NCBI GenBank assembly: GCA_003167365.1
Contig: PMTM01000006.1
Location: 144,391-208,390 of the forward strand
Length of the DNA: 64,000 nucleotides
Source: Spartobacteria bacterium
Lineage (GTDB): Bacteria > Verrucomicrobiota > Verrucomicrobiia > Chthoniobacterales > UBA10450
Direction of reading: 5' to 3'
Part shown: piece by piece, positions 1 through 64,000 of the stretch
Numbering within the stretch: position 1 is the stretch's first letter
Layout of the letters: every line of letters begins with the position of its first letter
Position numbers and translations under genes: made by a program
The notes under the pieces: model-generated
What the model was told of the DNA's origin: nothing
What the model saw: the letters and a program-made list of their open reading frames with translations, nothing else
Databases searched by the model: none

Positions 1-27
1 GCCCGCCCGTCCACCAAGAGGCCGACT

Positions 28-53
28 GGAGGGACGCGCTCCGTAGCGTCCTC
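28..53. repeat. GGTAGGGA-type short palindromic repeat
   Basis: GGAGGGACGCGCTCCG followed by TAGCGTCCTC forms an imperfect hairpin (GAGGGACGC against GCGTCCTC). The same layout (G-AGGGA, CTCCG or CTCG, GTCC) returns at 4546-4636 and 11905-11943. The rest of bases 1-104 shows no supportable coding sequence. Confidence 0.55.
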
Positions 54-104
54 TGCATAATTCCCGTTTACGAGCAGCCCTTCAGGCGTTTCATTCGCTG
101 GTCG

Positions 105-1487
105 ATGCAGGATAAAAAAATTTTTGGAACCGACGGCGTGCGCGGCATCGCTAACGTCGAGCCGGTCACCGCGGAAACCGCGTTGAAACTCGGCCGCGCC
201 GCTGCTCATGTTTTCACCCAGTTAAACCCGCGCACCATCCCGGAGGGAGCGCGCCCGAAAATTGTCCTCGGGAAGGACACGCGTCTTTCCGGCTACATGC
301 TCGAGAATGCACTCGTCGCCGGCATCACTTCGTTGGGTGTCGACGTTCTGATCATCGGCCCGCTGCCCACTCCGGGCGTTGCTTATATCACGAGGTCTCT
401 TCGTGCCGATGCCGGGATCGTTCTTTCCGCTTCGCACAATCCTTACGAAGACAACGGCATCAAATTTTTCCGCCACGACGGTTATAAACTCGACGATCAG
501 ATCGAACAAAAAATCGAGCAGCTTGTTTTCACCGGTGAGATCGATTCCATTCGTCCGATCGCGGGAAAGATCGGACGCGCCGCGCGCATCGATGACGCGC
601 TCGGACGTTATGTCGAATTCGCCAAGAGGAGTCTTCCGCGCGAGATGTCGCTCGAAGAAATGCGCGTCGCGGTCGATGTGGCCAACGGCGCCGGGTACAA
701 ATCGACCCCGTGCATTTTGCGCGAGCTCGGCGCGGAGGTGATCGTCGCGCACAACGAACCAAACGGCACCAACATCAATGCGCAATGCGGCAGCACCTAT
801 CCGGAAGAGATTCAACGTCTCGTTAAGGAGAGCCGCGCGCATGTCGGAATTACGCACGATGGCGATGCCGACCGCGTTCTGCTTTGCGACGAGAAAGGCG
901 AGATTGTCGATGGTGACGAGATTCTCGCCATTGCCGCGGTCGATCTTTTGCGCGCCGGACAACTGCGCGAGAACACTCTCGTCGCGACAGTCATGAGCAA
1001 CTTTGGTTTGGATGAAACCATCGCAAGTCACGGTGGCAAAGTCGTGCGCACTAAAGTTGGCGACCGTTACGTGATCGAAGAAATGGTGCAGCGAAACGTG
1101 AATCTCGGCGGTGAACAAAGCGGCCATATCATATTCCGCGATTTCACCACCACGGGCGATGGCATCATCAGCGCACTGCAAATTTTGCGCATCATGCACG
1201 CTACCGGCAAACCGCTGAGCGAATTGAAAAGGTGCCTCAAGAAATATCCGCAAGCGCAACGCAATTTGAAAGTGAAAGCGAAGCCGCCCATCGAAGAACT
1301 GCGTGAGGTCGTAAAATTGCGCGACGAAGTCGAGCGAGAACTTGCTGGCAAAGGCCGCGTCCTTCTTCGTTACTCCGGGACGGAACCGAAGATCCGGCTC
1401 TTGATCGAAGGCCGCGAGCTCGACAAGATCGACCAGCAAGCCAACCGAATCGCCGACGCAATTCAGAGCGCCATTGGAGCAAATTAG
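105..1487 (+). CDS. glmM: Phosphoglucosamine mutase GlmM
   Basis: Cytosolic enzyme that interconverts glucosamine-6-phosphate and glucosamine-1-phosphate, feeding UDP-GlcNAc synthesis for peptidoglycan and LPS. At 460 residues it has the normal family length. The N-terminal FGTDGVRG motif, the SASHNP loop whose second serine (about residue 110) is the phosphorylated active-site residue, the metal-binding DGDADR loop and the C-terminal phosphate-binding RYSGTEP motif are all present in the expected order. The ATG at 105 is directly followed by the family-typical start; no clear Shine-Dalgarno precedes it. A repeat element separates it from scpB downstream. Identification is secure from motifs alone. 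Confidence 0.97.
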   Translation: MQDKKIFGTDGVRGIANVEPVTAETALKLGRAAAHVFTQLNPRTIPEGARPKIVLGKDTRLSGYMLENALVAGITSLGVDVLIIGPLPTPGVAYITRSLRADAGIVLSASHNPYEDNGIKFFRHDGYKLDDQIEQKIEQLVFTGEIDSIRPIAGKIGRAARIDDALGRYVEFAKRSLPREMSLEEMRVAVDVANGAGYKSTPCILRELGAEVIVAHNEPNGTNINAQCGSTYPEEIQRLVKESRAHVGITHDGDADRVLLCDEKGEIVDGDEILAIAAVDLLRAGQLRENTLVATVMSNFGLDETIASHGGKVVRTKVGDRYVIEEMVQRNVNLGGEQSGHIIFRDFTTTGDGIISALQILRIMHATGKPLSELKRCLKKYPQAQRNLKVKAKPPIEELREVVKLRDEVERELAGKGRVLLRYSGTEPKIRLLIEGRELDKIDQQANRIADAIQSAIGAN

Positions 1488-1507
1488 AACGCAATGTATA
1501 AACGTGC

Positions 1508-1640
1508 TGTCATCCTGACCGGGCCCGCGACTGGGCGGAGCGCTGACCCCACAAATGGTGATGGATCACGCAATAAAACACGGGCATCAACAGCTTCGAA
1601 TGCGAGATCCTTCGATCGCGGCCGCGACCTCAGGATGACA
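1508..1640. repeat. Intergenic element with TGTCATCCTGA inverted ends
   Basis: It begins TGTCATCCTGA (1508-1518) and ends TCAGGATGACA (1630-1640), exact inverted repeats about 110 bases apart, with no coding content between. A related element lies at 37570-37690. It fills the glmM-scpB gap and could fold at the RNA level. Confidence 0.75.
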
Positions 1641-1654
1641 CGCTTTATGTTCCT

Positions 1655-2281
1655 ATGACGTTGCCCCAGGTTATCGAAGCGCTTCTCTTCAGCGCGCAAA
1701 AGCCGATTTCCACCAAAGAGATCGCCGATCTCATGAAACGGGCCAGCGAAGCCGGCGATTTTTCGTCAAACGATTTCGGAAATGTTCGCGAGGCCGAAGT
1801 CGCGGCTGCGCTCGAGCAATTGAAACTCGAATACGTTCAGGAACAGCGTGCATTTCAAATTATCGAAAAGGCCGAAGGCTGGCAGCTCGCGACCGATCCC
1901 GCTTACGCGCCATGGGTGCGCGAGCTTCATCCCGAGCCCAAGCCTGCGCGCTTGACCGCGCCCGCGCTCGAAACGCTCGCTATCATCGCCTATCGCCAGC
2001 CAATCACGCGCGCCGATGTCGAAGCGGTGCGCGGCGTGACCATCGACGGAGTTCTGCAAACATTGATGGAGCGCGGCCTGGTCAAAATCAGCGGACGCGC
2101 CGAAATTCCGGGCCGTCCGCTTCTTTACGAGACCACCCAATTTTTTCTCGACCATTTTGGTCTGCGCAATCTCGACGAATTGCCGAACGTGGAAGAATTG
2201 CGAAAGCGCTATCTGCCGGTGGCTCCGCGCCTAGTGCCACCTGCGGCCAGCGAGCCAGCAACGCAAACATCGCCAAGCTGA
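1655..2281 (+). CDS. scpB: Segregation and condensation protein ScpB
   Basis: Subunit of the SMC-ScpA-ScpB condensin complex that compacts and segregates the chromosome. The 208-residue product has the two winged-helix domains of the family: residues about 1-85 with the N-terminal VIEALLFSA motif, and about 90-175 with LETLAIIAYRQPITR, a GV..DGVLQTLMERGL segment and the GRPLLYETT strand. A short polar C-terminal tail (PAASEPATQTSPS) follows, as is usual. scpA is not in this window. The ATG lies 14 bases after the upstream repeat element. The family call is firm. Confidence 0.95.
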   Translation: MTLPQVIEALLFSAQKPISTKEIADLMKRASEAGDFSSNDFGNVREAEVAAALEQLKLEYVQEQRAFQIIEKAEGWQLATDPAYAPWVRELHPEPKPARLTAPALETLAIIAYRQPITRADVEAVRGVTIDGVLQTLMERGLVKISGRAEIPGRPLLYETTQFFLDHFGLRNLDELPNVEELRKRYLPVAPRLVPPAASEPATQTSPS

Positions 2282-2294
2282 CGATTCCGATTGA

Positions 2295-3359
2295 ATGACG
2301 CGGCGAAGCATCTTGTCGATCTTGGCGTCCGCTCTCGCCACATCGATAATTTTTTGCGAACCGCGATCGGCGATCGCGGCTACAGCGGATTTGCAGCCGA
2401 CTGATTGCGCGCGTGCGGCGAAATATTCCGAAAGCAAACGCGGCATCTCGATGCTCGTGATGCAAAGTGGCCGAACCATCTTCGAGCATTATGGAAACGG
2501 TGGATCGGCCGATGCCCGTTGGCCGATCTTTAGCGGCACAAAAAGTTTTTGGGGAATCGCCGCGCTTGTCGCGGTCCGCGATGGATTGATTCGACTCGAT
2601 GATCGCGTGGCCGACACGATCACGGAATGGAAAAGCGATCCCCGCAAGTCGCAGATCACGATTCGTCAGTTGTTGAATTTCACTGATGGGATCGAAGAAG
2701 CGTCGCGTCTGCACCGCGAATCGATCCCCGATCGCAACGCCATGGCGATTCGATTGTCGACCGTGGCTGCGCCGGGATCGGCGTTTACTTATGGGCCGAG
2801 TCATCTTCAGATTTTCTCGGAGCTGCTGCGCCGGAAACTAAACGGACGTCGGACGTCGGCCTATCTCGAGGAACAGGTGCTCAATCCGCTTGATCTCAGC
2901 GGCCTTGAATACAAGAAAGACGCGCGGGGGAATCCGTTGCTCGCGAGCGGATTTCGCCTGACCGCGCGCGAGTGGTCGCGACTCGGCGAGCTCGTGCTTG
3001 GTCGTGGAAATTATCGCGGACGTCAGATTGTCCCGGAGGATTTGTTGCGGCAGGCGTTTGCCGGTTCGCGAGCTAATCCCTCTTACGGGCTGACATTTTG
3101 GTTGAATCGCGGAGCTCCGAGTGCGCGCGAGGTCGATGTGGAAAATATGCTCGCTCTGCCGTGGCAGCGGGAAAGTTGGGCCGATGCCTGCATTTGCAAG
3201 GATGCGCCGCCCGACATGGCCGTCGGGCTGGGTTCCGGTTACCAGCGTCTCTTCATCATCCCGTCAATGAACGCGCTAATCGTTCGCCAAGGTTCAAATG
3301 CAAGATTTTCGGACGCGCAATTTTTGCGAATGATCCTCGGCCGTTCGCGTCAACGATAA
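2295..3359 (+). CDS. Secreted serine hydrolase, class C beta-lactamase/PBP-like
   Basis: Probable periplasmic serine hydrolase of the beta-lactamase/D-alanyl-D-alanine peptidase superfamily (354 residues). Residues 1-29 form a signal peptide (RR, hydrophobic core, AIA cleavage region). The catalytic SxxK is seen as SGTK in FSGTKSFWG (about residue 83); a Tyr motif (TYGPSH, about residue 162) and a late Gly-rich GLGSGYQRL segment match the class C arrangement. The gene begins 13 bases after scpB and may be cotranscribed. Substrate is unknown: esterase, peptidase and beta-lactamase relatives share these motifs, so resistance should not be assumed. Confidence 0.85.
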   Translation: MTRRSILSILASALATSIIFCEPRSAIAATADLQPTDCARAAKYSESKRGISMLVMQSGRTIFEHYGNGGSADARWPIFSGTKSFWGIAALVAVRDGLIRLDDRVADTITEWKSDPRKSQITIRQLLNFTDGIEEASRLHRESIPDRNAMAIRLSTVAAPGSAFTYGPSHLQIFSELLRRKLNGRRTSAYLEEQVLNPLDLSGLEYKKDARGNPLLASGFRLTAREWSRLGELVLGRGNYRGRQIVPEDLLRQAFAGSRANPSYGLTFWLNRGAPSAREVDVENMLALPWQRESWADACICKDAPPDMAVGLGSGYQRLFIIPSMNALIVRQGSNARFSDAQFLRMILGRSRQR

Positions 3360-3414
3360 AAAGCGCGGATTTGACTTGCTCACCCGTTTCTTGAACGGTT
3401 TACGGCCTATACAA

Positions 3415-3879
3415 GTGAAGCTGTTATTGGTCGCGCCGATTCTCAGCGCGCTGTTGCTGGCGAGCGGCAGCGTTTGCGCCGCCGACCCGGCTCGCGCGAG
3501 TGACGAACAACAACTCACCAAAATCGAAAACGATTGGGCCGATTCTTACGTCAAGCGCGACCCATCGTTCGTGCAACGCATCGCGTCGGACGATTTCGCA
3601 TTCGTCGGCCCGGATGGCAACATGGTGAATAAGGCCGACTACATGAAAAGCATTACCGGCGATACGGTTTTTACGGGATTCAAGGTCGACGATCTAAAAA
3701 TCCGCACGTATGGCGATGCGGCCGTCGTGATCGGGCTTGCCACCATTACCGCTAAAACGAAGGGTGAAGACGAAAGCGGCCAGTATTCCTTTACCGATGT
3801 GTTCGTGAAGCAGAAGGGCGAGTGGAAAGCTGTCTCGGGACAGGTGACGCCGGTGGCGAAAGATCAAGCGACGGAGTAA
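3415..3879 (+). CDS. Secreted NTF2-like (DUF4440/SnoaL-type) protein
   Basis: About 154 residues. An N-terminal signal peptide (KLLLVAPILSALLLASG, cleavage near VCAA) precedes a single NTF2-like domain recognisable by ENDWADSYVKRD near its start and the FTDVFVKQKGEWKAVSGQ strand pair near its end. Proteins of this fold bind small molecules or act as small hydrolases/isomerases; no catalytic residues can be assigned. I chose the GTG at 3415 because it places the signal peptide at the extreme N-terminus; a TTG at 3376 would add 13 residues. It lies 12 bases ahead of the LemA gene and may share its transcript. Confidence 0.75.
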   Translation: MKLLLVAPILSALLLASGSVCAADPARASDEQQLTKIENDWADSYVKRDPSFVQRIASDDFAFVGPDGNMVNKADYMKSITGDTVFTGFKVDDLKIRTYGDAAVVIGLATITAKTKGEDESGQYSFTDVFVKQKGEWKAVSGQVTPVAKDQATE

Positions 3880-3891
3880 ATTGCTAATCTT

Positions 3892-4545
3892 ATGAACAAG
3901 TTTGCGATTGGTTGCGGCGGTCTAGTTGTGGTTCTGCTCTTTGTTGGACTGATCATCGGGTTGTTTTTTTGGGGGACTTACAACCGGCTCGTGACACTGG
4001 ATCAAGAGGTGAACAAAAAATGGGGCGACGTGCAAACGGTCTATCAGCGGCGGGCCGATTTGATTCCCAATCTTGTTAATACAGTGGCCGGAGCCGCAAA
4101 TTTCGAAAAATCTACGCTCACTGAAGTTACTAATGCGCGAGCGAGCGTCGGACGCGTTCAGCTCGATCCGAACAAGGCGCCGACCGATGCTGCGCAACTC
4201 CAGCAATTTCAGCAAGCGCAGGGACAATTGGGCAATGCATTGTCGCGCTTACTCGTCGTGAGTGAGCGTTATCCAGAGCTGCGCGCCACACAGAATTTTC
4301 AAGAATTGCAGGCGCAACTCGAAGGCACGGAAAATAGAATTGCGGTCGAGCGCAATAATTTCAACGGAGCCGTGCAGGACTACAACACTACATTGAAGCG
4401 TTTCCCGACAAACTTCGTCGGAGGAATGTTTGGTTTTCAGGTGCGTCCATTTTTCGCGTCGCAGCAAGGCGCGGAAAAGGCGCCGCCGGTGAACTTCAAT
4501 TTCGGCAGCCCGGTTCCTTCGCCAGTGCCGGCTGGTTCGCCGTAA
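3892..4545 (+). CDS. LemA family protein
   Basis: 217 residues. A short cytoplasmic start and one transmembrane helix (about residues 6-27) anchor a periplasmic four-helix domain carrying the family hallmarks YNRLVTLDQEV, KWGDVQTVYQRRADLIPNLV and TEVTNARA. The C-terminal tail is Pro/Gly-rich and low complexity. LemA proteins regularly sit next to TPM-domain proteins, as here (two follow). Their molecular role is unclear; a link to cell-envelope stress and membrane-associated sensing has been proposed. The TAA stop abuts the repeat element at 4546. Confidence 0.93.
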   Translation: MNKFAIGCGGLVVVLLFVGLIIGLFFWGTYNRLVTLDQEVNKKWGDVQTVYQRRADLIPNLVNTVAGAANFEKSTLTEVTNARASVGRVQLDPNKAPTDAAQLQQFQQAQGQLGNALSRLLVVSERYPELRATQNFQELQAQLEGTENRIAVERNNFNGAVQDYNTTLKRFPTNFVGGMFGFQVRPFFASQQGAEKAPPVNFNFGSPVPSPVPAGSP

Positions 4546-4636
4546 ATGGTAGGGACATCTCTCCGAGATGTCCGTGATATTCCTGTGCGCGAACAAAAGA
4601 TAAGTCGGACGCCCCGGAGGTGCATCCCTACCTTTG
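4546..4636. repeat. Repeat pair with inverted GGTAGGGA ends
   Basis: The left arm reads GGTAGGGACATCTCTCCG with its own hairpin; the right arm (about 4609-4636) is the reverse complement type, CGGACGCCCCGGAGG...CATCCCTACC. The unit therefore has terminal inverted repeats, like a miniature element, and overlaps the assigned start of the TPM gene. Confidence 0.65.
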
Positions 4637-5388
4637 TAATCGCGTTCTGGTTTATCGCGTTGGCAACGACAACCGCTCTCCAAGCGGCGGAAGTCGTTCC
4701 GCCGAAACCCGCGGGCTACTTCAACGATTACGCCGGCGTTGTTTCAAAAGCCGCTGCGCTTCGTTTTAACGAACAACTCGCGCAATTCGAACGCGAGACC
4801 TCGAATCAAGTTATCGTCGCTGTCTTTCCGAAAATGCAGAGCGATTCGTCGATCGAGGATTACACGCAGCGGGTCGCGCAAGCGTGGGGCGTCGGGCAGA
4901 AAGATCGCCGGAATGGCGCCGTGCTTTTCGTATTCGCACAAGATCACAAGATGTACATCCAGGTTGGTTATGGGCTGGAGGGCTCACTCCCCGATATCAC
5001 GGCATTCGACATCACCGAGTATCAAATCAAACCGCGTTTCCGGGCGAACGATTACGAGGGCGGACTCGCCGCCGGGATCGATTCCATCATCAAAGCGATC
5101 CGCGGAGAGTACAAAGGTTCCGGGAAAACTGCGCGCGAACGAGCGGGGACTTCGAGCGGAAAGTTTCCGTTTTCGTTTTTGTTCTTTCTCTTCGTCGCGA
5201 TCATCTTTTTTGTCGCGCCCCGCTTTTCTGGTAAACGTGGGTACCGATATTCCGGATTGGGCGGCCCGTTCATTGGTGGTTGGTCGGGCGGATCCAGCGG
5301 CGGCTGGTCGTCGGGTGGCGGCGGCTTCAGTGGCTTTAGCGGTGGGGGCGGTAGTTTTGGCGGAGGCGGGGCCGGGTCGAGCTGGTGA
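4546..5388 (+). CDS. TPM-domain (YgcG-type) exported membrane protein
   Basis: 280 residues as drawn. A hydrophobic signal segment (about residues 31-47, FVIAFWFIALATTTALQAA) precedes a TPM domain (about 50-180) with GYFNDYAGVVS, NQVIVAVFP and QVGYGLEG-type strands; a second transmembrane helix (about 207-224) and a Gly/Ser-rich tail (SGGGGSFGGGGAGSSW) complete the YgcG-like layout. The first 25 or so residues are translated repeat DNA (4546-4636), so the natural start is doubtful; no better ATG, GTG or TTG lies before the signal segment. It sits between LemA and a second TPM gene. TPM proteins act in membrane-protein quality control in some systems; here function is unproven. Confidence 0.85.
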   Translation: MVGTSLRDVRDIPVREQKISRTPRRCIPTFVIAFWFIALATTTALQAAEVVPPKPAGYFNDYAGVVSKAAALRFNEQLAQFERETSNQVIVAVFPKMQSDSSIEDYTQRVAQAWGVGQKDRRNGAVLFVFAQDHKMYIQVGYGLEGSLPDITAFDITEYQIKPRFRANDYEGGLAAGIDSIIKAIRGEYKGSGKTARERAGTSSGKFPFSFLFFLFVAIIFFVAPRFSGKRGYRYSGLGGPFIGGWSGGSSGGWSSGGGGFSGFSGGGGSFGGGGAGSSW

Positions 5389-5392
5389 CAAG

Positions 5393-5830
5393 ATGCGAAC
5401 GAAAGAATTTCTCAGCAAGCTCGAGCACGACCGCATCATTCGCGCGATCCAGGAAGCCGAGACGAAAACCTCCGGCGAGATCCGCGTTTACATCCAGCGC
5501 GGCAATCTAAACGGTGACGCACTCGCGGCCGCGCAAAAGAAATTTCACAAACTGGGGATGCACCGAACGGGCGAACGCAACGGCGTCCTCATCTTTGTCG
5601 CGCCGCGCGCGCACAAATTTGCCGTTGTCGGCGACAAGACGATTCACGAGAAGTGCGGCGAACAATTTTGGCTGCGCGTGGTCGAGGCGATGCGAGCGCA
5701 TTTCCGAAATGAAAAATTCAGCGACGCGCTGGTCGAAGCGATTGAGGAAGTCGGCAAAGTGCTGGCCGCGCATTTTCCCAGGAAGGGAATCGCCGGAAAC
5801 GAGCTCCCCGACCAGATCGTCGAGGGTTAG
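5393..5830 (+). CDS. Soluble TPM-domain protein
   Basis: A second, shorter TPM-domain protein of 145 residues without signal peptide or membrane helix. It shows the family pattern TSGEIRVYIQRG, ERNGVLIFVAPRAHKFAVVGD and a C-terminal helix with FSDALVEAIEEVGKVL. The ATG at 5393 follows the upstream stop by 4 bases, so translation is probably coupled; the frame stays open further upstream but only as an overlap of the previous gene. With LemA and the membrane TPM protein it forms a three-gene unit seen in many Gram-negative phyla. Precise role unknown. Confidence 0.85.
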   Translation: MRTKEFLSKLEHDRIIRAIQEAETKTSGEIRVYIQRGNLNGDALAAAQKKFHKLGMHRTGERNGVLIFVAPRAHKFAVVGDKTIHEKCGEQFWLRVVEAMRAHFRNEKFSDALVEAIEEVGKVLAAHFPRKGIAGNELPDQIVEG

Positions 5831-5974
5831 GGATACAAATCGCCGCTTGCAAAGCTGGCTGGTTAGTGTTGATTCCACGCTCCGCAGCGAGTTTTTAAAG
5901 TTGCGCCGTTGGTCCCTGGGTATCCGTCGCTAGACGTGAAGCCGCACTCGTCAGGGGAAACCCGGTGATTAGGA

Positions 5975-6045
5975 GATTTCGGATTTCGGACTTTGGATTT
6001 CGGATTTTAGCTTTCCGTTTTCTGTTTTCCGCTTTCCGCTTTTTA
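5975..6045. repeat. Degenerate tandem repeats upstream of rpoA
   Basis: Successive copies of GGATTTCGGA-like and then TTTTCCGCTTTCCG-like units, pyrimidine-rich on the plus strand. They occupy most of the 219-base gap before rpoA, which holds nothing else I can call. Confidence 0.55.
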
Positions 6046-6049
6046 AAAT

Positions 6050-7090
6050 ATGCCAGTTCGTTACGGTCGTTTTGAAATGCCGAAAACGCTCTCGAAAGAG
6101 GAGAGCACAGCTACTGAAACCTACGCCAAATTTGTGGCCGAACCGTTTGAAGCCGGTTACGGACACACGGTTGGAAATTCACTGCGTCGCGTGCTGCTTT
6201 CCTCGTTGGAAGGCGCTGCGATAACGTCGGTGAAAATATCGGGCGCGCAGCACGAATTCGCCACCCTGCCCGGAGTGGTCGAGGACGTGACCGACATCGT
6301 GCTCAACTTGAAGCGGGTGAAATTCATGGCGGCGGATCACGAGCCAAAAAAGCTTTCGTTGACGGTTAACAAGGAGGGCGAAGTCAGGGCCGGCGACATT
6401 CAGGTCGTGCAAGGTTACGAAGTCCTTAATCCGAAACAGGTCATCTGCACGCTCGATAAGAAGCACAAGTTTGACGCTGAGCTCGAAGTTCGCGTCGGGC
6501 GCGGTTTTGCCACGGGCGACGAGAACAAGCGGGCCGATCAGTCGATCGGAGTCATTCCGATCGATTCCATTTTCTCACCGGTCACCCGAGTGAAATACGC
6601 GGTGGAAAACACCCGTGTCGGTCAGCGCACCGATTACGACAAGCTCATCTTGGAAGTTTGGACCGATGGACGGTTAACACCGGACGACGCGCTGCTCCAA
6701 TCCTCCGCCATCCTTCGCCATCACCTCGACGTATTCGTGAACTTTAACGAAGACGTGATCGAGTTCGACGAGACCCCAGCGGGTGTAAGCGAAGAGAACA
6801 TGAAGCTGAAGAAACTGCTCAACATGAGCGTGAACGAAATCGAGCTCAGCGTGCGCGCGGCGAATTGTTTGAACAACGCGAACATCACCACGGTTGGCCA
6901 GTTGGCGCAAAAGAGCGAGGGCGAGATGCTCAAGTATCGAAACTTTGGCAAGAAGTCGCTAAACGAGATTAAGGATAAGCTCCAGCAGCTCGGCCTGGGC
7001 TTGGGTATGAAATTCGAAGCTGGAATGGTGGAGATGCCGGTGGTCGGCGTCGAGGGTGCAAGTCCAAATGGGGTCGGCGTTACGGCCTAA
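6050..7090 (+). CDS. rpoA: DNA-directed RNA polymerase subunit alpha
   Basis: The alpha subunit nucleates assembly of the RNA polymerase core and contacts promoter DNA and activators through its C-terminal domain. The 346-residue protein has an N-terminal domain (about 20-245) with EPFEAGYGHTVGNSLRRVLLSSL and VGQRTDYDKLILE, an acidic linker, and the alpha-CTD (about 265-325) with the ELSVRAANCLNNANI, VGQLAQKSE and NFGKKSLNEIKDKL helices. It is followed 27 bases later by rplQ, the usual partner. The rpsM-rpsK-rpsD genes usually found upstream are missing here. Confidence 0.98.
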   Translation: MPVRYGRFEMPKTLSKEESTATETYAKFVAEPFEAGYGHTVGNSLRRVLLSSLEGAAITSVKISGAQHEFATLPGVVEDVTDIVLNLKRVKFMAADHEPKKLSLTVNKEGEVRAGDIQVVQGYEVLNPKQVICTLDKKHKFDAELEVRVGRGFATGDENKRADQSIGVIPIDSIFSPVTRVKYAVENTRVGQRTDYDKLILEVWTDGRLTPDDALLQSSAILRHHLDVFVNFNEDVIEFDETPAGVSEENMKLKKLLNMSVNEIELSVRAANCLNNANITTVGQLAQKSEGEMLKYRNFGKKSLNEIKDKLQQLGLGLGMKFEAGMVEMPVVGVEGASPNGVGVTA

Positions 7091-7117
7091 CCGGCAGTTT
7101 TCGCCGCGAGGTTTGCA

Positions 7118-7633
7118 ATGAGACATCAGAAAAAAACGGTTAAGCTTGGGCGAACCGCCGAGCATCGAAAGGCGCTGCTGGCCAATCAGGTTTGCAGCTT
7201 GATCGAACACCAGCGCATCAAGACCACATTGGCCAAAGCGAAAGCAGTGCGTCCGCTGGCGGAGAAAATGGTGACGCTCGGCAAGAAAGGATCGCTGCAC
7301 GCGCGACGTACCGCACTGGCGGTTTTGCGGCAGAAGAATGCGGTGAAAAAATTGTTCAATGAAGTGGCGCCAAGATCGACCACTCGCAACGGCGGTTATA
7401 CCCGCATTGTGAAACTTGGCCGGCGCAAGAGCGATTCCGCGGCGATGGCTTTTATCGAATGGGTTGACGCACTCGTGGTGGAGGAGACGCCGGCTCCGGA
7501 AGAAAAAGAAGCGAAGCGGAAAGAGCCTGAAGAAACGCCCGCGCCAACTCCGGCTGCGAAGGAAGAAGCAGCCGAACAGCCGAAACCCAAGCGCAGATTG
7601 TTCGGCAGAAAACCTCGCGAAACAGCTAAATAA
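7118..7633 (+). CDS. rplQ: 50S ribosomal protein L17 with C-terminal extension
   Basis: Large-subunit ribosomal protein near the polypeptide exit tunnel. The first 120 residues carry the complete L17 domain: MRHQ at the start, [34 protein letters not shown] and [17 protein letters not shown]. Residues about 125-171 form a low-complexity tail rich in Glu, Pro, Ala and Lys, ending in a basic patch. This makes it about 50 residues longer than common L17s; such tails vary between phyla and are probably disordered. Likely cotranscribed with rpoA. Confidence 0.96.
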
Positions 7634-7808
7634 TTTTTGCTGGCTAACGTCGAAAGATCGACACCTAAACGGCAAGGATCGCGAAATCTTGTTGTCCCAA
7701 AAGCGGAACGGCTGGTTCCCATTGGTGGAACGTCGGCAACGTCGTCCTCTTTCTTAATAGGATTTTAATCCATTCATTGCCAGCTGTTTAGATCGACAAT
7801 CCAAACTG

Positions 7809-7824
7809 TGGCACGGCGGTTGCA
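7809..7824 (+). promoter_or_regulatory. Sigma-54 (-24/-12) promoter
   Basis: TGGCACGGCGGTTGCA matches the sigma-54 consensus TGGCAC-N5-TTGCA, with GG and GC exactly ten bases apart. It lies about 30 bases upstream of the ATG at 7854 on the same strand. An imperfect dyad GTTCC-N7-GGAAC at 7715-7731, roughly 95 bases upstream, is in the usual range for an enhancer-binding protein, but that role is a guess. Confidence 0.75.
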
Positions 7825-7853
7825 TAAGGATTGGCGTCAACCAAACAAATCTT

Positions 7854-8060
7854 ATGAACAACTTCGAATCTACTTACGCGCTTCTGGTCCGCTCGGAAGA
7901 GAAAAACCGCAGCCTGCTCGAAACGCTGGTCTATGCGATTTTCATCCTCAGCGCTGTGTTCTCGATCTGGCAGTTCGCGCATCAGCCAATAATGTTGCCG
8001 CTCAAATCGGTCAACACGTCGGCAGCGATCGCGTGTGACGCGACAATCGCGCGCAGTTAG
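7854..8060 (+). CDS. Small single-pass membrane protein, unknown
   Basis: 68 residues with a charged N-terminus ([10 protein letters not shown]) and one hydrophobic helix (about 22-40, [17 protein letters not shown]) followed by a short polar tail. I do not recognise the family. It is credible as a gene because it has an ATG start about 30 bases after a very good sigma-54 promoter, and its composition is that of a membrane anchor. It overlaps the first bases of an open frame leading into the truncated permease downstream. Its function and partners are unknown. Confidence 0.55.
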
Positions 8061-8133
8061 TCGCCGGAAAGAAACTTCGCCACGCGCCGCTGAATTAGCG
8101 CGCGCGGCTTGGAACAAAGCCGGTATTCCAGAT

Positions 8134-8370
8134 ATGCACGAGTTCTGGTCGCACCTTCGCTATGCAGTGCGCATGCTCGCCAAGCAGCCGACCTTTACAT
8201 TCATCGCGGTTCTAACGCTGGCGCTCGGAATCGGAGCGAATACCGCGATCTTTAGCGTAATCAACGCGGTCTTGCTCCGGCCGCTTCCGTATCCCAACGC
8301 CAATCGGATCATGGTTTTGAGTGAGTTCTCTGGGGGTCAGGGGTCAGGAGTCTTCCGTCGCCTTCGTTAG
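8134..8370 (+). pseudogene. Truncated ABC permease (MacB/ADOP type), N-terminal piece
   Basis: About 78 residues matching only the N-terminus of the large MacB-like/ADOP permeases (normally about 800 residues): [19 protein letters not shown], then the first transmembrane helix with [20 protein letters not shown] and the RPLPYP motif. Homology stops at a GGGGTCAGGGGTCAGGAGTC short repeat at about 8334-8353, after which a stop soon follows. The ATG at 8134 is the natural family start; the open frame reaches back to 8035. No remaining part of the permease is nearby, so this is a gene remnant. Confidence 0.8.
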
Positions 8371-8411
8371 TGGATTCTCGAATTCGACGTTCTCATGCGC
8401 GACATTGTCGG

Positions 8412-8438
8412 GCACGAGCCGATGCTTTAGGCTCGTGC
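8412..8438. repeat. Nine-base-pair hairpin upstream of the GT-C gene
   Basis: GCACGAGCC (8412-8420) and GGCTCGTGC (8430-8438) are perfect inverted repeats around a 9-base loop. The structure ends 14 bases before the GTG start at 8453 and has no T-run, so it is not a standard terminator. Confidence 0.7.
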
Positions 8439-8452
8439 TAGATTAATCGGCC

Positions 8453-10018
8453 GTGAGCCGATTTCACAGTATCTGCATCGCTCTGGTTGCGGTGATCGCA
8501 ATAACTTCTCTAACGGCGATCCATCTCGATTCGCAGGGAGTCTACTACGACGAACTACATCAGGCCCCTGCCGCATTTCGTTATGTGGGCAGCCATCCGA
8601 AGCAATTCATGTGGGCCTATCGCGGGATTCCGCTGCTGAACATGACTTACAGCGGCGCGATCAAATCGGCGGTCTATGGCGCCTACCTGAAATTCGTTAA
8701 CCCGCACTTCAGCGTTGTCACGTGGCGGTTGGTGGGCATTGCATTTGTGGCGGCCGGCGTGTTTTGTTTTTACATCATTGCCGGCACATCCTTGCGGATC
8801 GAAAGCGCTGTTTTGTTCGGCTGCCTTTTGCTCAGTGACATTTCCGTGATCGTGATGACGCGTCACGATTGGGGACCGACCGCGCTTGCGCTTGCGCTTC
8901 GACTGACATTTCTCGCGGTCTGGATGTCGATTGCATTGAGGAAAGCGGAGGATTACAAGTTCGCGCTCGCCGGACTGATCGTTGGGATATCCATATTCGA
9001 GAAGCTCAGTTCGGTCGTGATGCTAGCGCCGCTTTTCATTCTTCTGCTCACTGTCCCCGCTCGCCGCAAAAGCAACTGGATTGCCGCCGCCTTGGGATTA
9101 ATGGCGGGCTCTTTCCCGCTGGTCATCGCGAATGTTGCAACGTACCGATTGGGTCAGGGCTTCATCTCGCTCTCGGGCACGACACCCGGCAGACGCCCCA
9201 TTGGTCTTACCAGCCTGATTGAATATGCGCACAATTACTTGTCCCTGGGTCAGGGACAATTCGTTCGCAATCTCGTTTTCGGTGATTTTCTGAACGCGTT
9301 CGTCGCAAAAAGTGAAACGGGGTTGATGTGTCTCGTTCTGGTGATCATTTTCATCGCAGCGATTCGACTTCGCCGGTCTGGCGATTTAATGCGACTCGCC
9401 GCTGCTGCGGCCGCGGCCTACGTAGTGCTGGCCGTTGCGATTCTGTTGCTTCCACGCGCAACGTTTATTCACCATTGGGTGATTGGTACTCCCTTTCAAT
9501 ACGCCGCAATCGCGCTCGGGCTGGCGGCTTTGGGGCGCCGCACGTGGTCCTACAAATTTTTGCTGGCGGTTACTCTGTGTCTGATTGCAATCCGAATACC
9601 GGCTATTATGGCAGTGGAAAGCTCATTCATCTCTGGAAAAGCTTCCGTCAGGTTCGATCCTGGCTTCAACCGGCTGGTGCAACTCGCCGCAACCAAGTCG
9701 AAAGATGCGGTGTTCATTTCGTCGGACTGGGGATCGGGGAATCAAATCTATTGCGGGACCGACGGGAACGATGATTCCTTTGCCGAACCGTTCTGGGACG
9801 CAAGGCCTGCGAAAGCCGTGCTGGAAGTTGCGTCCAAAACGAAGAAACGCACGTTGTACCTGGTCACCACGGGCCTCGCTCCACAATTCTCAGAGGCATC
9901 GGCATCCATTATCGATGCAATGACGAATTCCCAAGATTGGCAGAGCAAACCTGCCGAAGAAGAATTCTCCAATCTTGGTCCGATCGAAGTGCGCAAATTT
10001 GTGCGGCGGATCGAATGA
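8453..10018 (+). CDS. GT-C (GT39/ArnT-like) membrane glycosyltransferase
   Basis: 521 residues with roughly ten hydrophobic helices between residues 5 and 395 and a soluble C-terminal region of about 120 residues. The first extracytoplasmic loop contains YYDELHQAP, matching the acidic D-E motif of polyprenyl-phosphate-sugar-dependent GT-C transferases. Such enzymes move a sugar from a lipid carrier to a lipid, glycan or protein at the periplasmic face. The start is GTG, just after a strong hairpin. The acceptor cannot be inferred; genes around it are unrelated. Family level is likely, specific function unknown. Confidence 0.7.
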   Translation: MSRFHSICIALVAVIAITSLTAIHLDSQGVYYDELHQAPAAFRYVGSHPKQFMWAYRGIPLLNMTYSGAIKSAVYGAYLKFVNPHFSVVTWRLVGIAFVAAGVFCFYIIAGTSLRIESAVLFGCLLLSDISVIVMTRHDWGPTALALALRLTFLAVWMSIALRKAEDYKFALAGLIVGISIFEKLSSVVMLAPLFILLLTVPARRKSNWIAAALGLMAGSFPLVIANVATYRLGQGFISLSGTTPGRRPIGLTSLIEYAHNYLSLGQGQFVRNLVFGDFLNAFVAKSETGLMCLVLVIIFIAAIRLRRSGDLMRLAAAAAAAYVVLAVAILLLPRATFIHHWVIGTPFQYAAIALGLAALGRRTWSYKFLLAVTLCLIAIRIPAIMAVESSFISGKASVRFDPGFNRLVQLAATKSKDAVFISSDWGSGNQIYCGTDGNDDSFAEPFWDARPAKAVLEVASKTKKRTLYLVTTGLAPQFSEASASIIDAMTNSQDWQSKPAEEEFSNLGPIEVRKFVRRIE

Positions 10019-10104
10019 AGCCGAGGTGACGCCTGGTCACTTATGAAGGAATTACTTCCGTTCGAATTCAGCTCGGTTCCATTTTGTGCAAGCGTGGGCG
10101 TCGC

Positions 10105-10557
10105 TTAACACAGCGATTTCAATTTCCAGTTCAATTTTCCGTCACCGGAAATTTCCAGCCACGCAACACTCGGTGCGGCGCCACAATTTGGTCGGGTAAC
10201 GCAACCAGGATTCAAAAACAAAACGCCGGCGCGTTTCTCATTTCGCGGAACGTGCGTGTGACCATGCAGCACAACATCGACATTCTCCGGCGTTCTTTCG
10301 GCCGGAATGTGTTGCAGGTGAAATTTAACGCCGTCGCGCGCAAGATCGACAACCAGCGGCCAGTCATTGTTGCTGTCACAATTGCCGCGAACAATTGTGA
10401 GCGGCGGGCCGAAGGTCCGTATTTCATCTAGAATGTGTTCCGCGCAGACGTCGCCAAGGTGCCAAATTTCATCCGCGCCTTCCGCCAGGATCGAGATGTT
10501 CTCCGGCAAGCGATCGTGCGTGTCAGCCAAAACAAATATGCGCAGCGGCTTTGTCAT
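10105..10557 (-). CDS. YfcE/MJ0936-type metallophosphoesterase
   Basis: A compact 150-residue calcineurin-like phosphoesterase. The dinuclear metal site is complete: ADTHD near residue 11 (D-x-H), HLGD (about 33-36), RGNCD (the GN motif, about 57-60), and GHTH near residue 98. YfcE-family enzymes hydrolyse phosphodiesters in vitro; the physiological substrate is usually unknown. It is convergent with the glycosyltransferase and divergent from the helicase, so it is probably a single-gene unit. Confidence 0.9.
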   Translation of the reverse strand: MTKPLRIFVLADTHDRLPENISILAEGADEIWHLGDVCAEHILDEIRTFGPPLTIVRGNCDSNNDWPLVVDLARDGVKFHLQHIPAERTPENVDVVLHGHTHVPRNEKRAGVLFLNPGCVTRPNCGAAPSVAWLEISGDGKLNWKLKSLC

Positions 10558-10571
10558 TTAGGAAGGAATCT

Positions 10572-10668
10572 TCGCACAAAGGTCACGAAGGTTCGCAACG
10601 GATCACAAAGTTTGTTTAGTTTGTCTTACCTCGAATCCGTTGTGTCCTTTGTGTTCGTTGTGCGATGA
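10572..10668. repeat. Palindromic intergenic repeat (CACAAAGG/CCTTTGTG)
   Basis: CGCACAAAGGTCACGAAGG...GCAACGGATCACAAAG on the left mirrors GAATCCGTTGTGTCCTTTGTGTTCG...GTGCG on the right, giving a long imperfect stem between the divergent phosphoesterase and helicase genes. Confidence 0.6.
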
Positions 10669-10691
10669 ACGAATCAAGCTAGTTTCTTCCT

Positions 10692-11909
10692 GTGTCATTT
10701 AACAATTTCGGACTTTCGCCGGAAGTCGTCCGCGGCACTCAGGCGATGGGTTTCACCGAACCGACGCCGATCCAGCTTCGCGCATTCCCAATTATTTTGG
10801 AGGGGAGGGACCTCATCGGTACCGCGCAAACTGGCACGGGCAAGACGGCCGCGTTCGCGTTGCCTATCCTCACTTTGCTTGCTAAGCACGGCGCGTTTCG
10901 TTGTCTTGTTATTGAACCGACGCGCGAACTCGCCGCGCAAGTTGAAACGGCGTTTCGCGATTATGGCCGCTTCACCGATCTGCACGTGACTGTCGTGCAC
11001 GGCGGCGTCGGCTACGGCAAACAGCGCGAAGACATCAAGCACGGCATGGACGTGGTCACCGCCACGCCGGGTCGTCTGCTTGATCACCTCGAGCAAGGCA
11101 CCATGAACCTGCGGCAGGTCAATATTCTCGTCCTCGACGAGGTCGACCGTATGCTCGACATGGGATTTTTGCCGGACGTGCGCCGAATCGTTAAGCAGAT
11201 TTCCACCGATCGACAAACTCTGCTTTTTTCCGCGACGTTGCCGCCGGAAATCGAACGGCTCTCGGCCTGGGTTCTGCGCGATCCGGAGCTGGTGGAAATT
11301 GGCGTGCGCCGTTCGCCTGCCGAAACCGTTACGCATGCGGTTTATCCGGTGGCTGGCGAACAAAAGTTCGATCTACTCATGGCGTTGCTCGAACGGACGA
11401 ATTACGACAGCGCTCTGATCTTTTCACGCACGAAGCACGGTGCCGATCGCATCGCTCACAAATTGAAACAGGGAAATCATTCGGTCGCCGTTCTGCATTC
11501 AAACCGCACGCAACGCGAACGCATTGAGGCGCTCGATGGATTCAAGAGCGGCAAATACGAAGTCATGGTCGCGACCGATATCGCCGCGCGCGGGCTCGAT
11601 ATCGCGGGTGTCAGTCACGTCATCAATTACGATGTGCCTGAGCATCCGGAAGATTATGTCCATCGCATCGGGCGCACCGGTCGCGCACAAAATGTGGGCG
11701 ATGCCTTCACCCTCATGAATGGCGAGGAAGTCGCCGCTCTCCAGGCGATCGAGCGTTTCATCGGGCGAAAAATTCCGCGGCTCAAGCTCGAGAATTTCCC
11801 GTACATGTACACCGTGCTTTTTGAGCCGGAATCCACCTCCGGAGGGAAACGCGCGATCGGCGGCGGCCGGACTCACCGCGGCTATTCCTTCGGGCGGCGA
11901 AAAAGGTAG
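10692..11909 (+). CDS. rhlE: DEAD-box RNA helicase, RhlE type
   Basis: ATP-dependent RNA helicase (405 residues), likely active in ribosome assembly or RNA turnover. All helicase motifs are visible: Q motif (GFTEPTPIQ), Walker A (AQTGTGKT), PTRELA, TPGR, motif II as DEVD, SAT (motif III), IFSRTKH, ATDIAARGLDIAG and HRIGRTGRA. Motif II reads DEVD rather than DEAD. After the helicase core a short Gly/Arg-rich tail (GGKRAIGGGRTHRGYSFGRRKR region) probably binds RNA. The start is GTG at 10692. The TAG stop is formed by the first bases of a GGTAGGGA repeat, so the natural C-terminus may have been altered. Confidence 0.93.
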   Translation: MSFNNFGLSPEVVRGTQAMGFTEPTPIQLRAFPIILEGRDLIGTAQTGTGKTAAFALPILTLLAKHGAFRCLVIEPTRELAAQVETAFRDYGRFTDLHVTVVHGGVGYGKQREDIKHGMDVVTATPGRLLDHLEQGTMNLRQVNILVLDEVDRMLDMGFLPDVRRIVKQISTDRQTLLFSATLPPEIERLSAWVLRDPELVEIGVRRSPAETVTHAVYPVAGEQKFDLLMALLERTNYDSALIFSRTKHGADRIAHKLKQGNHSVAVLHSNRTQRERIEALDGFKSGKYEVMVATDIAARGLDIAGVSHVINYDVPEHPEDYVHRIGRTGRAQNVGDAFTLMNGEEVAALQAIERFIGRKIPRLKLENFPYMYTVLFEPESTSGGKRAIGGGRTHRGYSFGRRKR

Positions 11910-11943
11910 GGAACACTCGTCGCGGCGAGCGTCCGTGATGTTT
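11905..11943. repeat. GGTAGGGA-type repeat overlapping the helicase stop
   Basis: GGTAGGGAACACTCGTCG then CGGCGAGCGTCCGTGATG. The GTCCGTGAT segment matches the copy at 4565-4575. The TAG in GGTAGGGA is the helicase stop codon. Confidence 0.65.
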
Positions 11944-11964
11944 CGGACGGCTCGGAGAGATTCA

Positions 11965-12441
11965 CTATCTCGAAAACGCTTCGCTCGCGGCTTTCAAACG
12001 CTCTGCCTCGACCCGTTCGAACTGTTCCTTCGCGCGTTGTTCCAGCCGCGTGAAGTCCATTCCTTGCAATTTCGCTGAGTTGCGCGCTGCAGTTGCCAAA
12101 GAACGCCACAAAAGTTGTTTGCCGGTGATGCCAAGTGCGAGACCTTCCAGTGCCTGCAGCAGTCCCAACCCTCCGGCTTCGTTGCCGGAAACGTTGAGCT
12201 TCGCCTGTCCGACTTTCTCCAGGATCCATGCGCCTGCCTTGCGGAGACCGCTTTCTTCGACACCAAGTTTTTCCATCAATCCGCGAAGAACATCCTGGTC
12301 TGCCCGAACATCGTCGCGGACCTCGCGGAAGAATGTTCCAAGCCGCTGACCGTCGAATTCTTTCGCAAGATGATCGAGCAACTCAATCGCCGCGATTGAG
12401 CCGGCAAAATGATCGTTTAAGTAAGCAGCCAGTTCCTTCAC
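11965..12441 (-). CDS. Conserved all-helical hypothetical protein
   Basis: About 158 residues, predicted almost wholly alpha-helical. It has the pattern AAYLNDHFAGSIAAIELLDHL at the N-terminus, FFREVRDDVRADQDVLR in the middle and RAKEQFERVEAERLKAA at the end, which I associate with an uncharacterised bacterial family of four-helix, possibly ferritin-like proteins. No metal-ligand set is certain. I use the GTG at 12441; a TTG at 12480 would begin inside the repeat at 12459-12527, so the extra 13 residues are suspect. Function unknown. Confidence 0.65.
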   Translation of the reverse strand: MKELAAYLNDHFAGSIAAIELLDHLAKEFDGQRLGTFFREVRDDVRADQDVLRGLMEKLGVEESGLRKAGAWILEKVGQAKLNVSGNEAGGLGLLQALEGLALGITGKQLLWRSLATAARNSAKLQGMDFTRLEQRAKEQFERVEAERLKAASEAFSR

Positions 12442-12458
12442 GTTAAGATCGACAATCA

Positions 12459-12527
12459 GTTGTAGAGGCGCTTGTGCCAAGTGCCTAATCTTTTGGTTTC
12501 GGCGCTTGATACAAACGCCGCTACAAC
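12459..12527. repeat. TGTAGAGGCGC/GCGCCGCTACA palindromic repeat, copy A
   Basis: Starts GTTGTAGAGGCGCTTG and ends ACGCCGCTACAAC, inverted ends about 40 bases apart with TTTCGGCGCTTGATACAA before the right arm. Lies between two minus-strand genes. Related copies: 13963-14027, 14691-14760, 29591-29652, 33818-33872. Confidence 0.8.
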
Positions 12528-12531
12528 CTGC

Positions 12532-14673
12532 TCACTTCGCACACCACTGATCGACCCACTCGTTCACTGTTTTGTACCAAAGCCGGCTGTTCTGCGGCTT
12601 GAGCACCCAGTGGCCTTCATCCGGAAAATACAACATTTTCGATGGCACCTTCAACCGTTGCAAGGTGGTGAACAGATCGAACCCTTGCGACACGTCGAGT
12701 CGGTAATCGAGCTGGCCGTGGACCACCAAAGTCGGCGTCTTGAACTTGTCGGCGAACAAGTGCGGTGAGAATTTGCGGTAGAGCTCGCGCTGTTTCCACG
12801 GCGGGCCTTTGAATTCCCATTCCATGAACCAAAGTTCTTCCGTCGTTCCGTAAGAAGTTTCGGTGTTAAACGTCCCGTCGTGGGAGACGATGCACTTGAA
12901 GCGGTCAGTGTGTCCGAGCACCCAGTTCGCCATGTAACCGCCGTAGCTCGCGCCCAGCGCCGCCTCGCGGTTCTTGTCGATGAACGGATAAGTCTTCTCC
13001 ACGTAATCGAGCCCTTTCATCAGATCGACATACGGTTTGCCGCCCCAATCGCCACTGATCGAATCGATAAACTTCTGCCCGTAACCGGTCGAGCCATGGA
13101 AATTGATCATGACCACGACATAGCCGTTGGCCGCGAACAACTCCGCGTTCCAGCGATACGTCCACGAATTTCCCCACGCGCCTTGGGGTCCGCCATGGAT
13201 CAAAAACTTCAGCGGATATTTCTTTGCCGGATCGAATCCCGGCGGCTTGATAATGAATCCCTGCACGTCCTCGTTGTTCGCACCTTTGAACGTGAACGGC
13301 TCCAGCGGCTGCATGTCGATCCGCGATAGCAACGCGTCGTTCATGCGAGTGACTGGGATAACTACGGATTTGCCTGTCCCGCTCACCTCGATTCGCGCGA
13401 TTTCACTTGGCGCTTGAATCGACACGCGGCTAAAAAAAAGCGTCCGCCCGTCATTCGAAAAAACGAAATCATCCGCATGTGTTCGAGCGATGATCGCCGG
13501 CTCCTTCGCATCGAGCGGGAGCGCCCAGACAGGTGATTCGCCATTATCTTCGGCGCCAAAAAAAATCATCTTTGAATCCGGCGTCCATGCGAAACTTCCG
13601 ACAGAGCGGTCCCAATCCGCCGCAAGCGTGCGGCTTTGCCGGAGCTCGCGCTGATACACGACGAGCGATTCTTTGTCCGCCTCGAAACCGGCGCGCGCCA
13701 TCGATCGCCAGGCGATGTGCTTTCCGTCGGGTGAGTAAGCCGGTGTATTGTCATTACCCGGGCTGGTCGAAATTTTCTTCGGCACGCCACCGGCCATCGG
13801 CACGATGAAAATCTCGTTGTTCGTGCTGGTCGCTTCGACTTCGTCGATGTTGCTGGTGTAAGCGAGCTCCTGGCCGTCCGGCGAAATCGCGTACATGTCT
13901 TGACCGCCGAGATTGAATGGCGGCACATCGTGATCGCCCGGAGTGAGATCGCGGGGTTCTTGGTGTAGTGGCGGCTGTCTCAGCCGCATATCCGGATTAT
14001 TTGCGGGTGAGACACCCGCCTCTACACTTGCGTCCGCATCCGCGCTTACGGCAAACAAATGGCTGCGTTTGAATTCAGTGTAGGCGTTCCAGTGCCGGTA
14101 GAGGAGTTTCGTGAAAATTTTCGCTTTCACTTTGCTCTTCTTGAGTTCTTCGTCGCGGCGCTTGTTCTCGGCATCGTCCTTCGCCTCCGGATAAACTGAC
14201 GACACAAACACAATATTCTTTCCGTCCGGCGACCAGATCGCGCCATCCGCGCCGGTCGAGATGTTCGTGACTTGATGCGGCTGTCCATCCAATCCACCGC
14301 TTTCAGGCGTGAAATTCGACATCCAGATTTGCGTCGGATCGGTCGCCTTCGACGTCCAGATCAAGCGCTTGCCGTCCGGCGAAAAGCGCGGTCGTTCCTC
14401 GTGATTCGACGTCAAATTCAGCCGGCGCGCTTCGCCGCCGTTAGCCGGCACGATCCACAAATGCGAAATCTTCGTGTTCGCCTCGAGATCGACATCCACC
14501 GCCGCGAACACGACCCATTTTCCATCGGGCGACGGCACCGGTTCGCTCAAGCGCTTGAGCTTCATCATGTCTTCGAACGTGAACGGTCGTTTGCCGGAGG
14601 AGTTTTGCGGCGCGGGTTGCGCGACTGCAGCGGCAGCGAAAATGAAAATGACGGCGAAAAATCTTAGTTTCAT
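12532..14673 (-). CDS. Secreted S9-family peptidase (acylaminoacyl-peptidase/DPP-like)
   Basis: 713 residues: signal peptide (1-18), a WD40-like beta-propeller (about 30-430) with repeated SPDGK units, and a C-terminal alpha/beta hydrolase. The nucleophile elbow is GASYGGYMAN; the late GQLDYRLDV and PDEGHW segments supply the Asp and His. The family removes peptides or acyl-amino acids from short peptide N-termini in the periplasm. Residues about 216-237 are encoded by a palindromic repeat (13963-14027), seen as VEAGVSPANNPDM and RLRQPPLHQ, in a propeller loop. It is the first of three S9 peptidases within 9 kb. Confidence 0.93.
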   Translation of the reverse strand: MKLRFFAVIFIFAAAAVAQPAPQNSSGKRPFTFEDMMKLKRLSEPVPSPDGKWVVFAAVDVDLEANTKISHLWIVPANGGEARRLNLTSNHEERPRFSPDGKRLIWTSKATDPTQIWMSNFTPESGGLDGQPHQVTNISTGADGAIWSPDGKNIVFVSSVYPEAKDDAENKRRDEELKKSKVKAKIFTKLLYRHWNAYTEFKRSHLFAVSADADASVEAGVSPANNPDMRLRQPPLHQEPRDLTPGDHDVPPFNLGGQDMYAISPDGQELAYTSNIDEVEATSTNNEIFIVPMAGGVPKKISTSPGNDNTPAYSPDGKHIAWRSMARAGFEADKESLVVYQRELRQSRTLAADWDRSVGSFAWTPDSKMIFFGAEDNGESPVWALPLDAKEPAIIARTHADDFVFSNDGRTLFFSRVSIQAPSEIARIEVSGTGKSVVIPVTRMNDALLSRIDMQPLEPFTFKGANNEDVQGFIIKPPGFDPAKKYPLKFLIHGGPQGAWGNSWTYRWNAELFAANGYVVVMINFHGSTGYGQKFIDSISGDWGGKPYVDLMKGLDYVEKTYPFIDKNREAALGASYGGYMANWVLGHTDRFKCIVSHDGTFNTETSYGTTEELWFMEWEFKGPPWKQRELYRKFSPHLFADKFKTPTLVVHGQLDYRLDVSQGFDLFTTLQRLKVPSKMLYFPDEGHWVLKPQNSRLWYKTVNEWVDQWCAK
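13963..14027. repeat. Palindromic repeat inside the peptidase gene, copy C
   Basis: GTGTAGTGGCGGCTGTCTCAGCCGC on the left and GCGGGTGAGACACCCGCCTCTACAC on the right, with the same outer GTGTAG/CTACAC ends as the intergenic copies. The reading frame of the S9 peptidase stays open through it. Confidence 0.85.
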
Positions 14674-14690
14674 GCGTATTGGAATGTGAC

Positions 14691-14760
14691 TTGTAGAGGC
14701 GCTCGCCCCGGCGAACGCCTTGTAATTAGTTTCGGCGCTTGATACAAGCGCCGCTACAAC
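14691..14760. repeat. Palindromic repeat, copy B
   Basis: TTGTAGAGGCGCTCG...TTTCGGCGCTTGATACAAGC then GCCGCTACAA; nearly the same right half as copy A. It fills the divergent promoter region between the S9 peptidase and the fusion gene. Confidence 0.85.
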
Positions 14761-14769
14761 AATCTGCTT

Positions 14770-17133
14770 ATGAAAACGCTGCTTTGTTTTATCCTTGTCG
14801 CTGTTGGGACACTAACTGTCTGCGCCGAGAAAATCGCACTTGTTGGTGGCACGCTGATCAATCCGGCAACTGAGCGAGTCATCACGAACGCGCGGATTTT
14901 GATCGACGGCGATCGCATTACCGATTTCGGAGATGGAATTACGACACCTGTCCCGAAAGGTGCGCGCGTCATCGATTGCAAAGGCAAATTCATTCTACCC
15001 GGCTATATCGACACACATGTTCACTTCTTCCAATCGGGCGGTCTCTTCACGCGACCGGACGTTGTCGATCTGACGAAGGTCCGGCCATATGCGGACGAGA
15101 TCGCATTGATCAAGAAAAATTTGCCCGACACGTTCGAGCGCTATTTGCGCAGCGGCATTACGTCGGTGATCGATGTGGGCGGGCCGTTTTGGAATTTCGA
15201 AGTCCGCAAGATCGCGAACTCGACGGCTAAAGCGCCGCGCGTTGCCGTGGCGGGTCCATTGATCTCAAGTGTCGCGCGACCGCAACTCGATCTCGGCGAT
15301 CCACCCATCGTCAAGATCGACAGTCCTGAAGAAGCGCAGGAGTTCGTTCGCAAGCTCGCGCTGCAAAATCCCGATCTGGTAAAGATTTGGTACATTGTCG
15401 ATAAAGATCATCCGGTCGACAGCTTCCGCCCGATCGTGCGCGCGACTGTCGAAGAAAGCCACGCTCACAAATTGCGTGTTGCCGTGCACGCGACTGAGCT
15501 GGAAACCGCGCGCGCCGCCGTCGAAGAAGGTGCGGACGTGCTCGTGCACAGCGTCACCGACAAGGAAGTCGACGATCGCTTCGTGCAGCTGTTGATAGAA
15601 AAGCACATTATCCTAACGCCGACGCTTGTCGTTTTCGAACGGTACGGACGCACGTTCGCAAACAAGTTGAATCTCACGCCAGAAGAGAAGGCGTGGGGCA
15701 ATCCGGAAGTGATTGCGACGCTCGATGTCACGAAACTGCCGCCAGATCAATTGCCCGACCGGATCAAGACCGCGCTGGCCAGTCCGGATGCCGTCCTCGA
15801 TCGGATCAAAAAGACGTACGACGTCGCGCTGAAGAATCTAAAAACGCTCGAGGATGCTAATGTGACCATCGCGGCCGGGACCGACGCGGGAAATATCGGC
15901 ACGATTCACGGCCCGGCGCTTTTCCGTGAATTTCAGTTGATGCGCGAAGCCGGGCTCACTCCGATGCAAATTCTTCAGTGCGCAACCGTCAATGCCGCTA
16001 AACTTTTCGGCGGAGAGACTGGCGCACATATTGGCAAGATCGACAATGGAAACTTCGCCGATCTCGTCATTCTGAAATCGAATCCGCTCGATGACGTCGC
16101 GAACGCATCCGACATCGAAAGCGTGATCAAGAACGGCATTCTCTATCCCGCTAGCTCGCTTGCGACCGCGCCTATGCAATCGCAAGCGAAGAGAATGAAG
16201 GCGATCGTGGTGCATGAGTACGGCGGGCCGGAGGTATTGAAGTATGAAGATGCCCCCGTGCCGGAGCCGAAGGAGAACGAAGTTCTGGTGCGCGTGATAG
16301 CCAGCGGCGTTAATCCAGCCGACCCGCTCATTGTCTCGGGCAAATACGCGAAAGAGTTTGGAACGCATCTGCCTCTGATTCCGGGATACGATATGGCGGG
16401 AATGGTCCAGAAAATCGGAGCCAAGGTTACCAAACTAAAAGTCGGCGATCCCGTTTACGCTTATCTGCTTTGGGGCGGAGGCTGGGCCGAGTATGCGGTC
16501 ACGACGGAGGGAGAGGCCGCGGTCAAACCGAAATCGCTTAGTTACACGGAAGCAGCAGCGGTTCCGCTGGCCGCGTTGACAGCATGGCAGGCGTTGATCG
16601 ATACCGCGAAGTTAAGCGCGGGCCAGACCGTTCTCATTCACGGTGGCTCAGGAGGCGTGGGAAGTTTTGCTATCCAGATTGCAAAGGCGCGGGGCGCCAA
16701 AGTGATCGCGACGGCTTCGACTGGCAATCAAGACTTGCTCAAACAACTGGGCGCGGACACGGCGATCGACTACACCAAGACAAAATTCGAAGACGTCGCG
16801 AAAGATGTCGATGTGGTGCTCGATCCGGTCGGGAAGGATACATTGGCGCGCTCTTACGGCGTCTTAAAAAAGGGCGGGATCGTCGTCACGCTGGTCGCAA
16901 GGATCGACCAGGCGGAACTCACTCAGCGCGGGATCCGTGGCGCATCGCTCTCATCCCATCCCGACGCGAACGAGCTCGCGCAGATCACGGCGTTAATCGA
17001 GGAGAAGAAGATCAAGCCGATCGTTTCGCAGGTGCTTCCGCTCACGGAGGCAGTGAAGGCGGATGAACAGGCCGAGACACATCACACGCGCGGTAAGATT
17101 GTGCTCAAAGTTGCTGAAGAGCCGAAGATCTGA
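14770..17133 (+). CDS. Fusion: exported amidohydrolase + quinone oxidoreductase (MDR)
   Basis: 787 residues. A signal peptide (1-19) precedes a metal-dependent amidohydrolase of the imidazolonepropionase/prolidase-like group (about 20-470): DTHVH near residue 81, VAVHATE, VLVHS and AAGTDAG provide metal ligands. From residue 476 (MKAIVVHEYGGPEVL) a full zinc-independent medium-chain dehydrogenase of the quinone oxidoreductase type follows, with GYDMAG, the Rossmann GGSGGVG loop and a C-terminal GKIVL. Each half is of normal single-protein length. An ATG at 16195 with a weak GAAGAG upstream could allow separate expression of the second half, which would then be cytosolic. I know of no standard family with this architecture. 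Confidence 0.88.
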   Translation: MKTLLCFILVAVGTLTVCAEKIALVGGTLINPATERVITNARILIDGDRITDFGDGITTPVPKGARVIDCKGKFILPGYIDTHVHFFQSGGLFTRPDVVDLTKVRPYADEIALIKKNLPDTFERYLRSGITSVIDVGGPFWNFEVRKIANSTAKAPRVAVAGPLISSVARPQLDLGDPPIVKIDSPEEAQEFVRKLALQNPDLVKIWYIVDKDHPVDSFRPIVRATVEESHAHKLRVAVHATELETARAAVEEGADVLVHSVTDKEVDDRFVQLLIEKHIILTPTLVVFERYGRTFANKLNLTPEEKAWGNPEVIATLDVTKLPPDQLPDRIKTALASPDAVLDRIKKTYDVALKNLKTLEDANVTIAAGTDAGNIGTIHGPALFREFQLMREAGLTPMQILQCATVNAAKLFGGETGAHIGKIDNGNFADLVILKSNPLDDVANASDIESVIKNGILYPASSLATAPMQSQAKRMKAIVVHEYGGPEVLKYEDAPVPEPKENEVLVRVIASGVNPADPLIVSGKYAKEFGTHLPLIPGYDMAGMVQKIGAKVTKLKVGDPVYAYLLWGGGWAEYAVTTEGEAAVKPKSLSYTEAAAVPLAALTAWQALIDTAKLSAGQTVLIHGGSGGVGSFAIQIAKARGAKVIATASTGNQDLLKQLGADTAIDYTKTKFEDVAKDVDVVLDPVGKDTLARSYGVLKKGGIVVTLVARIDQAELTQRGIRGASLSSHPDANELAQITALIEEKKIKPIVSQVLPLTEAVKADEQAETHHTRGKIVLKVAEEPKI

Positions 17134-17222
17134 CACCGGCCAACATCTCGGGCGTCATCCGCACTGGGGCCCGGCTGGAAATTCATTGCAAGAACTGCAG
17201 CCTTGCGCGTTCTTCATCGACC

Positions 17223-19361
17223 ATGAAAATGAATCGTCTCTTTTTTCTCCTTAGTGTGACGTACGGGTTTTCGCTTCTTAATTTGTCAGCGGCCGATCCC
17301 AATCCGCTGACGCCGAAGAAGCCGGTGTCGGATGAGTATCAGGGCGTCAAGGTTCAGGACGATTACCAATGGCTGGAGAAGGATGACGATCCGGAAGTGA
17401 AGGCGTGGTCGGATGCGCAGAACCAGCGGACGCGCGCTTACATCGATAAATTGCCGGACCGGGAGAAAATCGCGAGACAATTGACGGAGTGGTACGCGAA
17501 AACTTCGCCGAGCTATTCAGAGCTTGTCTCGCGTCCGGGAATTTTGTTCGCGCTAAAATTTCAGCCACCGAAGCAGCAGCAGATGCTGGTGACGCTGTTA
17601 TCGCCCGACAATCTGAAGTCGGAGAAAATGGTGCTCGATCCGAACGTGCTCGACGCGAAAGGCACGACGGCGATCGATTGGTTTGTGCCGTCGCGCGACG
17701 GCAAGTACGTGGCGATCTCGATTTCGCAGGGAGGCAGCGAAGATGGGACGCTGCATATTTATGAAACGGCGACGGGCAAGGCGCAGACGGATTCGATTGC
17801 GCACGTCCAATATCCAACAGCCGGCGGAAGCGCGGCCTGGAACGCGGACGGCACGGGGATTTATTACACCCGCTTCCCGCGCAAAGGCGAAAAGCCGGAC
17901 GCCGACCTGAATTTTTATCAGCAGGTTTATTTTCATAAACTCGGCGCAACCGATACGGAGGACGCTTATTCGATCGGCAAAGAATTTCCACGGATCGCGG
18001 AGGTGGCGCTCGAGAGTTCGCGCGACGGCAAATATATTCTCGCCACCGTGGCGAACGGCGACGGCGGCGATTTCGCGCATTACCTGCTCGGACCAGATGG
18101 AAACTGGAAGCAGTTGACACAGTTCAGCGATCAGGTGAAATCGGCGCGCCTCGGCCGCGACAATGCGCTCTATCTGCTTTCGCGCGCGGATGCGCCGCGC
18201 GGAAAGGTCTTGCGCTTGTCGCTCGAGACCCCGGAGCTGGCGACGGCGGCGATGATTGTGCCGCCAGGCGATGCCGTGATTCAACATCTCGAGCCAACAG
18301 CCGACGCGCTCTATGTCAGCGATCTCCTGGGCGGGCCATCGCAAATTCGACGTTTCGGATTGGACGGCAAAGGCGAAACGATCGTGCCCATTCCAAAAAT
18401 CTCCGCCGTGTCGGAGATGCTTGCGATGGAAGATAACTCGCTGCTCTTCCGTGATGTCAGTTACACCGAGCCGGCGGCGTGGTTCCATTGTGTCGCGGGC
18501 AAAGCCGCGCCGGTGAAGACGGCGCTGGTCAACACGTCGCCCGTTTCATTTGCAGACATTGAAGTGACGCGTGAGTTCGCGTCCTCGAAAGACGGCACGA
18601 AAATTCCGGTCAACATCGTCTGCAAGAAAGGAACAAAGCGCGACGGCAACAATCCCACGCTGCTTTACGGCTACGGCGGTTACAGCATCAGCGTGTCGCC
18701 GAGTTTTGATTTCACCCGCCGGCTTTGGTTCGATCGTGGCGGCGTTTTTGTGGTGGCGAATATCCGCGGCGGCGGCGAGTTCGGTGAGGAATGGCACAGG
18801 GCCGGGAATCTCACGAAAAAACAAAACGTGTTCGATGATTTCGCGGCCTCCGGAGAATATCTGATCAAGCAGAAGTACACGCGGCCGGAGAAGCTCGCGA
18901 TTCTGGGCGGGAGCAACGGTGGGCTCCTCATGGGCGCGCTGATTACGCAACATCCCGATCTAATGCACGCGGTCGTTTCGTTCGTCGGTATTTACGACAT
19001 GTTGCGGGTCGAGCTCGCGCCAAACGGCGCGTTCAACGTCACGGAATTCGGGACAGTGAAAGATCCGGAACAGTTCAAGGCCCTTTACGCCTATTCGCCG
19101 TATCATCACGTAGTCGATGGCACCAAATATCCCTCGATTCTGATGATGACCGGTGCGAACGACGGACGCGTCGCGCCGTATCATTCGCGCAAAATGGTCG
19201 CGCGCCTCGACGAAGCGAATAAATCCGGCAATCCAATTTTGTTGCGTACCAGCTCAAGTGCCGGGCACGGCATCGGCACGGCGTTAAGCGAACGGATTAA
19301 ACAATTCGCGGACGAATATTCGTTCCTCTTCGCGCAACTGGACATGCGCGCCAAAAAATGA
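17223..19361 (+). CDS. Secreted prolyl oligopeptidase (S9A)
   Basis: 712 residues with a signal peptide (1-24, cleavage near LSAA), a seven-bladed propeller (about 90-440) and the peptidase domain split around it. The N-terminal family mark DDYQWLEKDDDPEVKAW and the catalytic elbow GGSNGGLLMG, with GANDGRV (Asp) and SAGHGIG (His), identify S9A. These enzymes cut after proline in oligopeptides. The GGGEFGEEWHRAG loop is typical of the group. Located 89 bases after the fusion gene on the same strand; cotranscription possible. Family confident, natural peptides unknown. Confidence 0.96.
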   Translation: MKMNRLFFLLSVTYGFSLLNLSAADPNPLTPKKPVSDEYQGVKVQDDYQWLEKDDDPEVKAWSDAQNQRTRAYIDKLPDREKIARQLTEWYAKTSPSYSELVSRPGILFALKFQPPKQQQMLVTLLSPDNLKSEKMVLDPNVLDAKGTTAIDWFVPSRDGKYVAISISQGGSEDGTLHIYETATGKAQTDSIAHVQYPTAGGSAAWNADGTGIYYTRFPRKGEKPDADLNFYQQVYFHKLGATDTEDAYSIGKEFPRIAEVALESSRDGKYILATVANGDGGDFAHYLLGPDGNWKQLTQFSDQVKSARLGRDNALYLLSRADAPRGKVLRLSLETPELATAAMIVPPGDAVIQHLEPTADALYVSDLLGGPSQIRRFGLDGKGETIVPIPKISAVSEMLAMEDNSLLFRDVSYTEPAAWFHCVAGKAAPVKTALVNTSPVSFADIEVTREFASSKDGTKIPVNIVCKKGTKRDGNNPTLLYGYGGYSISVSPSFDFTRRLWFDRGGVFVVANIRGGGEFGEEWHRAGNLTKKQNVFDDFAASGEYLIKQKYTRPEKLAILGGSNGGLLMGALITQHPDLMHAVVSFVGIYDMLRVELAPNGAFNVTEFGTVKDPEQFKALYAYSPYHHVVDGTKYPSILMMTGANDGRVAPYHSRKMVARLDEANKSGNPILLRTSSSAGHGIGTALSERIKQFADEYSFLFAQLDMRAKK

Positions 19362-19383
19362 TCTCGATCGCGGACCGATAGTT

Positions 19384-19462
19384 GAGACTCGCAGGCGACA
19401 CGCCTGCCCCTACACCTGCTGTCATTCCGGGACGCGAGGAACCTCTCAAAATCTCGCCCCAT
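19384..19462. repeat. Composite intergenic repeat
   Basis: GCAGGCGACACGCCTGC hairpin followed by CCCTACACC and a GTCATTCCGGGACGCGAGG arm. It resembles half copies of the TGTAG and TGTCATCC repeat families joined together. Nothing else is seen in the 165-base gap. Confidence 0.55.
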
Positions 19463-19526
19463 TTTACGCAATCGCTGACTTCCCAATCATCGGATGTTCG
19501 GCTAGATCTTTCTGCCACTTGCTCTT

Positions 19527-21614
19527 ATGAAACACGCACGATTCGTCGTTCTTCTTTTATTATTCGCCGCTTCCAGTGCATTTTCCGCGAGTCCGTCACC
19601 GGCTCCCGCGGTCACAGCCCCCATCATCACGCCGCCGCCGACACCACCGCCGCAGCGGACGTTGAAGCCCGAAGATTACGCGCAGCTCCGCGATGTGGAC
19701 GAGCCGAACATTTCGCCCGACGGCAACTCCGTCGTCTATGTCGTGAAGAAAGCCGACATGGAGAAAGACAAACTTCCCGGCAACCTTTGGTTGGCGAAGT
19801 GGGACGGCTCGGAGAATCGCGCTCTGACTTACGGGAACAAAAGCCAGTCACATCCGCGCTGGAGTCCGGATGGAAAATGGATCGCGTTTCTTTCCGGCCG
19901 CGAGGACGAAAACGAAGTTGATCAGCTCTGGATCATGTCGAGCAGCGGCGGCGAAGCGCAAAAGTTCACCGACCTGAAAGGGAACGTCGATGACTTCGCT
20001 TGGTCGCCCGATTCAAAGCGCATTGTGCTCGTTGTGCACGATCCCGACCCGCGCGAGCCGGAGAAGAAGGAAAAAGAGAAGAAGACCGTTCCACCGATCG
20101 TCATCGATCGTTTCTTCTTCAAGCACGACATCGACGGCTATCTGATCGATCGCTGGTCGCACCTGCAACTGCTCGATCTCGCGACGCGCAAGATCGACGT
20201 CATCACCTCGGGCAAACATGATGAATTTCTGCCGGCCTGGTCGCCCGATGGAAACGAGATCGCGTTTGTGACCAAGCGCGGCGACGACCCGGATCGCACA
20301 GAGAATTGGGACGTTTACGTGATCGGCGCGCAGCCGGGCGCGAAAGAGCGTCAGGTCACCACGTCGCCTGAGGCCGATCCGCATCCCGATTTAGAAAGCG
20401 CGCCGGCTTGGAGCCCTGACGGAAAAACGATCGCTTACATCCACGGCGGCGATCCGAAGAAGATCGAATACGCCGTTCATACACTCGCAATTATTCCGGC
20501 GGCGGGTGGCGAAGCCAAAGTACTGACGCAAAACCTCGATCGCAACGTCGAGCAGCCGCATTGGTCGCCCGACAGCAAATCGGTCTTTGTTGTTTTGGAA
20601 GATGACGGCGCGAAAACGCTCGTGCGCGTTCCCATCGCCGGCGGCGCGCCCGAAACTGTGGTCGGCGGCCGGCGCAGTGTCGCCGGCTACGACGTGAGCA
20701 AGAACGGGAAAGTGATCGTGCGCGCGAGCACGCCGGACAGTCCGTATGAAATTTTCGCGACGGAGAAAAACAATCTGCGCGATCTGACGAAGCAAAACGA
20801 CGCTTGGCTCCTCACGATTAGACTCGGACGCTTCGAAGAAACGAAATTCAAAAGCAAAGACGGCACCGAAATTCACGGTTTTGTCGTTCGCCCTGTCGAT
20901 CCTGCCGCGGGCGCCAAACCGCCCGCGTTGCTGCGTCCGCACGGTGGTCCGCAATCGCAATATGCGAACGAGTTCAGTTTCGAGGCGCAACTTTTCGCCG
21001 CAAACGGTTACGCGGTCATCATGCCGAACCCGCGCGGCTCGACCGGGCGCGGCGAAAAATTCGCCATGGGCATTTTTGCCGCCTGGGGAAGTGTGGATGT
21101 CGAAGATGATCTCGCCGCGGTGGACGACGCGGTCGCGCGCGGCCTGGCCGATCCCGATCGTCTCGGCGTGGGCGGTTGGAGTTACGGCGGCATTTCGACC
21201 AACTATCTCATCGCCAGCACCACGCGTTTCAAAGCGGCCACCAGCGGCGCGTCGATATCGAACGTGCTCGCGGGCTACGGCACCGATCAATACATTATCG
21301 ATTACGAAGCCGAGCTCGGCCTCCCGTGGAAAAACATTGAGACGTGGACGCGCATTTCCTATCCGTTCCTGCACGCCGACCGGATCAAGACGCCCACGCT
21401 ATTCCTGTGCGGTCAGGACGACTTCAACGTGCCGTTGCTCAACACCGAGCAGATGTATCAAGCCTTGCGCAGCCTCAATGTGCCGACCGAGCTGGTAATT
21501 TATCCCGGCCAATTCCATCGGCTCAAGAAGCCGAGCTACATCATCGACCGCTACAAACGCTATCTCGCTTGGTATGCGAAGTGGATAGGACTGACCGGCG
21601 CCGCGTCCAAGTAG
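19527..21614 (+). CDS. Secreted S9-family peptidase (acylaminoacyl-peptidase-like)
   Basis: 695 residues: signal peptide (1-21), a Pro/Thr-rich spacer (22-47), a TolB-like propeller with repeated SPDGK/SPDSK units (about 55-400) and an alpha/beta hydrolase domain. The nucleophile motif is GWSYGGISTN; CGQDDFNVP carries the Asp and GQFHRL the His. HGGPQSQYANEF forms the oxyanion-side loop. It is a paralogue in plan, not a close copy, of the peptidase at 12532-14673. The cluster suggests periplasmic use of peptides as nutrients. Confidence 0.95.
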   Translation: MKHARFVVLLLLFAASSAFSASPSPAPAVTAPIITPPPTPPPQRTLKPEDYAQLRDVDEPNISPDGNSVVYVVKKADMEKDKLPGNLWLAKWDGSENRALTYGNKSQSHPRWSPDGKWIAFLSGREDENEVDQLWIMSSSGGEAQKFTDLKGNVDDFAWSPDSKRIVLVVHDPDPREPEKKEKEKKTVPPIVIDRFFFKHDIDGYLIDRWSHLQLLDLATRKIDVITSGKHDEFLPAWSPDGNEIAFVTKRGDDPDRTENWDVYVIGAQPGAKERQVTTSPEADPHPDLESAPAWSPDGKTIAYIHGGDPKKIEYAVHTLAIIPAAGGEAKVLTQNLDRNVEQPHWSPDSKSVFVVLEDDGAKTLVRVPIAGGAPETVVGGRRSVAGYDVSKNGKVIVRASTPDSPYEIFATEKNNLRDLTKQNDAWLLTIRLGRFEETKFKSKDGTEIHGFVVRPVDPAAGAKPPALLRPHGGPQSQYANEFSFEAQLFAANGYAVIMPNPRGSTGRGEKFAMGIFAAWGSVDVEDDLAAVDDAVARGLADPDRLGVGGWSYGGISTNYLIASTTRFKAATSGASISNVLAGYGTDQYIIDYEAELGLPWKNIETWTRISYPFLHADRIKTPTLFLCGQDDFNVPLLNTEQMYQALRSLNVPTELVIYPGQFHRLKKPSYIIDRYKRYLAWYAKWIGLTGAASK

Positions 21615-21632
21615 CGCAGTCCCCATAAAGTC

Positions 21633-22055
21633 CTACGGATAGGGTGACCAAAACGAGGCGCCGACGACGTCGGACAAGGTTTGCTTGGCGCTTGGCGGTA
21701 CCGCTGGAAGCGAATCTACGATTTGCGGACCATAGATGTCTCCGAAAATATCAGCGCCCGTATTGTAAAGTATTGAGCCCTTCTTCAGATAATTGGTCCA
21801 GTCGGTAACGCCGACCGGGGCACCGGTCGCTCTGTTCGTTTCGATCGCGTATTGATCCACCGCAGCATCGATCAAGCGCAGGTCATTCAGGATGCGGGTT
21901 GCTTGCGAACGTTTGCGCGCGCGGAGGAAGCCGGGCACGGCAATGGTCGCAAGCAGTGCGATGATTGCGACAACAATCATGATCTCCACGAGTGTAAAAC
22001 CGTCATGTTTATTAATATCTATAATTTTCACACCTGTGTTTTCAGCAATCGACAC
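21633..22055 (-). CDS. Type II secretion-type pseudopilin
   Basis: 140 residues with a class III signal: a short polar leader, then Gly-Phe (DGFTLVEIM) and a hydrophobic helix (VVAIIALLATIAVPGF) with the conserved Glu at position +5 after the cleavage site. A variable C-terminal domain includes ASFWSPYP at the end. PilD-type peptidase would cut between Gly and Phe. No other type II secretion or type IV pilus genes are adjacent, so it is a lone pilin of the kind that is abundant in Verrucomicrobiota and Planctomycetota. Start is GTG at 22055. Confidence 0.9.
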   Translation of the reverse strand: MSIAENTGVKIIDINKHDGFTLVEIMIVVAIIALLATIAVPGFLRARKRSQATRILNDLRLIDAAVDQYAIETNRATGAPVGVTDWTNYLKKGSILYNTGADIFGDIYGPQIVDSLPAVPPSAKQTLSDVVGASFWSPYP

Positions 22056-22088
22056 ACCGATGGGCGATCGGATTGGCCTAAACTGTTT

Positions 22089-22105
22089 GTAGGACGCCGT
22101 CCTAC
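22089..22105. repeat. Perfect palindrome GTAGGACG-C-CGTCCTAC
   Basis: Eight-base arms around one base, in the 81-base gap upstream of the pseudopilin (minus strand) and downstream of the response regulator. Could be a repeat fragment or an operator. Confidence 0.6.
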
Positions 22106-22136
22106 ATTTCTCCCACTGCGTGGGTCGAGGGATGGC

Positions 22137-22832
22137 CTACGCTATTTCGGCGGCGTGAGCGTCTTCCCATCTCGTCGCCATCCGACGTAACTCGAGCGCG
22201 GTGTCGATCCCGAGTTTCTCTTTCGCTCGCGCGCAATAAGCCTGCACTGTTTTTAGACTCAGATGCAGGTCGTCCGCGATTCTTAACGTGGTGCGACCTT
22301 GCCCGAGCAACCGAAAAATTTCAAGTTCGCGATCACTCAACTGTTGAACGGGCGCGGCTTCACCTTCGTCGCTGCTCCGGCGTCCGCCCAACCTTAACGC
22401 CATCGCCGCGACCACACGATCACTCAAATAAACACCGCCTTCCAAAACGCGACGGATAGCGGTGAGCACATTCTGTGTACTCTCGCGTTTCATTACATAA
22501 CCGCGTGCGCCGGCACGGAGTGCGCGCTCGGCGTAAAGCATTTCATCGTGCATCGAGAGAACTACAACCGCGACCGCGGGATGTTGAATACGAAGGTCTT
22601 TGATTAACTCGAGGCCAGAAGTGAGCTTCAATGAAATATCGATCAGAGCGAGATGCGGCCGCGTGGTCGCGATTTTCATCAACGCACTAGCGGCATCTTC
22701 CGCATCGCCGCAGACGACGACGTCCGCCTGTTGATTGATGAGCGTGGCCAAGCCATCGCGAACCAGCGGATGATCGTCCACCAAAAATACGCGGCTCTTG
22801 CGCGCGAAGATGTCAGGCGTTGAGCGGCTCAT
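22137..22832 (-). CDS. NarL/FixJ-family response regulator
   Basis: 231 residues. Receiver domain (about 14-130) with VDDHPLVRDGL at the start, the phospho-acceptor Asp in LALIDISL (about residue 65) and conserved Lys in GYVMKRES; LuxR-type HTH (about 160-220) with LSDRELEIFRLLGQGRTT. I place the start at the ATG 22832, which overlaps the kinase gene by 20 bases and implies translational coupling; the frame is open further back only because it overlaps that gene. It forms a pair with the histidine kinase upstream. Confidence 0.94.
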   Translation of the reverse strand: MSRSTPDIFARKSRVFLVDDHPLVRDGLATLINQQADVVVCGDAEDAASALMKIATTRPHLALIDISLKLTSGLELIKDLRIQHPAVAVVVLSMHDEMLYAERALRAGARGYVMKRESTQNVLTAIRRVLEGGVYLSDRVVAAMALRLGGRRSSDEGEAAPVQQLSDRELEIFRLLGQGRTTLRIADDLHLSLKTVQAYCARAKEKLGIDTALELRRMATRWEDAHAAEIA

Positions 22833-23970
22833 GTTCCTCGGCAAGGTCTTCTGGTTTAGTCGTGAGCGCGCAGGTGACAACGGTGCCGCTTCCGCCATTA
22901 CACTCGGCCGTGAATCGGCCGCCAATCAAACCTGCGCTGTGGCTCATGATGCGAAGGCCAAGCCCTTCATGATGAAGCGGAAGATCGGGCAAACCTTCGC
23001 CATCATCCGTGATGGTGAGAGTCAGAGCGGGAGTCGCCACTCTTAGCTCGATCAGAATTTGCCGCGCGCGACCATGCTTGATCGCGTTGTTTACGGCTTC
23101 CTGTGCGATCCGATACAATTGCGTCGCTGTGGTTGAATCGCGCACGCAGACCGACTCGTTGCACAAGAAATGGCACTGCACATTGCAACGCTCCTGTGTG
23201 TTCTGCGCCAGGCCCTCCAACGCCACTTGCAAACCTTCCGCTTCGAGGTCGGGTGAAAAGAATCCGCGCGCAAGGTTTCGTGTAATATCGATCGCTTCCT
23301 CGACCAGACGAACCACCTTTCCCGCTTGGGCCGCTTCCTCCTGCGATTTCGCTGCCAAACTTTCGCTCACTACATGGGCTACAAGCGCCGTGCCAGTTAG
23401 ATGCTGGCAAAGACTATCGTGCAAATCTTGTCCTAGACGCCGCCGCTCGCGCTCGGTTACTTCGGCGACTTCTTTCTCGAGTTCTTGGCGGTGGCCAATC
23501 TCGAGTTGTAGCGCTGCGGTCCGGTCCCGGACACGTTGATCGAGCTCGCGCAGCACGGAGCGCAGGTGCGCGACCAGCCAGGTAATGACCGTATTACAAG
23601 CAAATACCATTACCGCGTTCCACCAAAGCACTTCGGGAATCCCTGCCGCCAAGTCGGACAGGACCCCGACAGCGACGATGATAACCGACAGCAACAAGCC
23701 AAAATTTCTTCCTACAAACCAGGTGCCGAGCGCCAGTGGCAAAAAGTAGACGACGAGTATCGAGCGTTCGTAACCGGTCAGATAATCTGCCAGGCCCACG
23801 AGGCAGACCAAAACGATACAGACCGCGCCGACAAGAGAGCGAGGACCCTTTTCAAAGAAATCGGTAAGGCGGCCAAGAATGGGACGGGAGAATCTGCGTA
23901 GCGATCTAGTCTGTCGAGGACGCGCGGGGATTTCCCATTCGACGCTGTTTTTTGCCAAACACTGATGCAC
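22813..23970 (-). CDS. NarX/UhpB-type sensor histidine kinase
   Basis: 385 residues. Four to five hydrophobic helices (about 40-150) form a compact membrane module without a large periplasmic sensor. A coiled segment leads to the HisKA_3 dimerisation domain with ERERRRLGQDLHDSLCQH (phosphorylatable His in LHD), then a HATPase_c domain with IAQEAVNNAIKHG, DDGEGLP and GLGLRIM. It is the cognate kinase of the overlapping response regulator. With no distinct sensor domain, the signal may be membrane state or a ligand within the helices. The start is GTG. Confidence 0.94.
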   Translation of the reverse strand: MHQCLAKNSVEWEIPARPRQTRSLRRFSRPILGRLTDFFEKGPRSLVGAVCIVLVCLVGLADYLTGYERSILVVYFLPLALGTWFVGRNFGLLLSVIIVAVGVLSDLAAGIPEVLWWNAVMVFACNTVITWLVAHLRSVLRELDQRVRDRTAALQLEIGHRQELEKEVAEVTERERRRLGQDLHDSLCQHLTGTALVAHVVSESLAAKSQEEAAQAGKVVRLVEEAIDITRNLARGFFSPDLEAEGLQVALEGLAQNTQERCNVQCHFLCNESVCVRDSTTATQLYRIAQEAVNNAIKHGRARQILIELRVATPALTLTITDDGEGLPDLPLHHEGLGLRIMSHSAGLIGGRFTAECNGGSGTVVTCALTTKPEDLAEEHEPLNA

Positions 23971-24228
23971 GATTCATCTTGGAAGCGATTCCCATGCTAG
24001 ACCCGCCCGACTGGTCGCGTGTTTCTTCGGCGCTGGCAACTCGATGAAGTTCGCATTCAAGGCGGCGAAGTCGAAATTCAGGTCGAAATTGCGCGTGGGG
24101 ACACGCGCCCTATACCTGTCCTCGGTGGTCGGAGGCGTGTGATTGCGGAAGGCGCCAAGTGATTGCGAGAGGTCAACGCTCTGCCCAGTCGCGAACCCTG
24201 CCGAACGGTTGCGGCTCGGGATGACAAA
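23971..24228. other. Gap with repeat fragments
   Basis: This 258-base gap holds GCGCGTGGGGACACGCGCC and a CGGGATGACA half-arm near 24218, apparently broken pieces of the intergenic repeats. A 47-codon open stretch (GTG 24019 to TGA 24160) looks faintly protein-like but I cannot assign it. Confidence 0.4.
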
Positions 24229-25161
24229 TTAAAGTTTACTGTTTACGTCGGCCAGGCGCTTGAGACCGGCTTCAGCGCGGGGATCGCCCTTGGCTTTGTG
24301 ATACCACTCGGCGGCCTGCTTGTTGTCCTGCGGAACACCCAAACCTTTTTCGTAGCTGTAACCAAGGCAGACATACGCACGAACATTTTGTTGGGCGGCG
24401 CTTTTTTGGAAAAGCGCGATCGCCTCCGTCAGATTTTTTTCGACGCCAGTACCGCTGCCGTAAAGTTGCCCCAAAAAAACCTGCGCGTCGGCGTATCCCT
24501 GGTCGGCCGATTTGCGGAACCACTTCGCGGCGTCAGCCGGATCTTTGGCGACGTCGTGTCCGAGAATGTACCACGTGCCGACATAGAATTGGTCCCGCGC
24601 ATTGCCTTTCTCGGCGTCCTGCCGGATGAGGCGATCGCCGAGTTTAGGATCGGCCGCCACGACGTCATCGTAGGTCCGGATGTGCGGCTTGGGCGGCTCG
24701 ATGTATTTCACCAAAAAGCTGACGATGTTCACCAGGATGAGAAAAATGAAGACGAAGATCAGCGTGCGAAATGGCGCGACAACGAGCGGGCCCGAGCCGA
24801 GCTCGAGGACGGCTTGCGCGGGATTGTCGGGTTGATAATGGACGGTGACGGCCTGGCCGGCCGGGTAGCGAGCGAGGACGGAGTCGATCTGTTTTTTCGG
24901 AATGGCAGCGGCGAATGAAACGCGATTCGAAGTGAAGTTCATGCCGTTCACTGCGTAGGAATAGGTCACGAACGGTTGCAGGCGCAGGGCAATGCGCTTG
25001 CGTTCCGCCGCGGTGACAACGCCGTCAACGCCAGGCCAGGAAGTGCTAGCCTTCGCCATTTGGATATTTTTCCACAGGTGCCAGATCGCGAACGGAAATA
25101 GGACGATGGCAATGAGCGAAAGCACAGCTCCCGTTGTCTCCTCGTTTTGAAACGATAACAA
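24229..25161 (-). CDS. DUF3592 membrane protein with Sel1 repeats
   Basis: 310 residues. The N-terminal part is a DUF3592 module: a first transmembrane helix (about 12-30), a beta-rich extracytoplasmic segment with [19 protein letters not shown] and [16 protein letters not shown], and a second helix (about 132-152). The C-terminal part (about 175-305) has Sel1-like TPR repeats, such as [27 protein letters not shown] and two following units, that mediate protein contacts. The combination resembles a membrane-tethered scaffold. No enzymatic motif is present. Divergent from the sulfurtransferase gene. Confidence 0.85.
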
Positions 25162-25214
25162 GCTGGAAATCCTCTCTTGCGACTACACGGAAGCGGACTG
25201 AAATTTCCCGTCCT

Positions 25215-26081
25215 ATGGCAACGAACCCGACGCAATACGCGCATCCCGAGGCGCTGGTGGAAACCGATTGGCTCGAGAAACATCTCAAGGACGATGGGAT
25301 TCGGATCGTCGAATCGAACGAGGACGTTTTGCTTTACGGCACCGGGCATATTCCCGGCGCGGTGCACATCGATTGGCGCGCCGATCTGCAGGACCCGGTG
25401 ATCCGCGATTACATCGCGCCGGAAACATTCGCCGAGCTTTGCAGCAAGAACGGCATCACTCCGGACACGACCTGCGTTTTTTACGGCGACAAGGCGAACT
25501 GGTGGGCGTGTTACGCGCTTTGGGCGTTTCGATTGTTCGGACACGGCAAGGTGAAGATCCTCAATGGCGGCCGCGATAAATGGAAAGCGGAGCAACGCCC
25601 GATGACGCGCGACGTTCCGAAATACCCGAAGACAAATTATTCTGTGCCGAAGAAACGATTCGACAAAGAGATCCGCGCATTTGCCGATGAAGCGCTCGCG
25701 CAAAGCGAGAGTGGCAAGCCGTTGATCGATGTGCGTTCGCCGGGTGAGTTCAAAGGCGAGGTCACTCACATGCCGGAGTATCCGCAGGAAGGCGTGTTGC
25801 GCGGCGGTCACATTCCCGGCGCGAAAAGCATGCCGTGGAAAACGGCGACGAACGACGACAACACGTTCAAGTCGGCGCCAGAACTGGCGAAAATTTATTT
25901 CGAGCAATGCGGCGTCAAGCCGGAAACCGAGACGGTCGTCTATTGCCGAATCGGCGAGCGATCCAGTCACACCTGGTTCGTACTCACGTATCTGCTCGGT
26001 CTCGATAACGTGCGCAACTATGACGGCTCATGGACGGAATGGGGCAACAAAGTCGGCGCGCCGATCGAGAAGGGCGCGTAG
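25215..26081 (+). CDS. sseA: Thiosulfate sulfurtransferase (two-domain rhodanese)
   Basis: 288 residues in two rhodanese domains (about 15-130 and 150-282). It transfers sulfane sulfur from thiosulfate or a related donor to a thiol or cyanide acceptor. The active C-terminal domain holds the Cys loop CRIGERS (Cys about residue 244); the N-terminal domain has Asp in place of Cys (YGDKANWW), the normal inactive form. The start at ATG 25215 begins exactly where family similarity begins. SufE lies 94 bases downstream, and both handle persulfide sulfur. Confidence 0.94.
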
Positions 26082-26089
26082 GATTTTGA

Positions 26090-26170
26090 ACCACGGATTA
26101 CGCGGATTTGTCTGGTTCTGAATAAGTCATCCGTTTTAATCCGCGTAATCCGCGATAGAATCTCAGTGGT
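26090..26170. repeat. Palindromic repeat CCACGGATTACGCGG/CCGCGTAATCCGCG
   Basis: ACCACGGATTACGCGGATT on the left mirrors AATCCGCGTAATCCGCG...AGTGGT on the right. It fills the sseA-sufE gap; a related copy is at 30484-30645. Confidence 0.75.
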
Positions 26171-26175
26171 TTCCC

Positions 26176-26637
26176 ATGTATCCGCCCAAGTTAGACAAGA
26201 TCATCAATCTCTTCGAATCGCTCCCGGAAGATGAGCGGCGTGAGACGCTTGTTTCGTACGCGGACAACGCGAAGAAACAGGAGCCGCGCGAAGGAGAGAA
26301 GTTCGATCTCGAGGATGTTCGCAAAGATGAAGAATGTGCCGACACCGTCGGCGTCTATTTATATGTCGAAGAGAACGGGAAGACGCACATCCGCATGACG
26401 CTTGGCCCGGAAGTACAAACGCTCACCCGCGCGATGGCGGCGATCCTTTGCAAAAGTCTCGATGGCTGCACCCCGCAGGAGATTCTCGATCTGCCGAGCG
26501 ATTTCGTGACGCGCATTGTCGGCTCGGAGCTCGTTCGCATTCGCAGCCAGACAATTTATTACGTACTCACGCGCATCAAAGGTGTTTGCAAGGTGTACCT
26601 CGATCGCCAACGCATGGCGCGGGCAGAAGTGGCCTAG
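26176..26637 (+). CDS. sufE: SufE family sulfur acceptor
   Basis: 153 residues. SufE takes persulfide sulfur from the cysteine desulfurase SufS and passes it to the Fe-S scaffold. The protein shows DKIINLFESLPEDERRETLVSYA, the DEEC segment with the likely acceptor Cys (about residue 54) followed by VGVYLYVEENGK, and the helical C-terminal part (GCTPQEILDLPSDF). The sequence around the Cys departs from the E. coli form (GCQSQVW), but position and fold pattern agree. The other suf genes are not in the window. Confidence 0.85.
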   Translation: MYPPKLDKIINLFESLPEDERRETLVSYADNAKKQEPREGEKFDLEDVRKDEECADTVGVYLYVEENGKTHIRMTLGPEVQTLTRAMAAILCKSLDGCTPQEILDLPSDFVTRIVGSELVRIRSQTIYYVLTRIKGVCKVYLDRQRMARAEVA

Positions 26638-26658
26638 GCGACCAAGACGTCGCAGGAA

Positions 26659-26729
26659 TTAGACAGGATTAACTGAATTTTCAGGATTTGTTCTTTTGTA
26701 ATCCTGTCCATCCTGTAAATCCTGTCTAA
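26659..26729. repeat. Palindromic repeat TTAGACAGGATT/AATCCTGTCTAA
   Basis: Left arm TTAGACAGGATTAACTGAATT, right arm CCTGTAAATCCTGTCTAA, forming a long imperfect stem just before treY. Confidence 0.75.
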
Positions 26730-26744
26730 ACTTTCTTCACTTTC

Positions 26745-29609
26745 GTGAAGATCGAACATCCGCGCATTCCCAGTTGCACTTACCGATTGCAATTCAACCG
26801 GCAGTTCCGGTTCACGCACGCGCGTGAAATCACTGCGTACTTGCATGAACTCGGTGTCAGCGATGCTTACGCCTCTCCGTATTTCCAGGCGCGCGCGGAA
26901 AGTTTGCACGGCTACGACATCACCGATCACAACAAACTCAACGCCGCGATCGGTTCGCGTGAGGAGTATGACGCATGGATCGACGAACTGCGCGCACACG
27001 GGATGGGACAGATTCTCGATTTTGTCCCGAACCACATGGGCATCGCCGAACCGCTCAACGAATGGTGGATGGACGTGCTCGAGAACGGCCCGAGCTCGAT
27101 GTATGCGCCGTACTTCGACATCGATTGGCATCCGCTCAAATCCGATCTGCACGAGAAAGTGTTGCTGCCGATTTTGGGCGAACAATACGGACGCGTGCTC
27201 GAGCGCGGTGAACTTCAGATGCATTTCGAGGCCGGCGCTTTTTATCTCTGCTATTACAATCACAAGCTGCCGATCGCGCCCGGCACTTACCGCTACGTTC
27301 TCGAGATCGCGCTGGAGAGTCTCGCCGAATACAAGGACGAAGAATTCTACGCGGAGTTCCAGAGTATCCTGACCGCGCTGGAATACTTGCCGAGGCGCAC
27401 TGAAACCGATCTCGATCGAATCGCCGAGCGGACGCGCGAAAAAGAAATCGTGAAGCGCCGATTGGAGCGGCGTTGCGAAGAAGAACCGCGCGTGCAGCAG
27501 GCAATCGAGAAAGCGCTTCGGCAAATCAATGGACACGCCGGTGATCCGCGCAGTTTCGACACACTCGACGAGATGTTAAATGCGCAATCGTACCGTCTCG
27601 CTTTCTGGCGGGTAGCGGCGGAGGAAATCAACTACCGGCGGTTTTTTGATGTCAATGATCTGGCGGCGATACGCATGGAGTTGCCGGAGGTTTTCGATGC
27701 AACGCACAAACTACTTCTCGATCTTGTCAAAGCCGGCGCCGTGACCGGACTGCGGATCGATCATCCGGACGGACTTTATTTGCCGCAGCAATATTTTGAA
27801 AAACTGCAACGCCGCTGCGCGAAAGGCCTTGGGATTCCGCTTCCGAAAGATGGCCGCGCGATCTACATGATCGTGGAAAAAATTCTCACTGACGACGAAA
27901 CATTGCCGAAGGAATGGCCGGTCCATGGAACGACCGGTTACGATTTCGCGAATCAAGTGACGCAGCTGCTGGTCGATTCGTCAGCCGAGGCCGCAATCAC
28001 GAAAGCATTTCGGTGGTTTGTTGGTCACACGCTTCATTTCGGACATCTGGTTTACGCGAAGAAACGTCAGGTGATGCGACTGGCGCTGGCCAACGACGTG
28101 AACGTTCTCGGCAGCATGGTCGACCGGCTGTCGGAACAGAACCGCTGGTATCGCGATTTCACTTTGCAGGCGCTCGCTCGCGCCGTGCGCGAAACGATTG
28201 CGTGCTTTCCGGTGTATCGGACCTATCTCGCCCCGGATCGTCCCGTAACTGAAGAAGATCAACAAGTGGTCGAGCGCGCGATCAATGCGGCGAAACGGCG
28301 CAATCCGGGAATCGAAGAGTCAGTTTTTAATTTCCTGCGCGACATTTTGCTCTTTCGTTTTCCTGAGAATTTGGATGAGGAAGCGCGCAAGGCGCACGCG
28401 CACTTTGTTCTAAAGTTTCAGCAAGCAACCGGGCCGGTTATGGCAAAGGGTCTCGAGGACACCGTGTTTTACATTTTCAATCGACTGGTCGCGTTAAACG
28501 AAGTCGGCGGCGAGCCGCAGCAATTTGGGATTGGTGTCGAAACATTCCATCAACGCAATCAAGATCGACACCGTGATTGGCCGGCGAGTCTGCTCGCCAC
28601 TTCCACGCACGACACGAAACGCAGCGAAGACGTGCGCGCGCGCATGGTAGCGATTTCCGAAATCCCTCAGCTCTGGCGTCGGTCGATTCAGCGCTGGCGT
28701 TTCGTCAATCGCCGGTGGAAAAAGCGCATCGACGAATCGCAGGCGCCGGACGCAAGCGAAGAGTATCTGCTCTACCAAACTTTGCTCGGCACCTGGCCGG
28801 TAAATGTGCGCGGTGAAGCCGAGCAAACCGTGGACGCGGAGTACGTCGAGCGCATTCAGGCCTATATGGCCAAGGCCCTGAACGAAGCGAAGCTGAACAC
28901 GAGCTGGATTCAACCGAACGAACAGTGGCTCGCGGCCGTGCGCGATTTCATCGCCAGAATTTTGGAGCCGTCGGCGAAGAACAAATTTCTTCCGGCTTTT
29001 TGTCCCGTCGTCGACGAGGTCGCCCCCCTCGGAACAATCAATTCGCTCTCGCAGACTTTGCTCAAACTGACGTCGCCGGGCGTTCCGGATATTTACCAGG
29101 GCAACGAGGTTTGGAATTTTTCGGTCGTCGATCCCGATAATCGCCGGCCGGTTGACTACGAATGCAGTCGGAAAAAACTCGCTTCACTTGAAGAAGCGAA
29201 GCCGGAAGAGTTTTGGCAAAATTGGCCGGATGGCCGGATCAAAATGTTTCTTACGCAGCGGCTACTGAATTTCCGGCGCAAACATGCCGATCTCTTCCAG
29301 CGCGGAAATTATTTTCCAATCGCGTCGAGCGGAACTTTTGCCGATTGTTGCGTCAGTTTTGCACGCGAGCTAAATGGCGAGTGGATTGCCGTGATCGCGC
29401 CGCGGCTCTCCTCGCGAATCGGTTTTCCGCCGCTTGGCGAAAAATGGAAAGATACAGTTATCGATCTTCCGGAATCGCTTTCGCTTGAAAACGTGCGCGA
29501 CATTCTCACGGGACGCGAAGCTCATTTCGAAGGCCGACGATTAGCGATCGCCGCGGCATTGTCGATCTTGCCGTTCGCAGCGGTGACGAACTGTAGCGGC
29601 GGTCTATGA
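26745..29609 (+). CDS. treY: Malto-oligosyltrehalose synthase TreY
   Basis: GH13 enzyme (954 residues) that isomerises the reducing-end linkage of maltodextrins to give maltooligosyl trehalose, the first step of the TreY-TreZ route to trehalose. The N-terminal [50 protein letters not shown] and the C-terminal [10 protein letters not shown] motifs are diagnostic. The start is GTG at 26745. The final residues CSGGL and the stop are encoded by a palindromic repeat (29591-29652), so the native C-terminus has probably been replaced. treZ is not nearby. Confidence 0.96.
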
Positions 29610-29652
29610 CCGCCGTTCTTTTAGTTTCGGCTCTCACAGAGCGCCGCTACAG
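29591..29652. repeat. Palindromic repeat, copy D, overlapping the treY end
   Basis: CTGTAGCGGCGGTCTATGACCGCCG on the left, GAGCGCCGCTACAG on the right. The TGA in its left half is the treY stop codon. Confidence 0.8.
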
Positions 29653-29660
29653 AAGAAATT

Positions 29661-30479
29661 CTAGTGATGCGCGCCGCGGCTGAAGCGGTCGAAGAGATCG
29701 ACAATCCAATGCGAAAAATTGCCGATATTCGCAACGAAATCCGACCCGAAGCTCGCGAAGGTAATTTGCTTTGAGGCCAGGACCAGCATCACGCTAAGCA
29801 GAAGCAGATTCAGTAGATAGATCAAGACGAGCGAGAAAAATGTTCCGTGATCGGTGAGATCGGTCTGGTTCTTTCCGATCATCCAGCAAGTAAACGTGAA
29901 GTGGAACGCCCAAGTCGCGCCGACGATCGCGTAAAGAAGCGGTCCGTACGGTTGCACGCTGTAAAACAAACTGAGCAGGCCGTAGATGCCGATCGCGAGA
30001 ATGCTGTAGAGCGGGAAGAAATAAGGCGCGAGGGCGATCCAAAAGTTTGTGCGGTTGGTGACGACGTGGCCGCCGTCGCGACCGACACGGAACCGGCTGA
30101 TGCGTCCGCCCATCAACAACACCCATAAAGCGTGGGTTAGTTCGTGGCCGAACACGTAGACGACAATTGGTCGCGGTAAGCCAAAGAAAGCGATCAACCA
30201 AAGAACTGCGCCCAACGAGAAGAACCAGAATTCCGCGCCGGCCCAAAGCTGCTGGGTCACGGTCGCGCGGGCAAACACGGTAAAGAATGTCTGACTTAGA
30301 ATTGCGCAGACCGGCAGGAGAAAAATCGCGAAAACAGATTTCACCCAGCGCGTCGGGACGGTGAGCGGATCGATGGCAGGTCGCGACCGCGTCGTCGGCA
30401 CGACGTACGGCGCGATCTTTACACCGCGCGACGATCGGCGTCGGCGATGTCTTGTCGATCTATGATTTTCCGGGGCCAA
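29661..30479 (-). CDS. HExxH membrane protein (M50-like)
   Basis: 272 residues with a basic, disordered N-terminus (1-40) and about six transmembrane helices. The third helix region carries FGHELTHALWVLLMGGR, an HExxH zinc motif placed in a helix followed by a glycine-rich turn, as in site-2-protease-like M50 enzymes. A clear second motif (LDG/NxxPxxxLDG) is not evident; NFWIALAPYFFPLYSILA is the closest candidate, so membership of classic M50 is tentative. It could be an intramembrane protease or a degenerate relative. Convergent with treY. Confidence 0.65.
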   Translation of the reverse strand: MAPENHRSTRHRRRRSSRGVKIAPYVVPTTRSRPAIDPLTVPTRWVKSVFAIFLLPVCAILSQTFFTVFARATVTQQLWAGAEFWFFSLGAVLWLIAFFGLPRPIVVYVFGHELTHALWVLLMGGRISRFRVGRDGGHVVTNRTNFWIALAPYFFPLYSILAIGIYGLLSLFYSVQPYGPLLYAIVGATWAFHFTFTCWMIGKNQTDLTDHGTFFSLVLIYLLNLLLLSVMLVLASKQITFASFGSDFVANIGNFSHWIVDLFDRFSRGAHH

Positions 30480-30483
30480 GATT

Positions 30484-30645
30484 TGACCGCAGATTACGAA
30501 TAAATCAGGAAACCAGGAAAGCAGGAAAAGAGAGTTCGACCGCGGATTACGTGAATAAATACGGATTCAAAGGAGGTTGAAGAATTGTAGGACGGGCGCA
30601 TCCCCGGTTCTAGATCCGCGCCATCCGCGTAATCCGCGGTTAATG
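30484..30645. repeat. Palindromic repeat with CCGCGGATTAC/GTAATCCGCGG ends
   Basis: Left part GACCGCGGATTACGTGAATAAA, right part CCATCCGCGTAATCCGCGGTTAA; a partial extra copy (GACCGCAGATTACGAATAAA) precedes it. Occupies the whole gap upstream of the M50-like gene. Confidence 0.75.
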
Positions 30646-30650
30646 GATTG

Positions 30651-31208
30651 TTACGCGCGGCCCATGTAGGCGCCGGTCCGCGTGTCGATCTTGATGTTTT
30701 CGCCTTCTTTGATGAAGAGCGGGACGTTGATTGTCTTGCCGGTTTCTAGCTTCGCCGGCTTGGTCACGTTGCTGGCGGTGTCGCCGCGCAAACCCTCAGC
30801 AGACTCGATTACTTTAAGACTGACCGACGCCGGCAATTCGACTTCGACCGCTTTGCCTTCGGCGTAGAGGACCTGCACCGAGAGGTTCTCGACGAGGTAG
30901 TCTTTCGCCTCGCCGAGCAAATTTTCCTGAAGATCGACTGTGTCGTAGGTCTCCGGATCGATAAAATGGTATCCGTTGTTGTCCTTGTAACTGAACTCGA
31001 CTTGCTTTCGCTCGATATCGACCAGCTCGACCTTGTCAGTGGAACCGAAACGGACGTCGGCGCTCTTGCCCGTGCTAATGTAGCGGATGATCGCCTGGAC
31101 GAATGCGCGCAAATTTCCCGGGGTGCGGTGATGCACTTCGAGGACAATGGCGGTATTGCCATTGTATTTTATCGCTTGTCCTTTTCGGAGATCGTTTGCT
31201 GCAGCCAT
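30651..31208 (-). CDS. efp: Translation elongation factor P
   Basis: 185 residues in three beta-barrel domains. EF-P enters the ribosomal E site and relieves stalling at polyproline. The N-terminal KOW-like domain has KGQAIKYNGNTAIVLEVHHRTPGN; the OB domains follow, with the C-terminal NVPLFIKEGENIKIDTRTGAYMGRA signature. The tip residue, Lys34 in E. coli and normally modified, is Asn here (about residue 32, in PGNLRAF). A known lysine or arginine modification is therefore impossible at that position. kdsD follows 46 bases further along the same strand. Confidence 0.96.
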   Translation of the reverse strand: MAAANDLRKGQAIKYNGNTAIVLEVHHRTPGNLRAFVQAIIRYISTGKSADVRFGSTDKVELVDIERKQVEFSYKDNNGYHFIDPETYDTVDLQENLLGEAKDYLVENLSVQVLYAEGKAVEVELPASVSLKVIESAEGLRGDTASNVTKPAKLETGKTINVPLFIKEGENIKIDTRTGAYMGRA

Positions 31209-31253
31209 TTGGAGAAGTTGAGGAGTTGAGGGAGCGCGGACTCTTACACGGGC

Positions 31254-32225
31254 TTAAAGCAACTTCAAGCGCGTGAGATCTTGTGAATCGACAATGCCTA
31301 CCGGCATGTTGTCGTCATCAACCACCACCAGGTCGTCGATGCGGTGGCGCTCGAGGAGATTGAGAACTTCAACCGCGAGCTTGTCTTTATGCACCGTGAC
31401 CGGATTCAGCGTCATCAAATCGGCGACAAGCCGATCGCCGATCTTCGAGTCGGATTGGAAGTGGCGCGCGAAATCGCCGTGCGTAAATATTCCAAGCAAT
31501 TGCCGATCTTCTCCGGCCACAACCGCCGCGCCCGCGCGCACGTCAGTCATCGCTTTCAACACGGAACGAATCGGCGTCTCGGGCGAAACCAAAGCCATCG
31601 ATTCGCTTGTGCGCATCACCTGGTGCACGCGCAGAAGCAGGCTGCGCCCGATCATTCCGGCCGGATGAAATTTCGCAAAATCCGATTTGTTGAAGCCGCG
31701 CGCTTCGAGCAGCACCATCGCCAGCGCATCGCCCAGGGCGAGCATCACCGTGGTGCTCGAAGTCGGCGCAAGATTCAATGGGCAGGCTTCCTGTTCGATG
31801 TTCACATCCAGGAAGACGTGCGCGTTTTTCGCGAGCGTCGAGTTCGAATCGCCGCAAACAGCAATGATCTTCACCTGAAAACGCGCGACGGCCGGCAAGA
31901 TGCGCAACAATTCTTCGGTCTCGCCGCTCGCGCTCAATGCGAGGATCACGTCGCCATCTGCGACCATGCCGAGGTCACCGTGTAACGCATTCAACGAATC
32001 GAGCACGACAGCGGGCGAACCGGTGCTGGTGAGGGTGGATGCGATTTTGTTGCCGATGTGCCCTGATTTCCCGACGCCGAGGATGACGACCTTTCCACGT
32101 CCATCCACCGCTTCCTTGATCAAGTCGACGGCCTGCGAAAAACTCTCGCCCAAACGTTCGCGGAGCCGCTTGAGCTCAAAAATTTCGACATCTAGGACGC
32201 GTTTAGCCTTTTCCAAATAGTCCAT
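31254..32225 (-). CDS. kdsD: Arabinose-5-phosphate isomerase KdsD/KpsF
   Basis: 323 residues. Converts ribulose-5-phosphate to arabinose-5-phosphate, the first step towards Kdo for LPS or capsule. A SIS domain (about 35-180) shows GVGKSGHIGNKIASTLTSTG, ALSASGETEELL and NIEQEACPLNLAPTSSTT; two CBS domains (about 205-320) follow with RAGAAVV and HRIDDLVVVD. The ATG at 32225 gives the standard family start (DYLEKAKRVLDVE); the frame is open to 32465 but that stretch is not family sequence. Implies an outer membrane with Kdo-containing glycolipid. Confidence 0.95.
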   Translation of the reverse strand: MDYLEKAKRVLDVEIFELKRLRERLGESFSQAVDLIKEAVDGRGKVVILGVGKSGHIGNKIASTLTSTGSPAVVLDSLNALHGDLGMVADGDVILALSASGETEELLRILPAVARFQVKIIAVCGDSNSTLAKNAHVFLDVNIEQEACPLNLAPTSSTTVMLALGDALAMVLLEARGFNKSDFAKFHPAGMIGRSLLLRVHQVMRTSESMALVSPETPIRSVLKAMTDVRAGAAVVAGEDRQLLGIFTHGDFARHFQSDSKIGDRLVADLMTLNPVTVHKDKLAVEVLNLLERHRIDDLVVVDDDNMPVGIVDSQDLTRLKLL

Positions 32226-32292
32226 GCGTCTATAATTGTGGGCTGATGCGTAGTAAGGGGCAAGAACTTGCGCGCTTTGTAGAGAGGGAATT

Positions 32293-32586
32293 ATGAACAA
32301 ATTACTGACTTTTAGCATCCTGATCGCGACCGCGATCGCCGCGAACGCCGAACCGCAGGGACTTACCGCACCCGCAGGCAAAAAACACACGAAAACAGGA
32401 AAACCGGCGCCAATCGCGCGCAGCGAGGTGCAGGGAGTGATTCCTCGTGCGATTCGCGGCGGCAACCCGTTTCAAATGCTCAACCCGAAAGCGCCGGCCA
32501 AGTACGGGACGGCTGAGCAGAGCGTGGCCTACAATCCTTTCACGGGGAAATACGATCAGATTAAGCTGGTCGAGATCGTGTTCTAG
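32293..32586 (+). CDS. Small secreted protein, unknown
   Basis: 97 residues with a clean signal peptide (KLLTFSILIATAIAANA, cleavage before EPQG) and a mature part of about 78 residues that is basic and proline-rich, ending YNPFTGKYDQIKLVEIVF. The ATG at 32293 is preceded by a good GAGAGGGA ribosome binding site. I do not recognise the family. The FTGKYD-type ending suggests a conserved short motif rather than random sequence. Divergent from kdsD; role unknown. Confidence 0.75.
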   Translation: MNKLLTFSILIATAIAANAEPQGLTAPAGKKHTKTGKPAPIARSEVQGVIPRAIRGGNPFQMLNPKAPAKYGTAEQSVAYNPFTGKYDQIKLVEIVF

Positions 32587-32664
32587 GAAGTTTGGAGTTT
32601 GAAGTGCGGCGTCCGCCAGTCGGACGGACTCGTCCTGTGGCGAGTTTGATGTTTCATTCAAACG

Positions 32665-33822
32665 TTGAGCGCGTCAGTTGAATCACATCCAGTCGTCGCA
32701 TCCTATTGTGCGACGTTTCTTAAGCCGGAGATGTTACATATCTACCGGCAGATTACCTCTCTCGAGCGCGTTCGGCCGATTGTGATCGCGCAAAAACGCG
32801 AGAACGCGAATCAATTTCCGTTTGATCGAGTTTGTACGGTCGACAAACCGGCCACGCATTTCCTGCGACGTTTCTGGTTCCGGCAGATCTTGGATGCGCC
32901 ATGGCAGGTTTCGAAATTCGAGCTGGATTCGTTGTTACGAATCCTAACGAAAACGGAGGCACAGCTGCTTCACATTTACTTCGGCCACATCGGAGTTCAT
33001 TTGCTGCCGCTCATCCGCGCGTGGCCGAAATCAACGATCGTTTCATTTCATGGCGCCGACGTTCTGGTGGACATGAACAAACCGGCGTATCGACGCGCGA
33101 CGAAGGAAATGCTCGATGCTGTGCGCCACGTTCTCGTGCGTTCCGAATCGCTTCGGCGTGCCCTTATCGATCTGGGCTGTAACGAAAACAAGATCGACAT
33201 CTTGCGCACGGGAATTCCGCTCGACGAATTTCCCTTTCGCGAGCGCGTCTTTCCGGAAAACGATGAATGGCGATTCGTGCAAGCCTGCCGCTTGATTGAG
33301 AAGAAGGGCGTGGCGACCTCCTTGCGCGCCTTCGCGGAATTCAGCGCGCGCCATCCCGGGTCGACCATCACAATTGCGGGCGAAGGCCCGTTGCTCAAGG
33401 AGCTGCAAGCGCTCGCGCGCGAACTCAAGATCGACAATCGTGTTTCGTTTCGCGGATTTGTGTCGCAGGAACAACTTCGCGAGATTTTTTACGCGTCGCA
33501 TATTTTTCTTCACCCAAGCGAGACTGGCCGGGACGGAAATCAGGAAGGCGTTCCGAACTCCATGCTCGAAGCCATGGCGAGCGGCCTGCCGGTGTTTGCC
33601 ACGAATCACGGTGGAATTCCGGAAGCAATCGAGACCGGCATCAGCGGCGTGCTCGTGGCCGAGTGCGATCATGCCGCGCTCGCTCAGGCATTGCTCGACG
33701 CCGTGCAAGATCGACATCTTCTCGCGCGACTCGCACTGCTCGGCTCGCAAGCTGTCGGCGAGAAGTTCGATCAGCGCGCACAAGTACGCCGGCTCGAGGA
33801 GATTTATTTGAAAACGATGTAG
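32665..33822 (+). CDS. GT4 family glycosyltransferase
   Basis: 385 residues, two Rossmann-like domains (GT-B fold). The C-terminal domain has RLIEKKGVATSLRAFA, ITIAGEGPLL, VSFRGFV and the nucleotide-sugar motif EGVPNSMLEAMASGLPVFATNHGGIPE, with the E-x7-E pattern of retaining GT4 enzymes. It likely acts on cell-surface polysaccharide or lipid-linked sugar; the donor is not predictable. The start is TTG at 32665. The TAG stop is formed by a TGTAG repeat arm. Confidence 0.9.
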   Translation: MSASVESHPVVASYCATFLKPEMLHIYRQITSLERVRPIVIAQKRENANQFPFDRVCTVDKPATHFLRRFWFRQILDAPWQVSKFELDSLLRILTKTEAQLLHIYFGHIGVHLLPLIRAWPKSTIVSFHGADVLVDMNKPAYRRATKEMLDAVRHVLVRSESLRRALIDLGCNENKIDILRTGIPLDEFPFRERVFPENDEWRFVQACRLIEKKGVATSLRAFAEFSARHPGSTITIAGEGPLLKELQALARELKIDNRVSFRGFVSQEQLREIFYASHIFLHPSETGRDGNQEGVPNSMLEAMASGLPVFATNHGGIPEAIETGISGVLVAECDHAALAQALLDAVQDRHLLARLALLGSQAVGEKFDQRAQVRRLEEIYLKTM

Positions 33823-33872
33823 TGGTGGCTGTCCTCAGCCGCAATTTTTAAGGGATCTACGCGCCGCTACAA
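33818..33872. repeat. Palindromic repeat, copy E, between convergent genes
   Basis: TGTAGTGGTGGCTGTCCTCAGCCGC on the left, GCGCCGCTACAA on the right. Its left TAG ends the plus-strand glycosyltransferase and its right arm, read on the minus strand as TTGTAG, ends the neighbouring gene. Confidence 0.85.
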
Positions 33873-34901
33873 TTTCGCGAAGAAGTTCGCAAATTGCGGA
33901 CGAATAGCTTGAAACGAAAGCCGTTCCATTGCGCGCCATTGTGTTTCTAGGACAAGCGTGGCGCGCCGGTTCGTATCGTTGAGCAATCCGGACGCGATCG
34001 CGGCCAGTTCGTTAGTCGTGCGCCCCTCGCCGCAGGTTTGTGGGAATGCCATTCGGTCAATCGCACCGTCGCCACCAACGCAAATTGTCCGGCAGAGAAG
34101 CGCATCGCCCGCCACCTGACCGGGCACACGGCTGCGATCCAATTGGAAAACGATCTTGTGCCGGGCGACTTCGCGCAGGTAATCGACGTACGGCATTCGT
34201 TTCTCGATCACGCGCAGTTTTCCATTTGGAAATTTTAGTTCGGCAAGAAGCTGCCTTCCTTTTCGTCCATCAAGATTAAAAACAGTCACCCGCTCGCCGG
34301 TAGCCTCGCAAAGCCGGCGGCTGACCAGCAGCGTGGTGGCGTGATTGCGCGACGGCACCTTCCACTCGCGGGTGCCGACAAGAATCCCGGCATGTTGATT
34401 TGGCGGAACTGTGAAATTCCATTGTCGATCTTCCAGCGGATAGGGAGTCGGAATAAAAGCGACGGTGGATGGATTGCTCTTCGATCGCGCTTGCTGATAA
34501 ATCTCCGCCGCTTCCGGGGTGCTCGCGATGCAACCATCCGCCTTCGCTATGATTCGCAAAAACCGGGAAAGTCTTGCGCGATCGCTCAGTTGTTGCGCGA
34601 TTTGATGAAGGCCAGTCTCTTTTAATGAGACAACGACTCTGCATTTGTTTTTCTTGAGTTCCTCCAAGGCCCGCTCACTGGCCTTGAAATCGCCGCGCAA
34701 CAACAGAAGGACAGCGCTGTTTTCGGCGACGGCCTGCTTTGTGTCGCGATGGAACGATCCGTTCGTGCAAGCCGCGTAGGCATGGAAATTTACGGGCGCG
34801 TGCCCGATTGCTTCGCCGGCTTCGCGAAAACTCTGCGCCACGTCTCGTCCACCCGGGTTGAGGACGGTCAACCGAAATTGTGCTTCGCCACTCGACGTCA
34901 T
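33867..34901 (-). CDS. Putative glycosyltransferase (GT-B-like)
   Basis: 344 residues without signal peptide or membrane helix. The N-terminal half has LTVLNPGGRDVAQSFREA and a Rossmann-like alternation (AVLLLLRGDF, RVVVSLKETG). The second half, with HKIVFQLDRSRVPGQVAGDALLCRTICVGGDGAIDRMAFP, resembles the donor-binding domain of GT-B enzymes where glycosyltransferases carry EAxxxG. Family assignment is tentative. It overlaps the PBP gene by four bases (ATGA), so the two are translationally linked and may both serve envelope assembly. Confidence 0.6.
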   Translation of the reverse strand: MTSSGEAQFRLTVLNPGGRDVAQSFREAGEAIGHAPVNFHAYAACTNGSFHRDTKQAVAENSAVLLLLRGDFKASERALEELKKNKCRVVVSLKETGLHQIAQQLSDRARLSRFLRIIAKADGCIASTPEAAEIYQQARSKSNPSTVAFIPTPYPLEDRQWNFTVPPNQHAGILVGTREWKVPSRNHATTLLVSRRLCEATGERVTVFNLDGRKGRQLLAELKFPNGKLRVIEKRMPYVDYLREVARHKIVFQLDRSRVPGQVAGDALLCRTICVGGDGAIDRMAFPQTCGEGRTTNELAAIASGLLNDTNRRATLVLETQWRAMERLSFQAIRPQFANFFAKL

Positions 34902-37480
34902 CGCTGGTCGTCGTTGTTTGGTGGTGGAGTGGTCGATTCCAAAAGCGTTCCGTCCTTTATTTCGTCGAGCGGTCCAACCGGCACGGCCTTGCGAATCTCG
35001 ACCGGTTCTTCCGGCTTTTCATCACCCGGCGCGACTGGAATCGCTTTTGGGATCGACTCCGAATCCGGCGTCACCGGCTCCGCTTTTTTTATTTCCACAG
35101 TTTTTTCAACCGCGGCCTTCTCCGCTGTATCTTTTTCAGGTTCGGGTTGCGTCTTAATATTTGGCCTTGCCGAATTGTAGGGGTCCTTGTCCGCCAGGAG
35201 TGTGGGCGTTTTCATGATCACTGGCGTGACGTCGTTGAGATCGACGGCAAGCGACGCGCGCGGAAATTCTGCCGCCGGCAGCTCGCGGGCAAGGCGGGCG
35301 CGAGGTTCGCCGTGAATGTTGCACGGCTCGGTCGGCGCCTGCGCGGCGGTGGCAATTTCTTCGTAGGTGGTGCGCCGCTGCACGATCTCGCCAGTGGCGC
35401 TTTTCACGGCGTCGTAGCATTTGTCCGTGGCCAGCAGACCCGATCTCGAACAAATCTCGATATTCTCGAGGCCGGCCGGTTGCTTGAATTCTCGTGGGGG
35501 ATATTGCTCGGCCGCGACATTCATGATGTCGACCCATATCGGCAACGCAATTTCACGACCGAACGCGGCTCGATAAATCTTTTGCGGCTTGTCGAAACCG
35601 GCCCAGACCGCACAGGTAAAATTGCTGTCGTAACCGGCAAACAGCGCGTCGGTGAAATCGTACGCCGTCCCGGTTTTTCCGGCTGCAGGAATTTTCTTCA
35701 GTCCGAATTTCGTGTGTGCATCTTTTCCGGTTCCAGATTCAAGCGCGTCGACCAAACAGGAATGAACTTCGTAGGCGGTCTCCGGTTTTATCACGGTTTG
35801 TCGGCCGCGATCGTGTTGTGCGTCCCAAACGATATTGCCGTCCTTTTCGTCGATCCGTTCCAGAATGTGCGGCGCGTTTGGCCGCCAGCCGCCATTCGGG
35901 AAAATCGTGTAAGCCATCGCTAATTCGGAGAGCGTGATTTCGCTGCTGCCAAGAAATGTCGCGGGATAAGGCCGAAGTGCGGAACGAATTCCAGCCGAGC
36001 GACAAAGTTGCAAGACGTTGTCGAGACCGGTGTCCATGCCGATGCGGACGGTCGCACCGTTCTTTGATTTGGCGAGCGCCTGCCGGGCGGTGATCGCGCC
36101 TTCGTAACGGTTCTCTTCGGTTTCCGGACCCCATTCGCCAAGAATTCCGGTCGTGCCGCCAATCATGACCGCGCGATTATCGAGCGCGGAATCTTCCACC
36201 ACCGAACCCGGATACATTCCATCTTCGAACGCGGCCGCGTAAACGAATGGCTGCATCGCGGTGCCGGCGGGACGCTTCGCTTGAAGCGCGCGATCGTATT
36301 GATTGTGCTCGAAGTCGCGTCCACCGACTAGCACGAGAATGCCGCCGGTCTCATTGTCGAGGCCGATGACCGCGCCCTGGAGATATTCGGGCGCCGGTTG
36401 GCCCGACATCGTTCCGCTCGATTTCGCTTTACGAAAATTCGCCGCGTACTCGGCGTAAGTTTGATGATTGTAGCCGGGATGTTGTTCGGCCTCATCGAGA
36501 TGCTTGCGCACCGAATCCTCCGCTGTTTTCTGAAGATTCGCGTCGATTGTCGTATGAATGCGGAAACCTTCGTTCATAGCGCGATCCCACCCGACCGCGG
36601 CGATGACTTGCTGGCGGATGTAATCGACTGCGTAGGTTTGGCCCTGCGCATTTTGGCGGCTGCCGGTCGCCATCTCTTCGGCTTGCGCACTGGCGCATCG
36701 ATCACCACCGATTAAGCCGAGATCGCGCATCCGGGTGAGCACGTAATTCCGCGCTTCACGCGACGCGGCCCGATCGCTCCACGGCGACAATCGATTCGGG
36801 CTCTTGATCAAGCCCGCGAGCGTGGCGCATTCCGTCAGCGACATTTCGCGCGCCGGCTTGCCGAAGTATCCCCGCGCCGCCGCCTCCGCTCCGTAAAGGC
36901 CGCCGCCGAAATAAATGCGATTCAAATAGAGCTCCATGATTTTCTGTTTGCCGAAGATTTCTTCGATCCGGCGCGCCACAAAAATTTCGAGCAGCTTGCG
37001 CCGAAAAGTTTTCTCTTTGAGCGCGAAACTGTTGCGCGCGAGCTGCTGCGTAATCGTGCTCGCGCCTTGCCGCACATGGCCGGCCGTCAAGTTTTTCAAA
37101 GTGGCGCGAGCGATTCCGAACAAATCGTAGCCGCCGTGCCGGTAAAATTTCGCGTCCTCCGCCGCCACCACCGCGTTCACAAGATCGCGCGGCAATTGGT
37201 CGTACGGAATGGTCTCGCGGTTCTCGACGTAGATTTGGCCGAATATTTTGTCGTTCCGATCGAGAATGACACTGGCCGATTCCATCTGCTGGAGTCTGCT
37301 TAAATCGAGAGCGGCAGCCTCGTTTTTGAGACCGGAAGCGAGAATGGAAAAATAAATCGCGAGCGCGACAACGAACGCTGCCACAATCGCCGCTGGAACA
37401 TAGACGCGGGCCTCGGCGTACCACCGCCGTCGAAAGCGATAACCGGGTGGCGGTGCCAGATATGTGTTGGGCTTTCTCAA
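34898..37480 (-). CDS. Class A penicillin-binding protein with altered transpeptidase motif
   Basis: 860 residues, inner-membrane anchored by a helix at about 28-50. The GT51 glycosyltransferase domain (about 60-245) is intact: AAEDAKFYRHGG with the catalytic Glu, GASTITQQLARN, and KQKIMELYLNRIYFGGG. In the transpeptidase domain (about 350-690) the catalytic SxxK is replaced by Thr407-Ala-Met-Gln410 (AGTAMQPFVYAAAF), while SKN (472-474) and KTG (602-604) remain. Standard D,D-transpeptidase chemistry therefore looks unlikely, though glycan polymerisation should work. A Pro/Glu/Lys-rich tail of about 100 residues ends the protein. Confidence 0.9.
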   Translation of the reverse strand: MRKPNTYLAPPPGYRFRRRWYAEARVYVPAAIVAAFVVALAIYFSILASGLKNEAAALDLSRLQQMESASVILDRNDKIFGQIYVENRETIPYDQLPRDLVNAVVAAEDAKFYRHGGYDLFGIARATLKNLTAGHVRQGASTITQQLARNSFALKEKTFRRKLLEIFVARRIEEIFGKQKIMELYLNRIYFGGGLYGAEAAARGYFGKPAREMSLTECATLAGLIKSPNRLSPWSDRAASREARNYVLTRMRDLGLIGGDRCASAQAEEMATGSRQNAQGQTYAVDYIRQQVIAAVGWDRAMNEGFRIHTTIDANLQKTAEDSVRKHLDEAEQHPGYNHQTYAEYAANFRKAKSSGTMSGQPAPEYLQGAVIGLDNETGGILVLVGGRDFEHNQYDRALQAKRPAGTAMQPFVYAAAFEDGMYPGSVVEDSALDNRAVMIGGTTGILGEWGPETEENRYEGAITARQALAKSKNGATVRIGMDTGLDNVLQLCRSAGIRSALRPYPATFLGSSEITLSELAMAYTIFPNGGWRPNAPHILERIDEKDGNIVWDAQHDRGRQTVIKPETAYEVHSCLVDALESGTGKDAHTKFGLKKIPAAGKTGTAYDFTDALFAGYDSNFTCAVWAGFDKPQKIYRAAFGREIALPIWVDIMNVAAEQYPPREFKQPAGLENIEICSRSGLLATDKCYDAVKSATGEIVQRRTTYEEIATAAQAPTEPCNIHGEPRARLARELPAAEFPRASLAVDLNDVTPVIMKTPTLLADKDPYNSARPNIKTQPEPEKDTAEKAAVEKTVEIKKAEPVTPDSESIPKAIPVAPGDEKPEEPVEIRKAVPVGPLDEIKDGTLLESTTPPPNNDDQR

Positions 37481-37569
37481 GTGGTCGACTTAGGAGTGGG
37501 TGCGCAACTTAGAAGGCAAACGTCGAACGCTCAACGCCCAACATTTACAGGTGAAACGAAAACAACGTT

Positions 37570-37690
37570 GTCACCCCGAAATCGCCGCGGCGACTGAGGG
37601 ACCTCACATAAGCCGGCGCGCTCACGGGGATAGAGCGTGATCATTCACCCTGTGAGGGTTCCCTCGTCGTCTGCGCGACTCAGGATGACA
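37570..37690. repeat. Intergenic element with GTCACCCCGA/TCAGGATGACA ends
   Basis: Imperfect inverted ends like the element at 1508-1640, with an inner pair TGAGGGACCTCAC / GTGAGGGTTCCCTC. A CGAACGCTCAACGCCCAAC motif lies just outside (37529-37547). No gene in this 262-base gap. Confidence 0.65.
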
Positions 37691-37742
37691 GGCAGAGCAG
37701 GACGGTGGACGTTTTCTTTCTCTGAAAACCGGCAACCTCGCT

Positions 37743-38756
37743 TTGATTAAAATTATTCGCGCAGAAATAAGAACGCGTGGTCCGCAGTCTTTCGCCTGGT
37801 TCATGGAGCAGGCTCTCTATCATCCGGAACACGGGTACTACTCCAGCGGGCGGGCGTCGATTGGGCGGAAGGGCGATTATTTCACAAATGTCAGCGTGGG
37901 TCCGTTGTTTGGACAATTATTGGCTGCGCAATTCGCCGAGATTTGGGAACGACTCGGGAAGATCGACAACTTCACCATCGTCGAGCAAGGCGCGCATGAC
38001 GGTGAATTTGCGCGCGATGTTTTGAGCGCACTTCGCGGGAAGTCGCCGAAATTATTTTCGACTCTCCGCTATTCCATCATTGAGCCGTTTCCCGTTTTAC
38101 AAGGTCGGCAAGCGCAAGCACTGCAGGAATTCGGAGATCGCGTGCAGTGGGGACGGTCGCTCGATGAATTGGAGCCGTTCGCTGGCGTTCATTTCTCGAA
38201 CGAGCTGCTCGACGCGATGCCGATCGATCTGCGCGGAAAACGCGTCGATCTTGAGAACGATAATTTTGTCTTGGTCGACTGGCCTGACTCAGAAGCGGTA
38301 ACCAATCGCGCCGCACTGGAATGGATCGACCATCTCGCGGCCAAGTTAGAACGCGGGTTTGTGGTCGCGGTGGATTACGGGTTTGCCCGCAGCGAGTTTC
38401 GCGAAGTGCTGCAAGTGCGCGAGCAACATCGAACACTTGATTCTCCCTTCGAACAAATCGGTGAGGCCGATATCACCGCCCATATTAATTGGACCAGCGT
38501 AGCGGAAAGAGCGGAAGCCCACGGCTTATCGGTAAACGGATTTACCGATCAACATCATTTCCTGACTGGAATCATTTCCGAATTCCCGGCGTTGATCGAA
38601 GGTGAGAAAGGGAAACGCGCGCTGCAAATGCTGCTCCACCCGGAAATGCTGGGCCGCGCTTTTCAGGTAATGGCGTTGAATAAGGATGTCGATCCCACCT
38701 GTCCGCTAGCAGGTTTTAAATTCGCGCGCAATCCACGTGCCGCAGTTGACATTTGA
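37743..38756 (+). CDS. SAM-dependent methyltransferase, MidA/NDUFAF7 family
   Basis: 337 residues matching COG1565. Diagnostic segments are MEQALYHPEHGYYSSG, GDYFTNVSVGPLFGQLLA, the SAM-binding VEQGAHDGEFARDVL, VHFSNELLDAMP and VVAVDYGFARSEF. The eukaryotic member methylates an arginine of complex I subunit NDUFS2; the bacterial substrate is not settled. The start codon is TTG at 37743. It stands alone between the PBP gene and a membrane protein gene. Family is secure, target unknown. Confidence 0.9.
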   Translation: MIKIIRAEIRTRGPQSFAWFMEQALYHPEHGYYSSGRASIGRKGDYFTNVSVGPLFGQLLAAQFAEIWERLGKIDNFTIVEQGAHDGEFARDVLSALRGKSPKLFSTLRYSIIEPFPVLQGRQAQALQEFGDRVQWGRSLDELEPFAGVHFSNELLDAMPIDLRGKRVDLENDNFVLVDWPDSEAVTNRAALEWIDHLAAKLERGFVVAVDYGFARSEFREVLQVREQHRTLDSPFEQIGEADITAHINWTSVAERAEAHGLSVNGFTDQHHFLTGIISEFPALIEGEKGKRALQMLLHPEMLGRAFQVMALNKDVDPTCPLAGFKFARNPRAAVDI

Positions 38757-38882
38757 GCTATTACTAAGCCACCAACATCGAGTTCAAACCAAAGTGCGAT
38801 CTATGACGAAGAAGTAATGGATTAGCGGCAAAACGGGGCCAATATTTGTGAGTAGCTTCTAATTTCTGAATCTCCCAGGCCT

Positions 38883-39932
38883 ATGAACCTTTCCCAGGAC
38901 GAATTGCGTAGAGCTGCCGCAACCTCAGGTTTATCCTCACATCAGGCAGATTTGCTCTGGGAAACTTTACGATCGAATTCGACCAACGAGGGAAAACCCA
39001 AGTTCGATGCGGCCAATGTCGCTTATTACTTAGGCGCACTAATTGTGATTGGCGCGATGGGCTGGTTCATGAACAAAGCGTGGGAGCAATTAGGCGGCTT
39101 AGGGTTATTTGCAGTGGCCACTGGGTATGCCGCAGGTTTCATTTGGGCTGGCCGAACTCTCTGGGATAAACATGCTTTGCGAATTCCCGGCGGACTACTT
39201 TTCACCATGGCGGTCTGCATGGTGCCGCTCGCAACCTACGGGATTGAACGTTGGCTTGGTTTCTGGCCGGCCAGCGATCCGGGCTCATACACGAATTTCC
39301 ACCCGTTAATTAACGGCAGCTGGTTAATAATGGAAGCAGCCACGATTGTTGCCGGAGTGATCGCATTGCGATTTTGGCGTTTCCCATTTGTGACCGCTCC
39401 GATCGCTTATGCCCTTTGGTTTATGTCGATGGATTTGGCGGATTGGATCGGCGGACATCAAATGACGTGGAATGAGAAAGCAATGATTTCTACTGTCTTC
39501 GGCGCGGTCATGATCGCCGTAGCGTACCTCGTGGATCTTCAAGGTAAGTCGGATGACTTCGCGTTTTGGGGTTATGTATTCGGTTTGATGAGTTTCTGGG
39601 GCGGGCTTTCGGCCATGGATAGCAATTCCGAGCTCGGCAAATTGGTCTACTGCCTAATCAATATTGCACTCATCTTCTACTCGCTGGTACTTCGCCGCAG
39701 AGTCTTCATCATTTTCGGGGCATTGGGCCTTTTTGGTTATCTTAGTCATCTGGCCTACCGCGTATTCCAAGATTCAATTTTATTTCCCGTAGTATTGAGT
39801 TTTGTAGGCCTCGCCATCATTTACGTTGGATTTCAGTATCAGCGACGCCGCGTTGAGATCGAACGAAGCTTTCGCGCTCGAATCGCACCACATATCAGAG
39901 GATTCATTCCAGCGAGAGCGCTAGACGATTAA
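38883..39932 (+). CDS. DUF2157-like multi-pass membrane protein
   Basis: 349 residues. A cytoplasmic helical start (QDELRRAAATSGLSSHQADLLWETL) precedes about nine transmembrane helices from residue 45 to 320, and a basic C-terminal tail (QRRRVEIERSFRARI). The start segment followed by AANVAYYLGALIVIGAMGWF resembles DUF2157 proteins, whose role is unknown. No catalytic motif is evident. Monocistronic by layout. Confidence 0.65.
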   Translation: MNLSQDELRRAAATSGLSSHQADLLWETLRSNSTNEGKPKFDAANVAYYLGALIVIGAMGWFMNKAWEQLGGLGLFAVATGYAAGFIWAGRTLWDKHALRIPGGLLFTMAVCMVPLATYGIERWLGFWPASDPGSYTNFHPLINGSWLIMEAATIVAGVIALRFWRFPFVTAPIAYALWFMSMDLADWIGGHQMTWNEKAMISTVFGAVMIAVAYLVDLQGKSDDFAFWGYVFGLMSFWGGLSAMDSNSELGKLVYCLINIALIFYSLVLRRRVFIIFGALGLFGYLSHLAYRVFQDSILFPVVLSFVGLAIIYVGFQYQRRRVEIERSFRARIAPHIRGFIPARALDD

Positions 39933-39956
39933 CGCCGGCTTGCGCCGAGCGTCAGG

Positions 39957-39974
39957 CTGAAACGCCGGTTTCAG
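39957..39974. terminator. Hairpin CTGAAAC-GCCG-GTTTCAG after the DUF2157-like gene
   Basis: Seven-base perfect arms and a GCCG loop, 24 bases after the stop codon. There is no strong T-run (TGTAATAACC follows), so it may be an RNA-end stabilising hairpin or a weak terminator. Confidence 0.4.
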
Positions 39975-40029
39975 TGTAATAACCACCGTCTTCGTTGCTC
40001 AATTGCGTAGGCCAGTTATCTTCGGCCCG

Positions 40030-40785
40030 ATGAAATTTTCCGTCATTCGCATTTTCTTTCTGCTCCTAACGTTGCCGGTCGGTGGGTTCGCGGCGAACAA
40101 CGTGGTGAATTTGTCGCATTACGATCTGATGCGGCCGGACTTCGCGGCCATGAAGAGTGAAGGCATCCTGGGCGTGATTCATGAGGCGAGCTATCCACGG
40201 CTCGAGCGCGATGGCTATTACCACGACCGACACGCGGCCGCCGCGCGAGCGGGGTTGCTTTGGGGCGCGTATCATTATGGCGACAGCACAGATCCGGTTC
40301 GCCAGGCCGATCATTTTTTGCGCGTCGTTGGCTCGTCACTGTCGTATTCGGGCCAAAACGGCGTCCTCCTGGTTCTCGATTTTGAAAAGAACGGCCACTA
40401 TCCCGGCGGCACGATGCGGGTCGATCAAGCGGTTGCTTTCGTCGAACGCATTCGCGAACGCACCGGCAATTATCCCGGCATCTACTGCAGCGAATACCGC
40501 ATTCGCCAGGTTTTGTACGATCGAAAGGTCACGCCAGCGCAGCGGCGCGTGCTCGCCAATTGCTGGCTGTGGATCGCGAATTACCATTTTGCGCCGCGTA
40601 ACACGGCGCCATGGACTCGCTGGAACCTTTGGCAATATACCGGTGACGGTAAGTGCGATCTCCCGCGCGCGACCCATCCCAGAAGCGTGGCCAATATTCG
40701 CAAAGCCGAACGCAATATTTTCAGCGGAACCAACGCCGGATTGATTGCTTTCTGGCAGGCGAACGCCTGGCGGCTCCAACAATAA
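40030..40785 (+). CDS. Secreted GH25 lysozyme-like muramidase
   Basis: 251 residues with a signal peptide (1-18, cleavage after GGFA). The remainder is one GH25 (beta/alpha)-barrel: NVVNLSHYDLMRPDF near the N-terminus, GAYHYGDSTDPVRQADHFL, the acidic VLVLDFEKN strand with catalytic Asp-Glu, and LWIANYHFAP / WNLWQYTGDGKCD at the end. GH25 enzymes cut the beta-1,4 MurNAc-GlcNAc bond. A role in cell-wall turnover or attack on competitors is plausible. The ATG at 40030 is chosen because the signal peptide begins there; the frame is open to 40003. Confidence 0.9.
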   Translation: MKFSVIRIFFLLLTLPVGGFAANNVVNLSHYDLMRPDFAAMKSEGILGVIHEASYPRLERDGYYHDRHAAAARAGLLWGAYHYGDSTDPVRQADHFLRVVGSSLSYSGQNGVLLVLDFEKNGHYPGGTMRVDQAVAFVERIRERTGNYPGIYCSEYRIRQVLYDRKVTPAQRRVLANCWLWIANYHFAPRNTAPWTRWNLWQYTGDGKCDLPRATHPRSVANIRKAERNIFSGTNAGLIAFWQANAWRLQQ

Positions 40786-40823
40786 TTGTAGCTTGCCGTC
40801 CGCGGCGGTTTTCAGTTTGAAGA

Positions 40824-41939
40824 TCAGGCTGCTATTTGACGGAACGCTGAGAGAAAACTCTCCATCTCGGTTTTCTTGCCGATGGTGACGCGCATGTGGT
40901 TCGGCAAGGCCGGGAATAACCGGCCGACTTGCACGTTGCGCTGTTTCAACGCCTGGATCAGCGGCGCGACCGGACGCTTCACATCGACCATGATGAAGTT
41001 GGCTTGCGAAGGGATTTGTTTATAGCCCATCGCGTCGAGCTCGCTGGTCACGAATGTTTTGGCCTCAGTATTGAGACGTTTGCCGTTTGCGACTTGATCC
41101 GGGTCGTTCAGACTCGCGATCGCCGCGGCCAGAGCCATGATGTTGACGCTGTCCCACGGTTGATGCGGACGCATTCGCTCAATCATTTCACGTTGCGCCA
41201 CGCAGTAGCCACAGCGCAATCCGGCCATGCCGTAAATCTTCGAGAACGTGCGCGCGACGATCAGGTTCGGATGATCCTTGATCAGCGGGATCACGCTCTC
41301 GTAGTCGGGACTGTCGGCGTAATGGTAGTAAGCCTCGTCCACCAGAACCATCGTTTGGCTCGGAGCTTTGGCGATGAACTCGCCCACTTCATTCCTGGGC
41401 GTGATACTGGCGGTGGGGTTGTTCGGGTTGCAGATGTAAATGAGCCCTTCCTTCGCAGCTGCCATCATTTTTGGAAGATCATGACCAAAGCTGCGATTGA
41501 GCGGAACTTTCACGACCTCAGCGCCGTTGACGCGCGCGTGATTGAGGATCGCTTCGAAAGTCGGATCGGCGGCAACTAGTTTGCCGCGGGTCGATCCGGT
41601 AAAAGTTTCCGCACACAACTTGAGAATCTCGCCCGAGCCGTCGCCGAGTAAGATCTGATCGCGATTGACACCGTTGAGTTTCGCCAACGCCTGAATCAGC
41701 TCATCGACATGTTCGTCCGGGTAGCGGCATGAAAGGTCGAAAGCATCGCTCATTGCTTTGAGCGCCTTCGAGGAAGGCCCATAAGGATTCTCGTTCGAAC
41801 TCAAGCGCACGACACTCGTAGTTGCCGGTTGGGCAATCGGCTCGGCCGCGAAAGAAAATGCGGGCTTAGCAACAGCCGCGGCCGCGCCGGCGCCCAATAG
41901 TTGCGCAAATCTGCGTCGAGAAATGGAGACAGTGTTCAT
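40824..41939 (-). CDS. Tat-exported HisC-like PLP aminotransferase
   Basis: 371 residues. The first 32 residues form a twin-arginine signal (SRRRFAQLLGAGAAAAVA, cleavage near SFAA). The rest is a fold-type I aminotransferase of the histidinol-phosphate group: LSSNENPYGPS, YPDEHVDELI, GDGSGEILKL, NPNNPTAS, VDEAYYHY and the PLP-lysine motif RTFSKIYGMAGLRCGY. Folded export with bound PLP is consistent with the Tat route. Histidine synthesis is cytosolic, so the true substrate is probably another amino compound. Transcribed convergently with the GH25 gene. Confidence 0.9.
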   Translation of the reverse strand: MNTVSISRRRFAQLLGAGAAAAVAKPAFSFAAEPIAQPATTSVVRLSSNENPYGPSSKALKAMSDAFDLSCRYPDEHVDELIQALAKLNGVNRDQILLGDGSGEILKLCAETFTGSTRGKLVAADPTFEAILNHARVNGAEVVKVPLNRSFGHDLPKMMAAAKEGLIYICNPNNPTASITPRNEVGEFIAKAPSQTMVLVDEAYYHYADSPDYESVIPLIKDHPNLIVARTFSKIYGMAGLRCGYCVAQREMIERMRPHQPWDSVNIMALAAAIASLNDPDQVANGKRLNTEAKTFVTSELDAMGYKQIPSQANFIMVDVKRPVAPLIQALKQRNVQVGRLFPALPNHMRVTIGKKTEMESFLSAFRQIAA

Positions 41940-42053
41940 TCCAATCGTGATAAACCGAGTCGCAGTTGAATGCGAGACTGAATCGTACCTCTCAAGACGA
42001 TGTCCGAGTTATTTTCGAGAGGCGGTTTCGCGGTGGGGCGTCTACATTTCGGG

Positions 42054-42845
42054 ATGATTTTTCGATTGAAGGAGCGGCGGCGGCGCCAGCTTCGGGCTCA
42101 GCTCTTTCCGAAAGATTGGCTGAGATTGATCGAACGCGACGTTCCATTTTTCCATCGGCTTTCTGCCAACGACCAGGTTGAACTGATGGGCCACATCCAG
42201 GTGTTTCTCGCGGAAAAACGTTTTGAAGGCTGCAATGGATTGGAAATCACGGACGAGATTCGTCTCACTATCGCGGCGCAGGCTTGCCTTCTCCTCCTGC
42301 ATCGCAAGACCGATTACTTTCCACGCCTTCTCACAATTCTCGTTTACCCTTCGATCTACGTGGCAGAAGAGGAGCGGCCGATTGAAGGCCCAGTATGGGA
42401 AGAGGGAGCGAGCCTTCGCCAAGGTGAGACCGGGCGCACACTGGGAGCGATGGTACTCGCATGGGATGCGGTCAAATCCGGCGCAGCGGATTCTTCGGAT
42501 GGCAAGAACCTTGTCCTGCATGAGTTTGCCCACCAGCTCGATTACGAAAATGATGCGGCGGATGGCGCGCCGGCATTAGCGACCCGCGACCAGCGATTGT
42601 CATGGCGCGAGGTGATGAGAATCGAATTTGCGTCGCTGCGCGCGGCCGATGAAACCGGAATACCCACGTTGCTCGATACCTACGGAGCCACTAATCCCGC
42701 GGAGTTTTTTGCTGTTTTAACCGAGGCTTTCTTTGAGCGGCCATATGCGCTCCGCGGTCATCATCCGAAAATGTACACCGAACTGCGGCGGTATTTTCTC
42801 CAAGATCCGATCGAATATTCCGACGAGCGGATGAAGAGTAGCTGA
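42054..42845 (+). CDS. mtfA: MtfA-type zinc peptidase (M90)
   Basis: About 263 residues. The zinc motif HEFAHQLDYEND, preceded by DGKNLVLHEF and followed by the ATNPAEFFAVLTEAFFERP helix that supplies the distal Glu, is characteristic of M90. WDAVKSGA and the VYPSIYV strand also match. In E. coli MtfA binds the repressor Mlc and has aminopeptidase activity. The ATG at 42054 gives the usual start (RLKERRRRQLRAQLFPKDW); an upstream ATG at 42000 would add 18 residues of poor fit. Mlc/PTS partners are not visible here. Confidence 0.92.
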   Translation: MIFRLKERRRRQLRAQLFPKDWLRLIERDVPFFHRLSANDQVELMGHIQVFLAEKRFEGCNGLEITDEIRLTIAAQACLLLLHRKTDYFPRLLTILVYPSIYVAEEERPIEGPVWEEGASLRQGETGRTLGAMVLAWDAVKSGAADSSDGKNLVLHEFAHQLDYENDAADGAPALATRDQRLSWREVMRIEFASLRAADETGIPTLLDTYGATNPAEFFAVLTEAFFERPYALRGHHPKMYTELRRYFLQDPIEYSDERMKSS

Positions 42846-43022
42846 GGCGAATGCTTCTTGTCGCCTTAACTTGCTGACGCGCTGTTCGGTGAAAGGTAGG
42901 TGCATCGATGTTGCGCATGCTTAACAACTCGCAGTTATTTGATATCGAGTTTCCCGTCCAAAAAGACACGCGACGCGCGATTCAATGCTGTTCGGGCTCT
43001 GCAAAGTGTTGAATCTCCAAAA

Positions 43023-43106
43023 CTAACTCTTTGGCAGACAACGGCCGATGATTAGCGCATAGAGCGCGACCATCGCGACGGTGATGAATGCGATAACGTA
43101 GTCCAT
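43023..43106 (-). CDS. 27-residue membrane peptide (KdpF-like)
   Basis: ATG at 43106 with a near-perfect ribosome binding site (AAGGAG, three bases before the ATG) encodes a single hydrophobic helix (DYVIAFITVAMVALYALIIG) and a short RCLPKS tail, then TAG. Size and pattern resemble KdpF, the small subunit of the Kdp potassium ATPase, but no kdpABC lies next to it. It may be a stand-alone membrane peptide. The surrounding gap (42846-43282) otherwise shows nothing I can call. Confidence 0.55.
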   Translation of the reverse strand: MDYVIAFITVAMVALYALIIGRCLPKS

Positions 43107-43282
43107 AAACTCCTTTCTTATGCGGCAAGTTTGAGCTGCCACGGAGAAGCCGCTCGGCGCGTCTTGGCTTTAATTGGGCGAAATTGCGACGCTTAATCCG
43201 ATCTAAATCAGCGCAAGAAACGCACAGAGTTTAGCAAACACAGAAGAGCGCAACGACTGCCGCGCGAGCAAAATATGCATCG

Positions 43283-43771
43283 ATGAAAACCGAAGTGATG
43301 CCAGATCGTACGGATTCAACCCTTCTTAACCTCAAGAAGATCCTGGTGCCGTCGGATTTCTCGCCCGCTTCAAGCAAGGCTTTCAAGTACGCGCTGCGCT
43401 TTGCCAAACAATTTGGGGCAGAACTGACGCTGCTTCATGTGCTTGAACCCGTGCCGCCGAGTTTTATGGGAATTCCAGCGCCGGTTATTTCCGAACAAGA
43501 ACTAGCGACCGCGGAAAAGAATCTACGCGCATGGGTAGCATCGGCCCGCGTCGCCGGTGTGGTCGAGACCAAATCGGCGATCCGCACGGGCCTGGCCTCG
43601 CATGAAATTCTGGAGGCGGCCAAAGAGTTGGATGTCGATCTTATCGTGATCGCAACACACGGATTCTCAGGTTGGAAACACTTCTGCATCGGTAGCACAG
43701 CCGAGCGGGTGGCGCGTTCGGCGCCGTGCCCGGTCTTGGTAGTTCGCGAGAAGGAGCATGAATTCATCTGA
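43283..43771 (+). CDS. Universal stress protein UspA, single domain
   Basis: 162 residues. One UspA domain: KKILVPSDFSPASSKAFKYALRFAKQFGAE at the start, LIVIATHGFSGW near residue 122, and the nucleotide-binding stretch GSTAERVARSAPCPVLVVRE at the end. The glycine pattern is of the ATP-binding class. Usp proteins adjust physiology during starvation, low energy or redox stress. It is the first of three usp genes in this region and is followed by a cyclic-nucleotide-binding gene. Confidence 0.93.
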   Translation: MKTEVMPDRTDSTLLNLKKILVPSDFSPASSKAFKYALRFAKQFGAELTLLHVLEPVPPSFMGIPAPVISEQELATAEKNLRAWVASARVAGVVETKSAIRTGLASHEILEAAKELDVDLIVIATHGFSGWKHFCIGSTAERVARSAPCPVLVVREKEHEFI

Positions 43772-43784
43772 AGAGATCGAAAAA

Positions 43785-43979
43785 ATGAAAACGAAAGCAC
43801 CCATTAAAAAGAAGAACGGAAAGCGGTTGTCACAAAAGATTAGAACAGCTGAGCCTAAGGTTCTATCTCAACCGGTTTGCCTGCAGCGACGAAGCACGTC
43901 TGAATTTTCCTGCGGCATCGACGATTCGCGCGCACTTCTAATCGAGGAATCGTTGGATGAGAGAGAGAGGAGGGGCTAA
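43785..43979 (+). CDS. Small basic hypothetical protein
   Basis: About 64 residues from the ATG at 43785 (an ATG at 43758 overlapping the usp end is also possible). Lys-rich first third (KTKAPIKKKNGKRLSQK), acidic end (IEESLDERERRG). No recognised domain. It fits the space between usp and the cNMP-binding gene, but coding nature is uncertain. Confidence 0.3.
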   Translation: MKTKAPIKKKNGKRLSQKIRTAEPKVLSQPVCLQRRSTSEFSCGIDDSRALLIEESLDERERRG

Positions 43980-44052
43980 TGGTCCGGTCAAAGTCCCGCA
44001 GTCGTTGAAAGAAGGAAAAAAACTGATACAAACTGAAACTTATGGCGAAACG

Positions 44053-44580
44053 ATGGCGACTCGCGTGGCGCTTCATCCGTTTCTTGCCGGACTGAATCGA
44101 ACACAACTTGTGTTGTTAACCGACTGCGCGATCTCAATTCGTTTCCAGCCCGGCGATATTGTTTTATGCGAGGGCGATCGGGCCGATCGCTTCTTTCTAA
44201 TCGAAACCGGTAAAGCAGTATTGGAATCCGGGAAGAATCACAGGGAACCGGTTGTGGTAGACACGATCGGAGCGGGCGACTTACTGGGGTGGTCGTGGAT
44301 GTTTCCGCCTTACACCTGGCAATTTACCGCTCGGGCGGTCGCGCCGACTCGCGCGATATGCTTTGCCGGCTCGGTTCTCCGCGAATACTGCGAGCGCGAT
44401 CATTCATTAGGTTATGATTTGTTAAAGCGAATGAATGCAGTGATGACCCGGAGAATGCAGAATGCGCGTCGAAAAATGTTAGGGGTTCACTCAGGTAAGG
44501 TCTCGTTAGAGCCGGTGGTGCTGGAATCACCATTTATGGATCAGGAATTCGACACACCAGGCGACGACAACGGCCAATAG
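44053..44580 (+). CDS. Cyclic-nucleotide-binding domain protein without DNA-binding domain
   Basis: 175 residues from the ATG at 44053 (open back to 43957). A CRP/FNR-type cNMP domain occupies about 5-125: FQPGDIVLCEGDRADRFFLIETGKAVL and IGAGDLLGWSWMFPPYTW. The remaining 50 residues are helical (LLKRMNAVMTRRMQNARRKM) but contain no helix-turn-helix, so it is not a CRP-type transcription factor. It may sense a nucleotide and act through protein contacts. Placed between usp genes. Confidence 0.85.
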   Translation: MATRVALHPFLAGLNRTQLVLLTDCAISIRFQPGDIVLCEGDRADRFFLIETGKAVLESGKNHREPVVVDTIGAGDLLGWSWMFPPYTWQFTARAVAPTRAICFAGSVLREYCERDHSLGYDLLKRMNAVMTRRMQNARRKMLGVHSGKVSLEPVVLESPFMDQEFDTPGDDNGQ

Positions 44581-44692
44581 TTTCGCGGGCGGACTAGAAC
44601 GCCTTGCTGTCAGGTTAACAGTCGAACTCTAATCGTATTCGAATTGCTAAATTCGGCCTGGGAAACGATAGTGGATAATAATAATCCCTGTT

Positions 44693-45622
44693 ATGAACCA
44701 CGTCGCGGTGCCAGGTGCCGATGGCAATCTTAACAAGCAACTGATCGATACGTTGATACGCTCCCGCTTGTTTCGCGACTACGAAAGCGTGTTTACCAAG
44801 GCGACTGGTCTGCCTTTAACCCTCCAGCCTCTGGATTACTGGCAACTCGCACATCATGGGAAAAAAAACGAAAATGCGTTTTGCGCCATGCTCGCGGAGA
44901 ATCGCGCGACTCTAGCGGTTTGTTTGCAAGCGCATGAGCAGATGATTCAGCATACTAACGAGCTTCCGCACACCGTGACCTGTCCATTTGGACTAACCGA
45001 GACTGCAGTACCGTTAAAGCTTGGCGACAAGACGATTGGATATCTGCGTATCGGTCAGGTGATGCGTCGTTCGCCCCAAAGAGCTGATACCGAAAAAGTG
45101 AAGCGCACGCTCGCTGAATATGGATTTCGATTTACGAACGACGTGCGCAAGGCTTGGGAGCATAATCCGCTCATTCCTCAAGACAGGTATGGCGCAATCG
45201 TTCGACTGCTAACCTTTTTTGCCAAACAGCTCTCCGCTTTGATCAATCAGATCGTGCTCGAGAAACAAAACGCCGAGCCGTTGTTTGTCCAGAAAGCGCG
45301 CGAATACATCGCGAAGAACAAAACGGAGTCGCTCTCATTGGCAGACGTGGCAAAGGCCTCTGGGGCGAGCGTCTTTCACTTCTGCAAGGTCTTTAAGAAA
45401 TCGACCGGCTTGAAATTCACCGACTACGTGGCGCGCATGCGCCTGGAAGATGCAAGGACGGAACTGTTGAATCCAAATCGGCGTATCAGCGAGATTGCCT
45501 ATGACGTGGGCTTCCAATCGCTCACCCAGTTTAATCGCATGTTTAAGCGTATCTTTGGGCAATCACCCACGCAATTTCGTGCACATCTGACAACCGGAAA
45601 ACGAGCATCCAAAGCCGCTTAA
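44693..45622 (+). CDS. PocR-domain AraC-family transcriptional regulator
   Basis: 309 residues. The N-terminal PocR ligand-binding domain (about 15-175) has LPLTLQPLDYW, FCAMLAENRATLAVCLQAHEQM, the CPFGLTETAVPLKLGDKTIGYLRIGQV core; a Cys-containing pocket is typical for small hydrocarbon ligands. The C-terminal AraC domain (about 200-300) shows two helix-turn-helix units, ADVAKASGASVFHFCKVFKKSTG and ISEIAYDVGFQSLTQFNRMFKRIFGQSP. PocR in other bacteria controls propanediol use; here neighbouring stress genes are more likely targets. It is the only clear DNA-binding regulator in the USP island. Confidence 0.93.
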   Translation: MNHVAVPGADGNLNKQLIDTLIRSRLFRDYESVFTKATGLPLTLQPLDYWQLAHHGKKNENAFCAMLAENRATLAVCLQAHEQMIQHTNELPHTVTCPFGLTETAVPLKLGDKTIGYLRIGQVMRRSPQRADTEKVKRTLAEYGFRFTNDVRKAWEHNPLIPQDRYGAIVRLLTFFAKQLSALINQIVLEKQNAEPLFVQKAREYIAKNKTESLSLADVAKASGASVFHFCKVFKKSTGLKFTDYVARMRLEDARTELLNPNRRISEIAYDVGFQSLTQFNRMFKRIFGQSPTQFRAHLTTGKRASKAA

Positions 45623-45664
45623 CTCGATTCCGGAGACAAATGAAAAACACGATGGACGCCGTTT

Positions 45665-45923
45665 ATGGCTAATCCAAAAAAAGTCGGTCTCGTAATCGCA
45701 GCGTTGATTGGCGGATGGCATGTCATCTGGGTCGCTCTGGTTGCCGCGGGCTGGGCCCAGCCGTTGATCAACTTTGCTTTTCTGGGCGCACATGATTCAG
45801 CCGATCTACAGCATCAAACCGTTTAATGCCGAAGCCGCGGTCACCCTTCTCGCCGTCACCTCCATGTCGGGATACATCCTTGGATACGCCAGTGCGATCC
45901 TGTGGAACAGGCTCCACCGATAA
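45665..45923 (+). pseudogene. Small membrane protein gene split by a +1 frameshift
   Basis: From ATG 45665 one frame gives ANPKKVGLVIAALIGGWHVIW, then WAQPLINFAF, and stops at 45824. A second frame continues the same protein style, HMIQPIYSIKPFNAEAAVTLL through GYILGYASAILWNRLHR to TAA at 45921. Removing one T from the TTTT run at 45778-45781 joins them into an about 85-residue two-helix membrane protein of a small family I know from other genomes. Either an inactivating mutation, a slippage site or a sequence error. Confidence 0.75.
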
Positions 45924-45989
45924 AATTTGTCGCTGCGATTAAACCCATCTATGCGAACGCAGCGCAGTCCGCTGCCGATCAGAACAACC

Positions 45990-46805
45990 ATGCATAAAAT
46001 TTCGATCTACCTTCTCGCTTTCACGATTCTAACGCCGCCCTTGGTCGCTCAGACACTGCCGGACGCCAGCGTGAAGCAATTCCCTCCCCAAGCCAGAGCG
46101 ATCGACGACGTCCTGGTGCCGGTACCGAGCGAGATATTCAATACCCTCGATAAGTTTGCTCATTCGAACTGGCGCGCGGTGCAGCGTCCGGAACTCGCTC
46201 AGTGGAGGCCACACGGTGATCAGGCGGAGATCGCGCTCCTGCTGGGCGCTGTCATTGCCGAGGGTTTCATCGCGGTCGAAGCGGAAGACACAGCCGAGAC
46301 GAAAAATGTTGGCCGCGCCGTGCTCACATTGGCGCGAGGGCTGGGAGTGGAAAAGGCGGTGCTCAGGCGCAGTCGCAGTATCATCGAGCACGCTGAAAGA
46401 GGTGACTGGCCCGCGGTGCGCAAGGAATGGGACAGCGTGCTTCCCGACGTTGATCAGGACATGAACGAACTCAAGAGCGAGCAGCTCGCGCAACTCGTAA
46501 GCCTTGGCGGCTGGTTGCGCGGCACGGAAGCTCTCTCGGTACTGGTGTTGCAGAACTATACGCCCGAAGACGCCGCGCTTCTGCGGCAACCTGCGCTGCT
46601 CGATTATGTCGAAAAGCAATTAACGGGAATGAGTGGCGACATGCGAACCAAGCCAATTCTAGTCAGAATGTGCGAGGGTTTACAAAAAATCCGGCTGCTT
46701 CTCGCGTCCGAAGATACGCAAATCTCACAAAAAAAGGTAAAGGAGATCGCCGCCATTTCCGAAGACCTCCTCAAAGGTCTCGGTCCCAAAGGCCGGCGCG
46801 GTTGA
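45990..46805 (+). CDS. Secreted alpha-helical hypothetical protein
   Basis: 271 residues with a signal peptide (HKISIYLLAFTILTPPLVAQ). The mature part is rich in amphipathic helices (FNTLDKFAHSNWRAV, IALLLGAVIAEGFIAVEAEDTAETKNVGRAVLTLARGLG region) with no Cys and no catalytic motif. I do not recognise the family. The ATG at 45990 places the signal peptide at the N-terminus; the frame is open from 45927. It lies between the broken small membrane gene and another small hypothetical, on the same strand. Confidence 0.75.
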   Translation: MHKISIYLLAFTILTPPLVAQTLPDASVKQFPPQARAIDDVLVPVPSEIFNTLDKFAHSNWRAVQRPELAQWRPHGDQAEIALLLGAVIAEGFIAVEAEDTAETKNVGRAVLTLARGLGVEKAVLRRSRSIIEHAERGDWPAVRKEWDSVLPDVDQDMNELKSEQLAQLVSLGGWLRGTEALSVLVLQNYTPEDAALLRQPALLDYVEKQLTGMSGDMRTKPILVRMCEGLQKIRLLLASEDTQISQKKVKEIAAISEDLLKGLGPKGRRG

Positions 46806-46856
46806 ACTTCCCGCCAAAGCGAACTACGGAGAAATTTAAAGAATCGAGGTTCAACT

Positions 46857-47141
46857 ATGCTGGCAAAATACAAAATCGAATACGGAATCAAATTCCACGG
46901 ACACACGCAGAAGCACCACCATCTCACCGACGATCCGGTCGCAGCCGAGCAATTCCTTTCCGAATTGCTCGAGCGTGGTTTTCAGATCGACGGCGTCTCG
47001 CACGAAGGGGTGCCGCTGCCGAAAAACGAAAGCGACCGCATGATTAAGACCGCCGCCGGGATGCTGGCGACGAGACACATCTGCGCCTCTCTCGGGATCG
47101 ACACGATCGAAGCGCACCATCGCTTCGGATCACCGGCTTAG
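46857..47141 (+). CDS. Small conserved-looking hypothetical protein
   Basis: 94 residues, soluble, with a His-rich patch (FHGHTQKHHHLTDD) and DPVAAEQFLSELLERGFQIDGVSHEGVPL, which predicts a small alpha/beta fold. No known domain assigned. It starts 51 bases after the preceding gene and ends just before a remnant of the small membrane-protein family. Confidence 0.65.
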   Translation: MLAKYKIEYGIKFHGHTQKHHHLTDDPVAAEQFLSELLERGFQIDGVSHEGVPLPKNESDRMIKTAAGMLATRHICASLGIDTIEAHHRFGSPA

Positions 47142-47151
47142 CGCACACATC

Positions 47152-47211
47152 AGCGGTGTGTTCGGCTGCGTCGGCGCGGTTCTCTGGAACAAGCTGCATC
47201 GACAAAGATGA
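47152..47211 (+). pseudogene. C-terminal remnant of the small membrane-protein family
   Basis: Twenty codons encode SGVFGCVGAVLWNKLHRQR and a stop, matching the end of the split gene at 45665-45923 (GYASAILWNRLHR). There is no start codon or N-terminal part upstream, so it is a fragment. Confidence 0.65.
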
Positions 47212-47222
47212 AGGTGCCCGTG

Positions 47223-47247
47223 GATTCGCGACCACTGGTCGCGAATC
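47223..47247. promoter_or_regulatory. Perfect 11-base dyad upstream of a tandem-USP gene
   Basis: GATTCGCGACC-ACT-GGTCGCGAATC: 11-base arms with a 3-base centre, 74 bases before the ATG at 47321. No T-run follows, so an operator-type site or a stable hairpin is more likely than an intrinsic terminator. Confidence 0.6.
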
Positions 47248-47320
47248 TGCGCACAAGAAATGACGCAATTTTGCCAAGCGATGCTGAGCCAAACAAGGCG
47301 GTTAGTCTCTATTTGAAGAC

Positions 47321-48445
47321 ATGAAAAAGCCCGATATTAGAAACATTCTCGTTCCAGTGGATTTCTCCGGGATGTCCGCTCCAACCATTGAAACAGCACG
47401 ACGGCTGGCCAATCGGTTCGGCGCCACGATCCATCTAGTGCACATCCATGAATATTATTATCCGGTGGGCTTCATGGCGCCGGGAGCGTTTATTCCGGTG
47501 TCCGTACCCACCTTTTCCGAAGAGGCCGCGCAGCGAGTTGCTGGCCAGTTGAGAGCGTTGGCCAGGAAATACGGAATATCAGCGGTTAACTGCTACGTCC
47601 AAAATGAGACTCCGGTATTCAACGAAATTTGCAAAGTGGCTCGCCAGGTCGATGCGGATTTAATAGTTACTCCCACTCATGGCTACACCGGTGTGGCGCA
47701 TTTTTTTGAGGGGAGCACCGCGGAACGCCTCGTGCAGCATTCACCCTGTCCCGTATTGGTCGCACGAGAGCGAGGGAAAAAGTCGAGCCGATCTGCCTTA
47801 AACGGAAAGACGAGCGGCAACATTAATAGCATTTTGGTTCCGGTAGATTTTTCGCAATGCTCATTCCAGGCGCTCGAATACGCGATTAAATTTGCCGAGC
47901 AGGTCGCGGCCTCGTTGATCGTTTTTCATGCGGTCCATATTGGTTACGCCTTCACGGCCGATGGCTACGCCATGTACGATCTTTCCACCTTAACAAAAGC
48001 CGCGCGTAAGGACGCCGAACGTCAGATGGAAACATTTGTGCGACTCGCGAAATTCCGCGGAGTTAAGTTTGAAACAGTCGTCCAGGTCGGACCACCGGTG
48101 GACGAGATTTGTGCGTTTGCGGAGAATCGCAATGTCGATCTTATCATTACGTCCACACACGGATATACCGGCTTGAAACATGTCTTAATTGGAAGCACCG
48201 CCGAACAGGTGGTGCGCTGCGCAAAGCGTCCGGTCCTGGTAGTGCCATCACATCCCGAAGTGAGAACGGCGCACATAATACGCCAGACTCAACGCACGCG
48301 GAAGCCGGCCACTCGGGCTGCAAAGAGCAAAGCGTTGTCGGTTCCAACCAAGAGATTGACAAAAATAAATCGGAAATTGGTCGCACATCCATTCCCCGAG
48401 CGGCGTAAGACAAACAAGTTCCGCGAATCGCATTCGTTCCGATGA
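47321..48445 (+). CDS. Tandem-domain universal stress protein
   Basis: 374 residues with two UspA domains (about 1-150 and 165-310). Each begins with an ILVPVDFS strand and ends in a nucleotide-binding loop: GYTGVAHFFEGSTAERLVQHSPCPVLV and GYTGLKHVLIGSTAEQVVRCAKRPVLVV. The last 60 residues are strongly basic (TRKPATRAAKSKALSVPTKR region), unusual for Usp and possibly nucleic-acid binding. A perfect dyad lies upstream. Follows the second remnant. Confidence 0.93.
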   Translation: MKKPDIRNILVPVDFSGMSAPTIETARRLANRFGATIHLVHIHEYYYPVGFMAPGAFIPVSVPTFSEEAAQRVAGQLRALARKYGISAVNCYVQNETPVFNEICKVARQVDADLIVTPTHGYTGVAHFFEGSTAERLVQHSPCPVLVARERGKKSSRSALNGKTSGNINSILVPVDFSQCSFQALEYAIKFAEQVAASLIVFHAVHIGYAFTADGYAMYDLSTLTKAARKDAERQMETFVRLAKFRGVKFETVVQVGPPVDEICAFAENRNVDLIITSTHGYTGLKHVLIGSTAEQVVRCAKRPVLVVPSHPEVRTAHIIRQTQRTRKPATRAAKSKALSVPTKRLTKINRKLVAHPFPERRKTNKFRESHSFR

Positions 48446-48522
48446 CGTACGAGCCAAGAAACGCCTGGTTTTTAGCAAAACGCGCTAAGAAGGCTCGCCC
48501 GTATCTGAACTAAGGTTTGGCC

Positions 48523-49527
48523 ATGAAGACGATTAGTGACGAAAGCGAATCATCAACAACCTCGGCAGTGAAGACGGCCGCTCGCGAACAATCGTTGCGG
48601 ATCAAAACGATTCTTGTGCCATTGGATTTTTCGCGCGCTTCCATGCAAGCGCTTAAATATGCGATCCCGCTCGCGGAAGAATTCAAAGCTGCCATTCACC
48701 TGGTTCATGTTCAGCCTGCGGATGAGATGACTGCACTTTCACGCGCGGGACATTTGATGCTCAATTGCGCCGATGCGATTGCATTGATGCAAGACCGGCT
48801 GGCAGAAGTGCAACACAAACATGATGTTCGGTTCTGGCCGGACAATTGCCATGTGGTTTCAGGACGGCCCTTCCAAGAAATTTGTAAACTGGCCCGCGAA
48901 ATCGAAGCTGATCTGATCGTTCTGCCGACGCGCGGCCACAGCGGACTGAAACATGTTGTTCTGGGAAGCACGGCGGAACGCGTCGTTCGCTACGCCCCTT
49001 GCCCAGTCCTAGTCCTCCGCGGCGCGAAGTATCAATCGATGGTTTTGGATGACGCGGTCGGCACGGCCGGCCTCAGACCGCGCAAACTTCTTGTCCCGGT
49101 GGATTTTTCTGACTGTGCTCTCACTGGAGTAAAGTATGCTGCGCGTTTGGCAAAAAGCACTGGCGCAAGCCTCCGTCTTTTTCATGTCGTTTTCCCTTAT
49201 ACCCAGGTCTTAGCTTTGGATCGGGTTGGCGCCGACGTTACGCCGCTGATCGAAGCAGCAAAGACGGCCGTTCGGGAAGATATGAGCAAGCTCGCGCGAA
49301 TGGAATTTTTGCGGGGTGTTCCGTGCGAAACAGAAATCCGGACCGGTTCTACGATCGACGAAATCTGTGGCGAAACGGAGCAGCCCGAAATCGATCTGGT
49401 TGTGACCTCCACTCATGGGCGCAGCGGATTCAAGCGCGCCTTGCTCGGAAGCGTAGCCGAACATGTGGTGCGGTATGCCGAATGTCCTGTAATCATCGTT
49501 CCAAGCCGGGGGGCGCTCGTGATATGA
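48523..49527 (+). CDS. Tandem-domain universal stress protein
   Basis: 334 residues, two UspA domains (about 25-168 and 185-333): KTILVPLDFSRASMQAL with GHSGLKHVVLGSTAERVVRYAPCPVLVL, and KLLVPVDFSDCAL with GRSGFKRALLGSVAEHVVRYAECPVIIVP. I use ATG 48523; a TTG two codons earlier is also open. The stop codon overlaps the ATG of the next gene (ATGA at 49524-49527), coupling it to a receiver protein. It lacks the basic tail of its neighbour. Confidence 0.93.
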   Translation: MKTISDESESSTTSAVKTAAREQSLRIKTILVPLDFSRASMQALKYAIPLAEEFKAAIHLVHVQPADEMTALSRAGHLMLNCADAIALMQDRLAEVQHKHDVRFWPDNCHVVSGRPFQEICKLAREIEADLIVLPTRGHSGLKHVVLGSTAERVVRYAPCPVLVLRGAKYQSMVLDDAVGTAGLRPRKLLVPVDFSDCALTGVKYAARLAKSTGASLRLFHVVFPYTQVLALDRVGADVTPLIEAAKTAVREDMSKLARMEFLRGVPCETEIRTGSTIDEICGETEQPEIDLVVTSTHGRSGFKRALLGSVAEHVVRYAECPVIIVPSRGALVI

Positions 49528-50063
49528 AAAGCAACCTTGTCCTTTTAGTTGACGCCGATGGCGATTCTGAAGGGATGGTATCGGAAGCAGCGGCTGGCAA
49601 TGGCTGCGCCGTGCTACTGGCGAAGACGAGCCGGGAGGCGTTTAGGATCTTACGGGAGCAAATGCGACGCCTTGACCTGGTGATCGTTGATGTCGATCCC
49701 GGCGCACATGGGCTGGTGCTGCTGGAAGCAATCAGCGGCTGCGCGGATAGACCGCCAATTGTCGTGATCACAGCGTTGGAAGAGACTTATATGAAGCCGA
49801 TCTCCGTGGAACACGGAGCTTCGGCGTGTCTCGGAAAACCAATCACGATTCAAAAACTTATCTCCTCGCTCAAAGATGCTTCAAAGCGGTCGTTAACCTC
49901 GGATCGGTGGGGATCTTTGATGCCATCGACGGCTAGTAAGAAACTGAACGTTAAGACCTGCTTTAGTGGGATCGCCGCAAAACTGAGCCCAACCGTCCCG
50001 CGTCGCGGTCGATCAGCTCGCGGACGCGCATCTCATCATGAGTCATCCAAACGCAGCTCTTAA
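49524..50063 (+). CDS. Stand-alone response-regulator receiver protein
   Basis: 179 residues. Receiver domain (about 1-125): LVLLVDADGD at the N-terminus, acceptor Asp56 in LVIVDVDPG, then VVITALEE and the conserved Lys in CLGKPI. The last 50 residues are basic and Ser/Arg-rich (VPRRGRSARGRASHHESSKRSS), without a DNA-binding domain. The ATG overlaps the stop of the tandem-USP gene (ATGA) and the end overlaps the ABC ATPase start, so the three genes are translationally linked. No histidine kinase lies nearby. Confidence 0.88.
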   Translation: MKSNLVLLVDADGDSEGMVSEAAAGNGCAVLLAKTSREAFRILREQMRRLDLVIVDVDPGAHGLVLLEAISGCADRPPIVVITALEETYMKPISVEHGASACLGKPITIQKLISSLKDASKRSLTSDRWGSLMPSTASKKLNVKTCFSGIAAKLSPTVPRRGRSARGRASHHESSKRSS

Positions 50064-50889
50064 AAAGGCCGACCATATGCGCGACCGGTCGGCGATGGGG
50101 TCAAATTCTTATATGGTCGAGTTGCGCAACGTGACCCTGCGCTTCGGAGAGAAAACGGTTTTGGACGCCGTTTCTCTTACTGTCGATCCACAGGAACGGC
50201 TCGTGATCATCGGGCAAAGCGGCGCGGGCAAAACAACGATCCTGCGATTGATCCTCGGAATTTTGGAGCCGACAGTTGGTTCGATCTTTTTCAACCGGCT
50301 CGAGATCCCGCGACTTACGCCGCGCGATCTCCAACGTGCCCGCATGCGCATCGGCATGGTTTATCAGGACGCGGCGCTGCTTAGCTCAAGCACTGTGCGA
50401 GAAAATCTCGCCTTGTCGTTGCAAGAACTGACGGATAAAACACCGGGCGAAATCGATCGCATCGTCGATGAAAAACTTGAACTGGTGGAAATGGCGGGAA
50501 CGGGAAAATTGATGCCGTTTGAATTGAGCGGCGGGATGCGCAAGCGTGTCGGCCTCGCGCGCGCTCTGGTGATGGAGCCGGAGCTGATTCTCTTCGACGA
50601 ACCAACGCAGGGTTTGGATCCGGTCGTGAGCGCGGTGATCGACAAGCTGATTGTCGATCTGACCGAGCGCTCGAAGGTCACGTCGGTTATCGTTACGCAC
50701 TTGATGGATAGCGCGTTCCGCGTCGCCACGCGCATGGCTATGCTCTATCGCGGCAAAATCATCGAAGAAGGAACACCCGAGCACATGCACCAATCGAACA
50801 ATCCCGTGGTTGTTCAATTTCTCAATGGCAGCACCGAAGGTCCCATTCTGGAGCGAAGCAAATATCACATGCTCTCGCCGGCGGATTGA
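50038..50889 (+). CDS. Orphan ABC ATPase, MlaF-like
   Basis: 283 residues as drawn (later ATGs at 50095 and 50113 also fit). Complete nucleotide-binding domain: Walker A GQSGAGKTT, Q-loop MVYQDAALLSS, signature ELSGGMRKRVGLARAL, Walker B LILFDEPTQGLDP and the switch His in VTHLMDSAF. The GGMRKRV signature and TQGLDP form are typical of MlaF (phospholipid transport) and related importers. No MlaE permease, MlaD or MlaC gene follows, so the partner must be elsewhere or is lost. Overlaps the receiver gene by 26 bases. Confidence 0.9.
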   Translation: MSHPNAALKKADHMRDRSAMGSNSYMVELRNVTLRFGEKTVLDAVSLTVDPQERLVIIGQSGAGKTTILRLILGILEPTVGSIFFNRLEIPRLTPRDLQRARMRIGMVYQDAALLSSSTVRENLALSLQELTDKTPGEIDRIVDEKLELVEMAGTGKLMPFELSGGMRKRVGLARALVMEPELILFDEPTQGLDPVVSAVIDKLIVDLTERSKVTSVIVTHLMDSAFRVATRMAMLYRGKIIEEGTPEHMHQSNNPVVVQFLNGSTEGPILERSKYHMLSPAD

Positions 50890-51011
50890 CGCCGTCGGAG
50901 AAATGCGATGCCGAGCGCAGTGATAAGTGCGCCAACAAAGGCGGCGCCCATATCTTTTTGCGCATCCCAAATGTCTCCTTGCATGCCGAGGTAAGCTGAT
51001 TGTGATCGCAT
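50865..51011 (-). pseudogene. C-terminal remnant of a DUF2238 (YjdF-like) membrane protein
   Basis: On the minus strand, SQSAYLGMQGDIWDAQKDM followed by a hydrophobic helix (GAAFVGALITALGIAFL) and a basic tail matches the end of DUF2238 inner-membrane proteins (G-x-WDAQ-DM then a helix). The other helices of the roughly 200-residue family are missing. It overlaps the end of the ABC ATPase gene by 25 bases. Confidence 0.6.
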
Positions 51012-51151
51012 ACATGGCTGCGGCGGAAGTAACGAAGCACCTGTTTTACCGCGCAAGCGGGCCTCTTACGCGAAATAATCTGGCTAGTCCTGACAAAGCC
51101 GCTGGAACTGTTGATGTGGGCAAGACCAGATAAACCGAGGATACGAGGCAA

Positions 51152-51724
51152 ATGATTCATCGCTTCAAGACCGCGAAGCACGCGACTCGACAAAGCATCG
51201 AGATTTTCGTCGATCGAATCGAGCAGCTCTTTAATTCGATGGACCCATCACCGTTTCATGAAAAAGATCTCGATCATGACGCTGAAGAATTCATTGTCAG
51301 TTGGGCGCAGGAATATCACCGGCACGACCCGCTGGTTCTGCGAGTTCACGTAAATCAATATCCCACTAATGCCGATGCGCCGCGCCTGATTCAAACCGCG
51401 ATTCACAATTATTTTTCTTATCGACGAAAACTGAACCGGCTCGAGTTCAAGCGACTCTTGAAACAGGGACGAGCCAGTCTCGTCATCGGCATACTTTTTC
51501 TCAGTGCCTGTCTTTTACTGAGCGAGCTGCTTTCGCGCAAAGAGCATGGAACGCTCCTGACTCTAGTCCGTGAAAGCCTGACCATTGGCGGCTGGGTCGC
51601 GATGTGGCGACCGCTGCAAATTTTTCTCTATGACTGGTGGCCGCTTCGGCGGGTCGGGCATATCTACGAAAAATTAAGTCATGCGCCGGTTGAATTGCGG
51701 AGGCCAGCTTCCGGCCATCATTGA
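51152..51724 (+). CDS. Conserved membrane-associated hypothetical protein
   Basis: 190 residues. A soluble N-terminal part has IEIFVDRIEQLFNSMDPSPFHEKDLDHDAEEFIVSWA, a pattern I associate with an uncharacterised bacterial family, followed by LVLRVHVN strands. Two hydrophobic segments (about 111-128 and 138-160) and a charged tail (WWPLRRVGHIYEKL) follow. No enzyme motif. The next gene starts 6 bases after its stop, so the two form a unit. Function unknown. Confidence 0.7.
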   Translation: MIHRFKTAKHATRQSIEIFVDRIEQLFNSMDPSPFHEKDLDHDAEEFIVSWAQEYHRHDPLVLRVHVNQYPTNADAPRLIQTAIHNYFSYRRKLNRLEFKRLLKQGRASLVIGILFLSACLLLSELLSRKEHGTLLTLVRESLTIGGWVAMWRPLQIFLYDWWPLRRVGHIYEKLSHAPVELRRPASGHH

Positions 51725-51730
51725 TTTTTT

Positions 51731-52090
51731 ATGACTGAAGACATCTTGTTCAAATTTCAGAACCTGGAGATCACATTGACAAAGCTCATGATCTCATTTT
51801 ACGAGGAGAAAATTGTTGTTCCGCTTAAAGATATCGAATCGTACCATTTAAAATGGTATCTCCACGATCCCATCTTCGGTAAGAAATGGTGGTACCTGGT
51901 GCTCACGGTCGACCTCAAAGATGGAGGGCAAGAGTCCGCTTCAGTCGCCGTAGCCAGATTCAATTATGTTACGGATGAGCATGAATTAAGGCAGGACGTC
52001 CAAGCCAAAATTACAGACGCAATAAACATGTCGCTCTCGAATATTTCCAATCCCCCCAGTTCATCATCCTCAGCAGCAGTTTCAAAATGA
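51731..52090 (+). CDS. Small hypothetical protein
   Basis: 119 residues, probably cytosolic and beta-rich at first (FKFQNLEITLTKLMISFYEEKIVVPLKDIESY region), with HLKWYLHDPIFGKKWWYLVLTVDLKDGG in the middle and a Ser-rich end (SNPPSSSSSAAVSK). It looks like a small PH-like or DUF domain but I cannot name it. It starts 6 bases after the previous stop. The 159-base gap after it shows nothing callable. Confidence 0.6.
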   Translation: MTEDILFKFQNLEITLTKLMISFYEEKIVVPLKDIESYHLKWYLHDPIFGKKWWYLVLTVDLKDGGQESASVAVARFNYVTDEHELRQDVQAKITDAINMSLSNISNPPSSSSSAAVSK

Positions 52091-52249
52091 GACGCGCGTT
52101 TTGCCCGAGCTTTTAGACGGGAAACGGATGTGAATGATCCATGCTTGATGGAAGCCGGAGAGAACTAGTCCGCTATAGATGAAAGATGTTTGCGCGCGGC
52201 GACACATGTCTCCATATCTTGCTGCCAGTTTCGCGCAGCGCGCTCTCGT

Positions 52250-53161
52250 TCAATCTCGACTCTTGTTCGGACGCGCCAGCGCGTCGATGTAAACATCCAT
52301 CTGTTGGCCAACGTAGATGGGCAGATTCCCGCGCTCAAAACTATAGATGGCTTGCAAGACTCTTGTGTCCACCCGCTCGGTACTCTCGCCGGTGAGTGAG
52401 ACCTTCGGAATCACATAGGGTTCGAATCGGACGAATGTAAGAGGTGTGTTGATCGCCTTGTTGCCGCGCAGATAACCGACTGCGGTGGCCGTCTGCTGAA
52501 CTCGCCAGGCGTCGTTTTCGTCCACATCTACGCGCACATTCATCGGCTCGGTGCCGCCGAACAAAATCAGCGGCTGCGCCAGCACACCGGTGGGCGCAAA
52601 TTCGCCGAGATGAATTTTCAGCTGCAAGACCTGGCCATCCAGTGGCGCCCGCACCGTCAGCCTTTCAAGGTCGGTCTTGGCCGCGTCCAAATTTGCCTGG
52701 GCCTGCACGAACTGCGCTTCCGCCGTACGCGCCGCGTTTTGCCGGGTCTGGAGATCTTCCAGGCTGATCACTTTTTTTTGCACGAGTTCATCGCCGAGTT
52801 TGAGCTCATACTTTGCTTGTTCCATTTGGGCTTTGGCTGCGGCCACCGCGGCCGTGTCGGTCGCAATAAGGGCGCGCTGGGCGCGGTCATCGATGGTGAA
52901 GAGTGGGTCGCCTGCCTTCACCTGGCTTCCGATCTGCACGTAGATTTTCGAAACAATCCCCGCGATCTGCGTGCCGATGGCGATGTTTTCCGTGTTGGCT
53001 TCGACCAGGCCCGCGCCAGCCACGAAAGTTTGATACGACGGCGCCGGCGGTTCCGAAACCATCGGCGTAGGGACCAGGGTATGGGCACTGCGGACGGCAG
53101 CGAGAATCCCAAGAGCCACTCCGACGAGCGCGAGAGCTGACAGTACATATTTGCGAATCAT
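52250..53161 (-). CDS. ABC exporter periplasmic adaptor (HlyD/DevB-like)
   Basis: 303 residues: an N-terminal membrane anchor (5-25), a lipoyl-like half (IVSKIYVQIGSQVKAGDPLFTID), a coiled-coil hairpin (about 108-170, AAKAQMEQAKYELKLGDELVQKK... QAQANLDAAK) and the returning lipoyl strand RLTVRAPLDGQVLQLKIHLGE. It bridges an inner-membrane ABC permease to an outer-membrane channel. It is the last gene of a three-gene minus-strand unit, permease-ATPase-adaptor, like devBCA. No TolC-type gene is seen in the window. Confidence 0.9.
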   Translation of the reverse strand: MIRKYVLSALALVGVALGILAAVRSAHTLVPTPMVSEPPAPSYQTFVAGAGLVEANTENIAIGTQIAGIVSKIYVQIGSQVKAGDPLFTIDDRAQRALIATDTAAVAAAKAQMEQAKYELKLGDELVQKKVISLEDLQTRQNAARTAEAQFVQAQANLDAAKTDLERLTVRAPLDGQVLQLKIHLGEFAPTGVLAQPLILFGGTEPMNVRVDVDENDAWRVQQTATAVGYLRGNKAINTPLTFVRFEPYVIPKVSLTGESTERVDTRVLQAIYSFERGNLPIYVGQQMDVYIDALARPNKSRD

Positions 53162-53170
53162 AATTTTCTC

Positions 53171-53929
53171 CTAAACAACCTGGTTTGACATCGCCTTTAG
53201 TTTGCTGGGTGAATCAACCACTTGAGTGATGCGGCCGTCTTCCATCTCCGCGATGCGATCGGCGAATTCGAAAATGCGCGAGTCGTGCGTCACCACGACC
53301 AGCGCGCGGTTCTCAGCCCGCCCCAGCCGCCGCATCAATTCCATGACCTTGTGACCGGTCTCGCCGTCCAGCGCGCTGGTTGGTTCGTCGCAAACGATCA
53401 AGCGCGGTTGATGAACCAGTGAACGGGCGATCGCCACTCGCTGCTGCTGGCCGCCCGATAGGTCCTGCGGGAAAGAGCGCACCATGCGGTCGTCAAACCC
53501 TACCTCCACCAGAATCTTACTCGCCTGGGACACGGCGGCGGTTGGCTTCATGCCGTTAATAATCAACGGCGTCGCCACGTTCTCCGCCGTAGTTAATGAG
53601 GGAATCAGGTTAAAGGCTTGAAAGACGAAGCCAATGTTGACGCCGCGGAAGGAGGTCGTCTCGTCTTCGCTCATCCGGTTGTAGTCCTGCGCGAAAACGG
53701 TGCAGTCTCCGCCATCGCGGCGAAGGACACCGGCGATGACCGAGATGAGCGTCGTCTTTCCGCAACCGGAGGGACCGACGAGCATGAGCAATTCCCCATT
53801 ACGAACCTCCAAATCCACGCCGCGCAGAGCTTTTACCGCGGCGTTACCGGTGCCGAACGTCTTGGTTAGTCCGTCACAACGGACGGCAACCTCGACTTGC
53901 TTTGGTGTTCCGTTATTACTCGCGGTCAT
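53171..53929 (-). CDS. ABC exporter ATPase (MacB/DevA-like)
   Basis: 252 residues. Walker A GPSGCGKTT, Q-loop FVFQAFNLIPSLT, signature LSGGQQQRVAIARSLV, Walker B LIVCDEPTSALDG and switch His in VVTHDSRIF. The QAFNLIPSLT form and the short length are typical of LolD/MacB-type ATPases, which use mechanotransmission rather than classic transport. It lies 3 bases after the permease stop and 9 bases before the adaptor gene. Substrate unknown. Confidence 0.94.
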   Translation of the reverse strand: MTASNNGTPKQVEVAVRCDGLTKTFGTGNAAVKALRGVDLEVRNGELLMLVGPSGCGKTTLISVIAGVLRRDGGDCTVFAQDYNRMSEDETTSFRGVNIGFVFQAFNLIPSLTTAENVATPLIINGMKPTAAVSQASKILVEVGFDDRMVRSFPQDLSGGQQQRVAIARSLVHQPRLIVCDEPTSALDGETGHKVMELMRRLGRAENRALVVVTHDSRIFEFADRIAEMEDGRITQVVDSPSKLKAMSNQVV

Positions 53930-53932
53930 AAC

Positions 53933-55090
53933 CTAGCTTCGAAACACAACGGCGGGCTCCAGCTTCATTACCTTCCGAATACTTAAGGCCGCGGAACTCA
54001 AACAGATGACCAGCACCGCCATCGCGCTAACTACCAACAATTGCCAGGGCAGGCGGAAGGCCAGTTGCGTGCGCGCACCGATAAGCATGCCCCAAGCGGA
54101 TGCCGCGCCAACTCCCAGGCCGTAACCGACACCGCCGACCACCAATGCTTGAAGGAGGATCATCCGCAAAAGCATTCCGTTCTTAGCTCCCATGGCCTTC
54201 AGCGTTCCGAAGTAACGCAGGTTATCGAGGGTGAAGTTGTAGAAGGTCTGGCCCGAAATGGCCACCCCCACCAGAAAGCCCAATGCCACCGCAGTCAGGA
54301 AATTGATCGGCATTCCGGTGTATTTGAGGTAGTAGAGAAACGTCACCATTTTGAACTCGTCGCGCGTGTAGGCCCGCATCGCCGTGGCGCGCTCGATGCG
54401 CTGACACAAAGCATGCAAATCCTGACCTGGCTTTGCTTTGACCGTGACAAACGAGAGCAGCAAACGCTGGGAGGGGGCGAATGATGTGGCCGAGGAATAG
54501 GTCGTATAAATAACCGGATTGGTTTGGAAAGTTTGCGTGACCCTGCAGATGCCGACGACGACCGACCAGTTGTCGTTGAGCTCCATTTCATCCCCCACTT
54601 GGAGAGGGACTCTCTTTCCGCCGGGCAGTATATGCGCCAGTTTCCCTGCCGCGCCATCTGCATCCACGATCACGCCGCCGCTCTTCCGGAGGTTCCACAG
54701 ATTTCCTGTCACCATGCTCGGCGGTCCGCCCATGAGAGTTTCATCGTCCAAACCGATGATAGTGCATGATTGGTAGGTGCCATCGGTTCGACGCGCGGCC
54801 AGCGATCCTTTATAGAGCGGCACCGCCCACTGAACTCCTTCCACGCCGCGCACGCGCAGAACCATTGTGTCCTGCATCGGGCGGATGTCGTCGATGTATT
54901 TCACCTGAGGATCGACGACCCAGATGTCCGGCAATCCCACGTCCGAAAGGAAACTGAAAGTGCGCGTCATTATCCCCGCAAAAATGGCCGACTGCTGCGT
55001 GATGAGCAGCGAGGCGAAGGTCAGCCCGATGACGATGCCGATGTATTTCGCTCGATCCCCGAGCAGCATTTTTAGAGCGATGAATCCCAT
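53933..55090 (-). CDS. ABC exporter permease (FtsX/DevC-like)
   Basis: 385 residues, four transmembrane helices in the MacB/DevC pattern: one at about 14-36, a large extracytoplasmic domain (about 40-245) and three clustered at about 260-380. The end LSIRKVMKLEPAVVFR is the standard FtsX/MacB C-terminus. The extracytoplasmic domain contacts the adaptor. First gene of the operon; the 319-base gap upstream would contain the promoter. DevBCA-type exporters move glycolipids or peptides; the cargo here is open. Confidence 0.9.
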   Translation of the reverse strand: MGFIALKMLLGDRAKYIGIVIGLTFASLLITQQSAIFAGIMTRTFSFLSDVGLPDIWVVDPQVKYIDDIRPMQDTMVLRVRGVEGVQWAVPLYKGSLAARRTDGTYQSCTIIGLDDETLMGGPPSMVTGNLWNLRKSGGVIVDADGAAGKLAHILPGGKRVPLQVGDEMELNDNWSVVVGICRVTQTFQTNPVIYTTYSSATSFAPSQRLLLSFVTVKAKPGQDLHALCQRIERATAMRAYTRDEFKMVTFLYYLKYTGMPINFLTAVALGFLVGVAISGQTFYNFTLDNLRYFGTLKAMGAKNGMLLRMILLQALVVGGVGYGLGVGAASAWGMLIGARTQLAFRLPWQLLVVSAMAVLVICLSSAALSIRKVMKLEPAVVFRS

Positions 55091-55409
55091 TAGTCGTTCG
55101 AGTTAACGCAGGATTCTAAAGCGCCTCGATGGGATCGCTAACTGTTGCTTGGCATTCATTCACCTAATCTTGGCATCGCCCAAGCGCTTTTTTTAGGTTG
55201 ATCGTGATCGAGATTTAGCAAGAACAAGAGTTCCGGTCGGCCCGGTTCCAGGCGGATCGATGCTGAAGGTCTTGGTTCCGATGAGCGTCGACCCGATCGG
55301 GCTGCAAATGCCGGGCACAGCTGACATCCTATTCATCTCAGACTTCCCAGAGCGGCCCTTATCGCAAGTCTACACCCTTGGGCCGTAGCAAACGCCTGAG
55401 GCGCGTTTT
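55091..55409. other. Non-coding gap between exporter and cytochrome genes
   Basis: 319 bases upstream of the exporter operon and downstream of the nine-heme gene. I see a GC-rich imperfect hairpin AAACGCCTGAGGCGCGTTTTTT at 55388-55409 (terminator-like on the plus strand) and no protein-like open frame. It probably carries the exporter promoter, which I cannot define. Confidence 0.4.
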
Positions 55410-56951
55410 TTACTTTTCGAGTTGGCGGAGTTTCAAATAAATCGCCAGTATCAGGAATCCGATCAGGGCTATGCTCGCAGCCAAACCGACCTGCCGATAC
55501 TTGTATTCTTCGTGCGCTTTGTCGACCAGAGTGTCCGTGCGCTGAATGGCCTCTTCTCCCGGCAGCGCCACCTGCTGGAAAGTATCCCGGCTGAACGAAT
55601 GCACGTACGTTCGCGACTTCTTCAGATTATCTGTAAGATCGGTTAACTGGTTGTTGATCGGCTCCACATCCAGACCTTTGGCAGCGAGCTTCTCGGAGAT
55701 TGCACCAAACCTAGTCTGCGCCTCGTCCATTCGTGTGATCGTTTGGTGAAAATAATCTGCCGTGGGGATGCATTTGGGATCGTCCTTGGCATACTGGCGA
55801 TGGCAATCACCGCACAAGGCTCCCGGCGCCGACGACAGCATCGAATCGTGCGTCTTGGCGATAGCATGGTCGCCATGACACTTGCCGCATTCCGGCCAGT
55901 TATGGCTATCGAACGCCTGCTTGTGTTTGCTGCCGTCGAACAGGCTCGCGTTGGCCGAATGGCACAGACTGCAACTCCTGCTCACCCCCGCGACACCGGG
56001 CGGGCTGGCGGCGTGGTTGCCGTGGCAAGTGTTGCATGCGGGCGCGCCCAGATCGCCGCGTTCGAGCAGCGCCCGGCCATGCACGCTGGTGCGATATTCT
56101 GCAAGCTGAGTCGTAGGCAGCGGCGAGCCATCCGCACGCGTGAACCCGGCCATGGTGGTGGCATTGGCGTGGCACGCGCCGCACGTTTCCGGCACGCGTT
56201 GGGCGTAGACTTTTGACTGCGGATCTTTCGCCGGACGAATGCCATGGACGCCATGGCAACTGATGCATTGCGGCGCGCGACTGTCATGCTTCTCCAGCAG
56301 AGTTAGGCCGTGCGGACTGCTCTTGAATTTTGCCAACTGATCGGTGGGCAGCGCGGGATTGAACTGATGCATGAAGGTTGGATCGGAATGGCAGCGCGCG
56401 CAGAACTGAACGATCCACTCACGATTGGCTTGGCGGCCGCTCTCCGGCCATTCCTTGACGAAAGCGTGACCGAACGCAGCGGTGGGATCGCCGCCGTGGC
56501 AACCGGCACACGAGAGTCCTCGACGAAAATGAGTGTCCTCGACGATCTCTTTTAGGTTCATGTGCGACGGCGGCGAATGGTGCGAATCAGATCCGAGAGT
56601 AAAGAGATCTTCGGATGATTGAGTTTCCGAGTCGCTGTGGCACAAGATGCAATTGTTTTGCAGGACCAGTTCCATTTTTTGTGGGCGCAGTTGCAGCGCT
56701 AGCAGCAGTCCCAAATGCTCCGGCCGTGTGACGACCTTCTTTTGCACCACTTGGTTGAGCAGCTCTTTCAGATTGTCGTTGAGGCCGTTGAAATAGGTCC
56801 GCTGCTCTTGGGTGATAATCGGTTTGCCGTCCTTATCTTTTGCATCGAGCATCGCGGCCAGCTCCGGACTTGTGCCGGCGGAACTTTGCTCTGCGGCAAA
56901 AGTGGCGGCCAGAATCAGAAGAATGCCAACGATGATCGGAATAGTCCTCAA
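55410..56951 (-). CDS. Nine-heme membrane-anchored cytochrome c
   Basis: 513 residues with a signal peptide (1-20) and one C-terminal transmembrane anchor (about 485-505, ASIALIGFLILAIYLKL). Nine CxxCH heme motifs lie at about residues 101, 148, 184, 229, 257, 306, 327, 355 and 380. Several non-motif His (DSHH, SPHGL, SVHGR) may be distal ligands. Its ATG overlaps the cytochrome b stop (ATGA, 56948-56951), so it is made together with cytochrome b and Rieske and probably replaces cytochrome c1. A helical region without hemes (about 410-480) precedes the anchor. Confidence 0.93.
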   Translation of the reverse strand: MRTIPIIVGILLILAATFAAEQSSAGTSPELAAMLDAKDKDGKPIITQEQRTYFNGLNDNLKELLNQVVQKKVVTRPEHLGLLLALQLRPQKMELVLQNNCILCHSDSETQSSEDLFTLGSDSHHSPPSHMNLKEIVEDTHFRRGLSCAGCHGGDPTAAFGHAFVKEWPESGRQANREWIVQFCARCHSDPTFMHQFNPALPTDQLAKFKSSPHGLTLLEKHDSRAPQCISCHGVHGIRPAKDPQSKVYAQRVPETCGACHANATTMAGFTRADGSPLPTTQLAEYRTSVHGRALLERGDLGAPACNTCHGNHAASPPGVAGVSRSCSLCHSANASLFDGSKHKQAFDSHNWPECGKCHGDHAIAKTHDSMLSSAPGALCGDCHRQYAKDDPKCIPTADYFHQTITRMDEAQTRFGAISEKLAAKGLDVEPINNQLTDLTDNLKKSRTYVHSFSRDTFQQVALPGEEAIQRTDTLVDKAHEEYKYRQVGLAASIALIGFLILAIYLKLRQLEK

Positions 56952-58219
56952 ATTCCACCTTTCTCATCAGCGCGCGAACGCATGAAATATGAAGCGGTAA
57001 TGGCGATCGCCGCGATGACGACCGAGATGACGCCGGCCAGCAGATAAGAAACACCCACAAAACCATGCAGTGCCATCTGCAACAGCGCCGCGCCGGTGAG
57101 CACAAACCAGCGATGTTCGAACCGCCAGTATCGAATAGCAATGACCACTGCGCCCGCAACCAAAGTCCACGATGCGCAGACCCGCGCCGATCTGTGCACC
57201 AAAGCCAAGTCATTGCCTGGTCCGCTTGCTCCGATGTCCCAACCCATCAGGGTCAGGTAGGTCAGGAACAGGATCGCCGCCCAGCCGAAATCGCTGAAAG
57301 CCGGTGAAGGCTTGTCTCGACGGGCACGCTGGTCGAGCCAGGGAATGATGGCCCAGATGGCCAGCAAAACAGTGATCAACAACAAGCAGACTTGCGGTCC
57401 CTCGAGACCGAAAAAGTGCGGTGGAAATTCTTTCAGCAATTGATACTCCCAGAGGAAATACCATTCCGGTTTTATGCCGGCATAGGCCGGCGCCATTGCG
57501 TCCGCCTTCGAACCCAGTTCCCAATCCATCCCCGGAATACCCGGTCCGTAGGGGAGGAACACCGCCAACGTTACCAGCAACATCAAACAAGCCAGCCACA
57601 ACAACACGTCGCGCAGGGCAAAACTGGGAAAGAATTTCATGCCACGGGGCGCTACTTTGGCGCTGATAGGCAGAGCCATGCCTTGCCGTTGAATGAACAG
57701 CAGGTGCAGACTGATTACGCCGACGAACGCCAATGGCAGGATCACCACGTGGGCGGCGAAGAAGCGATACAACGTATTGATGGTGACATCCTGCCCGCCG
57801 CGCAACACTTGTAACAGCCAGTCGCCTATCAACGGCACCGAGCGCACGATATTGGTGCCGACCGTCGTTGCGAAGAAAGCCAGCTTGTTCCACGGCAACA
57901 GATAGCCGGAGAAACCGAAACCGAGCGTCAGCAGAAACAAGATGTAACCGGAAACCCACGTCAGTTCGCGCGGCGGGCGATAGGCCTTCAGCATCATGGT
58001 GCTGAACATGTGGAGCACCAGCGAAATGATCATCAAATGCGCGCTCCAACTGTGCACCGAACGTATTAGCCAGCCGAAGGGGACCTTGGTTGTGAGAAAA
58101 CGAATGCTCTCGTAGGCGGTCGCTTCGCCAGGCTGGAAGTACATGAGCAGCAGCACCCCGGTGACAACCTGGACAATGAAAAAGAACATGGTGATCCCGC
58201 CGAGGTAATACCAGCCCAT
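56948..58219 (-). CDS. Cytochrome b (fused b6/subunit IV type)
   Basis: 423 residues from the first standard start, ATG 58219. Quinol-oxidising subunit of a bc/b6f-type complex with about nine to eleven transmembrane helices. Heme ligands are in SVHSWSAHLMI and FFAAHVVI / ISLHLLF; the Qo motif PEWY is present (KPEWYFLWEYQLL). The second part extends beyond subunit IV with extra helices. Family-typical sequence (LTPLLEFLRHKQVPLGSHW) continues upstream of the ATG in the same frame to about 58351 without any ATG, GTG or TTG, so a non-standard start is likely. The 3' end overlaps the nine-heme gene. Confidence 0.92.
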   Translation of the reverse strand: MGWYYLGGITMFFFIVQVVTGVLLLMYFQPGEATAYESIRFLTTKVPFGWLIRSVHSWSAHLMIISLVLHMFSTMMLKAYRPPRELTWVSGYILFLLTLGFGFSGYLLPWNKLAFFATTVGTNIVRSVPLIGDWLLQVLRGGQDVTINTLYRFFAAHVVILPLAFVGVISLHLLFIQRQGMALPISAKVAPRGMKFFPSFALRDVLLWLACLMLLVTLAVFLPYGPGIPGMDWELGSKADAMAPAYAGIKPEWYFLWEYQLLKEFPPHFFGLEGPQVCLLLITVLLAIWAIIPWLDQRARRDKPSPAFSDFGWAAILFLTYLTLMGWDIGASGPGNDLALVHRSARVCASWTLVAGAVVIAIRYWRFEHRWFVLTGAALLQMALHGFVGVSYLLAGVISVVIAAIAITASYFMRSRADEKGGI

Positions 58220-58334
58220 CCAGTGTGACCCCAGCGGTACCTGCTTGTGACGCAGGAATTCCAGCAGCGGCGTCAGTTGATAACGCCGATCCAGCCAGCC
58301 GCGCAGCCCTCCAACCTTGCCGGCGCCGTTTATG

Positions 58335-58805
58335 TCAGGCTCTTCCTTCAGAAATTACAATTCCCCCATCCGGTTGCCGTTGGACTGCATATTCGGGCAG
58401 CGGCTGAGGCGGCGGCCCAGACAACACGCGACCGTTGAGATCGTAGCGGCCATCATGGCAAGGACACCAGATGATCGATTGGCCTGGCAAGTAACTAACC
58501 GTGCAACCTTCGTGCGTGCACTTGGCGCTGAAGGCCAACAGTTTTTGATCTTGAGATTGCAAAACGATTACGCGTTGCCCGCTCACCGGGACGATGACAA
58601 ATTTATTTTGCTCGAGCTTGGCAGTCTCTTCGCGGGTCAAACGCGTTGGTCCCGTGGTCCCGGATTGCGGCAACGGCTTGAGATAACGAATCACCGGATA
58701 AGCGATACTGGCCAGCCAGCCGAGGATGGTCGCGCCCAACAGAAGATCCAGAAAGTCACGGCGCGACGTTTTCGAATCGGAAGCTATACGGGTCTGTTCC
58801 TCCAT
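58335..58805 (-). CDS. Rieske iron-sulfur protein
   Basis: 156 residues. An N-terminal SRRDFLDLLLGATILG segment with twin arginine and membrane helix serves as a Tat-type anchor. The [2Fe-2S] binding loops are intact: CTHEGC and CPCHDG (C-x-H and C-x2-H). It passes electrons from menaquinol to the c-type cytochrome. Its end overlaps the upstream extension of cytochrome b by about 17 bases if that uses a start near 58351. Gene order Rieske-cytochrome b-cytochrome c is the classical one. 58806-58966 before it carries nothing visible. Confidence 0.95.
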   Translation of the reverse strand: MEEQTRIASDSKTSRRDFLDLLLGATILGWLASIAYPVIRYLKPLPQSGTTGPTRLTREETAKLEQNKFVIVPVSGQRVIVLQSQDQKLLAFSAKCTHEGCTVSYLPGQSIIWCPCHDGRYDLNGRVLSGPPPQPLPEYAVQRQPDGGIVISEGRA

Positions 58806-58966
58806 TTCGGATATCCTGATGCCGACAACTCAGCCGCGGGCAAAAACTCTCATCGCGTTAGAAGACTGTTTTTCTCGTCTGGAAACTACCTCTGACAGCA
58901 CACTAACAATATCCTGTCTGGGCGAGCAAAAAAGCTGCGCATTTTTTCGGAACCTATCGTTCAACG

Positions 58967-60451
58967 TCATTTCTGAATCCCGCCGGTGTGGCACTCGGTG
59001 CAGGAGAACTCGGCATACTCCGCATCGATATGCACGAAATCGTGACCTTTCGCATTCACTTGCTCGAGCTGTTGGCCGCTGCCCTGCGCGAGAATAAGAT
59101 GACATGACCTGCAATCACTTGCCTTGATCGACATCTTGCCATCGGCTGCCGTGTGTTTGCCGTCGTGGCAGCGGAAGCAGCCGTCCCAGTTTTTGTGGCC
59201 GACAAAATCCGGATGGGTGCGCCAATCAAGTTTCACTTCCGGGAAAAAATTGGCGCGATAGATCGCTTGCGTTTCATTGATAAGACGATCCGCTTGCACG
59301 GGGTCCGGATAAGCTTCGTGCAAAGACGAAGCGATTTTTTGGAGAGCTTCAGTCTTGGTCGTGTATGGCTGAACAAGCGCCGCCACCACTTTCGACTTAG
59401 CCCAAGGGATGCCTGGATCGATCCTGCCGGTGGCCATGGCGAGCTCAACCGCGTCGTTAGGCGTATGCGTTTTGTGCGCGGGGCGGCTGTGACAATCCAT
59501 GCAGTCCATCCGGCGAATACGGTATTGGGAAGGATCCCCCTTAAAGTCTGGGGTTCGGTACTCGGTGATGACGCCCTTGTCGTTTGTCATTCGCACCCAC
59601 GGAATGGAGAGGAGCCGATCGTCTGTCGCGATGTATTCGATCTTGTTCGCGATATTCATGTGCCAATGAATGCCGCCCTCGGGGCCATTCGACGGGTCGC
59701 CGCCCCCAACGTTGAGCAAAAGACGCACAGTGAAAGGCGTGTTCTTCTCGTCAGAAAGAAAATGGCGGTAGGTTCGCTCGACGCTACCGGCATATTTGTT
59801 TGGCCAATGGCATTGCTCGCAAATTGCCTGCGCCGGTCGCGGGTTGACTGCTGTGACGTAGATCGGACGCTCAAAATCGTTTGCCACCGTGTGATAGAGC
59901 TGTTTCACGCCGTTGATCTTGGTCTTGAAATAAGCGGCCGCGCCGGGGCCGACATGGCACGCGACGCATTCTACTTTCGCATGGGCCGCATGCTGCGATG
60001 CAACAAACTCCGGCTCCATTGGTAAATGACAGGTCTGGCCACAGAATTGCACGGACTCGGTGTACTGGTACGTCTGGTAACTACCCAGAGCAGTTAGAAA
60101 CAGGAAGCCGACACTACAAGCGGCAAAAACAGCCAGGATCTTCCGGTCACGGGGCCGCGATAAGTCGATCCTGAGCACGCGCGGGGCCGCGCCGCGCAAA
60201 GCCCGGCCTTCCGCACGCCGTTGAAGCAACACACCGATTGCGATAAGAGCGACGCCGAGAATGAAGAACCCGGGCGCCACGACGTAGGCGAGAATGCCGA
60301 CGTATGGGTTGCGATGACCAGCGAACTGATCGATTGCGACAAGGAGGAGAAAGGCGAATAGCGCGCTGGTGCCAAGCACGATCCCAGCCCAGCTAAGCCA
60401 GTTACGAAAGAGGCGCTTAAAGGAGCGTGGCTTCGCCAAGTTATCACTCAT
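58967..60451 (-). CDS. NapC/NirT-like heptaheme cytochrome with membrane module
   Basis: 494 residues. Three hydrophobic helices (about 20-42, 50-75, 105-123) precede the cytochrome part. Seven heme motifs are visible: an N-terminal CGQTCH (C-x3-C-H, as in NapC/NrfH proteins with the MEPEF sequence after it) and six CxxCH (CVACH, CEQCH, CMDCH, CFRCH, CRSCH, CTECH). NapC/NirT proteins oxidise menaquinol and pass electrons to periplasmic partners; this one is about twice the usual length, with extra hemes at the C-terminus. It lies directly upstream of the Rieske gene and likely works with it. Confidence 0.92.
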   Translation of the reverse strand: MSDNLAKPRSFKRLFRNWLSWAGIVLGTSALFAFLLLVAIDQFAGHRNPYVGILAYVVAPGFFILGVALIAIGVLLQRRAEGRALRGAAPRVLRIDLSRPRDRKILAVFAACSVGFLFLTALGSYQTYQYTESVQFCGQTCHLPMEPEFVASQHAAHAKVECVACHVGPGAAAYFKTKINGVKQLYHTVANDFERPIYVTAVNPRPAQAICEQCHWPNKYAGSVERTYRHFLSDEKNTPFTVRLLLNVGGGDPSNGPEGGIHWHMNIANKIEYIATDDRLLSIPWVRMTNDKGVITEYRTPDFKGDPSQYRIRRMDCMDCHSRPAHKTHTPNDAVELAMATGRIDPGIPWAKSKVVAALVQPYTTKTEALQKIASSLHEAYPDPVQADRLINETQAIYRANFFPEVKLDWRTHPDFVGHKNWDGCFRCHDGKHTAADGKMSIKASDCRSCHLILAQGSGQQLEQVNAKGHDFVHIDAEYAEFSCTECHTGGIQK

Positions 60452-60543
60452 TAGTTAAATGTCCGCGCGAGGTTTAGACATCATCTTGATTACAGAGAGA
60501 TGTTCGCGGACACAAGCCAACTCGGCTTCGCCGGGCCGGCACC

Positions 60544-60566
60544 GAGCCGGAAAAAATTTCCGGCTC
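60544..60566. repeat. Perfect 10-bp hairpin upstream of the heptaheme gene
   Basis: GAGCCGGAAA and TTTCCGGCTC flank a 3-base AAA loop, with no T-run on either side. It sits in the 192-base gap between the small cytochrome gene (stop at 60644) and the heptaheme gene (start at 60451), both on the minus strand. Confidence 0.65.
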
Positions 60567-60643
60567 AGGTTGGAGACCGCAAGCCGCGAGATCGCGTCAA
60601 TGTTTTCCGCACGGAGCGTGTCCGTTTCTGCCGGAGATCAAGG

Positions 60644-60979
60644 TTATTTCTTTAATGATCGAACGTACGCGACCAGAGCCTTGATCTCTTCGTCGGAAAG
60701 CTTGTCTTTGAAAGGTTTCATCTTGTCCTTGCCGCCCTCGGCCACGCCGTCCTTGATCAACTGAGCGGCTTTGGCGTCAGTGAACTCTGCCTGGACTTTG
60801 GCATCCCGGTAGTCTTTTACGCCCAACTTTTTGCCCATTGTCGTAATTCCACTTCCATCTTTGCCGTGACACGAGGCACAATGCTGGCTCCAGTTCGCGG
60901 CGGCGTCCGCTGCTAAAGCGGCGCCCGCGCAGAGGATGATTGGTGCGATTAACAATGCTGTTTTCGTTTTGATTTTCAT
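60644..60979 (-). CDS. Small monoheme cytochrome c (copy 2)
   Basis: 111 residues. Signal peptide (TKTALLIAPIILCAGAALAA) then one class I cytochrome c domain with CASCHGKDG near its start and the distal ligand Met in KMKPFKDKLSDEEIKALVAYVRSLKK. The ATG at 60979 is used; the frame stays open to 61084. It is a clear paralogue of the protein at 61306-61635 (LSDDEVKALVAYVRTLKK). A soluble periplasmic electron carrier between the bc-type complex and an oxidase or reductase is the likely role. Confidence 0.93.
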   Translation of the reverse strand: MKIKTKTALLIAPIILCAGAALAADAAANWSQHCASCHGKDGSGITTMGKKLGVKDYRDAKVQAEFTDAKAAQLIKDGVAEGGKDKMKPFKDKLSDEEIKALVAYVRSLKK

Positions 60980-61305
60980 TGGGTCAGTTCTTCCTTGGTT
61001 AACACAGTGCTGCAGTCGCTTCACTGCCAAATTGAAGTCGGTCGATGTCAATCGCAACCGGTTTTTCCGGACCCGCCAATTCATCGGTCATTGCGCAGAG
61101 AGCTTGGTAATATTGGTCTCTGGAGATGTCGAGAGCGCTCGATCCGGAAACTTCTGCTGCGCCGGGTAAGGTGAACTCTTCGCGGGGCCACAACAAGCTG
61201 ATACAATTACAGGTAAGAACGCCGGCCCGTCGCAAGACCGACAATTACATGCACCGTGAGCAATGCCGTACTCGCGCGCAAAGAATGGACCAGGCGCCAG
61301 TCTGC
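60980..61305. other. Non-coding gap between two cytochrome genes
   Basis: 326 bases with no convincing open frame on either strand and no repeat I could match. It should hold the promoter or a processing site for the downstream small cytochrome. Confidence 0.4.
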
Positions 61306-61635
61306 CTATTTCTTCAACGTGCGCACATAGGCGACAAGCGCTTTGACTTCGTCGTCGCTTAGTTTACTGCCGAACGATTTCATTGTCGTCTTGCCGTTTT
61401 CCTTCACGCCTTCCTTGATCGATTGCGTGGCTTTGGCATCAGTGAAAGCAGCCTGAATCTTCGGATCGGTTAGATCCTTTGCGTTCAATGTCTTTCCCAT
61501 TTTTGTGTCGGCGTGGCCGTCTTTTCCGTGACACTGCACGCAGTTGGCGTCCCAATTTGCTTTCGCGTCTGCCGCACGCACGGACATGGCTGAGGCGACA
61601 AACAGACTGAGGATGATGGAAACAATTGCTTTCAT
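61306..61635 (-). CDS. Small monoheme cytochrome c (copy 1)
   Basis: 109 residues, signal peptide (KAIVSIILSLFVASAMSVRAA) and one c-type domain with CVQCHGKDGHADTKMG and Met in TMKSFGSKLSDDEVK. The start ATG at 61635 has a good AAGGAA ribosome binding site. It lies 20 bases after the CcsA stop and shares its strand. Tandem duplicate with the gene at 60644-60979, about half of the residues being identical by eye. Confidence 0.93.
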   Translation of the reverse strand: MKAIVSIILSLFVASAMSVRAADAKANWDANCVQCHGKDGHADTKMGKTLNAKDLTDPKIQAAFTDAKATQSIKEGVKENGKTTMKSFGSKLSDDEVKALVAYVRTLKK

Positions 61636-61655
61636 AACTAGATTCCTTTCTGGAA

Positions 61656-63575
61656 TTACTTTGGTGTTGTCTCTACTGGTAGTCCCGGGGGCACGAACTT
61701 CAAGTCGCGCGGCTGATCTTTTCGACGCAGCACGCCAGCGGATGTTCGAAAACTTCGCCAGCGCTCGAGCGGCATAGCGGCGAAAGCCATTAAGGCGACC
61801 TGGCTGATAATGAATCCCATCAGCCAGGGAAACGCTTTTTGCATGAAACCGTAGGAATGGAGGCCGACGCCGAGCATGTTCACGCCGAACCACGAGAAAC
61901 TCGTGATCACATTGCCGAAAATGGCCATTATCATCAGGCCGCGTTGGCGAATGAACCCGCCCCAACGCGCGTGCAGGATAATTGCGCACCAAAGGACGAT
62001 CAGCACCGCGCCGTTTTCTTTCGGGTCCCAACCCCAGAAACGCCCCCACGATTGGTCAGCCCAAATGCCGCCCAGCACTGTCCCGACAAAACTGAAGAGC
62101 GTGGCGAAACAGACCACGCCGTAGGTCATGCGCGCCAGCGAATCGGCCGTGGCCGGTTTTAGTGAGCGAGTAAATACGCCGCGAACGATATAGATGATCG
62201 CCAGCATACCCGCCAAAAACATGGCGGAGTATCCGGTGGTGATCGCGACAACATGCGTGGCCAGCCAGATGTTGGTGTCGAGGACGGCTTGCAACATTTC
62301 CAGCGTGTCGCCGCTTCCCGCGAGATGATGCGCGATGATCAAGGTGATGAACCCGATCGCGCCGGCGCAGGCCGCGCCAATACCGTCGCGGAAAATTCGT
62401 TCGAGAATGAGCGACACGATGACCGCGCCCCATCCAATAAAAATGGCGGACGAGTAAAGATTCGTTACGGGCGGACGTTCCTGCAGATACATCCGAGAAA
62501 CGAGACCGAATGTGTGAATGGCGAGCGCGAGCAGCAAAAGATAAAAAGCGGAACGGTTAAGCGTCCGGCTCCAACCCAGCCACGAACCGCACGCTAAAAC
62601 GAATGCCAAGACATAAAGAACCATGCTGTGTGTAAATGGATCCACGGAGTTGAACAGGAATTCGAACGACGTGCGTTTGGCCGCAGTCGGTTGCTCTTTG
62701 GCGAGCCAACCGCCGAGAAGATCGACACGCTGATTAAAGAGCGGCCGATTGTCCGCGCGATAAGCGTCGCCGATCTGCGCATACATTTTTGCGACCGGAT
62801 CGATTTTCTCTTTTGCAATTGATTGGACGAGACTTTCACCAATTGAGTGCCACTCGCCTTGTTCCGCGGAGGCGAGGGGCGGGACGGCAAGGATGTAAGC
62901 CAGGTCGGCCAATTTTTGATAGCGCTGGATCGATCCGGCCGTGTCGTCGAGTTTGGCTTTGTCGAAACTCTCTCCGGTCTCGCGCCGCTGCGCCGCGTTT
63001 CCCGCAGCCGGCAAGGCGCTCTCGAAGGCTTCCACTTCGCTCGCGAAATTTTCTGCGTCTTCCGGCTGCGCACTGTTCTTCAGTCGCTGGTAAAGCACGA
63101 GCGCGTTGCGCAGATTTAGGATCGCGTTCTGATACGCCGAACGTTCGACCGATTGGAGCTTGTCCGATTGTTCGCCCTGATCGTCGATTTGTTTCAGAAA
63201 CGGCGATAGTTCGACGAAACTGAAATACTTTCGGTCGCTTTGTTCCCAACCGAAGAGGCCGAGCACCTCGGCATTTTGAATCACGAAGATCGGATGTTGA
63301 TCGGCGACCGGCGCGTTGAAGAGCGTGTCGGTAAGCCAGCGCATCGCGGTGAGTTGTTTTCCATTCGCCAGCCCGACCGTTTGTTTGCCGTGAATAATGA
63401 GGAGCGAATTGCGCGCAACGGTGTCGAGCGGTTTGACGCGACCGCCGACGAGCACCGGAATTTTTCCGAACTTCGCAAAATCGACATCGTCGGTCGCGGT
63501 CTTTGGCGGAAGCCAACTCGATGCTACCCAGAGTAGCGCGACGACGAAGACAAGCGCAGGGAAGAAACGTTTCAT
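61656..63575 (-). CDS. ccsA: Cytochrome c biogenesis protein CcsA (ResC)
   Basis: 639 residues. One N-terminal helix (about 5-22), a large extracytoplasmic region (25-300) with many Gln/Ala-rich helices, and eight or so transmembrane helices in the C-terminal third with the heme-handling motif WGWDPKENGAVL and His in LATHVVAITTG and IIAHHLA. It forms, with ResB/CcsB, the system II complex that attaches heme to apocytochromes. ATG at 63575 overlaps the ResB stop (ATGA). The N-terminal region of about 280 residues is longer than in most CcsA. Confidence 0.93.
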   Translation of the reverse strand: MKRFFPALVFVVALLWVASSWLPPKTATDDVDFAKFGKIPVLVGGRVKPLDTVARNSLLIIHGKQTVGLANGKQLTAMRWLTDTLFNAPVADQHPIFVIQNAEVLGLFGWEQSDRKYFSFVELSPFLKQIDDQGEQSDKLQSVERSAYQNAILNLRNALVLYQRLKNSAQPEDAENFASEVEAFESALPAAGNAAQRRETGESFDKAKLDDTAGSIQRYQKLADLAYILAVPPLASAEQGEWHSIGESLVQSIAKEKIDPVAKMYAQIGDAYRADNRPLFNQRVDLLGGWLAKEQPTAAKRTSFEFLFNSVDPFTHSMVLYVLAFVLACGSWLGWSRTLNRSAFYLLLLALAIHTFGLVSRMYLQERPPVTNLYSSAIFIGWGAVIVSLILERIFRDGIGAACAGAIGFITLIIAHHLAGSGDTLEMLQAVLDTNIWLATHVVAITTGYSAMFLAGMLAIIYIVRGVFTRSLKPATADSLARMTYGVVCFATLFSFVGTVLGGIWADQSWGRFWGWDPKENGAVLIVLWCAIILHARWGGFIRQRGLMIMAIFGNVITSFSWFGVNMLGVGLHSYGFMQKAFPWLMGFIISQVALMAFAAMPLERWRSFRTSAGVLRRKDQPRDLKFVPPGLPVETTPK

Positions 63576-64000
63576 GCGAGTGCAGTTCTTCTCCGCCGTG
63601 AAAAGCCGACGAGATGGTAGCCGAACTGAACGAGCAGTCCGGCGGCCACGATCACGCACGCGACATAAGGTGCGATGAAGCTCGGGTTATGCACGACTTG
63701 CAGGATCGACGCTTGGTCGTCCTTCTGAAATCCAGCCTGATAAAACGTCTCGCCGCGATAACGCAGTGGATGATTCATGTAGATCAGTACATCGCGATTC
63801 ACCGCGCGCTCGGGATCGATCAAAGTGATGCGGCTGGAAAAGTTTTTTGGAATCTCGGTGCCGGCGTATCGATCATGGGCAAACTTCTGCAATGTCACAC
63901 TGAACGGCTTGTAATAGCGCGCTGACTGCATCACGAGTTGCCAGGTCCGACCGGCGCAGGAAAATGTCTGCGGCGCGCCGAGAGCATCCGAGACCAGCCA
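63572..64000 (-). CDS. resB: Cytochrome c biogenesis protein ResB (partial)
   Basis: The C-terminal 142 residues of ResB, the partner of CcsA. Visible family marks are RYYKPFSVTLQKFAHDRYAGTEIPKNFSS, a DPE loop, NHPLRYRGETFYQAGF and the final transmembrane helix with YVACVIVAAGLLVQFGYHL. The frame stays open to the window edge, so the gene begins beyond 64000. An internal ATG at 63934 is not a natural start, because family sequence (GRTWQLVM) continues before it. Confidence 0.9.
   Translation of the reverse strand, partial: WLVSDALGAPQTFSCAGRTWQLVMQSARYYKPFSVTLQKFAHDRYAGTEIPKNFSSRITLIDPERAVNRDVLIYMNHPLRYRGETFYQAGFQKDDQASILQVVHNPSFIAPYVACVIVAAGLLVQFGYHLVGFSRRRRTALA

Follow-up and report, generated by a model that had tools for sequence, protein, structure and literature searches.

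In-frame GTAG-type palindromic repeats at recurrent loop sites of an S9 peptidase and other conserved proteins of Chthoniobacterales

An S9 peptidase gene of a Chthoniobacterales genome carries, within its reading frame, a 65-nt palindromic unit that is a REPIN, a head-to-head dimer of GTAG REP sequences according to the published architecture (PMC3116915; PMC3733652). The comparison with related genomes makes it very probable that REPINs have been inserted in frame repeatedly into permissive protein loops in this lineage, in a process that is probably driven by REP-associated tyrosine transposases (RAYTs) and roughly neutral for the host.

Architecture of the element

The unit is located at positions 13963-14027 of the window, which here denotes the whole 64,000-nt stretch of DNA analysed, and its full sequence is GTGTAGTGGCGGCTGTCTCAGCCGC-ATATCCGGATTATTT-GCGGGTGAGACACCCGCCTCTACAC. 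Read directly from the sequence, it has the length of 65 bases and the perfect GTGTAG and CTACAC ends that the initial annotation had described. The core of the unstranded doublet, 61 nt from GTAG to CTAC (13965-14025), comprises a first REP half, GTAGTGGCGGCTGTCTCAGCCGC (13965..13987, plus strand), a 15-nt spacer (13988-14002) and an inverted second half, GTAGAGGCGGGTGTCTCACCCGC (14003..14025, minus strand). Each half consists of an unpaired GTAG tag beside a short, G+C-rich stem-loop with a 7-bp stem. As single-stranded DNA the complete unit folds into one hairpin (-25.7 kcal/mol; shuffle mean: -9.3; z: -7.2), and 0/200 shuffled sequences folded as well. An identity as a known RNA was rejected, with no Rfam match between window positions 11500 and 15500.

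The host gene and the translated insert

The host gene (12532..14673, minus strand) encodes a Dpp5-like S9 peptidase of 713 amino acids with matches to Peptidase_S9 (PF00326) and the PD40 propeller, Dpp5 being its best NCBIfam relative at a score below the cutoff of that model. The enzyme has a probable signal peptide and is probably secreted. The repeat lies wholly inside this open reading frame (ORF) and is free of stop codons, and the coding strand reads through it in frame as VEAGVSPANNPDMRLRQPPLH, adding about 22 residues (about 217-237). The protein would be produced with this segment.

In an AlphaFold2 model derived from 27 sequences (mean pLDDT: 74), residues 218-237 have pLDDT values below 50, which may partly come from missing aligned sequences at the insert. 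They are preceded by a strand at residues 203-210 and followed by a short one at 241-242. With these low values between two strands, the insert forms a propeller loop that is probably disordered. Among solved S9 peptidases the nearest is 8wt1, whose alignment with the window protein does not extend through the insert loop. The stop-free ORF and the low-confidence loop between propeller strands bear out the initial reading of the repeat as a coding segment of some 22 residues in a propeller loop. A neighboring ORF of the window (14770-17133, plus strand; 787 amino acids) encodes an amidohydrolase-like part joined to a downstream part resembling a quinone-oxidoreductase-like alcohol dehydrogenase, an arrangement that, judged from the translation only, represents either an unusual fusion or the loss of a stop codon.

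Distribution of the repeat family

The REP half has 15 exact matches in the 3.13-Mb genome and 35 matches at two or fewer mismatches, dispersed over many contigs, against one match of the reversed control. The coding segment thus has DNA counterparts among the dispersed repeats. A broader REP pattern occurs 33 times in this genome, versus none for the control, and is present in 74/81 family genomes. The outer GGTGTAG and CTACACC bases are common to many of the genomic copies, and further copies of the exact subfamily, with these ends, are found outside the window.

Two GTAG doublets with TTGTAG ends, related to the coding repeat but not identical to it, lie next to the peptidase gene, one at its 3′ side (12460-12526) and one just upstream of its start (14691-14759), the latter containing a 35-nt stretch that shares 94% identity with the former. 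A further REPIN, of the GTAGCGGCGGTCTATGACCGCCG type, is found at the 3′ end of a long ORF (29590-29653). These three unstranded doublets belong to sister subfamilies (e.g. stem GGCGCTTG), and as such the initial assignment of the coding repeat to the same family as the gene-junction copies holds for the GTAG doublet form but not for the exact subfamily. A single REP, GTAGGGGCAGGCGTGTCGCCTGC (19391..19413, minus strand), is located between two long ORFs and overlaps the predicted 5′ end of ORF 19382-19921. The window also contains a 30-nt inverted repeat pair, TTAGACAGGATTAACTGAATTTTCAGGATT (26659-26729), unrelated to the REP family.

A search for further in-gene copies, counted from individual loci, covered 29 distinct sites of the subfamily. 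By a crude count from ORFs, approximately 25 of the 29 lie outside any recognisable conserved gene, while four are clear interior copies, found in rho, purL and an Amuc_1100-like pilus gene besides the S9 peptidase. At another locus (L022:1501-1504), a shikimate-dehydrogenase-like gene ends with a TAG stop codon contained in a GTAG tag, a situation already described for REPs elsewhere.

The peptidase loop among relatives

Orthologs were collected from up to 80 family genomes, together with named records, and aligned; the relatives are members of the Chthoniobacterales (Verrucomicrobiota), many of them represented by fragmented MAGs. Among 37 orthologs, the peptidase loop is either empty or occupied by one of about a dozen different palindromic repeats, all of which are in frame. 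The interval between the KRSHLF and RDLTP motifs spans 33-34 residues in the window protein and 10 to 19 residues in nine family orthologs that have no palindrome (e.g. AVSADADASQPNSA). The closest orthologs have a loop without the segment, which is therefore not conserved throughout the orthologs, and unrelated palindromic inserts are found in the loops of the orthologs other than those nine (GTAGGGCGAGACTCTGTCGAGCC, GTAGAGGCAGGCGTGTCGCCTGC, GTAGCGGCCGTTGTCTCAACGGCC, CACAGACATCTTGTCTGTGGGG and more). The DNA of loops with long inserts folds strongly (mean z: -4.8) compared with control segments of the same genes (-0.2).

The peptidase tree was built from the protein without the loop. With insert types labelled by eye, 17 changes of type are needed on this tree, and the empty state requires five changes, all forced by well-supported (starred) branches, where the empty or filled call for borderline loops (e.g. 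L062, L065, L098) is a matter of judgement. Within the clade of the window gene (n = 13), eight genes have an empty loop, and inserts of other types fill the remaining four. One clade keeps a single type, that of the CACAGACATC group.

Several inserts correspond to repeats resident in their own genomes. The GTAGGGCGAGACTC type, which is the type carried by the G006 ortholog itself, occurs in 74 copies in genome G006 and in 28 copies in G028, whose peptidase loops contain this type or one of its variants, and is absent from the genome of the window. The CACAGACATC pattern is low-copy, and the correspondence between insert and abundant resident repeat therefore holds for the GTAGGGCGAGACTC and window types rather than for all. 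The 5′ tags of the simple GTAG doublets in the peptidase loop share a single reading phase (GTA-G), which could hint at in-place replacement or common ancestry for some of them, while the CACAGACATC group uses the other stop-free phase. At the peptidase and PurL sites, the coding-strand tags never occur in the phase in which TAG would be read as a stop codon.

Recurrent sites in PurL, Rho and the peptidase

Family comparisons of two further proteins gave a similar picture. The PurL loop preceding FNESQSR and the N-terminal linker of Rho are each empty in some relatives and occupied by various GTAG or other palindromes in others. The DNA of the PurL-site inserts again folds well (z: -3.6; control: -0.1), and both stop-free tag phases are used at this site, several inserts being in a different phase from that of the simple peptidase doublets. 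A second peptidase loop, following NNEIFIVPM, contains palindromic inserts in two relatives (L238, L241).

In the Rho linkers of L208 and the family orthologs L209-L237, REP-derived segments of different types are found, in some species with several in tandem, and most of these Chthoniobacterales genomes contain a second Rho paralog. A second PurL loop (IILVG...LGGSRFLKV; L178-L207) also varies in length, and many relatives have REP-like peptide segments there, AGVGDPG being one example.

RAYT transposases and mobility

Two Y1 transposases, L001 and L002, score above the NCBIfam cutoff for REP-associated tyrosine transposases (101 and 92 bits; cutoff: 80). GTAG hairpins lie on both sides of each gene, in the usual RAYT arrangement. 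At L002, the flanking REPs (GTAGTGGCAGGCGTGTCGCCTGC) represent a sister type to the window element, and those flanking the other RAYT gene are of another GTAG type; neither of the two RAYTs checked in the genome is flanked by exactly the window subfamily. A RAYT is nevertheless the most likely mover of the window REPIN.

Compared with its empty relatives, the window peptidase gene is 57 nt longer, with no visible target-site duplication and a few target bases missing. Y1/HUH single-strand transposition is known for IS200/IS605, and the lack of a duplication together with the small loss of target bases, as read from the alignment, fits this mechanism without proving it. The presence or absence of the insert on the tree and the two REP-flanked RAYT genes lend support to the initial suggestion that the repeat is, or was, mobile.

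Origin and persistence of the inserts

We propose that a GTAG REPIN, of a family dispersed in this genome, would have entered the S9 peptidase gene as a non-autonomous element that a REP-associated Y1 (HUH) tyrosine transposase moved through a single-stranded intermediate. Insertion without a visible target-site duplication and with a small net loss of target bases would account for a gene that has grown by 57 nt and kept its frame, the product being a hairpin loop, probably disordered, that lies between two strands of the propeller. Tolerance of extra residues in the loop and the availability of stop-free frames in the element may explain why such an insert persists, and it would survive only where both residues and frame are tolerated. 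Different REP families would in this way repeatedly fill both peptidase loops, the PurL loop and the N-terminal linker of Rho, the same sites being reused since insertions there survive selection and REPINs are in plentiful supply; with this high supply and few permissive loops, insertion would recur.

The main rival to this proposal is a single ancient insertion that was later replaced in place, through gene conversion or recombination among REPINs, or that diverged by compensatory change, with the empty loops arising by deletion. All the cases do lie in the same loop, the simple doublets at this site have their 5′ tag phase in common, and one clade has retained the single CACAGACATC type, as common descent would predict. 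However, the stems and lengths of the inserts are unrelated and correspond to distinct families of repeats in the genomes that carry them, empty loops are nested among filled ones on starred branches, and both the CACAGACATC group in the peptidase and several PurL inserts are in the other stop-free phase. The evidence thus speaks against in-place replacement of one ancestral insert as a general rule, and we consider this history improbable, with independent insertion the better reading of the individual cases.

Repeated insertion need not be neutral, and the strong coding-strand hairpins in many orthologs and the finding that the same loops of core genes were filled again and again would also be expected if positive selection kept the insert, whether through slower translation or adjusted mRNA stability caused by the hairpin, or through a change in substrate access caused by the peptide. 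Many orthologs, however, do without an insert, and the sequences and lengths of those present are unrelated. Furthermore, in Rickettsia Gmk a palindromic element is described as having a neutral to slightly detrimental effect (Abergel et al. 2006, as cited in PMC2229807). We therefore regard such selection as more doubtful still than replacement in place. The loop varies in length even in Acidobacteria, as might be seen if the palindrome had arisen by chance in an ordinary variable loop with no mobile element involved, but the genome-wide copies with exact tags and stems, the shuffled sequences and the control segments of the same genes, which have no such folds, leave this reading with a negligible chance, and it was rejected.

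Beyond the recurrent insertion of REPINs, we tentatively suggest that certain loops of conserved proteins may serve as long-term landing sites in the Chthoniobacterales, at which unrelated REPINs are inserted, lost and exchanged, possibly including a site-specific replacement of one REPIN by another. The REP/RAYT system could thereby go on supplying core enzymes with new peptide segments and their genes with coding-strand hairpins.

Comparison with known systems

Di Nocera et al. 2013 (PMC3733652) reported intragenic GTAG REPs from several phyla, Opitutus terrae, a verrucomicrobium, contributing the most, and the window element therefore belongs to a known kind. The intragenic dimers in that study encode 20-30 residues, and different REPs occur at about the same site of Xanthomonas recB (PMC3733652). 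The present elements share the tag, stem-loop, head-to-head dimers, ORF insertions of this length, tag-supplied stop codons and RAYT association with those REPs, but they differ in host order and REP sequence, and about a dozen types reuse one site across a family, in parallel in PurL, Rho and the S9 peptidase. The scale of this reuse of one site by unrelated repeats is unusual and exceeds what a search of the open-licence literature brought up. The REPINs and RAYTs of Pseudomonas fluorescens SBW25 (Bertels and Rainey 2011, PMC3116915) likewise comprise dispersed inverted doublets that form one hairpin, and REP-flanked RAYT genes. Those REPINs were, however, studied in extragenic space, whereas interior coding copies are found here, at a much lower copy number (tens).

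The initial annotation had likened the repeat to the Rickettsia palindromic elements (RPEs), in an unrelated lineage. The likeness stands for the mode of action, RPEs also being palindromic repeats in frame within conserved protein genes, at solvent-exposed positions and with different elements at the same ortholog site (PMC3767692). Membership was rejected, as a GTAG REP doublet of 65 nt contrasts with elements of about 100-150 bp (PMC3767692) that have another sequence and no known RAYT association and form a separate family. The host is indeed not Rickettsia, but occurrence outside that genus is not new, given the intragenic GTAG REPs already described (PMC3733652). Work on Rickettsia did not decide whether different RPEs at one ortholog site indicate a hot spot or one diverged insert (PMC3767692). 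The peptidase, PurL and Rho loops make this question directly testable, and the finding of about a dozen unrelated REP types, alongside empty neighbors, on a well-supported tree, echoed in PurL and Rho, favors hot spots, at which REP/RAYT elements are seen to feed new segments into core proteins.

Follow-up and report, generated by a model that had tools for sequence, protein, structure and literature searches.

A class A penicillin-binding protein homologue of Verrucomicrobiota with a threonine in place of the catalytic serine: a probable clade-wide pseudo-transpeptidase joined to an intact glycan polymerase

Class A penicillin-binding proteins (PBPs) are counted as polymerase and crosslinker at once when both of the corresponding Pfam domains are present, and the gene described here raises the question of what becomes of this assignment when the transpeptidase (TP) domain reads TAMQ at the place of the catalytic SxxK. 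The gene lies in the window (the whole stretch of DNA that was analysed, 64,000 nucleotides of contig PMTM01000006.1 from a Spartobacteria bacterium), with the following features:

34898..37480, reverse strand: coding sequence for a protein of 860 aa homologous to class A PBPs, with TTG as the first start codon and TGA as stop (open reading frame list and translation)
37310..37411, reverse strand: predicted N-terminal membrane anchor helix, aa 24-57 (helix 24-57 of the AF2 model and hydrophobic sequence)
36728..37249, reverse strand: GT51 transglycosylase domain, aa 78-251 (Pfam PF00912, 206.9 bits)
35594..36376, reverse strand: transpeptidase domain (PF00905), aa 369-629 (Pfam, 69.3 bits; AF2; VIA-align)
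36251..36262, reverse strand: TAMQ, aa 407-410, where the catalytic SxxK is expected (translation, phmmer alignment and family counts)
36059..36067, reverse strand: SKN box, aa 472-474 (translation and phmmer alignment)
35669..35677, reverse strand: KTG box, aa 602-604 (translation and phmmer alignment; K602 and G604 invariant in the family)

The original prediction placed Thr407 and Gln410 at 36251-36262 and considered the SKN and KTG boxes and the GT51 motifs intact, and all of this stands. The coordinates are exact by codons: RPAGTAMQPF is encoded by 36274..36245 of the reverse strand (CGT CCC GCC GGC ACC GCG ATG CAG CCA TTC), Thr407 being ACC (36262..36260) and Gln410 CAG (36253..36251). 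In the phmmer alignment GTAMQPF falls onto GSSFKPF of the PBP1a structure 4oon, and the SKN and KTG boxes, both read in the translation, are in register with the SRN and KTG of that structure. The scores of the window protein for both Pfam domains exceed the curated cut-offs, and the GT51 landmarks E108, D109, H115, S141, Q146, R161, K162 and E165 are invariant in the 44 rows of the family alignment (A1). The NCBIfam PBP1A-family model (TIGR02074, PBP_1a_fam) accepts the protein despite the loss of SxxK (514.2 bits against a cut-off of 508.75). Membership of PBP1C (TIGR02073) is rejected at 321.5 bits against 494.2, and so is that of the monofunctional glycosyltransferases (TIGR02070) at 152.9 against 182.65, the TP domain being present. 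In the AF2 model pLDDT averages 81 and exceeds 90 over most of the TP domain, and VIA-align of this predicted fold gave Z values of 46-48 against PBP1a structures and of about 42 against PonA1 of M. tuberculosis (342 residues, 2.4 A). As far as the model can tell, the PF00905-domain fold is an ordinary one that has been retained.

A displaced SxxK elsewhere in the protein was also considered and rejected. The only other such tetrads begin at residues 49 (end of the membrane anchor), 323 (linker) and 809 (disordered tail), none of the three being conserved, and among the family sequences we found neither an alternative conserved SxxK within the TP domain nor any serine conserved in more than 95% of them.

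The question then passes from the window protein to its relatives, which we counted in a set of 177 distinct sequences, paralogues included. Thr407 is carried by 152 of them. Among these 152, position 410 is occupied by L in 72, T in 34, K in 31, V in 5, F in 4 and I in 2, with Q, S, G and A occurring once each, so that conservation of T-x-x-Q in verrucomicrobial class A PBPs, raised earlier as something that an alignment would settle, was not borne out: Thr407 is the conserved feature and T-x-x-Q belongs to the window genome alone. The CAG of Gln410 differs by a single base from AAG (Lys) or CTG (Leu), the codons of its neighbours; the glutamine could be a private change or might even stem from an error in the reads, and the conclusion of a lost serine does not depend on it. 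That the motif as a whole is a sequencing or assembly error has in its favour only this private glutamine, and we give it a negligible probability; for Thr407 it is refuted, this residue being common to the 152 distinct sequences from many independent assemblies, isolate genomes included. The remaining catalytic positions are unevenly kept in the same sequences. S472 is replaced by Gly or Ala in 21, N474 by I in 29 and by D, T or V in 8 (37 in total) and T603 by G, P or N in 8, so SxN is frequently GxN or SxI and KTG is occasionally broken in relatives of the window protein. K602 (151/151) and G604 (150/150) are present without exception, T605 is nearly invariant, and a hydroxyl at 407, from Thr or Ser, is kept throughout the clade. 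Lys410 is retained in 31 of the 152, and 30 of these 31 also have S472 and N474.

The Thr form is widely distributed. Matches to the window protein were found in 82 of the 83 genomes of its own family, where every orthologue read has G-T-A-M/I-x-P. Across the order, orthologues of about 42-53% identity still have Thr407, the lysine position being occupied by K, T, L, V, I, G or A and SKN often reading GKN. The Thr form also reaches past the order into families f33 and f15 of its class, the f15 members showing further losses (GTAILPF, SKI, KTG). The family is further marked by a loop:

36122..36160, reverse strand: clade-signature loop, aa 441-453, GGTTGILGEWGPE (near-invariant among family members; AF2 and family alignment)

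A scan of named genomes for signature patterns, among them GILGEWGxE, which the search tool picked, gave 464 relatives, and the 80 of these 464 that were kept belong to Candidatus Udaeobacter, other Chthoniobacterales/Spartobacteria, Verrucomicrobia and Chthoniobacter flavus Ellin428; nearly all have Thr at 407 and one has Ser. In a phylum-wide profile search, full-strength matches were confined to the groups named here, Akkermansia-type genomes included, and to their paralogues. In the f20 and f23 genomes of the same class (G213, G222, G228 and others) the window-protein query gave no class A PBP match or very weak profile matches, and several families of the class may be without class A PBPs.

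One member, L235 of genome G276, reads RPTGTAILPF. The GH20 enzyme of this genome agrees with the chain of PDB 7cbn over the stretch compared, and as 7cbn is a known A. muciniphila enzyme, we regard G276 as A. muciniphila type-strain-like. In G276 (loci L272, L282, L292 and L235) only three PF00905 proteins were found, namely a class B protein, a further class A protein and the putative pseudo-TP protein, and the genome has nine YkuD genes. Judged from the sequences, the Thr407 redesign appears long-standing and common to a verrucomicrobial branch that includes the gut bacterium Akkermansia.

In a maximum-likelihood tree of 132 rows the family forms one clade of 116 rows (SH-aLRT 100), which spans Chthoniobacterales, f33 and Akkermansia-type genomes and stands apart from the class A paralogues with SxxK that these genomes also encode. 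On a tree made after masking of the active-site columns, parsimony gave as the fewest changes 2 for the nucleophile (one loss of Ser and one regain), 8 for Lys410, 6 for S472, 7 for N474 and 5 for T603. The Ser-bearing genus g40 of family f6 (Chthoniobacter-type), with 8 rows of which 7 are SxxK, falls within the Thr clade. Its origin outside that clade is rejected by the AU test (p = 0.0003), in which a tree of 53 rows, computed under a model without mixture and constrained to keep the Thr rows together, was worse by 82 log-likelihood units. L221 (Chthoniobacter sp.), a second Ser-bearing member, has the clade signature as GILGEWGPE; it is outside the rows of the tree and its Ser would be an independent regain. 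Serine has returned in at least one lineage and probably in two. The Ser-407 members (L081, L117, L127-L132 and L221) have the motif GSAFKP, with GSAFLP in L132, and look like a reactivation of the transpeptidase active site. The tree suggests that Thr came first and that Lys and SxN eroded afterwards; reversion has been seen solely in Chthoniobacter-type members, in which the other catalytic residues mostly survive.

Because serine has apparently been regained, the 407 site would be repairable and the TxxK members may be near-functional; some of those with S472 and N474 may keep a slow activity with Thr as nucleophile. Taken further, the family could be a mixed one, in which TxxK members with SKN and KTG (Chthoniobacter-type) are weakly active D,D-transpeptidases and only lysine-less lineages, such as that of the window, are dead. 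The 30 T-x-x-K members with S472 and N474, Chthoniobacter flavus Ellin428 (L216) among them, are consistent with this, as is the fact that the Ser reversions adjoin TxxK members (g40 within f6, and L221 in Chthoniobacter sp.). However, Thr is kept in the lineages without Lys as well, and the eight changes of Lys are what would be expected if this residue had ceased to matter once Thr was in place, so that we hold a mixed family to be improbable, about one chance in ten.

The stepwise loss of catalytic residues could also be read as neutral decay of a TP domain that is no longer needed, and this reading is contradicted by the selection test. Median dN/dS (Nei-Gojobori) was 0.053 in the GT and 0.056 in the TP domain across 190 close Thr-type pairs, which are mutually non-independent, and this equality argues that the TP domain is not decaying and is being maintained. 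Frames are open class-wide, the fold is intact and the signature residues are near-invariant, and decay is in our opinion very improbable. The earlier argument against decay had been drawn from the preserved SxN and KTG boxes; its conclusion holds through the equal selection on both domains, but the boxes themselves say little, as the Ser or the Asn of SxN, and sometimes KTG, are missing from sister lineages. The signature loop GGxxGILGEWGxE (441-453) has AF2 pLDDT values below 50 at 441-445 and 447-449, and a loop that is near-invariant in sequence and poorly defined in the model suggests that a ligand or partner may hold it in place.

If the window protein does not crosslink, other enzymes would have to, as had been proposed from the motif alone, and this is plausible. 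Its own genome encodes six PF00905 proteins, three GT51 proteins and 11 YkuD genes, the PF00905 set being made up of three class B-like proteins (L001-L003, GSTFK), a canonical class A protein (L004, GSAFK), a PBP1C-like protein (L006, GSAIK) and the window protein. Between 7 and 18 YkuD genes are present in each of ten related genomes. With canonical PBPs and 11 genes of YkuD-type L,D-transpeptidases present, other crosslinkers are therefore available. For Verrucomicrobium spinosum, one report describes muropeptides of the canonical kind, with tetra-tetra and tri-tetra dimers, and finds class B PBPs to be essential; its available part is silent on class A active sites (PMC12283558).

Next to the PBP gene is a second reading frame:

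33867..34901, reverse strand: downstream open reading frame, 344 aa, no Pfam family, its ATG overlapping the PBP stop codon by 4 nt (ATGA)

A homologue of this frame adjoins the PBP gene in 108 of 130 loci of relatives; together with the ATGA overlap, this makes it probable that the two genes are translationally coupled and that the 344-aa product is a co-translated partner. Upstream, at a distance of about 2.5 kb from the PBP gene, a GH25-type lysozyme-like hydrolase is encoded at 40003..40785 of the window (forward strand), and a search for defence systems gave no match.

All these data are, we believe, best explained by an active glycan polymerase whose ancient pseudo-transpeptidase has been kept as a binding or regulatory module while crosslinks are made by other enzymes, and we consider this reading probable. 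The non-canonical and probably dead TP domain on an intact polymerase that was originally predicted is strongly supported by the family-wide conservation and the selection analysis. The membrane-anchored GT51 domain, with its intact motifs, would elongate glycan strands from lipid II. Ser407 changed to Thr once, at the base of the verrucomicrobial clade, after which Lys410 disappeared several times, followed by parts of SxN and, rarely, of KTG, while purifying selection kept the fold, Thr407 and the KTGT strand (K602, G604 and T605). Having lost the serine and, in the window protein, also the lysine, the TP-fold domain would no longer catalyse D,D-crosslinking. Its most likely role would be to keep stem peptides or partner proteins close to the polymerase, or to regulate the polymerase; such a role is suggested by the selection on the domain and by the retained Thr407, K602, G604, T605 and signature loop. 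The canonical class A paralogue, the class B PBPs and the PBP1C-like protein would supply the crosslinks, perhaps together with the many L,D-transpeptidases of the genome.

Against this explanation count the possible slow activity of members with Lys410, the regain of serine and the invariant hydroxyl at 407, which is more than a purely structural pseudoenzyme need require. This hydroxyl is the starting point of the main rival, a transpeptidase with Thr407 as nucleophile and with a different base, such as the invariant Lys602 of KTG; the enzyme would perform slow or altered acyl transfer or act as a carboxypeptidase, with low affinity for beta-lactams. The constancy of K602 and G604, the near-constancy of T605 and the strong purifying selection on the TP domain fit such an enzyme too. 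However, most members have Leu, Thr, Val, Phe or Ile instead of Lys410, whole lineages are without S472 and N474 and a few members without T603, and in SxxK acyltransferases the loss of the SxxK lysine, or a change from Ser to Thr, nearly abolishes acylation. Moreover, we know of no PBP that uses an arrangement of the Thr407 type, and a Thr-nucleophile enzyme is to our mind unlikely, if somewhat less so than a mixed family.

The reading of an active polymerase with a pseudo-transpeptidase can be extended to the whole clade, more tentatively and at slightly less than even chances: an ancient class of polymerases, including that of Akkermansia, in which the TP fold has become a non-catalytic stem-peptide-binding or regulatory module, which would make these polymerases intrinsically insensitive to acylation by beta-lactams, with occasional reactivation from Thr to Ser where the rest of the site was kept. 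If the TP domain is dead, polymerisation would be naturally uncoupled from crosslinking, Akkermansia would have a possible beta-lactam-indifferent polymerase, and the sequence of loss, ratchet and reversion would offer a natural experiment on non-catalytic uses of the transpeptidase fold. Targeted mutagenesis and transposon sequencing are established in V. spinosum (PMC12283558).

In the open papers searched, most subscription papers being outside the scope, we found none on point about verrucomicrobial class A PBP active sites, pseudo-transpeptidases or natural loss of SxxK in class A PBPs. The scattered SxxK losses of Streptomyces beta-lactamase homologues (PMC6273383) are a different case, and a census scores the class A PBP of Akkermansia as normal, its available part not mentioning a check of the active site (PMC8406291). 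What appears to be new here is a class A PBP with a putatively clade-wide pseudo-transpeptidase, for which the name penicillin-binding would as yet be premature.

Among known systems, the PBP1A family (TIGR02074; structures 3udi/3ue1, 4oon and 5u2g) shares with the window protein the membrane anchor, all GT51 motifs, the linker, the PF00905 fold (with Z values of 43-48) and the SKN and KTG boxes, whereas the window protein differs in having TxxQ for SxxK, the clade-specific GG..GILGEWGxE segment before SxN and a disordered C-terminal tail rich in P, E and K. The closest paralogue is the canonical SxxK class A protein of the L004 type (35-40% identity, same domain order), which accompanies the window-type protein in most of the genomes searched and has GSxFKPF, SRN and KTG intact but not the GILGEWGxE segment. 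PBP1C (TIGR02073, PbpC) has the same GT51 and TP architecture, but the window protein is far under its cut-offs and the PBP1C-like L006 of the same genome has GSAIKPF. Finally, the window protein would resemble a monofunctional GT51 glycosyltransferase if its TP domain is inactive, as it would polymerise without crosslinking; unlike those enzymes, it retains a full TP-fold domain under selection.
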